Shown here: positions 1-41,797 of the stretch, piece by piece
Numbering within the stretch: the first letter of the stretch is position 1
Layout of the letters: every line of letters starts with the position of its first letter
Virus record (IMG/VR): IMGVR_UViG_3300049215_000130
Span: 1 to 41,797 of that record
Strand: one strand, 5' to 3'
Source of the DNA: a virus
DNA: 41,797 nt
Position numbers and translations under genes: made by a program
The notes under the pieces: generated by a model
The model's input: only the letters and a program-made list of their open reading frames with translations
Database searches by the model: none
What the model was told of the DNA's origin: nothing

Positions 1-240
1 CCAACCCTATGCCGCAGAATGCTCCGGCTCAGGCTCCGCAGGGTCCGAGCAATCCCCAGATTCCTCAGCGTCAGATGCAGCCCGTACAGCACCCGACTGC
101 ACAGGGAATCCCTGGCATGTTCAAAGGTCGCAGTGCCATGTCCCTGATGAATCAGGGAAACCAGGAGCAACTGGGTGGCGCCGCTCAGGCCATGAAAGCC
201 CAGCAGGGCTATGCACAGGCAGCGAACCCAATCCTCCAGC
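1..240. repeat. Terminal redundancy, left copy (circular closure)
   Basis: These 240 bases recur at the right end (41558-41797). The two copies match except for T at 128 versus C at 41685. The repeat lies wholly inside one open reading frame, which continues in frame across the join. This is what a circular or circularly permuted genome gives when the contig is opened at an arbitrary point. A defined T7-type terminal repeat is less likely because the ends interrupt a virion gene. Confidence 0.95.
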
Positions 241-1355
241 AGAGCCACGACACACTCCAGGACGACCTCAACAAGTTCTGGAACGGATGGCAGCGCCCGG
301 ATGGAACGTATCGCCCCGGCTACACCCAATCCCTGGATGAGATCGACAAAGTGAAGCAGGACATCCTGACCAACAACATCAACCCGAACCGATTCATTGA
401 GCAGGGGGCGCTTCCCAAGGTCATGACCGCGATCGGTCTCCTTGGAACCATGGCCAACTCTCGCGGGGGTGGCGCGAAGATTCTCGACTTCATGAACCAG
501 CAGATGCAGCGGGATGTGCAGGCGCAGATTGCCGACAAATCCGGCAAGGTGAACGTGCTTCAGGCGAACCTTCACCAGCTTGGCAACATGCAGGACGCGA
601 TCAAAATGACCACGTTCCAGCACATGGCGATGCAGTCAGCCCTGTTAGAACAGGCCGCGAACAACACCAACTCCCAGATGGCCAAGTCCGTCTACATGCA
701 GACCGCAGGTCAGATTCACCAGCAGATGGCAAAACAGGTCTACGACTGGACCATGGGCGGCGTGATGGCTCAGAAGGTCGGAGCCGGTGGAGCTGGCGGA
801 ATGCAGGGCATGCAGGGCGGTGCCCAGAAGGGTGGCGAAGGTCCGACCGATGCGGTCGGTAACCCACTCCCGCAGGGAATGAACATCAACCCGATGTACT
901 ACAAGCAGATGAACCCGGTTCAGATGCCTGGCGGTCAGAGCGGGTATGGCTTCGCGCGTGATGCGAACGCGGCTGGTCGAGCTGGGGCTGCGATCGGTAG
1001 CCACGACGTTCTGGATTCCGCGATCAAGCGCGTCCAGGATGCCTGGGGCACGGGCATGGCGTGGAACCCGTTCGGGTCCGACCTCGCTGCGAAAAAGAGC
1101 GCGATCGACAACCTGCACGCGGCGGTGCGCCAGCTTGGCGGGCCTGGGAAGCTCACTCCAGAGCAGCGTGAGGCGTATGAAAAAATGGCCAGTTTGCCCG
1201 CAAATCCGGGCTTCTGGAACAAAACGTCGTCCCAGCAACAGCTCAAGGATTTGGGCAACGTCAACAATGATACACTGAATGCAGAGCTGGGCTCGGACAT
1301 CAACAACTATGTCCCGCCGAAACAGCCTGGGAACAGCAAAAGACTTGTTGACTAG
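1..1355 (+). CDS. Virion protein, DNA-ejection/internal type (C-terminal part; gene spans contig ends)
   Basis: This is the 3' part of a gene that starts at 41305. Joined through the overlap it encodes 535 residues, of which 448 lie after the in-frame ATG at 9. The protein is rich in Gln, Met, Ala and Gly. An asparagine-rich helical region (NNINPNRF) leads into a hydrophobic stretch (KVMTAIGLLGTMANSRGGG) and then a long helical region with MNQQMQRDVQAQ. This layout recurs in internal virion or ejection proteins of podoviruses from metagenomes, where a glycine-containing hydrophobic helix precedes coiled coil. The C-terminal part has a basic/amphipathic region and ends shortly before the next gene (8 bases, with a G-run ribosome site). 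No enzymatic motif is visible. The role is inferred from composition and from position among other large virion genes. Confidence 0.7.
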   Translation, partial: NPMPQNAPAQAPQGPSNPQIPQRQMQPVQHPTAQGIPGMFKGRSAMSLMNQGNQEQLGGAAQAMKAQQGYAQAANPILQQSHDTLQDDLNKFWNGWQRPDGTYRPGYTQSLDEIDKVKQDILTNNINPNRFIEQGALPKVMTAIGLLGTMANSRGGGAKILDFMNQQMQRDVQAQIADKSGKVNVLQANLHQLGNMQDAIKMTTFQHMAMQSALLEQAANNTNSQMAKSVYMQTAGQIHQQMAKQVYDWTMGGVMAQKVGAGGAGGMQGMQGGAQKGGEGPTDAVGNPLPQGMNINPMYYKQMNPVQMPGGQSGYGFARDANAAGRAGAAIGSHDVLDSAIKRVQDAWGTGMAWNPFGSDLAAKKSAIDNLHAAVRQLGGPGKLTPEQREAYEKMASLPANPGFWNKTSSQQQLKDLGNVNNDTLNAELGSDINNYVPPKQPGNSKRLVD

Positions 1356-1363
1356 GGGGGTCA

Positions 1364-4300
1364 ATGGCTGACGTACTTGCGAATCTCAAGACCGGAAATA
1401 TGGAGGAAGTGCCCGACGTGAACGCGGCGCTTCAGGCCGGTACGCACGGCATTCCGCTTTACAGCCCGCAGGGTGAGGGGCGGATTGCGAACAACATGAA
1501 TGAGGCGTCAGACCTCATGAGTCAGGGATGGACTCAACCTAGCCCGCAGCAGCTCCAGGGAGGGCTTCAGCATGCGAAGGTCAATACCACCGGGGAGAAA
1601 ATTGGCTCTTTTCTGGAAGGCTCTGGCGAAGGTGCTGGCGCCGTCTACACAGGTGTCCCGCTATTTACTGCGGCTGAGGCTGGAGCAGGAAAACTGTTCG
1701 GCATCAAAGAGCTTTCGCCCGAATATATCGCACTTCGGCATAAGTACAACCAAGCCGAAGAAATTGCCGGGAACGTCGTTGGTGCGGGTGCTGCCACCTA
1801 TTTCGGTGGCGAAGCGACTCTGCCCTATACGCTCCCCAAGATGGCGGAAGCTTCACTAGCCAAGGCATTCGGGTCCCAGCTTGCTCCGCTGGGTTCGCTC
1901 GCGGTGAAGGGGATGGTGCAGTCTGCCCTGTTCTCAGGAAACCAGGAGCTGGGGAAATTCATGTATGACCCATCCCAAACCGCTGAAAAGGCAGTTTCCA
2001 ACCTCACCCTCAACACCGCGCTCGGTGGAATCGCCGGGGCCGCGATCGGTTCAATCCCTGCAATGTGGGACCGCACCTCGGAAGCCATCAACACGTCGAA
2101 ATTCATGCAGGGCCTTAAAGAGCAGGCAAACGTCACCCCGTCCAATGGTAACATTCCTGATGAACTTTCCAAGGCGGGTATTAACGCGTCGGCTGCGGTT
2201 AAAGCACGGGCTTCACAAAGTGGTATTTTACGTCGAATGGCACAGGGGGTAGATGATGAGGGAATGGCAGACTTCTCAACACAAGCGAAAGTCGAATCCG
2301 CGCGGGCACTCGGCGTGGACCCGGAAACGCTTCCAGCAGTTCAGGAAGCCGGAGACAGTGAGATCGCGTCGCCGGTTCGCCAGGCAATTGCGGGCAAAGG
2401 CCGTGCTCTATACAATGCCCAAGCACAAGCTTGGGATCAGGCAGATGCGCCGCTTAAAGGAGCGATCGTGCCACCGGAAGCAAAAGCTGCGCACATGGAC
2501 GCAGTTGCGGGTGTCCAAGGCCAATATGCGAAGCTCAAGGCCACCGCGCCGGAGTGGAATCTCATTGAGAAGGCCAAGGGAGATTTACCCAACCTACAAA
2601 CTCTACAGGATTTTCAGGACTGGCGCTCTGGGGTCCTGGACTCGCTTTGGAACCCCCAGAGGCCACAAGCTTACTGGCAGATGAAAGATGCCCTGGGGAC
2701 CTGGGAAGACTCGTTCAAAGAAGGCGCTCTGGGGGCGATGGACCCCCAGAACGTCCAAATGCTCCAGCAGGCCCGCAAGGCTTCGACGGACATGTACCAA
2801 TTCATGCGCGGTGCCTCGACTGCCATGAAGATGGGCAAGCCCGACGGTCATCCTTCGGCGTGGCTTGAGAACCTGGAGAATCCGCTGAAGCTCACCGATG
2901 GCCAGCTTCTCTCGAAGACCGCGCCTGCGGACAACGACGCATACCTCGATTGGGTACAAAAGAATGTGCCCGAGGCTGCGCCAGCCCTTCAGAATGCCTA
3001 CCGCCAGAAGGCGATCCAGGCTTCCATGACGGGTGGGGAGCTGAACCCCCAGAAGCTCTGGAACTACGTCCAGAAGAACTGGAGCCCAGCCACTCAGAAC
3101 TTCGTCTTTCCGAAGGACATCCCTGGCAAGCTCACGGTGCATGGGCAGACCTATGACAGTGTCCAGGACTTCCTGGCTCAGACCCAGCACGTCCCCGGAC
3201 CCAATGAGATCGACCCGGTGGGTGGGCTTATGCTTCGGAACCTCCCGAACGGGGACACGGTCAGTATCCCTGCGGAGCTGGTGGACCCAACCTTTAAGCC
3301 GGGTCCGATCGGGCAGATGCTCCGGCAGAAAGGCGCCGCCGTCGGGGACATCATCCCTGGGGTCCAGCTTGAGAAGATCGACGGACTCCAGAAGATGGCT
3401 GCGATTCAAGACCTCCTGGGTGCCGTGAACCGGAAGACCGCAGGCGGGTTCGGCCAGAGCGTGGCCAATGCCCTGGTGTCCAAGATGCTGGACAGCATGG
3501 CCGGGGGCACGGGTGCCGTCATTGGCCACACCGTGGGTGGACCCGCAGGCTCTGTGGTGGGTTACGGGATCGGCAAGCTCGGGGCCATGATGGGCTCCAA
3601 GGCGATCGACTCCGCGAAGCTCTCGCTGCTCCAGTATCTCCAGAACGGGGTGATTGACGTTCCAGCCTTCAAGTCAATGACCGACTATTTTGATAATGCA
3701 ATTGCGGCGCACGCGGCGATGAGCCAGGGCGTGGCCTCAATCATCTCCGGGAAGCCCGATGTGCCAAAGCAGGCCCAGATTGACCAGAAGGGAGCCATCA
3801 AGCTTGGCATCCTTATGGACAAGTTCAGCAAAGACCAGTCCCAGATGTTCGGGATCGGCGGGAACCTCGGGACCTACCTCCCGGACCACCAGGTTGCGGT
3901 TGCGGGCCTCGCGGCACGCGCTCATGAGTACCTTCAGGCCATCCGCCCCCAGACGGACCCGCTCGGGCCTCTGGACAGCGACAAGGTGCCGTCCAAGGCT
4001 GACCAGGCCAAGTATGAGCGGGCTTTGAACCTGGTGAACAAGCCCCTGTCCATCCTGTCCCACATCAAGAACGGGAACATCACCCAGGACGACATGGGAG
4101 CCATGGAGCTGTACCCCGGCCTGAAAAACCAATTAGATCAACATTTCCTGGAAGCCATCACCGAGGCGAAGGCCAAGGGCAAGACCATCCCGTACAAGAC
4201 CCGGCTCGCGCTCTCCCAGTTCATGGGGATGAACCTGGATTCGACCATTGGCCCGATGACCATGATGACCCTCATGCAGACCCAGGCAAAACCCCCGATG

Positions 4301-4441
4301 GGGCCTCAAGGTGGACCAAAAGGCCCTGGTAAGTCAGGCAAAAAGCCACCACAAGCTGCCTTTAGTAGGATGCAAGAGGGTGCCAACAGCGACATGACTA
4401 TGGCGCAGAAGGCTGAAAGGGACAGGGTAACCCCACAATGA
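1364..4441 (+). CDS. Large virion protein, putative DNA-ejection protein with glycine-zipper segments
   Basis: A 1025-residue protein that follows a G-rich ribosome site and overlaps the next gene by ATGA. The first 70 residues resemble a short N-terminal module of large phage proteins: an acidic start, then IPLYSPQGEGRIA and a DLMSQGW segment. Two glycine/alanine-zipper stretches that could insert in a membrane are visible, near residues 216-236 (ALGGIAGAAIGSIPAMW) and near 712-746 (GGTGAVIGHTVGGPAGSVVG). The rest is mostly helical and Gln/Lys-rich, and the C-terminus is a Pro/Gly/Lys tail. I infer an internal protein that leaves the capsid with the DNA and helps form a conduit through the host envelope. 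Its place beside the 535-residue protein fits this. No lytic transglycosylase signature was found. The family assignment is inference, not a recognised domain hit. Confidence 0.65.
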   Translation: MADVLANLKTGNMEEVPDVNAALQAGTHGIPLYSPQGEGRIANNMNEASDLMSQGWTQPSPQQLQGGLQHAKVNTTGEKIGSFLEGSGEGAGAVYTGVPLFTAAEAGAGKLFGIKELSPEYIALRHKYNQAEEIAGNVVGAGAATYFGGEATLPYTLPKMAEASLAKAFGSQLAPLGSLAVKGMVQSALFSGNQELGKFMYDPSQTAEKAVSNLTLNTALGGIAGAAIGSIPAMWDRTSEAINTSKFMQGLKEQANVTPSNGNIPDELSKAGINASAAVKARASQSGILRRMAQGVDDEGMADFSTQAKVESARALGVDPETLPAVQEAGDSEIASPVRQAIAGKGRALYNAQAQAWDQADAPLKGAIVPPEAKAAHMDAVAGVQGQYAKLKATAPEWNLIEKAKGDLPNLQTLQDFQDWRSGVLDSLWNPQRPQAYWQMKDALGTWEDSFKEGALGAMDPQNVQMLQQARKASTDMYQFMRGASTAMKMGKPDGHPSAWLENLENPLKLTDGQLLSKTAPADNDAYLDWVQKNVPEAAPALQNAYRQKAIQASMTGGELNPQKLWNYVQKNWSPATQNFVFPKDIPGKLTVHGQTYDSVQDFLAQTQHVPGPNEIDPVGGLMLRNLPNGDTVSIPAELVDPTFKPGPIGQMLRQKGAAVGDIIPGVQLEKIDGLQKMAAIQDLLGAVNRKTAGGFGQSVANALVSKMLDSMAGGTGAVIGHTVGGPAGSVVGYGIGKLGAMMGSKAIDSAKLSLLQYLQNGVIDVPAFKSMTDYFDNAIAAHAAMSQGVASIISGKPDVPKQAQIDQKGAIKLGILMDKFSKDQSQMFGIGGNLGTYLPDHQVAVAGLAARAHEYLQAIRPQTDPLGPLDSDKVPSKADQAKYERALNLVNKPLSILSHIKNGNITQDDMGAMELYPGLKNQLDQHFLEAITEAKAKGKTIPYKTRLALSQFMGMNLDSTIGPMTMMTLMQTQAKPPMGPQGGPKGPGKSGKKPPQAAFSRMQEGANSDMTMAQKAERDRVTPQ

Positions 4442-5853
4442 GTGGAGCAATTCGCGGCTTTTACAACGACTCAGCCTCAACCCTGGTAGCAGGGACAGAC
4501 GGGGACATCCGGGCCACACAGGCTCGGGCCTTGCACGTCAACCTACGCGATCCGTCAGGTAATTACGTCGCCCCCGGTGGTGGAACCACCGACGAAGCCG
4601 CTTGGACGGCGGGTAGCTCGACGTTCAACCCCGTGGGTGGGGCCTTCAACGACTCCGCTGCCGCTCTCACCTCTGGCCAGCAGGGCACCGCACGCGCTAC
4701 AGCGAACCGTGCGCTCCACGTCAACATTCGGGACCATCTTGGCAATGAGGCGACGCTGACGGGCAATTCGCTCAACGTCAACGTGACCAACGCCAGTAGC
4801 GGTGGTACCGCCAGCGCCGATGAGGCTGCGTTTACCGCAGGGTCCACGCAGGGCACACCTGCTATGGCCGTCTTCAATGATGGGCTTGCTTCCGTGACTT
4901 CGGGTCAATTGGGCGTCCTCCGTATGACTGCCTCCCGATCCTTGCACACCACGATCGACAACGCAAGCATCGCGGTGACGGGTACCTTCTGGCAGGCTAC
5001 ACAGCCGGTCTCGGGTACCTTCTGGCAGGCTACGCAGCCCGTTTCCGCCGTTTCCCTGCCTCTCCCGACGGGAGCCGCTACCGCCGCAAAACAGCCCGCG
5101 CTCGGCACCGCTGGCGCAGCCTCATCCGACGTTCTGACCGTCCAAGGCATTGCCTCCATGACGGCTCTCAAAGTGGATGGCTCCGCAGTTACCCAACCCG
5201 TCTCCGGCACTTTCTGGCAAGCCACGCAGCCCGTCTCGATCGCGGCAGCGGTCACGGTCCAACAGGCCACCGCTGCAAACCTGAACGTCACGGTCGGGAA
5301 CGCCAGCCTGGCAGTGACAGGAACTTTCTGGCAGGCCACACAGCCTGTCTCCATTGCCTCGACCCTTGCGGTTGCGGGTGACGTGGCAGACGCGGCTACA
5401 GACTCCGGCAACCCAGTCAAGCTCGGTGCGGTTGCCTACACGACTTCACGAACGAGCGTCACCAACGGCCAGAGGGTCAACCTGAACGCCGACCACCAGG
5501 GGAACCTGATTGTCACACCGATCAAACCCCGCGAGTTTATCCGCACCCAGGTCACGGCGATCACGGTCAACACAGAAACCACGGTCATCACGGCGGGTGG
5601 TGCTGGTGTTTTCAACGACATCGTTTCCCTTGCGATCACCAACAGCTCTGCCACCACGGTCACGGCAACCCTGAAGGATGCCACGGCAGGCACGACTCGC
5701 GGCCAGTACGTGGTCCCGGCTGGAGGTGGTATCGTACTCAACTTCCCCACCCCGCTGGCCCAACAGGCTGCGGCCAACAACAACTGGACGATCACGTCAA
5801 GCGCGGCTGTCTCCTCGCTCATCGTCTCTGCGGTCTATGTAATCTCGGTGTAA
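4438..5853 (+). CDS. Repeat-containing virion protein (FWQATQPVS repeats)
   Basis: A 471-residue Ala/Thr/Val/Ser-rich, low-Lys protein, as expected for a beta-rich surface or fibre-like structural protein. It starts with ATG overlapping the previous stop (ATGA). The N-terminal third holds three related blocks (GAIRGFYNDSA, GGAFNDSAAALTSGQQG, MAVFNDGLASVTSGQLG), each followed by RAT/RMTA and a LHV/LHT strand. The middle holds four copies of GTFWQATQPVS (DNA 4981-5352). The last 110 residues read as a beta domain (TVTATLKDATAGTTRGQYVV). Such repeats are common in structural proteins of metagenomic tailed phages, and a role in decoration or adsorption is inferred from that. Two cysteine-rich candidate surface proteins follow. 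Confidence 0.65.
   Translation: MSGAIRGFYNDSASTLVAGTDGDIRATQARALHVNLRDPSGNYVAPGGGTTDEAAWTAGSSTFNPVGGAFNDSAAALTSGQQGTARATANRALHVNIRDHLGNEATLTGNSLNVNVTNASSGGTASADEAAFTAGSTQGTPAMAVFNDGLASVTSGQLGVLRMTASRSLHTTIDNASIAVTGTFWQATQPVSGTFWQATQPVSAVSLPLPTGAATAAKQPALGTAGAASSDVLTVQGIASMTALKVDGSAVTQPVSGTFWQATQPVSIAAAVTVQQATAANLNVTVGNASLAVTGTFWQATQPVSIASTLAVAGDVADAATDSGNPVKLGAVAYTTSRTSVTNGQRVNLNADHQGNLIVTPIKPREFIRTQVTAITVNTETTVITAGGAGVFNDIVSLAITNSSATTVTATLKDATAGTTRGQYVVPAGGGIVLNFPTPLAQQAAANNNWTITSSAAVSSLIVSAVYVISV
4981..5352 (+). repeat. Four 33-base coding repeats (GTFWQATQPVS)
   Basis: Units begin near 4981, 5014, 5206 and 5320. The first two are in direct tandem and nearly identical in DNA; the third and fourth have diverged mainly at silent positions (ggcactttctggcaagcc, ggaactttctggcaggcc). 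Each encodes GTFWQATQPVS followed by a short variable linker. Confidence 0.85.
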
Positions 5854-5854
5854 G

Positions 5855-6463
5855 ATGGCGACGACGCTCAAAGCATCATCCTCAAAAGCCTGGCCATGCG
5901 GAGCCACCCACCCAAACAAATGCCAGGGCGGGTGGTCTCGCTGTGCTGCGGGTATTGTCTTCCAGGGCTCAGACAGCGGTTCAGACGGGTCAGCCCTTTC
6001 GTCCTACACCGGGACGAACTCTGGCATCAGCTCAGTGAGAACCGTGGTCAACGCCTACGGTCCCCTTGCGGCTCAAACCGTTTCCGGCACGGTCACGACC
6101 ACGATTCGCGGAAAGGCCGCAACCTTCACCAACCTGTTCAAGGCCAGCACGGCGGTCTATATCATGAAGCCGTGCGGGGTGAAGCGCGGGACCCTTCTAG
6201 CCAGGAGAAACTACGGGACATGCTGGACCACGACCTTGACCGATTTCACCGATACCGCCCAAACGATGACGGCGGTTTGTGCTCAGGCTGGGGACTACCT
6301 GGTGACTGAGGCAGGGTTCGCGGATACCTGTTTTCTTTGCAACGACACTGGTACTGTACAGAATGGGTCAACTGGCCCGCACACCAGGTGGGTCTTCAGC
6401 GGGACCATCGCGCTCCAGACCACAGTACCAGGACAGCTCATGATGGTGGGGGTGGGCACATGA
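5855..6463 (+). CDS. Cysteine-containing putative virion protein, paralogue A
   Basis: A 202-residue protein one base after the previous stop. It is Thr/Ser/Gly-rich with many cysteines (for example WPCG, NKCQ, RCA, KPCG, TCW, VCA, TCFLCN). Several segments match the protein encoded at 7110-7739: YGPLAAQTVSGTV against YGPIAGQTISGTM, VYIMKPCG against VWIMKPCG, and AGDYLVTEAG against AGDYLVFEAG. The two are therefore diverged copies of one gene, now separated by two small genes. No known domain was recognised. Composition and position suggest a beta-sandwich surface protein of the virion; the function is unknown. Confidence 0.7.
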   Translation: MATTLKASSSKAWPCGATHPNKCQGGWSRCAAGIVFQGSDSGSDGSALSSYTGTNSGISSVRTVVNAYGPLAAQTVSGTVTTTIRGKAATFTNLFKASTAVYIMKPCGVKRGTLLARRNYGTCWTTTLTDFTDTAQTMTAVCAQAGDYLVTEAGFADTCFLCNDTGTVQNGSTGPHTRWVFSGTIALQTTVPGQLMMVGVGT

Positions 6464-6747
6464 AGGTCAAAGGTGGCGAGATCACGGCAATTAGTCATTC
6501 CCCCTCGGGGCAGATGGTTGCCCACGTACAGTCAGATGACGGAAAACATCAGTTTCTGATGCCCTTTGGCATGCCAGTATCACTCCCGGACATCGTCAGA
6601 GGGGTGGAGTCTGAGCTTGCCTCGGTGGACTTTGCCAAGGCCCATGCCCTATCCCTGCACAGACAGCTTGGGAAACCCGTACCGGCACCCAAGCCAAAAC
6701 CCAGTTTATGGGTTATCCTGAGCTGGTACTTTCGGAGGAAAAAATGA
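6460..6747 (+). CDS. Small hypothetical protein (95 aa)
   Basis: The start ATG at 6460 overlaps the stop of the previous gene (ATGA), so this start is preferred over upstream in-frame codons. The N-terminus (MKVKGGEITAISHSPSGQMV) reads like a small beta-hairpin domain. The C-terminus is proline- and lysine-rich (PAPKPKPS) and ends in a short hydrophobic and basic segment (LWVILSWYFRRKK), which could sit in or on the membrane. The next gene again overlaps by ATGA. The function is unknown. Confidence 0.6.
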   Translation: MKVKGGEITAISHSPSGQMVAHVQSDDGKHQFLMPFGMPVSLPDIVRGVESELASVDFAKAHALSLHRQLGKPVPAPKPKPSLWVILSWYFRRKK

Positions 6748-7106
6748 GAACCAACATCGACAAGATTCTGTCCGCACAGGCCATGGCTTCGAGCGCCAAC
6801 AGCTCGATCATCGACCTGCGGGACGTAATCAACATGTCTCTCCAGTTCGTGACCTCAAGCGCAGCATCCCCCACCGGGACGGTGGCCATCCAGTTCGCTG
6901 ATGACTGCAAGGTCAACGCGGATGGGTCCATCTCTGGCGGGACGTGGGCGGTTGACGCGGCTGCGGCTGCGGCTCCCGTGGTCACGGCCAACGGCGCCAA
7001 GATTTGGAACATGTCCGAGATTGGGCATGCCTTTTGCCGCGTGGCTTACACGGCTGGAACCGGGACCGGAACCCTGGACATCACGGCAGTCACGAAGGGG
7101 GCGTAA
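6744..7106 (+). CDS. Hypothetical virion-associated protein (120 aa)
   Basis: The ATG at 6744 is preceded by GGAGG at 6734-6738 and overlaps the previous stop, which fixes the start. The protein begins with a helix (NIDKILSAQAMASSA), followed by IDLRDVINMSLQF and strands with FADDCKVNADGS and a Gly/Thr-rich end (AGTGTGTLDITA). It looks like a small beta-rich structural component. It lies between the two Cys-containing paralogues, which suggests a common assembly. No domain recognised. Confidence 0.6.
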   Translation: MRTNIDKILSAQAMASSANSSIIDLRDVINMSLQFVTSSAASPTGTVAIQFADDCKVNADGSISGGTWAVDAAAAAAPVVTANGAKIWNMSEIGHAFCRVAYTAGTGTGTLDITAVTKGA

Positions 7107-7109
7107 CCC

Positions 7110-7739
7110 ATGCCTCTGATCTATGGCCCTTCCTGCGGCGCACCGGCAGTCACGCCAACTGCTGTCAACGCGTGTTGGACGTTCACGGGCAGCGGCATAA
7201 TCAAAAAGGCCGGGAGCACCACGAACAGCACGTCCAGCAATGCCTCAGCCTCTGACTCTAACAGGTCCGGGAACTATTCCACTGTTCTTGGCCAGTGGGT
7301 CTATGGCCCGATCGCAGGACAGACCATCTCTGGCACCATGACTCCTAAAATCACTGGGGAGTCGAACTTCTATTGCGCTTACTACACAAGTGCTTACGCG
7401 GTTTGGATCATGAAGCCTTGCGGCGGTGTACGCTCCGTGCTCCTTCCGAAGACGAAGGACCCAGGCTGTCAGTCTTGGAAGTGGAAGTGCGCTGGCGGGT
7501 TTCAGACCTTCACGATGCCCGCAGCCAGCCTCACCTCTCAGGTTGCGACTGCCGGGGATTATCTGGTCTTTGAGGCAGGCTCCCAAACCCTTGCCTCTTT
7601 CGGTTGTGTCAACGCCCCTATCCTCGGAGTCGGAGCCACGCGGATTTCCTTCAACATGAGCCAGGCAATCCAGCTCTATAACCCGTCTTTGTCGCCAAAC
7701 GTGGTTTGGCTCGGAAGACCTCAACCTAAACGGAGCTGA
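7110..7739 (+). CDS. Cysteine-containing putative virion protein, paralogue B
   Basis: A 209-residue protein, diverged copy of the one at 5855-6463 (shared YGP-AAQT/AGQT, IMKPCG and AGDYLV-EAG segments). Cysteines occur in PSCGAP, NACW, FYCAY, KPCGG, GCQSWKWKC and FGCVN. The Ser/Asn/Thr-rich N-terminal third (residues 35-60) looks low-complexity. The ribosome site is weak (cgtaaccc before ATG). The role is inferred as a virion surface protein; no enzymatic motif is visible. Confidence 0.7.
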   Translation: MPLIYGPSCGAPAVTPTAVNACWTFTGSGIIKKAGSTTNSTSSNASASDSNRSGNYSTVLGQWVYGPIAGQTISGTMTPKITGESNFYCAYYTSAYAVWIMKPCGGVRSVLLPKTKDPGCQSWKWKCAGGFQTFTMPAASLTSQVATAGDYLVFEAGSQTLASFGCVNAPILGVGATRISFNMSQAIQLYNPSLSPNVVWLGRPQPKRS

Positions 7740-7741
7740 GA

Positions 7742-8167
7742 ATGAATCTCACAGTCAATCGCACCAAGAAAGCATGGGACGGGGTGTTTGGAGAGATACC
7801 AGAGCTGAATCTCAAGACGCTGGAGCATGCCTACCAGGTCAAGGGACCCGACGGCAGGCTTACAGGGTCTTTCGACGCCAAGGTGCCAAAGGGGACCTAC
7901 ACCTGTGTCCGTGGAAAGCACACCCTCCCCAATGGTGAGGAGATTGAGACTTTCGAGGTTCTTAACGTGCCGGGTCATACGGGAATCCTTTTCCACCCTG
8001 GGAACAAGTACCAGGATTCCGCTGGGTGTTTTCTGGTCGGGATTGATGTCGTATGCGTCGGGCATCAGAACATGATTACCACTTCCAGGCTGGCCTTTCA
8101 TGAGTTCATGGACGCCCAGCAAGACGTGGACCAGTTTGTTTTGACAGTGAATGACCCCCAAGTGTAA
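7742..8167 (+). CDS. DUF5675 family protein (candidate lysis enzyme)
   Basis: A 141-residue protein matching the DUF5675 pattern: an N-terminal NLTVNRT strand, a GTYTC turn (P-K-G-T-Y), then ETFEVLNVPGHTGILFHPGN with His85, and DSAGCFLVG with Cys96. The H...S-x-G-C arrangement looks like the L,D-transpeptidase catalytic motif, and the family is often found in phage lysis regions, though I know of no firm activity. It stands directly upstream of a holin-like gene and a lipoprotein. The ribosome site GGAGC overlaps the end of the previous gene. No other endolysin candidate was found in the genome, so this is the best guess for the cell-wall enzyme, by context only. Confidence 0.75.
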   Translation: MNLTVNRTKKAWDGVFGEIPELNLKTLEHAYQVKGPDGRLTGSFDAKVPKGTYTCVRGKHTLPNGEEIETFEVLNVPGHTGILFHPGNKYQDSAGCFLVGIDVVCVGHQNMITTSRLAFHEFMDAQQDVDQFVLTVNDPQV

Positions 8168-8191
8168 CGTATCCATATAAAGGAGTCTAGC

Positions 8192-8389
8192 ATGTTGGTT
8201 TCAATTATGGCATTTCTTCAGGCCCACCAGGTTGCGATTTCGATACTCGGCGTTGCGCTCCTCGACTTTTTGGTCGAGGTCAACCCACACCTCGCGTCCA
8301 ACACCGTGGTTTCTCTTCTGCTCTCTTTCTTCAAGGGGAAGGAAAGTGGTAGTCAACCTCCGGCGCCTCCTGCACCGCCTGCTGCATGA
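8192..8389 (+). CDS. Holin-like small membrane protein
   Basis: A 65-residue protein with a strong ribosome site (AAAGGAG at about 8178-8184). It has a hydrophobic segment at about residues 12-29 (VAISILGVALLDFLVEVN) and a second moderately hydrophobic one (TVVSLLLSFF), then a Pro/Ala tail (PPAPPAPPAA). The size and one to two membrane segments fit a holin, and the gene follows the DUF5675 gene. It overlaps the next gene by ATGA. This assignment is by topology and context. Confidence 0.55.
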   Translation: MLVSIMAFLQAHQVAISILGVALLDFLVEVNPHLASNTVVSLLLSFFKGKESGSQPPAPPAPPAA

Positions 8390-8601
8390 CCTTCATTACG
8401 CTTGTTGGCATACTGCCGCAGCTCATTGGCCTGATTTCGCGTTTCATCGACCTGGTGAACAAGAAATCAGGCAATGATGCTGTGGCGTATGTCAGCGACA
8501 TCAACTCGGCCCTCGACAAAGCGATGATGGCGAAGACTCCTGAAGACCACGCGGAAGCCGCAAAGAGCATCGCCCTAGCCCTCGCTGGGAGAAAGCAATG
8601 A
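8386..8601 (+). CDS. Small helical protein in lysis block
   Basis: A 71-residue protein. The N-terminus is hydrophobic (ITLVGILPQLIGLISRFIDL) and could be a membrane anchor or amphipathic helix; the rest is charged helix (DINSALDKAMMAKTPEDHAEAA). It overlaps its neighbours by ATGA on both sides. Its place before a lipoprotein gene recalls an inner-membrane spanin, but it is short for that and has no long coiled coil. The function is unknown. Confidence 0.5.
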   Translation: MTFITLVGILPQLIGLISRFIDLVNKKSGNDAVAYVSDINSALDKAMMAKTPEDHAEAAKSIALALAGRKQ

Positions 8602-8831
8602 AAAAATGTTTTGCTCTACTTTGCTTTGCTCTGGTATTAGCTTCGTGTGGAACGCTACCGCAACGACCTGTGGTCACTACTTGTCTTCTCGATCCTGGCT
8701 CTGACGGTCTGGATTGTTACGACGCCCGAACGAACAGTTCCGGGCGCATCCCCTATTCCAGTGCTGACAAATTCGTCTGTTTCAGCCCCAGTGATTTCCG
8801 AGAGGTAGTTAATGCCTGTGGGCTACAATAA
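8598..8831 (+). CDS. Small secreted lipoprotein (possible outer-membrane lysis factor)
   Basis: A 77-residue protein with a lipoprotein signal peptide: MKKC start, a hydrophobic core (FALLCFALVL) and a lipobox LASC with the modified Cys near residue 17. The mature part has further cysteines (TTCLLD, LDCYDA, KFVCFS, NACG) and SADKFVCFSPSDFREVVNAC, a segment I recognise from small phage proteins of unknown function. Together with the two genes before it, this could be part of a spanin-like system, but the mature part lacks the Pro-rich sequence of most Rz1 proteins. It overlaps the next gene by 20 bases. Confidence 0.6.
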   Translation: MKKCFALLCFALVLASCGTLPQRPVVTTCLLDPGSDGLDCYDARTNSSGRIPYSSADKFVCFSPSDFREVVNACGLQ

Positions 8832-9222
8832 GTTCCACGCTCAGCGTACCACCGCCCATGGACGTACCTTTGACTCGCGGGGAGAAGCCCAATGCTTTGA
8901 GCTTCTGACACAGCTCCAGAATGCTGGGGAAATCTCCGGTCTTCGTCACCAGAAGTATGTCGATCTCATAGCCGGAATCCGGTACAAAGCCGATTACTAC
9001 TTTGTGGACTGCAAAACGGGTGAAGAGGTCTGGGGTGAGTACAAGGGCTTTGAAACGCCCGAATGGCGTCTCAAGCTCAAGCTTTGGAAGGTCTTCGGCC
9101 CTGGCCGTCTCAGGATTTACCGTGGTCATTTTCCGCGCTACTCCGTCGAAGATATTGTGCCTCAGCCTCTATCTTGCCCCAAATGCCAATCAGCGTTTGA
9201 TCCGAAAACTGGCGACGAATAA
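8812..9222 (+). CDS. DUF1064 (PD-(D/E)XK-like) phage endonuclease
   Basis: A 136-residue protein with the DUF1064 pattern: YNKFHAQRTTAHGRTFDSRGEA with the conserved Ser/Glu, LQNAGEISGLRHQ, then YKADYYFVDCKTGE (the D of the core) and WGEYKGFET (the E-x-K-like strand), and KLKLWKVF. The C-terminus adds a CPKC pair that may bind zinc. The family is related to phage Holliday-junction or branched-DNA nucleases. The start overlaps the lipoprotein gene by 20 bases and is supported by GAGAGG upstream. The gene converges with the minus-strand operon and overlaps its last gene. It probably processes recombination or packaging intermediates (inference). Confidence 0.75.
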   Translation: MPVGYNKFHAQRTTAHGRTFDSRGEAQCFELLTQLQNAGEISGLRHQKYVDLIAGIRYKADYYFVDCKTGEEVWGEYKGFETPEWRLKLKLWKVFGPGRLRIYRGHFPRYSVEDIVPQPLSCPKCQSAFDPKTGDE

Positions 9223-9319
9223 GCAGGCAATCCCAATCCTTCCCAAAGAGCACGCAGGCCCGGAAGTGACCGTCACTCGATTTCCAGATGTTCACGTTCT
9301 GGATTTCAAGCTCCTTCAT
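9110..9319 (-). CDS. Small hypothetical protein, last gene of the minus operon
   Basis: The start ATG at 9319 gives 69 residues, beginning MKELEIQNVNIWK and continuing with HFRACVLFGKDWDCLLIRRQ. It overlaps the upstream gene by 14 bases and the convergent DUF1064 gene by 113 bases. The antisense overlap weakens the call, and the C-terminal 40 residues could be a read-out of the opposite gene. The N-terminal half lies in otherwise unassigned DNA and reads as a plausible protein. The function is unknown. Confidence 0.4.
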   Translation of the reverse strand: MKELEIQNVNIWKSSDGHFRACVLFGKDWDCLLIRRQFSDQTLIGIWGKIEAEAQYLRRSSAENDHGKS

Positions 9320-9566
9320 TGTTCCCCCGGATGTGTACGGTTGCACTCGCACGGTCAATCTCCATTCTGCCTTCGCAGGCAATGTTGAAATCGTCAGGCC
9401 CACCAGCGCCGCTGCGCTCAGTCCGCGAGGGGACGTGGATAACGACGTTCTTAGCCAGGTACTCCTTCGGCGGGCACACGCTCATGTCGAACACCCTCCA
9501 GGCATGGTCTGTGGTGCCGCGACCTGGCTGGCCACGGGTCTTGTTGAAACGGATGAGGAACTTCAC
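9306..9566 (-). CDS. Small hypothetical protein (86 aa, GTG start)
   Basis: Translation begins at GTG 9566, which overlaps the stop of the upstream oxygenase gene as GTGA; longer in-frame starts would lie inside that gene. The protein begins with KFLIRFNKTRGQPGRGTTDHAW and has FDMSVCPPKEYLAKNVVIHV followed by a compact beta-like tail (MEIDRASATVHIRGN). The pattern suggests a small single-domain beta protein. No family recognised. Confidence 0.6.
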   Translation of the reverse strand: MKFLIRFNKTRGQPGRGTTDHAWRVFDMSVCPPKEYLAKNVVIHVPSRTERSGAGGPDDFNIACEGRMEIDRASATVHIRGNNEGA

Positions 9567-10216
9567 AGAATCTCCGGTGCTGGGGGTTGTGGTTGCTCTG
9601 GCAGGGCAAGCAGGCACACATTGATGTGGGCCAGCAGGAAGGCTTTGTCTGAGCCATTGCGGGTCAATGCGTGCGGCACCCATGCCGGGGTCAGATACAG
9701 GTCCCCCACTCGGGGCTTGAACGACACCCTGGGGGACGCAATTTCCAGCTTCTCGCTGTTGGGCTTCACGAAAGGCTCGCTTTGCGTCTTGGCGGGCCTT
9801 GGATCGTCGAGAACGAGCCATGGTGTCTTCTCTCCTTCTGGCACTTCGAGAAAGTAAAACCCGACCATCTTGGCGGGGTCCCCATGGGAGTGCTTCTCCA
9901 TGGACGATGTCTTGTGGTGGTCCTGAAACCACGCTGCCTGGAACGCGGTCCCGAGCCCCTGGAGCACGTAGCCCTGTTTGGCCAGAATTTCCCAGGAATA
10001 TTGGAGCACAAACTTGACAAAGTGTTCAGCCTCTGGCTCGGCGTGGAAGCTCCAGGTTTGCTGGACTGGGTAGAGTTCATCCACCTCACGCTCTTTCTTG
10101 ATGAGTTCCAGATACCGCTTGGCCACCGTTCTGAGCGGTTCAACGAACTGCGGCAAGTTGATCTTGTAAATCATCGTTGGGAATAGCAGAATTTCCTCGA
10201 ACTTGGGTTGATCCAT
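9563..10216 (-). CDS. 2-oxoglutarate/Fe(II)-dependent oxygenase, cyanophage-like type
   Basis: A 217-residue protein resembling the 2OG-FeII_Oxy_5 group found in phages. A LFPTMIYKI start is followed by KHSHGDPAKMVGFYFLEVP, where His109/His111 and Asp113 are the likely metal-binding cluster. GDLYLTPAWVPHALTRNGSD supplies the distal His182, and KAFLLAHINV matches the final strand. The group hydroxylates proteins or other targets; the substrate here is unknown. The ATG at 10216 directly follows the TAA of a second oxygenase, with GGAGGT at 10221-10226 as ribosome site, so the two are translationally linked. Confidence 0.8.
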   Translation of the reverse strand: MDQPKFEEILLFPTMIYKINLPQFVEPLRTVAKRYLELIKKEREVDELYPVQQTWSFHAEPEAEHFVKFVLQYSWEILAKQGYVLQGLGTAFQAAWFQDHHKTSSMEKHSHGDPAKMVGFYFLEVPEGEKTPWLVLDDPRPAKTQSEPFVKPNSEKLEIASPRVSFKPRVGDLYLTPAWVPHALTRNGSDKAFLLAHINVCLLALPEQPQPPAPEIL

Positions 10217-10735
10217 TTAGACCTCCAGCCACGTCGTGGCTATGTACTTCGGCCCAGAGACCGGAGCCTGGCCACGATGAGCGTGGGTCCAGCCTGCCGG
10301 GAAAAGTGCCAGCTTCCCCTTGACGGGGACAATCTCGCGGGTGTAGTGAACGAACTGTGTCCGACCACCCTCCAAAACGTCATTCAGGTACCAGATGGCC
10401 ACGTACTGGCGACGGGTCAGAACGCCGTTGTCAATGTGCCAGTGGTAAAAATCTCCCGGCATGTACCGCTGGATCATGAACAGGCTCGCGTTCACCTTCC
10501 GGGGAATCATGGGGTAAAGCTTGTGGTACGCCTTCAACGCAGGCCGAAGGCTGTCAGCCATCTCCTCGTTGAGCCCCAGGGTCAGGTCCCTGGTGCGCTT
10601 CAGGTCGGTGTCCACGCCGTGGGCGGTCTTCCCTTCCTGGTGTGGCGATGACTCAAACCGGGCAATCAGAGCGTCGCACTGTGCCGCCGTTAGGGCGTTC
10701 TCCAGCTCAAAGATGAAATCCGATTGCCCGGTCAT
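10217..10735 (-). CDS. 2-oxoglutarate/Fe(II)-dependent oxygenase, prolyl-4-hydroxylase type
   Basis: A 172-residue P4Hc-like enzyme. His100 and Asp102 (HWHIDNG) form the H-x-D metal motif. YVAIWYLNDVLEGGRTQF is the conserved core with GG-T-F, FPAGWTHAHRG supplies the distal His151 or His153, and GPKYIATTW carries Lys163, the expected 2-oxoglutarate contact. Family members hydroxylate prolyl residues or other substrates with Fe(II), O2 and 2-oxoglutarate. Here it is paired with a second, distantly related oxygenase in the recombination operon. The target could be a phage or host protein or a DNA base, but nothing in the sequence decides this. Confidence 0.88.
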   Translation of the reverse strand: MTGQSDFIFELENALTAAQCDALIARFESSPHQEGKTAHGVDTDLKRTRDLTLGLNEEMADSLRPALKAYHKLYPMIPRKVNASLFMIQRYMPGDFYHWHIDNGVLTRRQYVAIWYLNDVLEGGRTQFVHYTREIVPVKGKLALFPAGWTHAHRGQAPVSGPKYIATTWLEV

Positions 10736-10738
10736 TGG

Positions 10739-10831
10739 TCAATATTTCCGAACGATCTTGATGACCGCCGTGGAGATGGCCACCACCACCACCGCGATCG
10801 TGAACGCCAGAGGGTCAACTTGCATCATCAT
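10739..10831 (-). CDS. 30-residue membrane micro-protein
   Basis: A short frame fills the gap between the oxygenase and the upstream gene. It starts at ATG 10831 (three consecutive ATG codons, ATGA overlap with the upstream stop) with GAGGAG eight bases upstream, and ends three bases before the next start. After MMMQVDP it is nearly all hydrophobic (FTIAVVVVAISTAVIKIV) and ends RKY: a single membrane helix with a positive C-terminus. Tight spacing and ribosome site support real translation. The function is unknown. Confidence 0.55.
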   Translation of the reverse strand: MMMQVDPLAFTIAVVVVAISTAVIKIVRKY

Positions 10832-11097
10832 ACGCCGTTCTCCTCAGCCGTCTCGGTCTGCGCAGGTGAAGCCGTCGGCTTCGGCGTCCGAACATACACC
10901 GCCGCCATCTCCAGGGCTGCTCTGCGGTACTCCACCGCCACTTCCATCGCCTTGTACGTCTCCAGGGCCTTTTGCATCCCTCTGATTTGCCTGCGATGAG
11001 CGGCGCAGAGCTTTTGCAGCCTCACGTTCTCTTCGTAGAGATTCTTCACGGCGACGGTGCGCGGCTTGAACTCTTTCTCGTTCTTTCCTGATGGCAT
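10828..11097 (-). CDS. Coiled-coil hypothetical protein (89 aa)
   Basis: The start ATG at 11097 has AGAGG upstream. The protein starts MPSGKNEKEFKPRTVAVKN, has a helix EENVRLQKLCAAHRRQIRGMQKAL that could form a coiled coil, and ends in a Thr/Pro/Ala/Glu-rich tail. Codon use (G/C in third positions) marks this as the true coding frame here, although another open frame (10844-11269) covers the same DNA. The function is unknown. Confidence 0.6.
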   Translation of the reverse strand: MPSGKNEKEFKPRTVAVKNLYEENVRLQKLCAAHRRQIRGMQKALETYKAMEVAVEYRRAALEMAAVYVRTPKPTASPAQTETAEENGV

Positions 11098-11269
11098 CTT
11101 GATCCTCTCTATAGTAGTTTCCCAGCCTGTCCTTTCGGAGGGGCCAGAGTTTTTGGGTCTGCGCTTTGGGGTAAGCACGCCGCGCAGCCCGGTTACACGT
11201 CAACATCTTACCCTGAAGTAGGTCCTTATCGCTCAGGTACAGCACGCTAGGCGTCTTCTTTTTGGGCAT
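10844..11269 (-). CDS. Excisionase-like N-terminal region; long read-through of the next gene
   Basis: An open frame of 141 residues. Residues 1-57 (MPKKKTPSVLYLSDKDLL, then NRAARRAYPKAQTQKLWPLRK, then RLGNYYREDQDAI) look like a genuine small winged-helix or excisionase-type DNA-binding domain. Beyond that the frame crosses the gene at 10828-11097 out of phase, with Arg/Glu-rich then Gly-rich sequence and poor third-position GC. Either the gene really overlaps its neighbour by about 250 bases, or a single-base indel near 11100 has split a longer fused protein. The start overlaps the upstream gene by 23 bases. Confidence 0.5.
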   Translation of the reverse strand: MPKKKTPSVLYLSDKDLLQGKMLTCNRAARRAYPKAQTQKLWPLRKDRLGNYYREDQDAIRKERERVQAAHRRREESLRREREAAKALRRSSQANQRDAKGPGDVQGDGSGGGVPQSSPGDGGGVCSDAEADGFTCADRDG

Positions 11270-11708
11270 CTAGCACCTCCCCGATGTAAAGCCGGTAGCG
11301 CGGTCTGAACCCAAACTGCCCGTCTTGGATGGATTGACCAGCGGGGACAGGCTTGCGAAGGCGCAGGAAAGTCTCCCAGGGGACCTTGGCTACGATCGCA
11401 CCCTTGGACACGTTGTCCTTGTGCGCGATCAAAAGCAGCGGTTTCCCGGCATACTTGTCCGTGTTCGCGTCGATGTCCCAGTGGTAATCACGCTTGAGCG
11501 GACCCGTGAGCTTCCGAGCGCAGATGGAATATTCGTTCGCAGTCTTCAGGAACTCCGTTCCATAGGCCGCGATGACCGCAACACCCTTCCACCACTCCCC
11601 GGTCACCGGGGCGTTGTCTGCCTTCGGCACGGTCTTATTGTGGTACCGCGCTGCCTCATGGTCCTCATCCGAGACCTTCACCCATTCAACTGGAATTTCG
11701 TCGTTCAA
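11247..11708 (-). CDS. Hypothetical protein (153 aa, TTG start)
   Basis: The frame begins with TTG at 11708, overlapping the upstream stop as TTGA, with AAGGA upstream. The protein has a mixed alpha/beta look: EWVKVSDEDHEAARYHN, GVAVIAAYGTEF, YHWDIDANTDKYAGKPLLLIAHKD, GAIVAKVPWETFLRLRKP and a Lys/Glu/Ala tail. No family recognised. The position inside the recombination operon suggests a DNA-metabolism accessory, but this is only context. Confidence 0.6.
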   Translation of the reverse strand: MNDEIPVEWVKVSDEDHEAARYHNKTVPKADNAPVTGEWWKGVAVIAAYGTEFLKTANEYSICARKLTGPLKRDYHWDIDANTDKYAGKPLLLIAHKDNVSKGAIVAKVPWETFLRLRKPVPAGQSIQDGQFGFRPRYRLYIGEVLDAQKEDA

Positions 11709-11989
11709 TGTTCAAGTCCTTTCGCATCGACCTTGGTGAGGGTCAGCTTGTTGGCGATGTACTCCGCAGCCGACGTGGCCAGCACCTCGGGGGTGGTCCA
11801 CTGATCGTATGGGATTCGGTCAAGGCCGGGGCGGCATCCATGCACCCCGACCCTGACGTGATCCCCTTCACAACTGTTCGGACAGCCCGCCTCAGCGTGG
11901 GTAGTCGTCTCAAATGTGATGTACGTGTTCGTGCCATCCTTGGCCGTGGCCGTGGGGTCAACCTTTTCCTTCTTTTTACGTTTGAACAT
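11705..11989 (-). CDS. Small hypothetical protein (94 aa)
   Basis: It begins with a very basic MFKRKKKEKVDPT segment, followed by TYITFETTTHAEAGCPNSCEGDHVRVGVHGC with three closely spaced Cys and several His that might bind a metal. The C-terminal part is PYDQWTTPEVLATSAAEYIANKL. The gene follows the zinc-ribbon/coiled-coil gene by one base. The function is unknown. Confidence 0.55.
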   Translation of the reverse strand: MFKRKKKEKVDPTATAKDGTNTYITFETTTHAEAGCPNSCEGDHVRVGVHGCRPGLDRIPYDQWTTPEVLATSAAEYIANKLTLTKVDAKGLEH

Positions 11990-11990
11990 C

Positions 11991-12896
11991 TTACTTGTCC
12001 GTCAGCTTTTCGAGTTCCTTGATCTTGCCCTTGGCGCGAATTGACACGCTTCCGGGGATGACCTTCGGAGACTTCTTCATGAGGTTCAAGGCCAGCTCCT
12101 GCACGAACCGCGAGTTCTTGTCGCCGTTCTGGTGCAGCTCAGTCAGGGCCTTCGTCATCTTTTCGTAATACTCCTCAGCCGCCTTGGCCCGAGCCTCAGC
12201 CAAGTCCTTCGCGTGGGCAGCTTGCATCTCGGCCTTGTCGCGGGTGAACTTGCCCTGCAACGTGGTGAGGTTGGTTTCGTAGGTGTTCTTGGCTTCCGCA
12301 ATCTTGCGGTCACACTCGATCTTCACCTTGGAAACTTCGTCGTTGGACGCGAGACGCTGCTTCTGGACAGCTTCAGCGATCCGCATTTCCTCATTTTTCT
12401 TGTGATGCTCCAGGTCTTCGACCAGTTTCTTGATCTCGATCCGCAGCTCCGTCCGCTGCTTCCATAGTCCAAACATCTTCGTCTCCTTAGCGATTGCGGG
12501 AAGCTCCACCTTGATGGCCTTCACGCGTTTTTCATATTCGACCAGTTCAGGTGACCGATCGTCCACGACGTTCGGCTTGAACTGAGCTTGTTGTAACTGT
12601 TGCATGTGAGCACCCAGACCCGCCAGGCCCTGAGCCGAGATGCCACCGTTCAACTGGTTTGAGAGGGAATTCCACTGGTTTTGCTGCATGCCCATTTGCA
12701 TCTGCTGTTGCTGGGCCATGAGCTGCTGGTGGGAATAGAGGTAGCCACAGTTCGGGCAACACGAATCCCCCATGTTGTTCTTGAAAGAACGAACATCGTA
12801 CTCAACGCGGCAGTTGCCGCATCGTACTGCGAAGGTCGAAGTTTGTCCGAGACCGTGGCTCCCCATCCCCATAATTCCCCCTAAAAGACCGTTCAT
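11991..12896 (-). CDS. Zinc-ribbon and coiled-coil protein (301 aa)
   Basis: A glycine-rich start (MNGLLGGIMGMGSHG) is followed by a four-Cys zinc ribbon (RCGNC ... CCPNCGY, residues about 26-52), then a Gln/Met-rich linker (HQQLMAQQQQMQMGMQQNQ), and from about residue 115 a long charged coiled coil that runs to near the end. The C-terminus (KSPKVIPGSVSIRAKGKIKEL) is basic. The start overlaps the stop of the ERF gene by ATGA, so it is probably co-translated with that recombinase. An elongated zinc-bound scaffold is likely; a DNA-related role is inferred from the operon. Confidence 0.6.
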   Translation of the reverse strand: MNGLLGGIMGMGSHGLGQTSTFAVRCGNCRVEYDVRSFKNNMGDSCCPNCGYLYSHQQLMAQQQQMQMGMQQNQWNSLSNQLNGGISAQGLAGLGAHMQQLQQAQFKPNVVDDRSPELVEYEKRVKAIKVELPAIAKETKMFGLWKQRTELRIEIKKLVEDLEHHKKNEEMRIAEAVQKQRLASNDEVSKVKIECDRKIAEAKNTYETNLTTLQGKFTRDKAEMQAAHAKDLAEARAKAAEEYYEKMTKALTELHQNGDKNSRFVQELALNLMKKSPKVIPGSVSIRAKGKIKELEKLTDK

Positions 12897-13612
12897 TCAC
12901 CCATGGTAATAGGGCCTGATGGAAAGTCAGCAAAATTCTGCTGGGGTGGTTCATTTTTTTCAGAACGGGATGCAGTCTTCGGTGCAGTCGGGCCAGCTCC
13001 AGTCCGAGTAGCACCCGGACGCGCCGCCCCTGTGGATGGCCTTGTGCCCGTTTCCGCAGAAGCGGCCCTCGGAGGGGGGCCAATTGGTCTCCTGGCACCG
13101 GCTCCGGGAGTCGAACCCGGCTCTGCGGTTTTGGAGACCGCATTCTGCCCGGCAGCAGCCGATCGAGGAGCCACTTGATGGGTGGTGTTCTCGGTGTCAT
13201 TGTCCTCATCCGTCGGGATGCAGAACACCTGGAACAGGGCGTACTTCAGAGCGGCACTCATCGCCTTGTTCGACGACTTGTCGCCGGAGTCCATGGCCTC
13301 GCCGACCGTGGTCACGTCGAAGCTTGAGCCGTCCTCTGTGAAGAACGTGTACTTCACAGTCAGGATGGTGTAGAGGAGCGAACCACCGCTCTTGCTCTGG
13401 CGTTCCTCGCGGGTCTTGTCCAGGACCGTCGGGGCAAAGAACACCTTGTTCTTCGTCAGCGGACCCTGGAGCGCGTTGTAAACGTCGTCGATCCCCCGGA
13501 ACATGTACCCAGCTCCCTGGGTGTTTCTGCGGGTCTTCCCGATCGCGCCGACTTCGTTCATGACCGCGCTGATACGCTCGAAAATCAGAGGTTTTTGAGG
13601 TGATGTTTGCAT
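12893..13612 (-). CDS. erf: ERF-family single-strand annealing protein
   Basis: A 239-residue protein with an unmistakable ERF core: IFERISAVMNEVGAIGK, then AGYMFRGIDDVYNALQGPL, VFFAPTVLDKTREE, YTILTVKYTFFTEDGSSF, VGEAMDSGDKSSNKAMSAA and KYALFQVFCIPT (to about residue 135). From about residue 145 on follows a Pro/Ala/Thr/Arg-rich disordered linker and a short acidic end (FADFPSGPITMGE). ERF proteins anneal single strands, here with the RecE-like nuclease encoded upstream, for repair, circularisation or concatemer formation. The ribosome site AAAGGA precedes ATG 13612. The linker DNA contains a tRNA-Trp-like sequence at 13093-13163. Confidence 0.92.
   Translation of the reverse strand: MQTSPQKPLIFERISAVMNEVGAIGKTRRNTQGAGYMFRGIDDVYNALQGPLTKNKVFFAPTVLDKTREERQSKSGGSLLYTILTVKYTFFTEDGSSFDVTTVGEAMDSGDKSSNKAMSAALKYALFQVFCIPTDEDNDTENTTHQVAPRSAAAGQNAVSKTAEPGSTPGAGARRPIGPPPRAASAETGTRPSTGAARPGATRTGAGPTAPKTASRSEKNEPPQQNFADFPSGPITMGE
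13093..13163 (-). tRNA. tRNA-Trp-like sequence (anticodon CCA) nested in the ERF gene
   Basis: Read on the minus strand the 71 bases fold as a tRNA. A 7-bp acceptor pairs ATCGGCT with AGCCGGT (one G-U pair). The anticodon arm is GCGGT-CTCCAAA-ACCGC, with CCA in the canonical C-U-NNN-A-A loop. The T arm is CCGGG-TTCGACT-CCCGG, followed by the Trp-type discriminator G and an encoded CCA. The D arm is abnormal: only CTGC-CGG-GCAG, with a 3-base loop lacking the usual GG. It lies in frame within the variable linker of the ERF gene, on the same strand. It could be a divergent tRNA, a tRNA-like regulatory element, or a tRNA 3' part left by recombination with a host tRNA gene. Confidence 0.55.
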
Positions 13613-13839
13613 TTCTTTTTTCCTTTTTTAGTCTGTTTGGTGATGCTCTGATGGATCTTTTGAGCGACCATCGCGGCACCGTTGAACTCATGGTGCGGGG
13701 ACTGGAAGTCCACGTCAACCCCTTTTTCTGCCGCGCACATGGCGGTGGCGTAAGGCCAGCCGTCTGGTCTTAAAGCCCGCCAGGTACGCCCGCAGCCACA
13801 GGCACAGGTTCTAGTCACCAAGGATAACGCCGCCGTCAT
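13585..13839 (-). CDS. Small Cys-rich (zinc-finger-like) protein
   Basis: 84 residues from ATG 13839, overlapping the RecE-like gene by 29 bases and the ERF gene by 28. A CACGCGRTW cluster followed by YATAMCAAEKG gives four Cys that could form a small zinc knuckle. The middle (DVDFQSPHHEFNGAAMVAQKIH) and the strongly basic tail (KQTKKGKKKCKHHLKN) suggest nucleic-acid binding. A later GTG overlapping the upstream stop is an alternative start. Lying between nuclease and annealase, it may help that pair, but this is only inference. Confidence 0.55.
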   Translation of the reverse strand: MTAALSLVTRTCACGCGRTWRALRPDGWPYATAMCAAEKGVDVDFQSPHHEFNGAAMVAQKIHQSITKQTKKGKKKCKHHLKNL

Positions 13840-14671
13840 GGCAGGGCCACCTTCCCGCTGCGGTACACTCCGCGTGTTTACTGAAGAGTTGGTCGATTTT
13901 TTCCATCCCTGCGGCCCGCATCTTGGGACCGACCTGGTAGAACGTGATCGCATACGGGGGCTTCTTTTCGGCGAAGATGAACACGAACTGCGCATCCGGT
14001 TGAGCCGAGAGATACCACGCCGCCTGGATGTCGTAACCCAGGCTGCGGATGGTGCGCTCGCAGTCTTCCTTGCTCACTCCGTACTCGGTGGTTTTGAGAT
14101 CAAAAATAATCCGTTCCTGACCCTCTTGCAGAGGGATAGAGACGGACGTGATCCAGTCGAATCGGGCCTTGCAGAGCACTCCGAAGTTTTCCCAGTAGTA
14201 GGACAGCTCTGGGTATCCGATGGCGTCGGAGACGTAGCTGAAGTAGGGATGGGTTCGGAGGGATTGAAGGATACCGTCGATTGTAAGCACGTCATCAGGC
14301 GCGAGGATAGACCTTCCAGGGTTGGCGTCGAGAACGGCCTGCCACAGCTCTTTTCCTGCCTTTGTTCTTCGATCAACGTCTGGACCAGCAACAAAAGTAG
14401 CTCTAAATCGCTCTGGCTCAAAGACGGCGGCATGGCATGCGCTCCCAAGTTTCATGGCGTCGGTCGTCACCTTCAGACCTGCCATCATCATCTTAGCATG
14501 CGCCGGGCTTTTCGAGTACGCTTTCAACACGGATTGTGAAAGCCCTGGACCCGCGTGATACACCGACTCTTCCACGTTAAAAAAGCCCCGGCGAGATGCC
14601 AGGGCCTTTTTCAGCTCATCCGGTGTTGAGATGAGCGGGAACTTTTGCTTCTCCTGGAACAGCGTGTTCAC
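13811..14671 (-). CDS. RecE-like PD-(D/E)XK exonuclease (DUF3799 type)
   Basis: 286 residues from GTG 14671, whose GTGA overlaps the upstream stop; longer starts would lie inside the upstream gene. The family pattern is clear: YHAGPGLSQSVLKAYSKSPAH, AMKLGSACHAAVFEPERF, YPELSYYW, then CKARFDW (Asp172), IIFDLKTTE (Asp191 and Lys193 of D-x-K) and YDIQAAWY (Gln216 motif). These are the catalytic residues of the RecE/exonuclease VIII nuclease domain. The enzyme would resect double-stranded ends to make 3' tails for the ERF protein encoded downstream, a standard nuclease-annealase pair. Confidence 0.88.
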   Translation of the reverse strand: MNTLFQEKQKFPLISTPDELKKALASRRGFFNVEESVYHAGPGLSQSVLKAYSKSPAHAKMMMAGLKVTTDAMKLGSACHAAVFEPERFRATFVAGPDVDRRTKAGKELWQAVLDANPGRSILAPDDVLTIDGILQSLRTHPYFSYVSDAIGYPELSYYWENFGVLCKARFDWITSVSIPLQEGQERIIFDLKTTEYGVSKEDCERTIRSLGYDIQAAWYLSAQPDAQFVFIFAEKKPPYAITFYQVGPKMRAAGMEKIDQLFSKHAECTAAGRWPCHDGGVILGD

Positions 14672-14949
14672 GTCTGCACCTGGAACATGAGACCGAAGAT
14701 CGGGACAATGGCAACGAGTCCATCCCTGTCGGGAGCGGATTCGAGGTACGGGGCGCCGGGGAGCCAAGTAAACCGCTTGTCGCCGTTCATCTGTTTGTTC
14801 CCGAGCTGGTAGGAGCTAATGTGGCCCATGCCCGGATGGGTCAGGCTCACTTCCGCCTTGAACCAGGTTACCGTCAGCTTCTTCGACGGCTGCGGCTTCC
14901 GTTCTTGCACGTCGCTGGGCGTCTTCTTGTCGTTGTCGTTTGCGGGCAT
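14668..14949 (-). CDS. Hypothetical protein (93 aa)
   Basis: ATG 14949 has a strong ribosome site (GAGGAG) and good codon use. The first 25 residues are charged (MPANDNDKKTPSDVQERKPQ). The folded part reads TVTWFKAEVSLTHPGMGHISSY, then RFTWLPGAPYLESAPDRDG and VAIVPIFGLMF, a probable small beta domain. The end overlaps the nuclease gene by GTGA, so the two are translationally coupled. The function is unknown. Confidence 0.6.
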   Translation of the reverse strand: MPANDNDKKTPSDVQERKPQPSKKLTVTWFKAEVSLTHPGMGHISSYQLGNKQMNGDKRFTWLPGAPYLESAPDRDGLVAIVPIFGLMFQVQT

Positions 14950-15157
14950 AACTCTCCTCAGTGTGTAAAACGGCGTAACCCCCGCATTTGGGGCAACACC
15001 AGTAAGGGGCCTCATGGGAGCGAAGACAGCCCTGGCATTCCCAGAGCACCACCTTCCAGGGGAAGCCGGTCCCGTTGACTTCCTTCCTCACCATGTCCAC
15101 CGTGTGAACCTGGTTTCCCGTGTACGGATTGATCTTAGTCACGACTGTTGGTTTCAC
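14816..15157 (-). CDS. Zinc-ribbon protein (113 aa, GTG start)
   Basis: The GTG at 15157 follows a G-run (AAGGGGGG). The protein begins KPTVVTKINPYTGNQVHTVD, then shows a four-Cys ribbon, LWECQGCLRSHEAPYWCCPKCGG, and ends in an Arg/Glu-rich helix. The last 45 residues overlap the next gene by 134 bases out of phase and could be read-through rather than conserved protein. Function unknown; zinc binding is inferred from the Cys spacing. Confidence 0.55.
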   Translation of the reverse strand: MKPTVVTKINPYTGNQVHTVDMVRKEVNGTGFPWKVVLWECQGCLRSHEAPYWCCPKCGGYAVLHTEESYARKRQRQEDAQRRARTEAAAVEEADGNLVQGGSEPDPSGHGPH

Positions 15158-15182
15158 GCAACCCCCCTTGCGTACTTTTTTC

Positions 15183-15716
15183 TCAGAAGAGTAAGTACGG
15201 CTTAAATTCCCATTTTTCGGGGAGGTGCTTCCGCGCTGCATCCGCCATGTGGCTAACCAACGCGGGACTGTCCTTTTTGAAACCGGCATGGCTGAAAAGT
15301 CTCCGTGCGAGCCCGTATCCCCTGAAGCTCTTTTTTACATAGACCCAGTGTGCAGCCCCTTGAGAACATACCAGGTAACCAATAATTGTGTCAGGATCAT
15401 CAGATAGGCAAAGAATCCAACACCCCATGCCAGGAAGACTAAAGAGTCCTTCGAGCACGCCTCGGTAAAGTCGCCAAAAATTCTCTTTAGCAATATGCTG
15501 AGGAATCCAAGAATTTCCATGGTACATCCCTTCGATAAACGTCTGGAAGATGAACCCCAGGTCGTCGGCCTTCGGTGGCCTTATGGTAAAGAGGTCTTGA
15601 TTAACATCAGCCTTCGGAGCCGGATCAGCCTCTTGTTGATCTGACTCCAGTTTTTCGGCTGGCGGATTTTCCGGGCGATCTCCCTCACTGGCATTCCCTG
15701 GCTGTGGAGTTCCCAT
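15183..15716 (-). CDS. GNAT-family acetyltransferase-like protein
   Basis: 177 residues. Residues 1-40 are a Glu/Pro/Asp-rich low-complexity segment that overlaps the upstream gene by 136 bases. From FTIRPPKADDLGFI onward the protein follows the GNAT plan: an acidic helix with IEGMYHG, DTIIGYLVCSQGAAHWVYV (strands 4-5) and KKSFRGYGLARRLF, the acetyl-CoA binding loop R-x-x-G-x-A. It likely transfers an acyl group to a protein or small molecule; the substrate is unknown. ATG 15716 is preceded by AAGGA. No later ATG precedes the domain. Confidence 0.7.
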   Translation of the reverse strand: MGTPQPGNASEGDRPENPPAEKLESDQQEADPAPKADVNQDLFTIRPPKADDLGFIFQTFIEGMYHGNSWIPQHIAKENFWRLYRGVLEGLFSLPGMGCWILCLSDDPDTIIGYLVCSQGAAHWVYVKKSFRGYGLARRLFSHAGFKKDSPALVSHMADAARKHLPEKWEFKPYLLF

Positions 15717-15958
15717 ATTTTCCTTTCTTGAGCAGACTCGAAAGTGTGTTCGTGCAGGAACTCACCAGCGAGCTGATAGTACGCCTCTTTGGCGGCATTT
15801 TTGTCTGGGTGAAAGATAAGTTCACCTTCAACCGTACTCCTGAGCCGGTGGTCATGGTAAACGCGTAGCCTGCCGCACTTTTCAATATCGCCCAGCCCTT
15901 CTTTTTCAAGAATGCGTTCCCACTTGGCTTGCAGTGCTCTGATTTTCGCATCGTTCAT
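15581..15958 (-). CDS. Helix-turn-helix protein, putative regulator
   Basis: 125 residues. The N-terminal part (IRALQAKWERILEKEGLGDIEK, VYHDHRLRSTVEGELIFHPD) is of unknown fold. The C-terminal part reads ERKIWELHSQGMPVREIAR, followed by KIRQPKNWSQINKRLIRLR, a typical sigma-region-4/HTH arrangement that includes the W-S-x-x-x recognition segment. It may regulate transcription of the phage. It lies in the minus operon near the divergent control region, and its 3' end overlaps the GNAT gene by 136 bases; third-position GC shows this frame is the coding one there. Confidence 0.65.
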   Translation of the reverse strand: MNDAKIRALQAKWERILEKEGLGDIEKCGRLRVYHDHRLRSTVEGELIFHPDKNAAKEAYYQLAGEFLHEHTFESAQERKIWELHSQGMPVREIARKIRQPKNWSQINKRLIRLRRLMLIKTSLP

Positions 15959-15964
15959 GCACCT

Positions 15965-16315
15965 TCAGCTTCCGGCAAGGACAAGTTTTTTAGCGGCTTT
16001 AAGTACCACGGCGGCGTAAGTCAGCGTGGTGCCTTCGGCGGTCTTTTCCTCGGCCTTCTCAATGCAGGAAGCAGCTCCCAATGCGAGGCCGATTCGCTCG
16101 AAGGCCCGCCGATCGACGTTTTTCAGGAGCCCTGGAAGATCGTTCGTCAGCTCCAGCTCGCGCTCGGAGATGATATGCTCGAACTCCACCACGTCCAGCC
16201 AGGACGCGAACCAGCGGTTCATGAACGCCATGAGATCGGCGTCACCCTTCTGGTGCAGGTACTTCCTGAGTTCCATGATTGCCGGATGGACCTTACCCCC
16301 GCTCATTGGGATCAT
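15965..16315 (-). CDS. Hypothetical helical protein (116 aa)
   Basis: ATG 16315 overlaps the upstream gene by 23 bases; an ATG at 16306 (MSGGK) is an alternative. The sequence is mostly helical: AIMELRKYLHQKGDADLMAF, WLDVVEFEHIISERELEL, VDRRAFERIGLALGAASCIE, and an Ala/Lys-rich end. No family recognised. Confidence 0.6.
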   Translation of the reverse strand: MIPMSGGKVHPAIMELRKYLHQKGDADLMAFMNRWFASWLDVVEFEHIISERELELTNDLPGLLKNVDRRAFERIGLALGAASCIEKAEEKTAEGTTLTYAAVVLKAAKKLVLAGS

Positions 16316-16553
16316 CCACCAGGTTGGTGATGTTTTCGAGCTTCTGGGCGGGCTTGTTTGCCGCCTCGATTTCCGCTCGAACCATCGCCTCCAGTTTGTG
16401 CAGCAGCGGGACGTGGGCGTTGATGCCCTCGATCTGCTTTTCGATTTCCGCGATCTGAGCGTCCAGACCCTTTCGGCGGGTCAGGAGGTCGGAGTGAGTC
16501 GCGGCCAGTTCTTTGTACGTGTCATTCGCAAGGTCTTGAGCCGTCTTGGCCAT
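16293..16553 (-). CDS. Small coiled-coil protein, first gene of the minus operon
   Basis: 86 residues, nearly all charged helix: AQDLANDTYKELAATHSDLL, then a heptad-like stretch (LDAQIAEIEKQIEGINAHV). ATG 16553 has GGGGA upstream. It opens the minus operon directly after the divergent control region, so it is probably made early and abundantly. The function is unknown. Confidence 0.6.
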   Translation of the reverse strand: MAKTAQDLANDTYKELAATHSDLLTRRKGLDAQIAEIEKQIEGINAHVPLLHKLEAMVRAEIEAANKPAQKLENITNLVDDPNERG

Positions 16554-16664
16554 AGGTAATCCCCTTTTGAAAATGGTCTCACGAAATTTTTTTCTTGCAA
16601 CTTTTTTTTCGTACCTTCACGATCAAGAACGCCGTCCAGGAAATCGACGGCAGAAAGCAGGAAT
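16554..16664. promoter_or_regulatory. Divergent control region between recombination and replication operons
   Basis: This 111-base gap separates the minus operon (start 16553) from the plus operon (start 16665), so promoters for both must lie here or nearby. It holds T-rich tracts (for example ttttttt at about 16583 and tttttttt at about 16603) with TTGCAA between them. No convincing -35/-10 pair was found on either strand. Its right end carries one copy of a 19-bp direct repeat, which makes it also a candidate replication-origin region. Confidence 0.5.
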
Positions 16665-16944
16665 ATGAAGATCAAAGTTGTGAATTGGGATTCGCACCAG
16701 GAACGGGCGGATCGAGGGAATTACATCTGGTTCAAGTTCTACAACAAGTTCTGGGAGGACACCAAAATCCACGGGCTCAGCATCCACGCGAAGCTGTTTT
16801 TTATTTACTGCCTCTCCGTGTGCTCCAAGCACAACGCGGACACGGTGGACCTGGTGGCCCCGATCGCGCTGGCTCTGACGGGTCTGAAGTCCCTTCCGCT
16901 GGCGGATTTGGTGGATGCCGGGCTTGTCCAGGAAATCGACGGCA
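16634..16944 (+). repeat. Exact 19-bp direct repeat (possible iterons)
   Basis: GTCCAGGAAATCGACGGCA occurs at 16634-16652, before the initiator gene, and at 16926-16944 within it. A partial copy, GAAATCGAC, lies at 17063-17071. An exact 19-mer repeat is unlikely by chance in 41 kb. Repeats around or inside a replication-initiator gene are typical of iteron origins, as with lambda O. Confidence 0.5.
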
Positions 16945-17252
16945 TGTGCCCGCCAAGAATAGAAGAGAAGAGAGAAGATATATATAGGCTCGATCTTGAG
17001 CAAATTTATCAACTGTATCCCAAGCGGCCCAACCAGAGGAAGCAGGCGGGCATTTCTCGGTTGAAATCGACCGTCAAGACCCAGGAGGATTTCGACGCCG
17101 CTCGACGGGCAGCGGCCAACTACGCCAAATACTGCGAGGCTGAGTGCAAGGACCCGAAGTACATTAAGCAGTTCGGTACTTGGGCGGGCGAGTGGCGCGA
17201 GTGGGTGGAGCAAGACGCTCCCCTGATGAAAAAGGGGAACTGGCATGGATAA
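16665..17252 (+). CDS. Replication initiator or helicase-loader-like protein
   Basis: 195 residues. The N-terminal 90 residues (MKIKVVNWDSHQERADRGNY, WIWFKFYN-like aromatic segment, then GLSIHAKLFFIYCLSV) look like the winged-helix part of phage replication proteins, with ALALTGLKSLPLADLVDAGLV as a probable HTH. The C-terminal part (IYQLYPKRPNQRKQAGISRL, DFDAARRAAANYAKYCEAE, KQFGTWAGEWREW) matches a module common at the end of phage initiators and loaders. It overlaps the helicase gene by eight bases, which supports the role. The start has AGGA upstream. The exact mechanism (O-like or loader) cannot be told. Confidence 0.7.
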   Translation: MKIKVVNWDSHQERADRGNYIWFKFYNKFWEDTKIHGLSIHAKLFFIYCLSVCSKHNADTVDLVAPIALALTGLKSLPLADLVDAGLVQEIDGMCPPRIEEKREDIYRLDLEQIYQLYPKRPNQRKQAGISRLKSTVKTQEDFDAARRAAANYAKYCEAECKDPKYIKQFGTWAGEWREWVEQDAPLMKKGNWHG

Positions 17253-18105
17253 GCCGACATGGCAACCCCTCTCGGAAGCCTACCTGGACACGATCGAAGA
17301 CCTGCGGACCATGAAGAAAGGGGCACAACTCCCCATGTGGCCGCACTGGAACGAAGTGCTCGGGGGCTTGCAGGAAAATCAATACTCGATCCTCTGCGGA
17401 CCCACGGGCTCGGGCAAAACCACGTTCCTGGCCAACGTCTCGGCGCAGCTCATCCTGGAAGGCACCCAGCAATTCGTGATGAGCGTGGAGACCGGCAAAC
17501 GGGATTTCATCACGCGAGTCATGTGCGCGATGGACGGCAAGAACATCCGGGCTCAGGAGCCGGTGCCGGAGAAAATTCTGGTGGACTGGCACATGCGCCA
17601 CGGGGCGAAGTTTGCCAAAGACACCATGCACGTCTCGCTGTACGAAAGTCGCTGCAAGGTCGAAAAGCTGATGGCCGACATCCGCTTCCAAGTGGAGAAC
17701 TTCGGCTGTCAGTACGTCGTGATCGACAACCTGAACTTTTTCATGGAGGTCACCCGTGCTGCGGACGCCAACCTGGAAATGGATCGGGTCACGCATACCC
17801 TGATCGAGTTCGTTAAACAAGTCCCGGTTCATATCGTCATGGTCATGCACCCGAAGAAAACGGACGGGGGTAGGATCGAATCGGAGTTCGACATCAAGGG
17901 CTCCTCGACGGCGGTCCAGGAGGCGCACAACGTGCTCCTGTTCAACCGGCCAAGCAAGGAAGACTGCGAACGCGGGGCAAACCGTACTGACCGCGAAATA
18001 ACATTTGCCAAGCTCAGAAAACGTGGTCAGTATCAGGGCTCGCGGTTGTACTTCGCAGTGAACGATTCGGTCCATTACGACGAAAGGAAGCTGTGGAGGC
18101 CATAA
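17245..18105 (+). CDS. DnaB/T7 gp4-like replicative helicase (RecA-type core only)
   Basis: 286 residues. The Walker A motif GPTGSGKTT is at 52-60, the SVETGKRDF motif with the catalytic Glu82 (DnaB SLEM position) follows, Walker B YVVIDNL is at 157-163, VHIVMVMHPKK is the Gln/His sensor strand, and DIKGSSTAVQEAHNVLLFNR (216-235) is the H4 motif that contacts DNA. A primase or N-terminal domain is absent: only about 45 residues precede Walker A. The protein probably forms a ring that unwinds the phage DNA, loaded by the product of the overlapping upstream gene; priming would depend on the host. Confidence 0.88.
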   Translation: MDKPTWQPLSEAYLDTIEDLRTMKKGAQLPMWPHWNEVLGGLQENQYSILCGPTGSGKTTFLANVSAQLILEGTQQFVMSVETGKRDFITRVMCAMDGKNIRAQEPVPEKILVDWHMRHGAKFAKDTMHVSLYESRCKVEKLMADIRFQVENFGCQYVVIDNLNFFMEVTRAADANLEMDRVTHTLIEFVKQVPVHIVMVMHPKKTDGGRIESEFDIKGSSTAVQEAHNVLLFNRPSKEDCERGANRTDREITFAKLRKRGQYQGSRLYFAVNDSVHYDERKLWRP

Positions 18106-18107
18106 CT

Positions 18108-18341
18108 GTGAGCCAGGCCCTGGATGCGGTGGAACGCCTTTGCGGAGGGGACGAAGGCTTCCACCGTGTCTGGAAGTTCATCGGTGACGATTGGGACAAA
18201 AACCTGGAAGACCTGTGCCTGGGGCGCCAAAAGCCCGAGGATTACGTGAAAAGGGCCAAAGAGATGGTCCATGCATATCGCGTGGCAGAGTTCAACAGGA
18301 AATTTGAGGAACGGCTTGTCAATAGCCGAGTAAGGAAGTAG
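18108..18341 (+). CDS. Small hypothetical protein (77 aa, GTG start)
   Basis: The GTG at 18108 has GGAGG at 18095-18099 and is preferred; a GTG at 18093 would overlap the helicase stop. The sequence is helical: SQALDAVERLCGGDEGFHRV, FIGDDWDKNLEDLCLGRQKP, EDYVKRAKEMVHAYRVAEFN. It may pack with the helicase or a neighbour, but nothing identifies it. Confidence 0.55.
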   Translation: MSQALDAVERLCGGDEGFHRVWKFIGDDWDKNLEDLCLGRQKPEDYVKRAKEMVHAYRVAEFNRKFEERLVNSRVRK

Positions 18342-18345
18342 ACTG

Positions 18346-18639
18346 ATGGCAGGAGGTAGGACTGTATCCGAGCGGTACGGCGGAAGACAAATGTTCCAGC
18401 AGACGATGGAAAAACTTGAAAAAGCCCTTGACCAGCTTAATATTAAGCAAAAGGGGCATCGGGTTGACTCCTCGGAAGCTTGGGCAATCGTCGGTTTCTG
18501 GCATGGTGTCCCTTGGAAGCGGATCGAGAACGATTGGATCAACGGCGTGATTTCGGACGAAGACTTCTTCGACCAGGCCCTGATGCTGATTCATCAGTTC
18601 GCGGACAAGCACAACTTACGGAGACCGGAGGTTACTTAG
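18346..18639 (+). CDS. Small hypothetical protein (97 aa)
   Basis: Starts four bases after the previous gene. A basic start (MAGGRTVSERYGGRQMFQQ) leads into a helix (TMEKLEKALDQLNIKQKGH), then EAWAIVGFWHGVPWKRIENDW and DFFDQALMLIHQFADKHN. No family recognised. It lies between the helicase and terminase blocks. Confidence 0.6.
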   Translation: MAGGRTVSERYGGRQMFQQTMEKLEKALDQLNIKQKGHRVDSSEAWAIVGFWHGVPWKRIENDWINGVISDEDFFDQALMLIHQFADKHNLRRPEVT

Positions 18640-18642
18640 GTT

Positions 18643-19050
18643 ATGGGGAAAAGTTCAACGAGTTTCAAGCCGGGGCAATCTGGCAACCCGGCAGGGCGTC
18701 CATCACTCCAAATTGACCCGGTTCGGTGGGAGGAAATCCGCGCCGACAAGCAATCCATGAAAGACTGCATCCGCAAGTTTCTGAAGCTCAAAGTGAGCGA
18801 GCTGGATCAGGCTGCGCTGGATTGCACGGCGGGAGAAGCCATCGCCATCAAGATGATTATCCGGGCGATCGGTAGGCCCGGAATGGAGGCTGACCACAAC
18901 ACCGCCAAGGTGGTCCTGGAGTACGCCTTCGGTCAGATGGATGACGGTCCTGGACAAATCGACCTGAACCCGACGGAACAGGAGATGATTAACGAGTACC
19001 GCCGCAGAACGGCGAACCCAGGACTAACCCATGAAGATTCCTCTGGATGA
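18643..19050 (+). CDS. DUF5681 protein, putative terminase small subunit
   Basis: 135 residues. The start SFKPGQSGNPAGRPS is the DUF5681 signature. The middle is helical (WEEIRADKQSMKDCIRKFLK, ALDCTAGEAIAIKMIIRAIG), followed by LEYAFGQMDDGPGQIDLN. The gene overlaps the terminase large subunit by 20 bases, and this order and spacing are those of small/large terminase pairs. I infer that it recognises the packaging site. The gene start follows GTTATG with a weak ribosome site. Confidence 0.75.
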   Translation: MGKSSTSFKPGQSGNPAGRPSLQIDPVRWEEIRADKQSMKDCIRKFLKLKVSELDQAALDCTAGEAIAIKMIIRAIGRPGMEADHNTAKVVLEYAFGQMDDGPGQIDLNPTEQEMINEYRRRTANPGLTHEDSSG

Positions 19051-20455
19051 CATTGCGAGGAACATTCTCAATGCCAAAACACAAACGCTCAAGCAACAGC
19101 AAGAAATCCGGGACGCGTCGTACCCGGAGCAAGACGCATTCGTCACGGACACGGCGTCGCGGGTCTGCGGCTGCACCACGCGGCGTGCAGGAAAAAGTAC
19201 GGGCATTGGCCTACGCTTTCTCAGAACACTCAAGAAACATCGAGGAGCGACTTGCCGATACATTGCTCTTACTAGAGATTCTGCCCGAGATATTATGTGG
19301 CCGGTGCTTGAGGAACTTAATGAACGATTCTCGATCGGGGCTGAACTCAAGTCCTCGCGGCTAGAAATGATTCTCCCCGATGGTGGGGGGATGATTAAAC
19401 TGTACGGCGCCGACATGAAGAACTTCCGTCGGCGTCTGAAGGGCGTGAAGTCTCCAGCCGTGGCTGTGGACGAAGCCCAAGACTTCAACGACCTGGAGGA
19501 ATTGATTGAGACCGTTTTGGAGCCGACGCTGGCAGACTATGCTGACTCTTGGCTGGGGCTCACTGGAACGCCAGGTCTCATACCATCAGGTTACTTTTAC
19601 GACGCATCTCAGGGGAAAAGGGGTGAGTATAGCGTCCATTCATGGTCACTGTTCAACAACCCGTACCTCCCAAACCCTCGGGCTTTCGTCGAAAAGATCA
19701 AGCTACGAAACAAATGGAGCGATCGTCACCCTGCACTGCTTAGGGAATATTATGGGCAGTGGGTCATCGACCGTGAATCGCTCCTCATACGCTATAATCC
19801 AGAGAGGAACCATTTTGAAGAACTTCCGCGCGGTGTTTGGAACTATTTGCTTGGCGTTGACCTTGGCTACCGGGATGCTGATGCTCTGGCTGTGCTTGCA
19901 TGGTCTGAAAGCTCTCCAAACATTTATCTCGTTCATGAGGAAGCGACGGCTAAGCAGGACATTACGGCTCTGGCTCATGCGATTCAACGCCTGGTCGGTA
20001 AATACGATCCGTCAAAAATTGTGATGGACTACGGTGGTCTTGGAAAGAAGATCATCGAAGAAATCCGCAGACGCTGGCAGATTCCAGTTCATGAAGCTGA
20101 TAAAAAACGAAAGTGGGAGAACGTCGAACTCCTCAACGATTTCCTTTCGCAGGGGCGGTTCTTTGCAAAGAAGGACGGGATTTTCGCGCAAGATTCCTAC
20201 CGGGTCCAGGTGGACTGGGATAAGTCTACGCCAGATAGGTTGGTTGAGAAGGCTGGTTTTCACTCCGACATCATCGACGCCGTTCTGTACGACTTCCGAG
20301 AATCCCCCGCCTATACCTGGAGGGCCGAGCAGCCAAAGCCGAAACTAGGCACGCCCGAGTGGCAAAAGCAAGAGGCCGACGAAATGGAGCAAGCTGCCGA
20401 AGAATATTTCAACAGAGAAGCCGAATTAGGCTTGCAAGACGAAGATTATATTTAG
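19031..20455 (+). CDS. terL: Terminase large subunit
   Basis: 474 residues with both terminase domains. ATPase: Walker A-like CTTRRAGKST at 48-57, Walker B AVAVDEAQ at about 143-150, and coupling motif LTGTPG at 178-182. Nuclease (RNase H-like): GVDLGYRDAD with Asp277, VMDYGG with Asp333, and HSDIIDAVLY with Asp413/Asp416. It packages phage DNA into the procapsid through the portal (encoded at 25209). It overlaps the putative small subunit by 20 bases. The C-terminus is acidic (ADEMEQAAEEYFNREAELG). The length is usual for the family. Confidence 0.94.
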   Translation: MKIPLDDIARNILNAKTQTLKQQQEIRDASYPEQDAFVTDTASRVCGCTTRRAGKSTGIGLRFLRTLKKHRGATCRYIALTRDSARDIMWPVLEELNERFSIGAELKSSRLEMILPDGGGMIKLYGADMKNFRRRLKGVKSPAVAVDEAQDFNDLEELIETVLEPTLADYADSWLGLTGTPGLIPSGYFYDASQGKRGEYSVHSWSLFNNPYLPNPRAFVEKIKLRNKWSDRHPALLREYYGQWVIDRESLLIRYNPERNHFEELPRGVWNYLLGVDLGYRDADALAVLAWSESSPNIYLVHEEATAKQDITALAHAIQRLVGKYDPSKIVMDYGGLGKKIIEEIRRRWQIPVHEADKKRKWENVELLNDFLSQGRFFAKKDGIFAQDSYRVQVDWDKSTPDRLVEKAGFHSDIIDAVLYDFRESPAYTWRAEQPKPKLGTPEWQKQEADEMEQAAEEYFNREAELGLQDEDYI

Positions 20456-20473
20456 TAGGCTCCGAGTCGTGGT

Positions 20474-20488
20474 TGTGGATGGTCCACA
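20474..20488 (+). other. Small hairpin between terL and next gene
   Basis: TGTGGA-TGG-TCCACA is a 6-bp perfect stem with a 3-base loop in the 57-base gap after terL. No T-run follows, so it is not a typical terminator. It may stabilise the mRNA or mark a processing point. Confidence 0.35.
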
Positions 20489-20512
20489 CCCTATTACGAA
20501 AAGGAGCACTCG

Positions 20513-20818
20513 ATGAAACGAGTCGAAACTACACCAGAGCAACGCGCTGAAATTCTTCAGCGTGTGGATGCTCTGAAAAAGCAAGGCATGAAGTTCCAGG
20601 AGGCTTGGGAACAAGCCGGAGTGGGACACTACACCAACTACTTCTCATGGAAGCGTCGGAAGAACCGCGTCAAGGCGGTGCCGAAGAAAACCAGGAAGTA
20701 CCAGCGACGCAAGCACGTCACGGTTGAGATGGCCCCGGCCCCTCACATCGTGGCCCAGTTCGTGCTGTTCTCTGACGGGAATATCGCCAACCTGGCTGAT
20801 CTCAAGAGGGCTGCGTAA
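20513..20818 (+). CDS. HTH-like basic DNA-binding protein (101 aa)
   Basis: Preceded by AAAAGGAG, giving a strong start at ATG 20513. Residues 6-50 (TPEQRAEILQRVDALKKQGM, KFQEAWEQAGVGHYTNYFSW) resemble a transposase-type HTH in which a Q-A-G-V-x-x-x-x-Y-x-x-W helix recognises DNA. A Lys/Arg-rich stretch follows (RKYQRRKHVTVEM). The end, FVLFSDGNIANLADLKRAA, is a short separate part. A regulator or DNA-structuring protein is likely. It overlaps the next gene by one base. Confidence 0.6.
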   Translation: MKRVETTPEQRAEILQRVDALKKQGMKFQEAWEQAGVGHYTNYFSWKRRKNRVKAVPKKTRKYQRRKHVTVEMAPAPHIVAQFVLFSDGNIANLADLKRAA

Positions 20819-21255
20819 TGGCAAAACCTAGACTGGTTCGCGTCCTGACGGGCGTGGACATGCGCCAGCGCCACCATGGCCTGGCTCTCACGATCCACAA
20901 GGTTGCGGGGATCGACGTTCGCCTCATGGACGGCGGGGATATGATCGCGTGCATCAACGCAAGCGAGACCATTCTGACCGTCATCGGTGGCGGCGGCGCA
21001 GTTCTCGGGACCCTCAAGATGCCCCACGGGCGCAAGCTCATGCGTGAGGCAGTTCAGTTCATTCCCAAGGTCTTCGGCGGTGACGGGTTCACCTACGACG
21101 ACGCTTGCCGGGAGGCCCTGAACAAAGTGGAGTGGAACAAACGGTTACGTGTCCCGGAGAAGCTGGCGAAGACAAACGCGTCTTTCGTCAAGGTCTTCGG
21201 AATGGTGGCCAACAAGCAAACCCTTGGGGCTAAGGAGGCCCCGCGCAATGCGTAA
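20818..21255 (+). CDS. Hypothetical protein (145 aa)
   Basis: The N-terminal part is beta-rich (RLVRVLTGVDMRQRHHGLAL, IDVRLMDGGDMIACINASET) with a glycine-rich turn (VIGGGGAVLGTL). The C-terminal part is helical and basic (KLMREAVQFIPKVFGGDGF, REALNKVEWNKRLRVPEKLA). No family recognised. It is co-transcribed with the SSB gene. Confidence 0.55.
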   Translation: MAKPRLVRVLTGVDMRQRHHGLALTIHKVAGIDVRLMDGGDMIACINASETILTVIGGGGAVLGTLKMPHGRKLMREAVQFIPKVFGGDGFTYDDACREALNKVEWNKRLRVPEKLAKTNASFVKVFGMVANKQTLGAKEAPRNA

Positions 21256-21481
21256 TATCGAAGCTGGTCTGAAAATCTGCGTGACCCTGAAGCAGGGCAC
21301 GTTCCCAACAACTGAGGAAAAAGCCCTGTATGACCGCAACGGCGAAGTCGTTGTGGCTGACGCCTATGGTGTCACGATCCAGGAAGAAGAGGCCCCCGGT
21401 CTTTCGTTCTTCCCGTGGACCTCGGTGGGCATGGTGTTCATTGACGCTGAGGCCAACCGCCCCAGCCGGAGGAACGCATGA
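21248..21481 (+). CDS. Small hypothetical protein (77 aa)
   Basis: ATG 21248 has AAGGAGG upstream at about 21233 and is the preferred start. Sequence elements: MRNIEAGLKICVTLKQGTF, EEKALYDRNGEVVVADAYGV, SFFPWTSVGMVFIDAEANR. It looks like a single small beta domain. It overlaps the SSB gene by ATGA. The function is unknown. Confidence 0.6.
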   Translation: MRNIEAGLKICVTLKQGTFPTTEEKALYDRNGEVVVADAYGVTIQEEEAPGLSFFPWTSVGMVFIDAEANRPSRRNA

Positions 21482-21849
21482 ACAAGGCAATCATCGCAGG
21501 GTACGTGGGCAAGGACCCGACCATCCGTGACACCCAGGGCGGTCCTGTGGCGAATCTCTCGATCGCCACGACTACCAGGCGCAAGAACGGGGAAGTGACC
21601 CAGTGGCACCGCGTGACGTGCTTCGGTAACCAGGCAAACGCCGTGGCCGAGTACATCCGCAAGGGCTCCTGGCTCATGGTCGAGGGGGAAATCCAATATT
21701 CCCAGTACCAAGACAAAGAGACCGGCCAAACCCGCTACTCGACGGACATCGTTGCCCATCGGGTAGAGTTCGGCCCTAAAACTTCGTCCTCCACAACCAC
21801 ACCGGCAGGCGAAGAAGAGTATTACCCCGAGCCCGGCTCGGACGGTTGA
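21478..21849 (+). CDS. ssb: Single-stranded DNA-binding protein
   Basis: 123 residues with the SSB OB-fold pattern: MNKAIIAGYVGKDPTIRDTQ, VANLSIATTTRR, VTQWHRVTCFGNQANAVAEY, KGSWLMVEGEIQYSQYQDKE and RYSTDIVAHRVEF. The tail is short and acidic (EEEYYPEPGSDG) but lacks the usual DDDIPF end, so it may not engage the same host partners. It would coat single strands for the helicase and the ERF pathway. It overlaps the previous gene by ATGA, and a strong terminator follows it. Confidence 0.92.
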   Translation: MNKAIIAGYVGKDPTIRDTQGGPVANLSIATTTRRKNGEVTQWHRVTCFGNQANAVAEYIRKGSWLMVEGEIQYSQYQDKETGQTRYSTDIVAHRVEFGPKTSSSTTTPAGEEEYYPEPGSDG

Positions 21850-21876
21850 CCATACCGCCTCCAAGGTGATACTCTG

Positions 21877-21910
21877 GACCCCTCTGTACAAGTACAGAGG
21901 GGTCTTTTTT
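21877..21910 (+). terminator. Strong intrinsic terminator after ssb
   Basis: GACCCCTCTGTAC and GTACAGAGGGGTC form a perfect 13-bp stem with a two-base loop, followed by six T residues (21905-21910). It ends the replication/packaging operon. The T-run abuts the ribosome site of the next gene. Confidence 0.9.
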
Positions 21911-21920
21911 GGAGTCAATT

Positions 21921-22181
21921 ATGAAAAAAATCCCATTCGACAAGTACCTTGACGATACCGAAAAAGCGTTTAACCCACCGAATATTTATGACTTTCTGGT
22001 GAAGCGCGGCATCTCCACGGATATTGCCGACGACGCCCAGGCGTTCATTGACGATCACTTTGTGGATTCGGTGGTGACTTATACCTCTGCGGTCGAGAAG
22101 GCCATGGAGAAGACAGAAGACTGGATACAGGGTCAGGTTAACAAGTTCCTTGCTAACTTGAGCCGCAGTCTGCCAATATAA
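21921..22181 (+). CDS. Small acidic hypothetical protein (86 aa)
   Basis: The ribosome site GGAG at 21911 sits right behind the terminator T-run, and ATG 21921 starts a protein of KIPFDKYLDDTEKAFNPPNI, then DFLVKRGISTDIADDAQAFI and a helical end (AVEKAMEKTEDWIQGQVNKF). Because the terminator lies just upstream, expression depends on read-through or on a promoter within the ssb region. No family recognised. Confidence 0.55.
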   Translation: MKKIPFDKYLDDTEKAFNPPNIYDFLVKRGISTDIADDAQAFIDDHFVDSVVTYTSAVEKAMEKTEDWIQGQVNKFLANLSRSLPI

Positions 22182-22187
22182 GTATTT

Positions 22188-22265
22188 TGCAGGGTAGACT
22201 GGAGTGGTCCCAGCTTCGGATTCATAACCCGTGAGACGGTGGTTCGATTCCACCCCCTGCAACCA
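22188..22265 (+). tRNA. tRNA with CAT anticodon (Met, or Ile2 if modified)
   Basis: 78 bases. The acceptor TGCAGGG pairs fully with CCCTGCA, the T arm is GGTGG-TTCGATT-CCACC, the D arm is CTGG-AGTGGTC-CCAG, and CCA is encoded. The anticodon loop TTCATAA gives CAT. The anticodon stem TCGGA/CCCGT has only three pairs, so it may be weak. Position 1-72 is a T-A pair, against an initiator tRNA. Confidence 0.8.
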
Positions 22266-22271
22266 ACTTTT

Positions 22272-22334
22272 CGTCGGTCGGCTTCATGACTTGGATTTCA
22301 AATAACTAACGCTGCTGCCGTGGATTCGCCGACG
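22272..22334 (+). other. Spacer between tRNAs with complementary arms
   Basis: The 81 bases between the two tRNAs hold CGTCGGT (22272-22278) and GCCGACG (22328-22334), which can pair as a 7-bp acceptor-like stem 49 bases apart. No T arm, anticodon arm or CCA could be fitted. It may be a decayed tRNA or a processing structure. Confidence 0.3.
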
Positions 22335-22346
22335 GTCAAACCCTGG

Positions 22347-22422
22347 TAGGGGCTGGTGTAGTGGCTGCACATCTGCTTGTGAGGCAGAAGGCGGAAGGGT
22401 TCGATTCCCTCGCCCCTGACCA
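22347..22422 (+). tRNA. tRNA-His (GTG)
   Basis: 76 bases. The acceptor TAGGGGC pairs with GCCCCTG (one G-U). The anticodon arm TCTGC-TTGTGAG-GCAGA is perfect, with anticodon GTG, and the T loop TTCGATT lies between AGGG and CCCT. CCA is encoded. The base before position 1 is G, as tRNA-His needs, but position 73 is A rather than the usual C. Confidence 0.8.
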
Positions 22423-22425
22423 ACC

Positions 22426-22438
22426 GCTACAAACTGCC
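22426..22438 (+). repeat. Recurring leader motif GCTACAAACTGCC, copy 1
   Basis: The exact 13-mer is also found at 24970-24982 and 29745-29757, with a one-base variant at 35248-35260. Here it lies just after tRNA-His and 19 bases before the ATG at 22458. ACTGCC can pair with the GGCAGT that follows to make a small hairpin. Confidence 0.7.
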
Positions 22439-22457
22439 TTTTCAGAGGGCAGTGCCA

Positions 22458-22724
22458 ATGAGTCTCCCACTATTTGACAAAAAGCGCATGGCGACCACGA
22501 TCATGGAGCGCCGAAACAAGGACGGCACCAGGGGCGCCAGTGCCGAAGTGAACCCCGAGGATGGCAAATCCGACGGGCTCCAAGACCTTTCCGTGGACCT
22601 TCTCCAGGCCATTGAACGCAAATCACCCTCCGAAATCGCTCAAGCTTTCAAGAAAATGTTCCAACACTGCGAGAGTGAACCGCACGAAGAGTACGGGGAA
22701 CCCGACGAAGACGATCAGGAGTAA
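22458..22724 (+). CDS. Small hypothetical protein (88 aa)
   Basis: ATG 22458 is preferred over the in-frame GTG 22452 because of AGAGGG upstream. The start is MSLPLFDKKRMATTIMERRN, the middle is Lys/Asp/Gly-rich, then DLSVDLLQAIERKSPSEIAQ and AFKKMFQHCESE, and the end is strongly acidic (EEYGEPDEDDQE). An acidic nucleic-acid-mimic or virion accessory role is possible, without proof. Confidence 0.6.
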   Translation: MSLPLFDKKRMATTIMERRNKDGTRGASAEVNPEDGKSDGLQDLSVDLLQAIERKSPSEIAQAFKKMFQHCESEPHEEYGEPDEDDQE

Positions 22725-22727
22725 GCC

Positions 22728-23156
22728 ATGGCCATGGACCCGAGAAAATTTGCAGCCGCTGTGGCGGTCAGACGCAACAACCAAAGCCAGGGGTCCATCC
22801 CCAAGGCAAGTTCCCTGGTGGGTGGTGCCCACTCCGTAGGCCCCGAGCCTGCTGGTGACTACGATGAGGTTGACACCTTACACCGTGCTCTGGGTAGCGC
22901 CATCGTGGACAAGATCATGAAGGCCCGCGAGGATGAACACCTTGCCAAAGGCGGATTCGTTGACGGCGCCGGGGATGAGTTCCTGGATGGCGACGGTGAC
23001 GAAGAGATGAGTGACGACGCCTACGACATGGATTCAGGCGAGGATGAGTCTGAAGGGGAAGACGAAACAGGGGAAGGTGAAGGCGGAACTGAGACACAGG
23101 GCTCGCTCCTCAGCCACATCTTCTCGAAAGTTCGACGGCGCCAAATGGGGAGGTAG
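22728..23156 (+). CDS. Acidic hypothetical protein (142 aa)
   Basis: AGGAG lies upstream of ATG 22728. The first half is mixed (MAMDPRKFAAAVAVRRNNQ, then VDTLHRALGSAIVDKIMKAR, which looks helical). Residues about 78-125 are almost all Asp/Glu/Gly (DGAGDEFLDGDGDEEMSDDA, then EDESEGEDETGEGEGG). It ends with a basic helix (LLSHIFSKVRRRQMGR). A terminal structure with a highly acidic low-complexity block suggests a scaffolding or accessory role, inferred only from composition. The ribosome site is in the preceding gene. Confidence 0.6.
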   Translation: MAMDPRKFAAAVAVRRNNQSQGSIPKASSLVGGAHSVGPEPAGDYDEVDTLHRALGSAIVDKIMKAREDEHLAKGGFVDGAGDEFLDGDGDEEMSDDAYDMDSGEDESEGEDETGEGEGGTETQGSLLSHIFSKVRRRQMGR

Positions 23157-23159
23157 GCC

Positions 23160-23342
23160 ATGTCTAATGACCAACTCTCGATTTTACTTGGCACTGTCAT
23201 AGGGCTTGTTATCATTCCTTGGTGCGCCTGGGTGACGACTTCGATCTTCAACCTGAAGACACAAACTGCCTTGTTTAAGGCAGAACTTCAGGCGGTGAAG
23301 CGTATCGAAGACGCGGTCGAGAAGATCATCAACCACCGCTGA
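23160..23342 (+). CDS. Small membrane protein (60 aa)
   Basis: GGGAGG precedes ATG 23160. Residues 6-30 (LSILLGTVIGLVIIPWCAWV) are one membrane segment, and residues 37-60 (TALFKAELQAVKRIEDAVEK) form a charged helix. This topology resembles holins or small inner-membrane proteins, but its location is far from the lysis block. The DNA around 23261 contains ACAAACTGCC in the coding frame. Confidence 0.6.
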   Translation: MSNDQLSILLGTVIGLVIIPWCAWVTTSIFNLKTQTALFKAELQAVKRIEDAVEKIINHR

Positions 23343-23358
23343 CGCCAAGGGAGTACCA

Positions 23359-24105
23359 ATGCGAATTTTGATCTTCGACTTGGAGACAAGTCCAATTGAA
23401 GCCCTGGTCTGGAGTCTCCGACAAAAGTTCATACCGCCAGAAATGATCCTCAAAGACTGGCAAATCATCTCCTGGGCTGCGAAGTGGCTCGGTGACCCTC
23501 CCAGCAAGATGCTCTACGCCGACACCCGGCGCCTCTCCGAAAAAGAAATCCTCAAACGACTCCACGCCCTGATTGACGAAGCAGACGCGATTATCGCGCA
23601 CAACGGGGATGGCTTCGATTTCATCCGGGTCAACACCCGTTTCAAGTTCCACGGGATGTTGCCGCCAAGCCCCGCGAAGCGGATCGACACCCGTAAGCTT
23701 TTTGCCAAATCCTTCGGCGAATCCTCGAACTCTCTTCTCTACCTCGCCGACAAGTACAACAAAAAATACAAAAAACTCAAGCATTCAAAGTTCCCTGGGA
23801 ATGACCTCTGGAAAGAGGTGCGCCTGGGAAACCGTGAGGCTTGGGCTGAAATGGCGAAATACAACAAGCACGACGTGCTCGCCTTGGAAGAACTCTACCT
23901 CGGGGTAGCCCCCTGGGACGACAAGCCCTTTTTCATTCATGACGATGAGATCAGGTGCAAGTGCGGCTCAGAAGACTACCATAAGCGAGGTTTTTACTAT
24001 ACTAATCTGCGGAAATACCAACGGTACCAGTGTCAGGACTGCGGCTACTGGTGGAGAGACACGCGGGCGATCCGTTGCGGCGCTCAGCAAGGGTGTGTCC
24101 GGTAA
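23359..24105 (+). CDS. DEDD-family 3'-5' exonuclease with C-terminal zinc ribbon
   Basis: 248 residues. The RNase H-like exonuclease residues are visible: IFDLETSP (Asp7, Glu9), IIAHNGDGFDF (Asp87) and YNKHDVLALEELYL (Tyr168, Asp172), giving a DEDDy set. DTRKLFAKSFGESSNSLLYLAD lies between. Residues 200-228 form a zinc ribbon (CKCG ... CQDCGYWW) joined to a basic end. No polymerase domain is present, so the exonuclease acts alone on DNA or RNA ends. The start has AAGGGAG upstream. The last 104 bases are overlapped by a convergent minus-strand gene. Confidence 0.85.
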   Translation: MRILIFDLETSPIEALVWSLRQKFIPPEMILKDWQIISWAAKWLGDPPSKMLYADTRRLSEKEILKRLHALIDEADAIIAHNGDGFDFIRVNTRFKFHGMLPPSPAKRIDTRKLFAKSFGESSNSLLYLADKYNKKYKKLKHSKFPGNDLWKEVRLGNREAWAEMAKYNKHDVLALEELYLGVAPWDDKPFFIHDDEIRCKCGSEDYHKRGFYYTNLRKYQRYQCQDCGYWWRDTRAIRCGAQQGCVR

Positions 24106-24274
24106 ACAAATCCCGGCTCCCTTGGAAAAGCTCCAGCGATACAGTCGTCCCGCAAGGACAGTTATAAAGCACCATCCCGAATGCCTTCCAGACGGACACG
24201 AACTTCACGTCCGCCCGGAAGGATTTTCGGTCTCTCCATATCCGCTTGCAGCTTGAACAAGTCTTTGGAAACAC
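24002..24274 (-). CDS. Small zinc-ribbon protein (GTG start)
   Basis: GTG 24274 gives FPKTCSSCKRIWRDRKSFRA, then VKFVSVWKAFGMVLYNCPCG, with two Cys pairs (CSSC and NCPC) for a zinc ribbon. The last 45 residues lie antisense to the exonuclease gene and are Ser/Thr/Gly-rich, so the C-terminus may be an accidental extension. It is the last of four small minus-strand genes. Confidence 0.5.
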   Translation of the reverse strand: MFPKTCSSCKRIWRDRKSFRADVKFVSVWKAFGMVLYNCPCGTTVSLELFQGSRDLFTGHTLAERRNGSPACLSTSSRSPDTGTVGISAD

Positions 24275-24280
24275 ATTTCA

Positions 24281-24478
24281 TCACTTCCCTTCGGTGTAGT
24301 CCCAGCCACAAGCGGCTAGGAATTTTTCCCGGTCAAAGGCCGGGTTCATGGTTTTACAGAACGTAGCCATTGCCTGTACGTCCAGTTCCCACTGGGTGCG
24401 CTTGTTAGCGTCCCAGTGCGGCTCTGGCTTCTGTTCTTTCAACAGGCGTGCCATTTCTCTGAAGTGTTTTCGTGTCAT
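24281..24478 (-). CDS. Small conserved phage protein (65 aa)
   Basis: ATG 24478 has GAAGGAG upstream. The sequence (MTRKHFREMARLLKEQKP, QWELDVQAMATFCKTMNPAF, DREKFLAACGWDYTEGK) fits a very common family of small phage proteins that start M-x-R-K-H-x and end F-x-x-A-C-G. Their function is unknown to me. The start lies inside the 3' end of the upstream gene. Confidence 0.75.
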   Translation of the reverse strand: MTRKHFREMARLLKEQKPEPHWDANKRTQWELDVQAMATFCKTMNPAFDREKFLAACGWDYTEGK

Positions 24479-24632
24479 TGCGTTTTCTCCTTCGTTTGTA
24501 TTCCCAGTGCCACAGCCCAATGAGCAGTAGCGCCAGTGCGATTGCTTTTCCTTCGGCCAGGCCAGAAGTGGCCACTAACAGACGGGCGATAAGGTCGATG
24601 ATGGTCGCCTTCACTCCACTGTCCAGGTCCAT
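24405..24632 (-). CDS. Small membrane protein (75 aa)
   Basis: The N-terminal part contains a hydrophobic stretch at about residues 30-45 (AIALALLLIGLWHW), preceded by ATIIDLIARLLVATSGLAEG and followed by a strong basic segment (EYKRRRKRND), so it is anchored with the C-terminus inside. The last 25 residues overlap the next gene out of phase and may be incidental. Function unknown. Confidence 0.55.
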   Translation of the reverse strand: MDLDSGVKATIIDLIARLLVATSGLAEGKAIALALLLIGLWHWEYKRRRKRNDTKTLQRNGTPVERTEARAALGR

Positions 24633-24641
24633 AGTCGTCTC

Positions 24642-24845
24642 CTAAGCAGCAAGGCCCTTGATGGGCTTCTGTTGAGGCGCGCGGCTCGGGCCTTCGACCA
24701 GGAGCTGGATCACATTATCCAGGTCTCCCATGATCTTATCGACCGTCTTCTCGATGGCTGGCAGGTTCTTCTCCCGCCGTTCCTCGGGCAGACTTTCGAC
24801 CAGGCGTTTCATAATCAGCAGCTTCGTCATCATTCTCGGGTCCAC
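24642..24845 (-). CDS. Small helical protein (67 aa, GTG start)
   Basis: GTG 24845 has GGGGGG seven bases upstream and is chosen over ATG 24833. The product is helical and charged: MTKLLIMKRLVESLPEERRE, then LPAIEKTVDKIMGDLDNVIQ, then a Pro/Gln/Lys tail. It opens the small minus-strand block. Function unknown. Confidence 0.55.
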   Translation of the reverse strand: MDPRMMTKLLIMKRLVESLPEERREKNLPAIEKTVDKIMGDLDNVIQLLVEGPSRAPQQKPIKGLAA

Positions 24846-25021
24846 TTTGTGGCCCCCCTTTCTTGAGAACTATCTAATACAAACATGATGCCACATGCAA
24901 GCCCATGTAATACCTTTAGGAAACCCGTCTGGTATTGCATCCTGCATTCTGCACGTTGCATCGTGCGCAGCTACAAACTGCCCATTTCGTGGATGAGAAG
25001 TTACGCCAAACGGTCAAATTT
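24846..25021. promoter_or_regulatory. Divergent intergenic region with TGCA repeats and motif copy 2
   Basis: A 176-base gap between the minus-strand gene block and the portal block. It holds a row of TGCA/TGCGC units (tattgcatcctgcattctgc continuing to gcgcag, about 24936-24970) and then the recurring motif at 24970-24982. Promoters for both directions are expected here. TTGAGA and TAATAC on the plus strand are poor matches, so no promoter is called. Confidence 0.4.
24970..24982 (+). repeat. Recurring leader motif GCTACAAACTGCC, copy 2
   Basis: Identical 13-mer to 22426-22438 and 29745-29757. It lies in the divergent region, 7 bases before a possible GTG start (24989) and 39 before ATG 25022. 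Confidence 0.7.
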
Positions 25022-25216
25022 ATGCGCTCAAACGGCATTCTGAAGCTCAGAAATGGCGATTTAGAGCTTGAGCTGTCACCGCAGGCCATTGCCATGCGGC
25101 CAAAGCGCAGCGGGGAGCCTGAGACCGAAGCGCCGCCAAAGCCTGAGTACACCGATATGGATATTCTGCTTTGGTCGGCCCCTGGCTTAATGCTGCCGGA
25201 GGACGAAGATGCCTAA
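25022..25216 (+). CDS. Small hypothetical protein before portal (64 aa)
   Basis: ATG 25022 starts MRSNGILKLRNGDLELELS, with MRPKRSGEPETEAPPKPEY, a Pro/Glu-rich section, and DMDILLWSAPGLMLPEDEDA. An in-frame GTG at 24989 (adding VDEKLRQTVKF) is an alternative; neither has a clear ribosome site. The end overlaps the portal gene by eight bases, so translation is coupled. Small acidic proteins of this position and ending precede portal genes in other podovirus-like genomes I recall, but the function is unknown. Confidence 0.55.
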   Translation: MRSNGILKLRNGDLELELSPQAIAMRPKRSGEPETEAPPKPEYTDMDILLWSAPGLMLPEDEDA

Positions 25217-27173
25217 GATCACCCCCCGCGCGAACGGGGGACGGGAAACCATCACCGTCCACACCCAGAGCGACGCGAAGAAAAAGAACATCCCCTCCGA
25301 CTGGTGGAACGGCGACTCCAAAAAGGAGATCGGCGAAAAGCTTTTGGGCACGGTGGGATGGCTCAAAGAACAACAGAATCAGAAGCTCCGCGCAGCCGCG
25401 ATTCACGCGAGGATGTATGGCAATCAACCCCTTTTCGGCTGGGCGGGCTCGAACTTCGCCAAACTTCAGAGCAAGTCACTGCCTATGGATCGTCCGACTA
25501 TGTCTGTGGTCACAAGCTGCATTGACACTCTGGTTAGTCGGATTACTCAGTCTCGACCTCGCCCGGTCTTTCTCACCGACGGCGCCGACGCCAAACAGCG
25601 CCAGCTCGCAAAGCAACTCAACAACTTTATCCAAGGGGAGTTTTACCAAACCAAAGCCTACGAACTCGGCCCCAAGATTCTTCGGGATGCCTGCATATTT
25701 GGTCCCGGAATAGTCAAAGTCCTCGAAGACCTCAATAAGCGCGTCAGCATTGAGCGTCGTCTGTTCACCGAACTCCTGGTTGACCAGAACGACTCATTCA
25801 ATGGGGAGCCGCGCCAGATGTATGAGCTGAAGCTTGTAGATCGGGCGGTGCTCCAGGAGTTTTTCCCGAAGTACAAAACGCTGATTCAGAGGGCAGAGAA
25901 TGGCTATGTCGATCAGGCTGAGGAACAGAAGTCGGTTTCAGATTTGGTTATCGTCGCGGAGGGGTGGCACCTACCGTCAGGCCCGAATGCGAATGATGGT
26001 CTGCATGTCATTGGCTGCGACCAGGGCGTCATTTTCGATGAGCCTTGGACAAAGGCCAAATTCCCCTTTGTGACCCTAAACTACTCCATGCCCCTGGTGG
26101 GCATCTGGGGTAAGGGTCTCGCGGAGCAGCTCATGGGGACCCAGGTCGAAATCAACAAGCTCCTCATGACCATGAGTAAAGCCATCAACCTTGTGGGCGT
26201 CCCCCGCGTGTTCGTTGAGGAAGGCTCGAAAGTCGTCAAGGCCCACCTCAACAACGAAGTAGGTTCGATCGTGACCTACAGGGGCACAAAACCTGAGTAC
26301 GAAATCGCACCCTGCATGCCGCAGGAAGTCTATGCACAGCTTGAAAGACTGGTGAACTATGCTTACCAACAGGCCGGAATCTCCCAACTCGCCGCAGGCT
26401 CTAAGAAGCCCGAAGGTCTCAACTCTGGCGTGGCGCTACGTGAGTATGACGATAACCAGACAGATCGCTTTGCTACTCTTTCTCGGGCATACGACACTTT
26501 CTTTGTGGACCTCGCTTATCAAGTCACTGATAAGGCTGCCGAAATCGCGGAGAGAGATGGAAGCTATTCGACGGTCTACCCTAACCGCGATGGCACCAAG
26601 GAAATCGACCTTCCCGCCGCAGAACTTCTCACCAAAGACCCCGTCATCCAGTGCTTTGACTCTAGTTCACTGCCAAGAGACCCTGCCGGACGGAAAGCCG
26701 AAGTGGTGGAACTGATGCAGGCTGGGGTCATCTCGCCCCAGGAAGGCCGCAGGCTCCTCGACTACACCGACATTCAGCAGGTGGACAAGCTGGAGAACGC
26801 GGCAGAGGAACGCATCCTCCAGATTCTCGACGACATCGTGGGAGAAGGGGAGTTCACCGCCCCGGACAACTTCCTCATGTCCGTCACCGACCAGATGTCG
26901 GGTCAGCCTTTGTGCATGAAGCTCTGTACCCAGTACATCAACCTGTACTCGGGCACGAACCTCGAAGAAGACCGCATGCAGCTATTGCGCGACTTCTTTA
27001 GTCAGGCACAGGCAATCATGAAAGGTGTTCAGCTTGCTCAGCAGCAACAGCAGATGCAAGCGCAACAACAGCAAATGGCGATGCAAGGCGGGAGGCCACA
27101 GCCGCAAGCGGTGCCTCAGCCCCGTCCCCAATCTCCAATGCTGCAACAGGTCCCCCAACAGGGTGGCCACTAA
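25209..27173 (+). CDS. Portal protein (P22-like)
   Basis: 654 residues, with GGAGGA upstream of ATG 25209. Residues 60-330 hold portal-type elements (RPTMSVVTSCIDTLVSRITQ, RPRPVFLTDGAD, KAYELGPKILRDACIFGPGI and KLVDRAVLQEFFPK), followed by the core GKGLAEQLMGTQVEINKLLM with the long helix. Later come VNYAYQQAGISQLAAG and GVALREYDDNQTDRFATLSR, the typical portal stem/wing section. The last 80 residues are Gln-rich (LAQQQQQMQAQQQQMAMQGG), a barrel-like tail of podoviral portals. A dodecameric ring at the capsid vertex is the family role. Confidence 0.88.
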   Translation: MPKITPRANGGRETITVHTQSDAKKKNIPSDWWNGDSKKEIGEKLLGTVGWLKEQQNQKLRAAAIHARMYGNQPLFGWAGSNFAKLQSKSLPMDRPTMSVVTSCIDTLVSRITQSRPRPVFLTDGADAKQRQLAKQLNNFIQGEFYQTKAYELGPKILRDACIFGPGIVKVLEDLNKRVSIERRLFTELLVDQNDSFNGEPRQMYELKLVDRAVLQEFFPKYKTLIQRAENGYVDQAEEQKSVSDLVIVAEGWHLPSGPNANDGLHVIGCDQGVIFDEPWTKAKFPFVTLNYSMPLVGIWGKGLAEQLMGTQVEINKLLMTMSKAINLVGVPRVFVEEGSKVVKAHLNNEVGSIVTYRGTKPEYEIAPCMPQEVYAQLERLVNYAYQQAGISQLAAGSKKPEGLNSGVALREYDDNQTDRFATLSRAYDTFFVDLAYQVTDKAAEIAERDGSYSTVYPNRDGTKEIDLPAAELLTKDPVIQCFDSSSLPRDPAGRKAEVVELMQAGVISPQEGRRLLDYTDIQQVDKLENAAEERILQILDDIVGEGEFTAPDNFLMSVTDQMSGQPLCMKLCTQYINLYSGTNLEEDRMQLLRDFFSQAQAIMKGVQLAQQQQQMQAQQQQMAMQGGRPQPQAVPQPRPQSPMLQQVPQQGGH

Positions 27174-27191
27174 ACCGAGGAAGGAAGCTAT

Positions 27192-28133
27192 ATGCCTCAG
27201 ATCATTGAGAGAATGCAGGGTGGCGCGATTGCGTCCACTCATCAGCAAGTACAGGCTGGGACCCAGCGTCCCGACGCCTACCAAGCACAGCAACAGCTAC
27301 AAAATGCCACTACTGAGAGTCCCCCCAAAACCGGAGAAGGTGCTGCACAAACCCCCGGCCAGGAGAAGACTCCAGACGCCCAGAGACTCGAAGCCCTTGC
27401 ACGAAGGGAAAAGATGCTCCGGCGCGAGGCCCAGAAGATTGCTCAGGAGAAGCAGCAGCTCGCACCTCTCCAGCAGCAACTCGAAGCGGCGAAGCGCGAA
27501 AACGCGCAACTCCGTGGCTGGGCTCAGCGTTTCTACCGCAACCCGGTGGAAGTGCTGAATGAGGCAGGTGTACCTGGTGATGTGATTACCCAGGGGCTCC
27601 TGAATCAGCCTTCGCGCGAAGCGGTCTCGATCCGGGCCATCCAACACCAACTCGCCCAAATCCAAGAGCAGAACAAGGCACTGGAGACGAAGGTCACCGA
27701 GAGTCAGCAGGCTCAGTACGATCAGGCTAAAAACCAGATTCGTTCTGATGCCAGGTCGCTGATTTCCTCGGAGGCAGAGTCTTACGAAGCCATTGCGAAG
27801 CAAGGGGATGAGGCGATTGATGCCGTGGTGGAACTGATCGAACAGACCTTTGAGAAGGAAGATCGGTTGATGAGCGTCAAAGAGGCCGCAGACGAAGTGG
27901 AGAACTTCCTGATCGAGGAAGCCATCAAGCTGAACAGCCTCAAGAAAGTTCAAAGCAAGCTTGGACAGGCAAGCACTCAGAGCGGACAGACTCAGAGTAC
28001 ACCGCCTGCCAATCAGGGTCAGACAACTCTGTCCAACCGGGGCCTACCAGCCCCAGCGCCGAAGGGACGCAGAACGGAAAGGGAACGAATCGCAGCCGCG
28101 ATTCAAGCCTTCCAATCGGCCCGGACGCAATAA
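27192..28133 (+). CDS. Scaffolding-like protein
   Basis: 313 residues, Gln/Glu/Ala-rich and mostly coiled coil from about residue 70 to 260 (EALARREKMLRREAQKIAQE, QQQLEAAKRENAQLRGWAQR). It lies between portal and coat genes, the normal place of the scaffold. The C-terminal 60 residues are Ser/Gln/Pro then Arg-rich (PKGRRTERERIAAAIQAF), like the basic coat-binding end of scaffolds. ATG 27192 is preceded by GAGGAAGG. No protease motif was seen. Confidence 0.8.
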   Translation: MPQIIERMQGGAIASTHQQVQAGTQRPDAYQAQQQLQNATTESPPKTGEGAAQTPGQEKTPDAQRLEALARREKMLRREAQKIAQEKQQLAPLQQQLEAAKRENAQLRGWAQRFYRNPVEVLNEAGVPGDVITQGLLNQPSREAVSIRAIQHQLAQIQEQNKALETKVTESQQAQYDQAKNQIRSDARSLISSEAESYEAIAKQGDEAIDAVVELIEQTFEKEDRLMSVKEAADEVENFLIEEAIKLNSLKKVQSKLGQASTQSGQTQSTPPANQGQTTLSNRGLPAPAPKGRRTERERIAAAIQAFQSARTQ

Positions 28134-28178
28134 CACCCCTAGCCTGGAGGCCAGGAAGGGGAAACATGAGAGGATACC

Positions 28179-29489
28179 ATGGGTGCTGTATACGCAAACG
28201 TCAGCAACCAGGTTGCAGCCCTAAAAGAGCTGTACACTGGCGATGACTTCATGGTTGACCTGGTCTATAAGAAGAACCCCTTCCTGGCCCTGGTCAACAA
28301 ATCGGAAGCCCCTGGCGGGTTTGCCGGTAAGTACATTCCTGTGCCGCTGATCTACGGAACTCCGCAAGGCCGTTCCGCAACCTTCAGCTCCGCACAGAAC
28401 AACCAGACTGCTCCTTCCGTTTCGAGCTTCTTCGTCTATCGCGTCAAGAACTACCAGCTTGCCACGATCGAGAACGAACTTCTTGAAGCCACGAAGGACA
28501 ATGCTGGCGCCTTCGTCGATGAGGCGAAACTGGTTATGGACACGGCCATTCGGAACATCTCGAATGACTTGGCCCACGACCTCTTCGGTAGCCCCACGGG
28601 CATCGGTGTTCGCGGTACCTTCGGTACTGGCGGCATCAGCTCGGGTGTCATCACCCTGGATAACTCCAGCGATGTGGTGAACTTTGAAGTGGGGATGGTC
28701 CTGGAGTCGTTCTCGATCTCGGGCACCACGGCTACGATTTCCACGGGTGGTAACCTCGGTTACGTCATCGCGGTGGATCGTGGCGCTGGTACCGTGACCG
28801 TGTCCGCGACTGCGGGTGGTGCGGCTGGTACGCCGACCAACTGGTCTGCCGGTTCGTTCCCGAACCTCGCTCAGACGGGGGACATCAACTACGCCTCGGG
28901 TGGTCTCGGAACCGCCAACGGCTCGGCCCTGAAAATCTCGGGTCTGAGCGCGTGGCTTCCGACCTCGGCTCCTGGTGGTGGTGACTCCTTCTGGGGTGTG
29001 AACCGCTCTGCGGATGCAACCCGTCTCGCGGGTATCCGTTATGACGGACGCGCTCAGCCGATCGAGGAAGCCCTGATCGACGCCGCTGCCCTGGTTGCCC
29101 GCGAAGGTGGACAGCCCGACATGGCGTTCGTGACCTTTGCGACCTACTCCGCTCTGGAGAAGTCGCTGGGCGCCAAGGTCCAGTATGTGGACGTGAAGCA
29201 CGACGAAGCCGACATCGCCTTCGCCGGGATTCGCATCCACGCTCCATATGGCCCGATCACGGTCATCCCGGACAGAAACTGCCCGGCCAAGACTGTGTTC
29301 CTGCTCCAGATGGATTGCTGGAAGCTGCGCTCCCTCGGGAAGGCTCCTCACATCCTGACCTACGGTGCCGAAGGGCTCGAAGGTCTGCGTGTGGGAACGG
29401 CGGATGCTCTCGAAATCCGCCTGGGCTACTACGGGAACCTCATCTGCAACGCCCCTGGCTTCAACGCTGTTGTCCAGGTCGGAGCATAA
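28179..29489 (+). CDS. Major capsid protein (HK97-fold, with inserted domain)
   Basis: 436 residues. The N-terminus (AALKELYTGDDFMVDLVYKK, FLALVNKSEAPGGFAGKYIP) is followed by SVSSFFVYRVKNYQLATIENE and LAHDLFGSP, an HK97 A-domain-like start. Residues 145-230 are Gly/Ser/Thr/Val-rich (TGIGVRGTFGTGG, VNFEVGMVLESFSISGTTAT, VIAVDRGAGTVTVSATAGG), which I read as an inserted beta domain exposed on the capsid. The core resumes with EEALIDAAALVAREGGQPDM and KAPHILTYGAEGL. A double hairpin follows the gene. The coat call rests on position and pattern, not on a motif. Confidence 0.85.
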   Translation: MGAVYANVSNQVAALKELYTGDDFMVDLVYKKNPFLALVNKSEAPGGFAGKYIPVPLIYGTPQGRSATFSSAQNNQTAPSVSSFFVYRVKNYQLATIENELLEATKDNAGAFVDEAKLVMDTAIRNISNDLAHDLFGSPTGIGVRGTFGTGGISSGVITLDNSSDVVNFEVGMVLESFSISGTTATISTGGNLGYVIAVDRGAGTVTVSATAGGAAGTPTNWSAGSFPNLAQTGDINYASGGLGTANGSALKISGLSAWLPTSAPGGGDSFWGVNRSADATRLAGIRYDGRAQPIEEALIDAAALVAREGGQPDMAFVTFATYSALEKSLGAKVQYVDVKHDEADIAFAGIRIHAPYGPITVIPDRNCPAKTVFLLQMDCWKLRSLGKAPHILTYGAEGLEGLRVGTADALEIRLGYYGNLICNAPGFNAVVQVGA

Positions 29490-29491
29490 GT

Positions 29492-29520
29492 TAAACTAGG
29501 CTCCCCCCTTACCTAGTTTA
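29492..29520 (+). other. Hairpin after major capsid gene
   Basis: TAAACTAGG and CCTAGTTTA form a perfect 9-bp stem around an 11-base C-rich loop. No T-run follows directly; the second hairpin begins two bases later. It may protect the coat mRNA 3' end. Confidence 0.55.
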
Positions 29521-29521
29521 G

Positions 29522-29562
29522 ACGGGCTGGCTGTCTTCGGATGGTCAGCCCGTTTCCTTTTT
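29522..29562 (+). terminator. Strong intrinsic terminator with UUCG tetraloop
   Basis: ACGGGCTGGCTGTC and GATGGTCAGCCCGT pair fully over 14 bp (with three G-U pairs) around TTCG, closed by C-G, followed by the T-rich tail tttcctttttc. It ends coat-gene transcripts. The 3' arm overlaps the stop of the antisense gene at 29545. Confidence 0.88.
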
Positions 29563-29742
29563 CAGCTCCTCGATGTACTCGGGGGTCAGGTGGCCGTCTT
29601 TGTAGATGCGCGGGTCCGGCTTCGGCGCGGGCTTGGGCTTCCTGGGTTTTCCTGCGCCTTCCAGGAAGGGGCGCACAAAAGGATTCCAGACAAAACGGTC
29701 AGCCAACAGCGCGAGCATGAAGATAAGTATGAGTGTTTCCAT
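29545..29742 (-). CDS. Antisense small membrane protein (moron-like)
   Basis: 65 residues on the minus strand inside the otherwise plus-strand structural operon. It starts METLILIFMLALLADRFVW, a signal-anchor-like membrane helix, continues with FVRPFLEGAGKPRKPKP, a Lys/Pro-rich stretch, and ends in KDGHLTPEYIEELKKETG. A single-pass protein exposing a small C-terminal domain is likely. It has its own leader containing the recurring motif and converges on the coat terminator, as moron genes do. Superinfection exclusion or membrane function would be a guess. Confidence 0.65.
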   Translation of the reverse strand: METLILIFMLALLADRFVWNPFVRPFLEGAGKPRKPKPAPKPDPRIYKDGHLTPEYIEELKKETG

Positions 29743-29744
29743 AA

Positions 29745-29757
29745 GCTACAAACTGCC
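29745..29757 (+). repeat. Recurring leader motif GCTACAAACTGCC, copy 3
   Basis: Identical 13-mer to 22426 and 24970. It ends 103 bases before the decoration-type gene at 29861 and, on the other strand, lies just upstream of the antisense gene at 29742. Confidence 0.7.
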
Positions 29758-29860
29758 TCCTATGTACATCATCTGGCCCCGTTCCACAAGGGCTACCCCC
29801 AGGCAAGCCGCACGCTGACAGGCCCCTGGTGATTACTGGTCAGCTTGGAAGGAGCCAGCA

Positions 29861-30253
29861 ATGGCAAATCGTTATATGTATGAGGTCACCCAGACCTTTG
29901 AGAAACGTCCCGTCAAACTGTTCGCCAACGTGTCCATCGGCGCAACCGGCGCACCCACCCTCAATTCAGGTTCTCGCGGCATCGCTTCGATTACTCGCGT
30001 CTCTGCGGGTAAGTATGACGTGGTGCTCGAAGACATTTACCAGAAGCTTCTGGCTGCGTCTTTCAACCTGATCTCGACCACGGGGACGGATGCGGCTCTG
30101 GAGATGCTGGTTGCGGCAGACTCTTCGAGCAACACCACGACCCCCAAGGTCACGATCCAGTTCGCAGTGGCTGCTGGTACGGCAACGGACATCTCCAACG
30201 GCGCAAAGCTTCTCCTGAAGCTGGAGCTTCGGAACTCTTCGGCTCCTGTTTAA
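29861..30253 (+). CDS. Capsid-associated protein (decoration/stabilising type)
   Basis: 130 residues with GGAAGGAG upstream of ATG 29861. The start MANRYMYEVTQTFEKRPVKL, then FANVSIGATGAPTLNSGSRG, GIASITRVSAGKYDVVLED, and a Thr/Ala-rich beta end (TPKVTIQFAVAAGTATD, LLLKLELRNSSAPV) match a small beta-rich protein commonly encoded after the coat gene in podovirus-like genomes. I infer capsid decoration or a minor head protein. Confidence 0.7.
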   Translation: MANRYMYEVTQTFEKRPVKLFANVSIGATGAPTLNSGSRGIASITRVSAGKYDVVLEDIYQKLLAASFNLISTTGTDAALEMLVAADSSSNTTTPKVTIQFAVAAGTATDISNGAKLLLKLELRNSSAPV

Positions 30254-30283
30254 CCCTGTTCTCCCTGATATTAACAGGGTTTT
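30252..30283 (+). terminator. Possible weak terminator/attenuator
   Basis: AACCCTGTT and AACAGGGTT pair as a 9-bp stem with a 12-base loop, followed by a short T-run. It sits directly before GGAGG of the next gene, so partial read-through is expected. Confidence 0.5.
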
Positions 30284-30292
30284 GGAGGTCGG

Positions 30293-31324
30293 ATGCCCGC
30301 AGCGAGTGTACCTACGAATTTCAACGTACAAAAGGGGGATGGGGCTTCGCTCTATCTCTCCTGGGACACTCAGTCTACGGCCACTTCCGGCTTCAGCATC
30401 CAGCGGTCGGTGGACGGCGTCACCTTCACCCCATTGGCTACCCCGGCAGCAGGCGCGTCGGATTACAACGATTCGACCGTCTCTGTCGGGACCCAATACT
30501 GGTACCAGATCGCGTCCAACAACGGCACGCTCTCAGCCTACGTCACCGTCGGACCCACCGTCCCCACGAAGCGTGGTTTTGCCACTCTTGGTGAAATTCG
30601 GCTTGCAGCCCAGCAACGCGCTGATCGGGTCAACTCCGCATTCGTCAGTAAAGTCGAATGGAACAGCTACGTGAATCAGGCGTATCACGAACTTTATGAC
30701 CTTCTCGTTGCAACGTATGAAGACTATTACAGCACCACTTTTACATTTGCGACGGATGGTCGGAGCGGCGGACTTTACCCACTCCCCGACGGAGTCACCG
30801 TCCAGGACTACCAAGGCCAAATCCCGCAGGCGTTTTTCAAGCTCCTGGGGGTCGATATGGGGATCAGTGGTGGCTCGAACGCCTGGGTCAGCATCAAGAA
30901 ATTTGAGATGATACAGCGCAATCGGTATGTGTTTCCTCAAGTGACCTCCACTTACATGGGCGTGTTCAATGCCCGTTACAGGCTCATGGATGGTAATATC
31001 ATGTGCATCCCATCCCCAGCAGCCGGTCAGTACATGCGCCTATGGTACGTGCCGCGCATGAAGCGGTTGGTGGCCGATTACGACGTGATGGACCATGTGG
31101 ATGGCTGGCATGAGTATGTGATTGTGGATGCCGCGATCCGTGCGCTCCAGAAGGAAGAATCCGACGTTTCGAGTCTGATGACCCAGAAGACGATGCTCAT
31201 CAAGCGGATTGAGGAGTCCGCGATGAACCGTGACATTGGCCAGCCCGACAAGATCAGTGACACCCGCAGGTGGGAGCACGGTTGGGACGGTCAGGGATCG
31301 GATGAATCCACGGGAGGTTGGTAA
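30293..31324 (+). CDS. Head-tail adaptor with N-terminal fibronectin-III-like domain
   Basis: 343 residues. Residues about 5-90 read as an FnIII fold (VPTNFNVQKGDGASLYLSWD, GFSIQRSVDGVTFTPLATP, TQYWYQIASNNGTLSAYVT). From about residue 97 (LGEIRLAAQQRADRVNSAF) a helical protein follows, with EWNSYVNQAYHELYDLLVAT and a beta section (YVFPQVTSTYMGVFNARYRL, YMRLWYVPRM) typical of the gp4-like adaptors that close the portal ring. Its place after coat and decoration genes fits. The FnIII domain would project from the neck. The ribosome site GGAGG is clear. Confidence 0.7.
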   Translation: MPAASVPTNFNVQKGDGASLYLSWDTQSTATSGFSIQRSVDGVTFTPLATPAAGASDYNDSTVSVGTQYWYQIASNNGTLSAYVTVGPTVPTKRGFATLGEIRLAAQQRADRVNSAFVSKVEWNSYVNQAYHELYDLLVATYEDYYSTTFTFATDGRSGGLYPLPDGVTVQDYQGQIPQAFFKLLGVDMGISGGSNAWVSIKKFEMIQRNRYVFPQVTSTYMGVFNARYRLMDGNIMCIPSPAAGQYMRLWYVPRMKRLVADYDVMDHVDGWHEYVIVDAAIRALQKEESDVSSLMTQKTMLIKRIEESAMNRDIGQPDKISDTRRWEHGWDGQGSDESTGGW

Positions 31325-31327
31325 GCC

Positions 31328-31858
31328 ATGGCAAGGGGTGATTTGCCGATCTTCGCATCCGACAACAAGATGGTGGCCATGCTACAGTCCGGTTGGGCCA
31401 AGGTGCTGAACCCCATCATCAAGCAGTCCCGGCAAAGGGCTGCTGTCGCTGCGTCTCATACGGCTGGGGATGGTGTGACCGTCTCCGCAGACGGCACAAA
31501 CCCCGTTCTCATCAAGTTTAATGCGATCCAAGGTGACGTGGACGGCTCCATGACTGGTCAAGGTGCCTTCGTCGTCAAGCACGCGGGCCTGTACCTGGTC
31601 GGGGCCAATGTGAACGTCAACAACAGCTCAGGCTTCACTCAGTGGAGTGATTTCCTCCACATTCAAATCCAGCACAACAAGAACTTTCTGGCTTACCAGC
31701 GCGAGTTCGCCAATGGGGCGACCTCCCAGCTCGGTAGGCACATTGCCCAGCCGATCTCATGCCAGGCTGGGGATGTAATCGGGATTGGCTGCTGCGTCAC
31801 TAAGAGCGGCTGCACGTTCGATTCTTCAACCTGCATGTACATTCTGAGGATGGGATAA
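31328..31858 (+). CDS. C1q/jelly-roll-like tail or neck protein (176 aa)
   Basis: GGGAGG lies upstream of ATG 31328. The N-terminus (FASDNKMVAMLQSGWAKVLN) forms a helix also seen in phage tail-adaptor proteins. The rest is beta: TNPVLIKFNAIQGDVDGSMT, GAFVVKHAGLYLVGANVNVN, FLHIQIQHNKNFLAYQREFA, and an Ala/Cys-rich end (GDVIGIGCCVTKSGCTFDSS), like a C1q-type jelly roll. A surface receptor-binding or accessory role is suggested by the fold. It overlaps the next gene by one base (TAATG). Confidence 0.6.
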   Translation: MARGDLPIFASDNKMVAMLQSGWAKVLNPIIKQSRQRAAVAASHTAGDGVTVSADGTNPVLIKFNAIQGDVDGSMTGQGAFVVKHAGLYLVGANVNVNNSSGFTQWSDFLHIQIQHNKNFLAYQREFANGATSQLGRHIAQPISCQAGDVIGIGCCVTKSGCTFDSSTCMYILRMG

Positions 31859-34800
31859 TGCCAATGCCTCCTGGCCAGCCATTCTCTGGCCTTCAGAAAC
31901 GGAATGTAGAGCTACCCTTTGCGCAGGGCGTGGATCAGAAGACCGATCCGCTCCAGCTTAAGCCTGGGAGCCTGTCCAGCCTGGTGAATGCTCAGTTCAA
32001 CAAGGCGGGAAGACTCGACAAGCGCAATGGCTTCGGCTCAGTGACCACGGTCAGCCCGGCTGCGGGTCAGCAAATCACCGCGTTCAACAACGGGACCTCG
32101 CTCATTGCCTACGGCCCGAACTCAGTCCAGGCGTATGACCAGGGTGCGAACTCCTGGTATACGGCAGGCTCCTACATCCCCATGAGCGTCAACACGGAGC
32201 CCGTGCTTCGCCCCAACAGCGACGTGAGGCAGGGAGACATCGCTTTTGACCCATCCACGCATCGCTATTGCGCCGTGGTGCAGTCCTGGACGGGTAATGC
32301 CCAGTACCAGGTGTTCGACAAGGCAAACGTCGCCATTACGCCGCTCACGACCATTACGGGCACATGGGCACGCGTCAACATCGTGGGCACGAACTTCGTC
32401 ATCACCTACCACGACGGTACCAACCTGCGTTACATCGCCATCCCGATCGCCACGCCCAATAGCCCCGGCGCCCCTGTGCTGATCCAGGCCAACTGCTATA
32501 GCGGAACGGCTTTGTCAGGTTCTAAGGCACTCTCTGGTGTATCATTCGCCACCTTCGAGTATGGATTCAGCTCGAACCAGTACACGATTGCCCTGCTCAA
32601 CAACGGCACACACGGGTTTGAGACCGCATACTGGCAGGGAGACAACAACGGGGATGGCACGCACGTCGATGTCAGTGTGTCCATGGTCACGACCGTCTCG
32701 ACGCAGAACGACATCCAGGCCGCGATCAACAACACACCCTCGCCGCCGTCTTCGCCCCAAGGGAGTTCCACGAACAACGCGCTCTATACGAACACGGCAG
32801 GGACGACCACGGTGGCCTCTGCTGCGGCTGCGGCATTCACGGGGGGCTCTAACCCCAACCATGACGTGTTCGTGGCTTCTGATGGCAATATGTATGGCGT
32901 CGTCACGCTGAGCGCGGGCACGCTTCAGGTCTTCAAGCTCACGTCTGATCTTGTCCTGACCAGCGTCAACATCGCGGCTGCGAATGCCAGCCTGGTAAGC
33001 ATCACCGAAGATGCAGGAACGGGGTTGCTGTATGTTACTTGGGTCACTGTTGACAGCCTTACTATTAAGTGCGCCACTTATAACCATTCACTGGTTCAGC
33101 AAACGGCACCAACAACGATCGTTACTCAGGGCCTATCAACGGTCGGGCTTGTTGCCGGATTTCCCATCATGTCGCTCACTAGCATCGCGTCTGGAGGCGC
33201 ATGCCGAATCGTCTTCCAAAACCGCAACTGGTACAAAGCCAGTCAGGCAGGCGTAACCCCACCGCTGTACTTCCTGACCGCGTCAGAGCGCACCGACCTG
33301 GTCCAGCAAGTGGTGGTCAACGCGAACCTGACCATCAACACGGCTCTCGCGGTCCTGAAGCGTGGTGTTGGGCTCGCGTCCAAGCCTGTCATCTTCAATG
33401 GCGTGGGCTATGTGGCCGTGAACTACCAGAGCCCGCTTGAGCCCACGAACTTCCTGATCGACTTCTCGGGCAACGTGCTGTGTAAGATGGGCAACCAGAA
33501 GTCCATCAACACGTCCGAGAACGGTTGCGGCTGGTATCTGCCCAAGATCACCAGCACGAACGTCCCGCCTGACTTCACTAAGGCCGGGCTTCTCATCCCA
33601 CACCTCATCATTGACCAGCTCATCAGCGTGTCCAAGACTCCTGGCACGCCATTCCCGACTGGAATCTTCAGTTTTGCAGGCTTGAACTTCGACATCCTCC
33701 AGTTCAACCTGTCCACGGCATCGCACGCTGAGATTGCCAACGTGATGCACCTCGCTGGCGGATTCCCCTGGATGTACGATGGCTCAAGCGTCGTTGAGCA
33801 TGGCTTCCACGTCTATCCTGATGTGCTCCTGATCTCATCGAACGGCGGAACGCCTGGAGCTGCCTTTACGCAGTTCTGGTACGCGGTCTACGAATGGATG
33901 GACGCGGCTGGGAACATTCATAAGTCAGCCCCAAGCTTCCCGATCGAAGCCACCATCAAGAACTCGGGTGGCAACTTCACGTTCTTCGTCCCCACACTCA
34001 GGCTCACGGCCAAGATTGGCGTGCAGATTTGCCTGTATCGCTGGTCACAGAGCCAGCCAACCCCTTACTTCGTTGCGAGCGTGGCCAATAACCCAACCGT
34101 TGACTTCGTCGGAATCACCGACACCTCTGGAAGCTCAGGCTCAGACTCAATCATCGCGGGCAACCGAACGCTGTACACCTGGGGTGGAGAACTCGAAAAC
34201 ATCTCCGCACCAGCTTGTATTGCGATGTCGATGTTTCGCGCTCGGCTCTTTGTGGTCTCAAGTGAAGATCAGAACCAGCTTTTCTTCACGAAGCAGTGCA
34301 TTGAAGGCGTTCCGGCAGAGTTTGCGGACGGTTTTAGCCTCTTTATCGCTCCCACCATCAGTTCAACAGGACCAACTGGATTCGTGCAGGCGCTTTATCC
34401 GCTTGACGACAAGCTCATTATCTTTAAGCAAAACGCCATCTACTACATTGTGGGTAACGGTCCCGACAATACGGGGCAGTTCGACGACTTCTCGGACCCA
34501 ATCTTCATTACTGCTGCGGTTGGATGTTCAAATCTCTCCTCTGCCGTGATGATCCCTGACGGCGTCATGTTCCAATCCACCAAGGGCATCTGGATTCTGG
34601 GACGCGATCTCTCGACGAACTACATCGGTGCGCCGGTTGAGGACTACACCAATGGCCACAACGTGGTCTCGGTTGACTCCATTCCCACGCTGAACCAGGT
34701 CAGATTCGCCATGGATAACGGGAACATCCTGGTCTACGACTACTTCTTCAAGCAGTGGGGCGTGTTCATCCTGGCTAATGGCTCGACTCCGCAGGACACA

Positions 34801-35247
34801 ACCATCTGGAACAACCTGCACACGATCCTCGACACCTCGGGCAACGTCTTCCAGGAAACTCCCGGCACTTACCAGGACGGTGGATCGCTGGTGGCCATGA
34901 GCTTTACGACCTCTTGGTATGCGCTCCAGGGCATCCAAGGGTATCAGCGGGCTTACTGGTTCACGCTCTTGGGTACGCAGTCCAGTGCTCATCAGCTCAA
35001 CTGCACGATCGACTACGATTACGGCAACACACCAAGCCAGGTGGTCGGCACGATTACTGCCGATGGGTCAGTACCTGAGCAATGGAGAGTGTTTCTCACC
35101 CAGCAAAAGTGCCAGAGCTTCCGTGTCACGCTCACGGAAGTCCCCACGGTTGCTGGTGCGGGCCTTACGCTCAGTGGCTTGAACCTGTGGATTGGCGGTA
35201 AGTTTGGCCAGTACCCACGCCTCAAGCCAGGAGCGTCGATTAGTTGA
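31858..35247 (+). CDS. Large tail nozzle-like protein (1129 aa)
   Basis: The N-terminus (VELPFAQGVDQKTDPLQLKPGS then LVNAQFNKAGRLDKRNGF) matches the start of P22 gp10/T7 gp12-like tail tube and nozzle proteins, which use G-V-D-Q-K-x-D-x-x-x-L-x-P-G-x-L. The body is beta-rich, with repeated strands and insertions, and the length is well above these families' usual size. The C-terminal third (ALYPLDDKLIIFKQNAIYYI, GVMFQSTKGIWILGRDLSTN) fits the same protein group. It would form the central tail tube or its tip. The length suggests extra domains for host contact. Confidence 0.75.
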   Translation: MPMPPGQPFSGLQKRNVELPFAQGVDQKTDPLQLKPGSLSSLVNAQFNKAGRLDKRNGFGSVTTVSPAAGQQITAFNNGTSLIAYGPNSVQAYDQGANSWYTAGSYIPMSVNTEPVLRPNSDVRQGDIAFDPSTHRYCAVVQSWTGNAQYQVFDKANVAITPLTTITGTWARVNIVGTNFVITYHDGTNLRYIAIPIATPNSPGAPVLIQANCYSGTALSGSKALSGVSFATFEYGFSSNQYTIALLNNGTHGFETAYWQGDNNGDGTHVDVSVSMVTTVSTQNDIQAAINNTPSPPSSPQGSSTNNALYTNTAGTTTVASAAAAAFTGGSNPNHDVFVASDGNMYGVVTLSAGTLQVFKLTSDLVLTSVNIAAANASLVSITEDAGTGLLYVTWVTVDSLTIKCATYNHSLVQQTAPTTIVTQGLSTVGLVAGFPIMSLTSIASGGACRIVFQNRNWYKASQAGVTPPLYFLTASERTDLVQQVVVNANLTINTALAVLKRGVGLASKPVIFNGVGYVAVNYQSPLEPTNFLIDFSGNVLCKMGNQKSINTSENGCGWYLPKITSTNVPPDFTKAGLLIPHLIIDQLISVSKTPGTPFPTGIFSFAGLNFDILQFNLSTASHAEIANVMHLAGGFPWMYDGSSVVEHGFHVYPDVLLISSNGGTPGAAFTQFWYAVYEWMDAAGNIHKSAPSFPIEATIKNSGGNFTFFVPTLRLTAKIGVQICLYRWSQSQPTPYFVASVANNPTVDFVGITDTSGSSGSDSIIAGNRTLYTWGGELENISAPACIAMSMFRARLFVVSSEDQNQLFFTKQCIEGVPAEFADGFSLFIAPTISSTGPTGFVQALYPLDDKLIIFKQNAIYYIVGNGPDNTGQFDDFSDPIFITAAVGCSNLSSAVMIPDGVMFQSTKGIWILGRDLSTNYIGAPVEDYTNGHNVVSVDSIPTLNQVRFAMDNGNILVYDYFFKQWGVFILANGSTPQDTTIWNNLHTILDTSGNVFQETPGTYQDGGSLVAMSFTTSWYALQGIQGYQRAYWFTLLGTQSSAHQLNCTIDYDYGNTPSQVVGTITADGSVPEQWRVFLTQQKCQSFRVTLTEVPTVAGAGLTLSGLNLWIGGKFGQYPRLKPGASIS

Positions 35248-35260
35248 GCCACAAACTGCC
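35248..35260 (+). repeat. Recurring leader motif, copy 4 (GCCACAAACTGCC)
   Basis: One base different from the 13-mer at 22426, 24970 and 29745. It ends 19 bases before ATG 35280, the same spacing as at 22458. It follows the stop of the nozzle-like gene at once. Confidence 0.65.
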
Positions 35261-35279
35261 CAATGTAGCGGGGTATCAG

Positions 35280-35696
35280 ATGCTTACTGTTGAGAAATTC
35301 GACCGGGATCGCCACTTGGAGCTACTTAAAGAGTGGACCAAAGCGTGGGATATGCCGGAATATCCTTGGGATTATCTGCCCGACCACGGCTGGGTCGCCT
35401 ATGATGACGATCCGGTATTGCTCCGCAAGCGTCCCTTGGCCTGCATGATGGTGCGCCTGTGTGAGAAACAGACCGCAATGATCGACTATCTGATCTCTGC
35501 GCCTGACAAGAACACTCAGCATCGCAAGCTCATCCAGGAAGGCATCGGTAGAATGTTCCGCGAGGGTGAAGCCTTCGCCGACGCACACGACATCAAGATG
35601 GTCTTGGGTATGACCCAATACCCGCGTGTGGTTGAGCTGGCCAATTACTTCGGCTTCCAGACCTCTCAGGTCACGAAGCTCTGGAGGGTTACATGA
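35280..35696 (+). CDS. GNAT-like protein in virion gene block
   Basis: 138 residues from ATG 35280 (an upstream in-frame TTG would include the leader motif in the coding sequence, so ATG is preferred). LTVEKFDRDRHLELLKEW, then MVRLCEKQTAMIDYLISAPD, HRKLIQEGIGRMFREGEAFA and KMVLGMTQYPRVVELANYFG follow the plan of GNAT-like proteins often found among podovirus tail genes. The canonical acetyl-CoA loop (Q/R-x-x-G-x-G/A) is not obvious, so activity is uncertain. It overlaps the next gene by ATGA. Confidence 0.6.
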   Translation: MLTVEKFDRDRHLELLKEWTKAWDMPEYPWDYLPDHGWVAYDDDPVLLRKRPLACMMVRLCEKQTAMIDYLISAPDKNTQHRKLIQEGIGRMFREGEAFADAHDIKMVLGMTQYPRVVELANYFGFQTSQVTKLWRVT

Positions 35697-37924
35697 GTTC
35701 AGGACCATCGGCACCTCCGGCACCTCCTGGTGCTGGCAATAGCCCCGGCTACATCACTCCTGGCAGGCCCAACCAGAACGCAAGCCAGTTCGGCACCTAT
35801 GGCGCGGGCTACGCTCCCATCGGTGGCGCTCCGGTCAGTGGCGCCAACATCACTCCTTATGGCCAAGGCTTGACCCCCCAGCAGATTCAGCAAGGGCTCG
35901 GGAAGCTCAACAACGGTATGCAGCTTGCCCAGCAGTCCTACAACAAGATGGGCCAGATGGGCGGCATGTTCATGAACAACGCCCAGAATGCTGGCAACGC
36001 CGCGTACAACCCTGCGATCGGTGCATACCAGCAGGCCCTGAACCAGAACTCTCAGAACATCGGAGCCCAGCTCGCCTCACAGCGTGGATCAAGCGCAGAC
36101 CCTGGCCTCGCCGCACGTAACGTCGGCCAGGCTGGGGCTGTTGCTGCACAGAATGCGGCGGGTCAAATGTCGTCCCAGGTGGCTCAGTTCAAGGAAGCCA
36201 ACCAAGGGATGGCCGCGAACGCGTACCAGGGCCAGGGCCAGATGGCTGGGGTCTATGGGAATATCGCCAATGCCTACGCTCAGGCAGGGCTTGCGAACCA
36301 AGGGCAGATTCTCAACGCCATCGCTGCGCAGAACGCTGCCAACGTGGCCATGCAGTCCAATATCAACAGCTCGAACGTGGCGATGCAGTCGAACATCAAC
36401 AACGCCAACGTCGCCATGCAGTCCAACGTCAACGACGTGATGGCCCAGCAGATGATGAACAACAACAACCTGGGGCTCCAGCAGTACGGAATGGACCTGG
36501 GTTATAACGCCAACATCTTCAACTCCATGGAGTCGGTGTACGGTCAGCAGTCCTCGAACTACCAGAACAACGGGCTCTTGGGCTTGCCCATCCCGATTCT
36601 GTCTGACGAACGCGAGAAGAAAGACATCAAGGACGCGGGCACGAAGATCGACCGATTCCTGCGGGCTCTCGGTGGCCATGAGTACAAGTACAAAGACCCG
36701 AAGGCCAAAGGTGCGGCCAAGGGTAAGTTCGTGAGCCCGATGGCTCAGGAGCTTGAAAAGACTGAGCTGGGCAAGTCCATGGTGGTTCGTCAGCCTGACG
36801 GAACCAAGATGGTGGACTATCAGCGTGGGCTTGGCACCATCCTCGCCGCGCAAGCCCGGCTCAATGAACGTCTGGACACGATTGAAATGCAGCCTGTCCA
36901 GAAGCTCGCCAAAGGAGGTCTGGTCAAAGACGTACCGAAGTACGCCTACGGCGGACGCATTCCAGAATCGAAGCGCCGGAAGATGGCCAGTGGCGGTGGT
37001 GTTGATCCTGATACGGGTGATGATGCAGCTCTGGGAGCGATGGGAGGCGGCGGGAACATGTTCCAGCAGCAGCCCTTCAGTCTAGGAGTGGACATCGATC
37101 TCAGCAAGGGCATGAGCCTGATGCCGGGTGAGTCGGGTGGAATTCCAAGCAACAGCCCGTCGAACTCTCAAGGCCCTGCATCCTTCCTCGGGAAGATGCT
37201 CCAGGGTGGCGGGATGCAGCAAATGGGTGGCGGTGGTGGCTCGGGTGGTAATTCCACCTTCGGAAGCCTCTCTAAGATGGGGCTCGCAGCCCTTCTCGCG
37301 GCCAACAAGGGCGGCATGATTCCGAACATGGCGGGTGGTGGGCCTGTGGCTCACGCTCCGCATGTCCAGGGCATCCGTGCGCCGATGGTTCGCGCCCCCG
37401 GCATTCATCGCATGGCCCAAGGTGGAAAGCCCAAGATTCATCCGCAGCAGCCAATCCCGGTGCCTGCCGCAGCTCTGAAGCAACTGGTTCAGATGGCGCT
37501 CATTGGACGCCAAGTCATGCAGCAGGGCCAAGGTCAGCAGATGCCGCAGCAACCGATGCGTGCCGCGCAAGGCGCGATCGTGCCTGATACGGCCAACCCC
37601 TCGATGCAGCAGCAGCCGCAGGGTCAGCCTCCCATGCAGATGGGTGGGCAAGGTGCCGGGACAATGAGTCAGCAGCCCCAGATGCCTGGCCAGGTCCAAG
37701 CTCATGGCACTGGCATGCAGAACTTCGCCGTGGCAGGCAGTCCGAACCCGCAGATTGCAATGCCTTCGACTGGCTTGCCGATGGGCAACGCTCAGACGGT
37801 AGGCGGTGGCCCAATGCCTTCGCCTGGTGCCTCGGGTGGCGCAGGGATGGTCATGGGTCAGCAACCGCGTCGGCCTGGTCAGCCGTTTTTCCAGGGGGGA
37901 AGAGTAAATGGCAGGTGTTCCTAA
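35693..37924 (+). CDS. Large virion protein with mid-protein S74-type chaperone/protease domain
   Basis: 743 residues. Residues 1-60 are Pro/Gly-rich; 60-290 are helical and Gln/Asn/Ala-rich, with three 11-residue repeats (NVAMQSNINSS, NVAMQSNINNA, NVAMQSNVNDV; about 218-250). At 304-400 lies a peptidase S74-like domain: LSDEREKKDIKD (Ser304, with Lys309/310 as possible partner), HEYKYKDPKA, PMAQELEKTELG and MVDYQRGLGTILAAQARLNE. After this come about 340 Gly/Met/Gln-rich residues with KGGLVKDV, YAYGGRI and MIPNMAGGGPV repeats, typical of internal virion proteins. The S74 domain usually ends a fibre, so its position here is unusual. Confidence 0.7.
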   Translation: MSSGPSAPPAPPGAGNSPGYITPGRPNQNASQFGTYGAGYAPIGGAPVSGANITPYGQGLTPQQIQQGLGKLNNGMQLAQQSYNKMGQMGGMFMNNAQNAGNAAYNPAIGAYQQALNQNSQNIGAQLASQRGSSADPGLAARNVGQAGAVAAQNAAGQMSSQVAQFKEANQGMAANAYQGQGQMAGVYGNIANAYAQAGLANQGQILNAIAAQNAANVAMQSNINSSNVAMQSNINNANVAMQSNVNDVMAQQMMNNNNLGLQQYGMDLGYNANIFNSMESVYGQQSSNYQNNGLLGLPIPILSDEREKKDIKDAGTKIDRFLRALGGHEYKYKDPKAKGAAKGKFVSPMAQELEKTELGKSMVVRQPDGTKMVDYQRGLGTILAAQARLNERLDTIEMQPVQKLAKGGLVKDVPKYAYGGRIPESKRRKMASGGGVDPDTGDDAALGAMGGGGNMFQQQPFSLGVDIDLSKGMSLMPGESGGIPSNSPSNSQGPASFLGKMLQGGGMQQMGGGGGSGGNSTFGSLSKMGLAALLAANKGGMIPNMAGGGPVAHAPHVQGIRAPMVRAPGIHRMAQGGKPKIHPQQPIPVPAAALKQLVQMALIGRQVMQQGQGQQMPQQPMRAAQGAIVPDTANPSMQQQPQGQPPMQMGGQGAGTMSQQPQMPGQVQAHGTGMQNFAVAGSPNPQIAMPSTGLPMGNAQTVGGGPMPSPGASGGAGMVMGQQPRRPGQPFFQGGRVNGRCS

Positions 37925-40900
37925 TGCCACTGTCGGACCTGTAGCAACAGGCGCGACTGGCAACAGCACTTCAGCAGGGCCAATGCCCATGCAGCCGTCG
38001 GGGCAGATGATCGGGCCTTCGACGAACTGCCAGTTCATCCGGCAGATGCCCTATCAGATGATCCCGCAGGGCTACAACACGCAGCCCACCGAAGGGAACT
38101 ACGGGTACGGCTACTACAATGCGTCCAACCCGAACTGCTACATCGGCACGGCGGGTGTGTTCCATAACCCCGTGACCACGGTGAACAACTATCAGGGTGC
38201 CTCTCACGCGCGGGCCAACGCGGGCTGCGGCGTGGAATGCTTTGCTGCTGTGGCAACCTCGCCGGTCAATGCCTGCGGATTCGACGCTGGCGGCGTTCCG
38301 ATCACGATCGCGGCGCTCCAGAAGTACAACAACGCGGCGAGCGATGCCCAGAACTCCTGGTGCAACTGGAACAACGCGATCCACGCGTCCAACGGTCAGT
38401 GCCAGGCTGTGGCCATTTCTCAGTGGCTCGGGCTCGAAGGCGGAACTCGCGGGCTTTGTCTCCTCGCTGGCCTGCTCCATGAAGTGCCTGGTGGCCTGTG
38501 CGTGGGTGAGAACTCCGGTGGTGGCTGCAACATGCCTGGTTCTGGTCCACTCAATTACCCCTCGGGCTGCGTCGTGACGTTCGCCCATGAGATGCAGGAG
38601 ATGCTGAACCCCTGCTGCTCAGGTCCAGAAGGTCAGGATTCTTCTGACGTTCGATACAACACGCCTGGGACCTGTGCCCACTGCAACAACTTCAAGAGCT
38701 GCGGCGTTGGCTACCAGTGCTTTGACACGGCTTTCACCGCGTACTGGGGCACGGATTACGGGAACAGCCCAAACGCCTGGCAGTACGCCAAGACTCCGTC
38801 CTATGCTGGCGGTCAACTTCTTGCTCCTGGTGGTGGTGGACCACTTCCCGGCCAGCCTGGTGGGCCTGGTGGTCCGACCGTGGGTCCGCCCTGCATCCAC
38901 GTTCTCCCTGGCTGCGTCACGGTTCATCCCTATGTCATCCCGCAGGCAAAGCCCGCGCATTCCTGCACCCAGAAGGGTCCTAGCAGAAAGCGTCTCCAAG
39001 AGCCGATCTGCACGCCGGTCTCGCCGTATCCTCTCGCGCATGGTGGATTCACCTGCCTGAACCCGTACCAGCAGATGGCCACGGGTGGGAAGATGATCGA
39101 CCCGGTTTCCGCGAAGAAGTGCATCTGCTGCTCTGCCCACGGCAGGGCTGCGGCACCTCCTCCAACGACTCCTGGCCCGAAGATTTGCGTGCCGTCACCT
39201 CCAATCTGCATCACCATTCCGCCTCCGACTGGCCCGGCTCCTCAGCCTGAGCCGAACATCGTGCCTTTCGTCTCGGTGAGCCCTGCGTATCCGTATCGCG
39301 GAACGGTCTGCGCCAACCAAATCACGTATCCGGGTGGTGAAACCTGGAACTTCCCTCTTGGCCAGCCTGAAGTCCCTGGTGGACCAGGGATTCCTACGCC
39401 TCCTGGCTGCGCTCCACCTCCGGCGCCGACCCCGAAGCCAAACCCTGGGACAGGCAATCCGGTCATCCCGATCACGAACAACCCCGGCATCTGCGGGATT
39501 CAGTGTGTCAATGGAACCTGGGTGCTCATCGGACCTTGTGGCCCGATCAATAGCCCCATCTGCACGGGCAACCCGAACAACCCGCCGACTCCGAGCCCGC
39601 ATCCTCAGCCTGGCTGTGGCCCGTGCAACCCCTGCCATCCCTGCAATCCCTGTGGCCCGCAGCCTAACCCTTGTGGCCCGCAGCCGCAGCCTTGCACGCC
39701 GACCTGTCCACCGGCTCCCGTGAGCCCGTTCGGGGTACGCTCGCCGTTCATGCCCTGCTACATGGGCGTGAGCCCTTGGCCTTCGCCCCAGAACGTCTTT
39801 GGTGGCGCTCTGCCAACGACCCCGTGGCTCCCAGGCGGTAAGGTGGACAACGGCTTGGGTCCAAGCCCGGCAATGCCCGCCTCGCCTGTGTACGGCCCAG
39901 CTCCGGCAGACAACGCCATCTATCAGGGTCCGCATATCCCGGCCCCCACGATGCCGTTTGCCTCGCCAAGCTCGACCACGACCACGACGACCACGGGAAT
40001 CTGTGCTAACGGCTTCCCGACCATCGGTCAGTGGGATAGGCGCGAAGATCAGCAGATGCTGAATCACAACTACTCCCAGGGTGGAAACTGCGTCTGGGGA
40101 CTGGCTGCGAACCTCCAGGCTGGGAACATCGCGTTCCCGACCGTGACTCACGTCTGCACCCAGACTTCACCTGGCCTCGCCCCTGTGACGCCTGGACAGT
40201 GCGGGAATCTCGCGGCTTACCCTGGCTCTGACAAGTGGGTGGGCACGAACCCGAACCCCTACATCCACGGCTGTGCTCCGGCTCCGTGTGGCCCAAGCCC
40301 TTGTGGCCCTGGACCTGGTGGCGGCGATGGCGACTGTGACTGGGACGATCAGGACATGTGCTCTGCCCGGATGCAGCAGCAGTCTCAGTGGCATCATGGT
40401 GGACACGGCGGGCCTGGTGGCCAGCCTGTTTGCTACTTCCAACAGAATGGATCGTTCACTGGCCCGGCTTGCTTCGGTGGCAATCAGTGGGGCAACCAGG
40501 GAGTCTGGGGCGGATGGGGCAACCCTTGGGGTCCGACGGGCGAACCTGTGGAAGACCCAGCGGAAGCTTTCATCAACTCGCACTGGTGCCAGTGGCTCGC
40601 GGCGGACATCGCCAAGCAACAGGGCCTGCACCCAGGGACGACCACGACCTGCACCCAGACGGGAGCCATCCCTTGCTGGCATCCGCCTGACTGGAACGCG
40701 GGTAACAACCCCGCTTTCACGAACACCTCAAGCCCGGTGGGTCAGGGTCAATTCCCGACCTGGCCCGGTGGCGTCACGCCTGGCGGTGGCACGATCACCA
40801 CGGGTGGAGATGCCCAACAGGCCACGCCGTTCCAGAACGGTGACCTGTATGAGCCCGGCTTTGAAACCGTGGGCGCTTGCTTCGTAGGCAACCCGTGGCA

Positions 40901-41312
40901 ACCCTCGAACCTCGCGCTGGATAACCCCGGCGCGATCGACATGGGCCTGGCTGGCTTCCAGATTCCGGCTCCAGCCCCTGCACCTGCCCCGGCTCCAAGC
41001 CCAAGCCCAACCCCTGGTGGTGGTGGCTGGGGACACCATGCCCACGGCGGACCCGTCGGGAAGCTAGTGGACGTGGAACTGTCTCCAGGCGAGAATGTAA
41101 TCATGCCGTGTGGCGAAAAGCAGAGAGTTCCGGGTCAGGCTGAGTACAGCGGTGACACCGTGAAGAATGACACCTTTCGGACGAAGCTCCCCCCAGGAGC
41201 CATCGTCGTTCCTCGAACTGTCTCGGGCAAGGCAGACAAGGAAAGGAGATTTGTGGCCGCGATTCAGGCTCAAAAATCGCCTGCTGAGGCTCTGAGGAGG
41301 GCTCATGGGTAA
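37908..41312 (+). CDS. Giant Cys/Pro/Gly-rich virion protein (1134 aa)
   Basis: The start ATG 37908 follows a G-run and overlaps the previous gene by 17 bases. Residues 100-310 contain many Cys (AGCGVECFAA, NACGFDAGG, CSGPEGQ, CAHCNNF) and a HEMQEMLNPCC segment that recalls an H-E-x-x-E metal motif, though without the second His. Residues about 310-680 are Pro/Gly/Cys-rich, including NPCHPCNPCGPQPNPCG-type repeats. Further on are Gly/Trp-rich sections (GNQGVWGGWGNPWGP). The last 85 residues (VDVELSPGENVIMPCGEK, then KLPPGAIVVPR) match a C-terminal module shared by large phage virion proteins. A disulfide-stabilised, surface- or envelope-penetrating role is inferred. Confidence 0.65.
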   Translation: MAGVPNATVGPVATGATGNSTSAGPMPMQPSGQMIGPSTNCQFIRQMPYQMIPQGYNTQPTEGNYGYGYYNASNPNCYIGTAGVFHNPVTTVNNYQGASHARANAGCGVECFAAVATSPVNACGFDAGGVPITIAALQKYNNAASDAQNSWCNWNNAIHASNGQCQAVAISQWLGLEGGTRGLCLLAGLLHEVPGGLCVGENSGGGCNMPGSGPLNYPSGCVVTFAHEMQEMLNPCCSGPEGQDSSDVRYNTPGTCAHCNNFKSCGVGYQCFDTAFTAYWGTDYGNSPNAWQYAKTPSYAGGQLLAPGGGGPLPGQPGGPGGPTVGPPCIHVLPGCVTVHPYVIPQAKPAHSCTQKGPSRKRLQEPICTPVSPYPLAHGGFTCLNPYQQMATGGKMIDPVSAKKCICCSAHGRAAAPPPTTPGPKICVPSPPICITIPPPTGPAPQPEPNIVPFVSVSPAYPYRGTVCANQITYPGGETWNFPLGQPEVPGGPGIPTPPGCAPPPAPTPKPNPGTGNPVIPITNNPGICGIQCVNGTWVLIGPCGPINSPICTGNPNNPPTPSPHPQPGCGPCNPCHPCNPCGPQPNPCGPQPQPCTPTCPPAPVSPFGVRSPFMPCYMGVSPWPSPQNVFGGALPTTPWLPGGKVDNGLGPSPAMPASPVYGPAPADNAIYQGPHIPAPTMPFASPSSTTTTTTTGICANGFPTIGQWDRREDQQMLNHNYSQGGNCVWGLAANLQAGNIAFPTVTHVCTQTSPGLAPVTPGQCGNLAAYPGSDKWVGTNPNPYIHGCAPAPCGPSPCGPGPGGGDGDCDWDDQDMCSARMQQQSQWHHGGHGGPGGQPVCYFQQNGSFTGPACFGGNQWGNQGVWGGWGNPWGPTGEPVEDPAEAFINSHWCQWLAADIAKQQGLHPGTTTTCTQTGAIPCWHPPDWNAGNNPAFTNTSSPVGQGQFPTWPGGVTPGGGTITTGGDAQQATPFQNGDLYEPGFETVGACFVGNPWQPSNLALDNPGAIDMGLAGFQIPAPAPAPAPAPSPSPTPGGGGWGHHAHGGPVGKLVDVELSPGENVIMPCGEKQRVPGQAEYSGDTVKNDTFRTKLPPGAIVVPRTVSGKADKERRFVAAIQAQKSPAEALRRAHG

Positions 41313-41797
41313 ACTGTGGATGCCGATGAACAACTTTAAGAAGGTCTCCGAGGACGAAAAGAGCGCGACGCTCCAGCATCCTGATGGACACCAAATTACC
41401 TTGGCCAAGAACATCTTGTCCGACCACATGCGGCAACAGCTCGCGGCTCTCCCTATGCACAAAGCCAAGGGTGGCAAGATCAAGAGAATGGACGACGGCG
41501 GCATGAGCTGCGGTGCAGATGGCCAGGTTTACCAGGGCTCACAGCCCACGGGACAACCCAACCCTATGCCGCAGAATGCTCCGGCTCAGGCTCCGCAGGG
41601 TCCGAGCAATCCCCAGATTCCTCAGCGTCAGATGCAGCCCGTACAGCACCCGACTGCACAGGGAATCCCTGGCATGTTCAAAGGCCGCAGTGCCATGTCC
41701 CTGATGAATCAGGGAAACCAGGAGCAACTGGGTGGCGCCGCTCAGGCCATGAAAGCCCAGCAGGGCTATGCACAGGCAGCGAACCCAATCCTCCAGC
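41305..41797 (+). CDS. Start of the end-spanning virion protein gene
   Basis: ATG 41305 (ribosome site GAGGAGG; overlaps the previous gene by eight bases) starts MGKLWMPMNNFKKVSEDEKS, then TLQHPDGHQITLAKNILSDH, MHKAKGGKIKRMDDGG and a Gln/Pro-rich linker. At 41566 it enters the frame of the protein read from base 9, so it continues into 1-1355 in the circular genome (535 residues in total). The PDGH motif followed by AKGGxIKRMxDGG is common at the start of internal or ejection-type phage proteins. Confidence 0.8.
   Translation, partial: MGKLWMPMNNFKKVSEDEKSATLQHPDGHQITLAKNILSDHMRQQLAALPMHKAKGGKIKRMDDGGMSCGADGQVYQGSQPTGQPNPMPQNAPAQAPQGPSNPQIPQRQMQPVQHPTAQGIPGMFKGRSAMSLMNQGNQEQLGGAAQAMKAQQGYAQAANPILQ
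41558..41797. repeat. Terminal redundancy, right copy
   Basis: Repeats bases 1-240 with one difference (C at 41685 for T at 128). See the left copy for interpretation. Confidence 0.95.

Follow-up and report, generated by a model that had tools for sequence, protein, structure and literature searches.

Genes for tRNA-Trp are carried by several phages, among them Arthrobacter phage Isolde, Bradyrhizobium phage BDU-MI-1 and the IMG/VR contigs L173-L191. The tRNA-Trp of Isolde lies between genes and has a full D arm, and that of BDU-MI-1 is annotated as a pseudogene and lies outside annotated genes. The 3' parts of tRNAs are also classic att cores, and the record of Paracoccus phage Shpa (L192) opens with a 3' tRNA-Trp part of 50 nt (positions 1-50), which is unannotated and probably the att site of that phage. 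Outside phages, some mitochondrial tRNAs have a D arm that is reduced or missing. Finally, proteins of the ERF superfamily (PF04404, the family of phage P22 Erf) have a conserved core, an adjoining exonuclease partner and a variable tail.

Here, we analyzed a window of 41,797 nt, positions 1 to 41,797 of the IMG/VR virus record IMGVR_UViG_3300049215_000130, in which a 71-nt tRNA-Trp(CCA) sequence (13093-13163, minus strand) lies within the open reading frame of an ERF gene (12893-13612, minus strand). From the anticodon arm to the CCA, this element is nearly identical to the phage tRNA-Trp genes cited above, and it shares with BDU-MI-1 the A1-U72 pair with the AUCGG...CCGGUGCCA end. However, unlike the Isolde gene it sits inside an ORF and has a broken D arm, and unlike the BDU-MI-1 gene it is not located outside annotated genes. 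As with the tRNA-derived attP core at the end of the Shpa record, a tRNA-Trp 3' part is found within a phage genome, but here there is no integrase, the acceptor is full and the site is inside a recombination gene. The ERF gene has the core and the adjoining exonuclease of its superfamily, except that its core is parted from its probable tail by the tRNA and a frame change. The element resembles mitochondrial tRNAs with reduced D arms in that acceptor/T and anticodon arms are intact and the D arm is reduced, whereas it is phage-borne and its function is only putative. We propose, with a probability of about 0.58, that a phage-type tRNA-Trp was inserted fairly recently into the ERF gene, shifting its frame, and is now a (pseudo)gene damaged in its D arm. 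Among the titles and abstracts returned by literature searches, none describes a phage coding gene with a tRNA inside it, which does not imply that such cases are absent.

Genome context of the locus

The window carries a direct terminal repeat of 240 bp (1-240 and 41558-41797), with 239 of the 240 positions identical; the sole mismatch, T/C at repeat position 128, may be strain variation. The genome, circularly permuted, is probably contained in full in the contig, and neither a tyrosine integrase nor a serine resolvase was found in this apparently complete genome. Next door to ERF lies the gene of its partner, an Exonuclease VIII-like protein (PDDEXK, DUF3799; 13811-14674, minus strand; PF12684, E = 2.4e-25; PHROG 412). 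Two ordinary phage tRNA genes called by ARAGORN, tRNA-Met (22188-22265, plus strand) and tRNA-His (22347-22422, plus strand), were available as controls within the genome. With the Rfam model RF00005, whose cut-off is 29 bits, the tRNA-His scores 41.6 bits, and the 78-nt tRNA-Met, at 25.7 bits, falls below the cut-off. Elsewhere, the window contains an adjacent pair of 2OG-Fe(II) oxygenase genes (9563-10735, minus strand; PF13759 and PF13640), whose products may modify DNA or protein, and a gene (37908-41312) for a 1134-residue low-complexity protein, rich in Pro, Gly and Cys, with no Pfam match.

A tRNA-Trp homologue with a broken D arm

ARAGORN applied to the whole window called a tRNA-Trp(CCA) at exactly 13163..13093 on the minus strand. 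In this direction the element reads ATCGGCT-GCTGCCGGGCAGAAT-GCGGTCTCCAAAACCGC-AGAG-CCGGGTTCGACTCCCGG-AGCCGGT-G-CCA. The 7-bp acceptor (AUCGGCU/AGCCGGU) includes one U.G pair, the anticodon arm is complete, with a CUCCAAA loop and a CCA anticodon, the T arm is complete as well (CCGGG-UUCGACU-CCCGG, fitting TTCRANY), and G73 and the CCA are encoded in the DNA. The original prediction of 71 bases combining such an acceptor, a CCA anticodon arm, a T arm, G73 and CCA was thus reproduced by the sequence and by ARAGORN at the same coordinates. A blastn search of the 71 nt against 2.3 Gb of phage DNA retrieved 3' portions of tRNA-Trp genes (86% identity over 49 nt, E = 6e-7). We also scanned the window, filters off, with our own covariance model, made of nine aligned phage tRNA-Trp genes and the cloverleaf, with the element excluded. 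The element obtained 57.6 bits (E = 1.2e-15), a score from a model that is biased towards it in the anticodon and T arms, as the nine sequences were picked by a pattern taken from these arms. The tRNA-His (50.3 bits) and the tRNA-Met (39.9 bits) both scored lower, and the next match reached 12.2 bits.

Chance hairpins as the source of the element are ruled out by this score together with simulations: ARAGORN made one call, unrelated, in 10 Mb of order-2 sequence with the trinucleotide make-up of the window, and three calls, none resembling the element, in 12 Mb simulated from the local composition. Judged by its sequence, 13093-13163 is therefore a homologue of tRNA-Trp and no chance likeness. 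This agrees with the earlier view of a very divergent tRNA or a fossil of a tRNA-Trp, and makes a tRNA mimic a reading that is not needed. The structural expectation was borne out by the tRNA-Trp covariance score, but not by RF00005, whose cut-off the element does not reach because its D arm is broken, nor by the folding energy, whose z-score against shuffles (-1.53) is unremarkable taken alone. Two other identities were discarded. The top cmscan match, to the selenocysteine tRNA model RF01852, has 31.6 bits for a cut-off of 47, and the CCA anticodon, the 7-bp acceptor and the short variable loop fit Trp; the match to a Tymovirus tRNA-like structure (13.8 bits, E = 3.4) is at the level of chance.

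The covariance alignment locates the damage in the D arm. Position 8 carries G in place of U, A14 has been lost and two of the four D-stem pairs are formed, the arm being 3-4 nt short (3 nt when compared with the 74-nt class). In addition, position 48 is a G, so that the usual pyrimidine, the Levitt partner Y48, is lost. With U8, A14, part of the D stem and Y48 missing, little is left of the contacts that hold the core of an L-shaped tRNA together, and the element does not have the set of features of a functional canonical tRNA (U8, A14, a D stem of 3-4 bp and Y48). The main Trp identity elements, namely the CCA anticodon, G73, A1-U72 and G5-C68, are kept. Altogether, the most likely status of the element is that of a tRNA pseudogene of recent origin, which would be neither charged nor used.

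The coding frame changes at the end of the tRNA

The ERF core (13164-13612, minus strand; residues 1-150, ending in THQVAPR) is that of a single-strand annealing protein. PF04404 matches residues 12-153 with 76.6 bits (E = 2.6e-21) for a cut-off of 25 bits, which places the protein in the ERF superfamily, the core matches PHROG 155 (Erf-like annealing protein), and ERF is about 49% identical to phage ERFs. With a codon model trained on other genes of the same phage, the core scores +96 bits in frame 0. As annotated, this frame stays open right through the tRNA, from which 24 residues are read, and then continues for about 65 residues. The tRNA codons themselves are weakly coding-like in frame 0, with a positive score. 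The stretch behind them (ARRPIGPPPRAAS...ITMGE; 12893-13092, minus strand) is probably an out-of-frame extension, as its synonymous score (-0.138) and GC3 (0.45) are both typical of wrong frames, and it totals -9.6 bits.

By contrast, the coding signal behind the tRNA is found in the -1 frame, where (R)ETNWPPSEGRFCGNGHKAIHRGGASGCYSDWSWPDCTEDCIPF followed by a stop (12960-13092, minus strand) forms a tail rich in Cys, His and Trp with a GC3 of 0.93. Its synonymous-codon score (0.334) exceeds the 99th percentile obtained with windows in wrong frames (0.22 and 0.18) and is within the range of real frames, and its combined codon score is attained by 1-2% of wrong-frame windows. When the switch point was left floating, the top single change from frame 0 to the tail frame fell at 13094, one base from the 3' end of the tRNA. 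Exact removal of the 71 nt joins the THQVAPR core in frame to ETNWPPSEGRFCGNGHKAIHRGGASGCYSDWSWPDCTEDCIPF and its stop, giving a 193-aa product similar in length to ERF relatives; such an agreement of frames has 1-in-3 odds of being accidental. No ATG, GTG or TTG occurs in the tail frame past the last upstream stop, therefore the tail is no ordinary independent gene, and homologue searches with it detected none. Codon statistics and frame agreement point to this tail as probably the former C-terminus of ERF, and we propose as the probable annotation of the locus an ERF core, an inserted tRNA-Trp and a displaced ERF tail. The element and the frame change are known from one contig, in which an indel error is possible.

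The suggestion that the tRNA is nested in frame in the ERF linker is thus right in that frame 0 is open, but by codon statistics the coding signal moves to the -1 frame behind the tRNA. On the same statistics, the idea of a tRNA shared with a functional protein linker gives way to that of an insertion interrupting ERF. The end of frame 0 was also considered. An ATGA overlap (12896/12893) joins the ERF stop to an alternative ATG (12896) of the next gene (11991-12872, minus strand, function not assigned), and such translational coupling could be taken as proof of a real frame-0 tail. We rejected this argument, and regard the overlap as saying little in favour of the frame-0 end, since there is a better start downstream: a Shine-Dalgarno-like AGGGGG (12882-12877) is followed after 4 nt by ATG 12872, the probable real start.

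ERF relatives and source of the tRNA

The original prediction proposed a comparison of the ERF linker in related phages. None of the best 80 ERF relatives among the viral contigs has a tRNA inside the ERF gene (two have one elsewhere in the ERF locus), and the ERF tails of these 80 differ strongly. Searches of the viral contigs with exact peptides of ERF, of the neighbouring gene and of the displaced tail turned up no relative whose site is empty. Identity to the closest ERF cores is no higher than about 60%, and relatives found through the capsid, up to about 75% identity, are without this ERF. One of these (L244) has a different annealing-type gene next to its exonuclease, and ARAGORN found no tRNA nested in a gene in this record (L244 and L054, one record). 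In another relative, L245, the gene behind the exonuclease (1482-1928) has a zinc-ribbon-like start, MSCVSNGHKIPVGGRCSGCKK, that loosely resembles CGNGHKAIHRGGASGC of the displaced tail. Among 186 distinct tRNAs in the surveyed DNA, the element is the one that lies deep within a conserved gene; the three others that were flagged are all in ORFs of contig L182, with starts 161-246 nt upstream.

The strict pattern of the 3' half of the element is absent from 84,980 bacterial species genomes. A looser pattern matched three genome contigs versus 19 viral contigs. Given these two results, a phage tRNA appears a likelier source than a host tRNA-Trp gene, and the recombination with a host tRNA-Trp evoked earlier becomes the less likely origin.

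Insertion model and alternative explanations

We suggest that a phage-type tRNA-Trp gene was inserted just behind the conserved core of ERF, at or next to 13163/13093, and this insertion would be the most likely origin of the present arrangement. It would have severed the C-terminal tail from the core. As 71 is not divisible by 3, the tail once joined to the core would now be in the -1 frame, and translation would run through 24 tRNA-encoded residues into about 65 residues that are out of frame. The core presumably still works, given how much tails vary among ERFs. The inserted tRNA-Trp would be decaying in its D arm, and its function is most likely lost.

The main rival, which we nevertheless hold to be unlikely, is that the Cys/His tail is the remnant of a separate small gene, to which an intervening ordinary tRNA gene and ERF were fused by a deletion. 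In its favour are the gene behind the exonuclease in L245, with its zinc-ribbon-like start MSCVSNGHKIPVGGRCSGC, and the lack of an ERF homologue of the tail. Against it, the tail has no start codon and falls in frame with the ERF core upon exact removal of the tRNA.

Next comes the doubtful case of a functional nested tRNA-Trp with a minimal D arm, which RNase P and 3' nucleases would release from the ERF mRNA, at the cost of the ERF message or as a limit on ERF. The losses of U8, A14 and D-stem pairs, the G at 48 and a score under the RF00005 cut-off argue against it, even though the element has kept its acceptor, T arm and anticodon arm intact, together with G73, A1-U72, G5-C68 and CCA, and outscores both the tRNA-His and the tRNA-Met of this phage with our model. 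RNase P accepts acceptor/T-arm minihelices, a tolerance that would also suit such processing.

A more improbable explanation takes the tRNA region for an ERF linker that is translated, the Cys/His tail being reached by a -1 frameshift at C CCC CCT (13079-13073), or the contig being one C short in this run, in which case the gene would run on unbroken across the tRNA. The sequence and a motif scan reveal a candidate, speculative -1 slippery site (13073-13093, minus strand), in which AGGAG (13093-13089) is separated by a 9-nt spacer from the heptamer C CCC CCT (13079-13073). Slippage by -1 at this heptamer leads into precisely the coding-like frame, and the positive frame-0 score of the tRNA codons is as expected for a linker. 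However, codon usage switches at 13094, ahead of the heptamer, the frame-0 codons AGG AGA CCA are disfavoured in this phage, and shuffled sequences are almost as structured as the RNA behind the tRNA (z = -1.13).

Very doubtful is a combination in which a tRNA-Trp with a minimal D arm works inside the message of the recombination gene, and RNase P excision or a -1 frameshift determines whether a tRNA, a short ERF or the full ERF including the Cys/His tail is made; if true, one transcript would couple tRNA supply and recombination. Finally, an attP of a temperate phage integrating into a host tRNA-Trp gene is largely refuted and highly improbable, since, despite the classic role of tRNA 3' parts as att cores and the 50 nt of tRNA-Trp 3' part that open the Shpa record, there is neither an integrase in the apparently complete genome nor a match to the strict 3'-half pattern among the bacterial genomes, and the 5' acceptor strand is present too.

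Phages often gain and lose tRNA genes, and the landing of one in a conserved coding gene before either part has decayed would be unusual. An insertion of a tRNA-Trp into ERF would illustrate how tRNA genes can pass from one phage genome to another when no integrase is involved, and would offer a case for following the fate of a message that carries an RNase P-like substrate.
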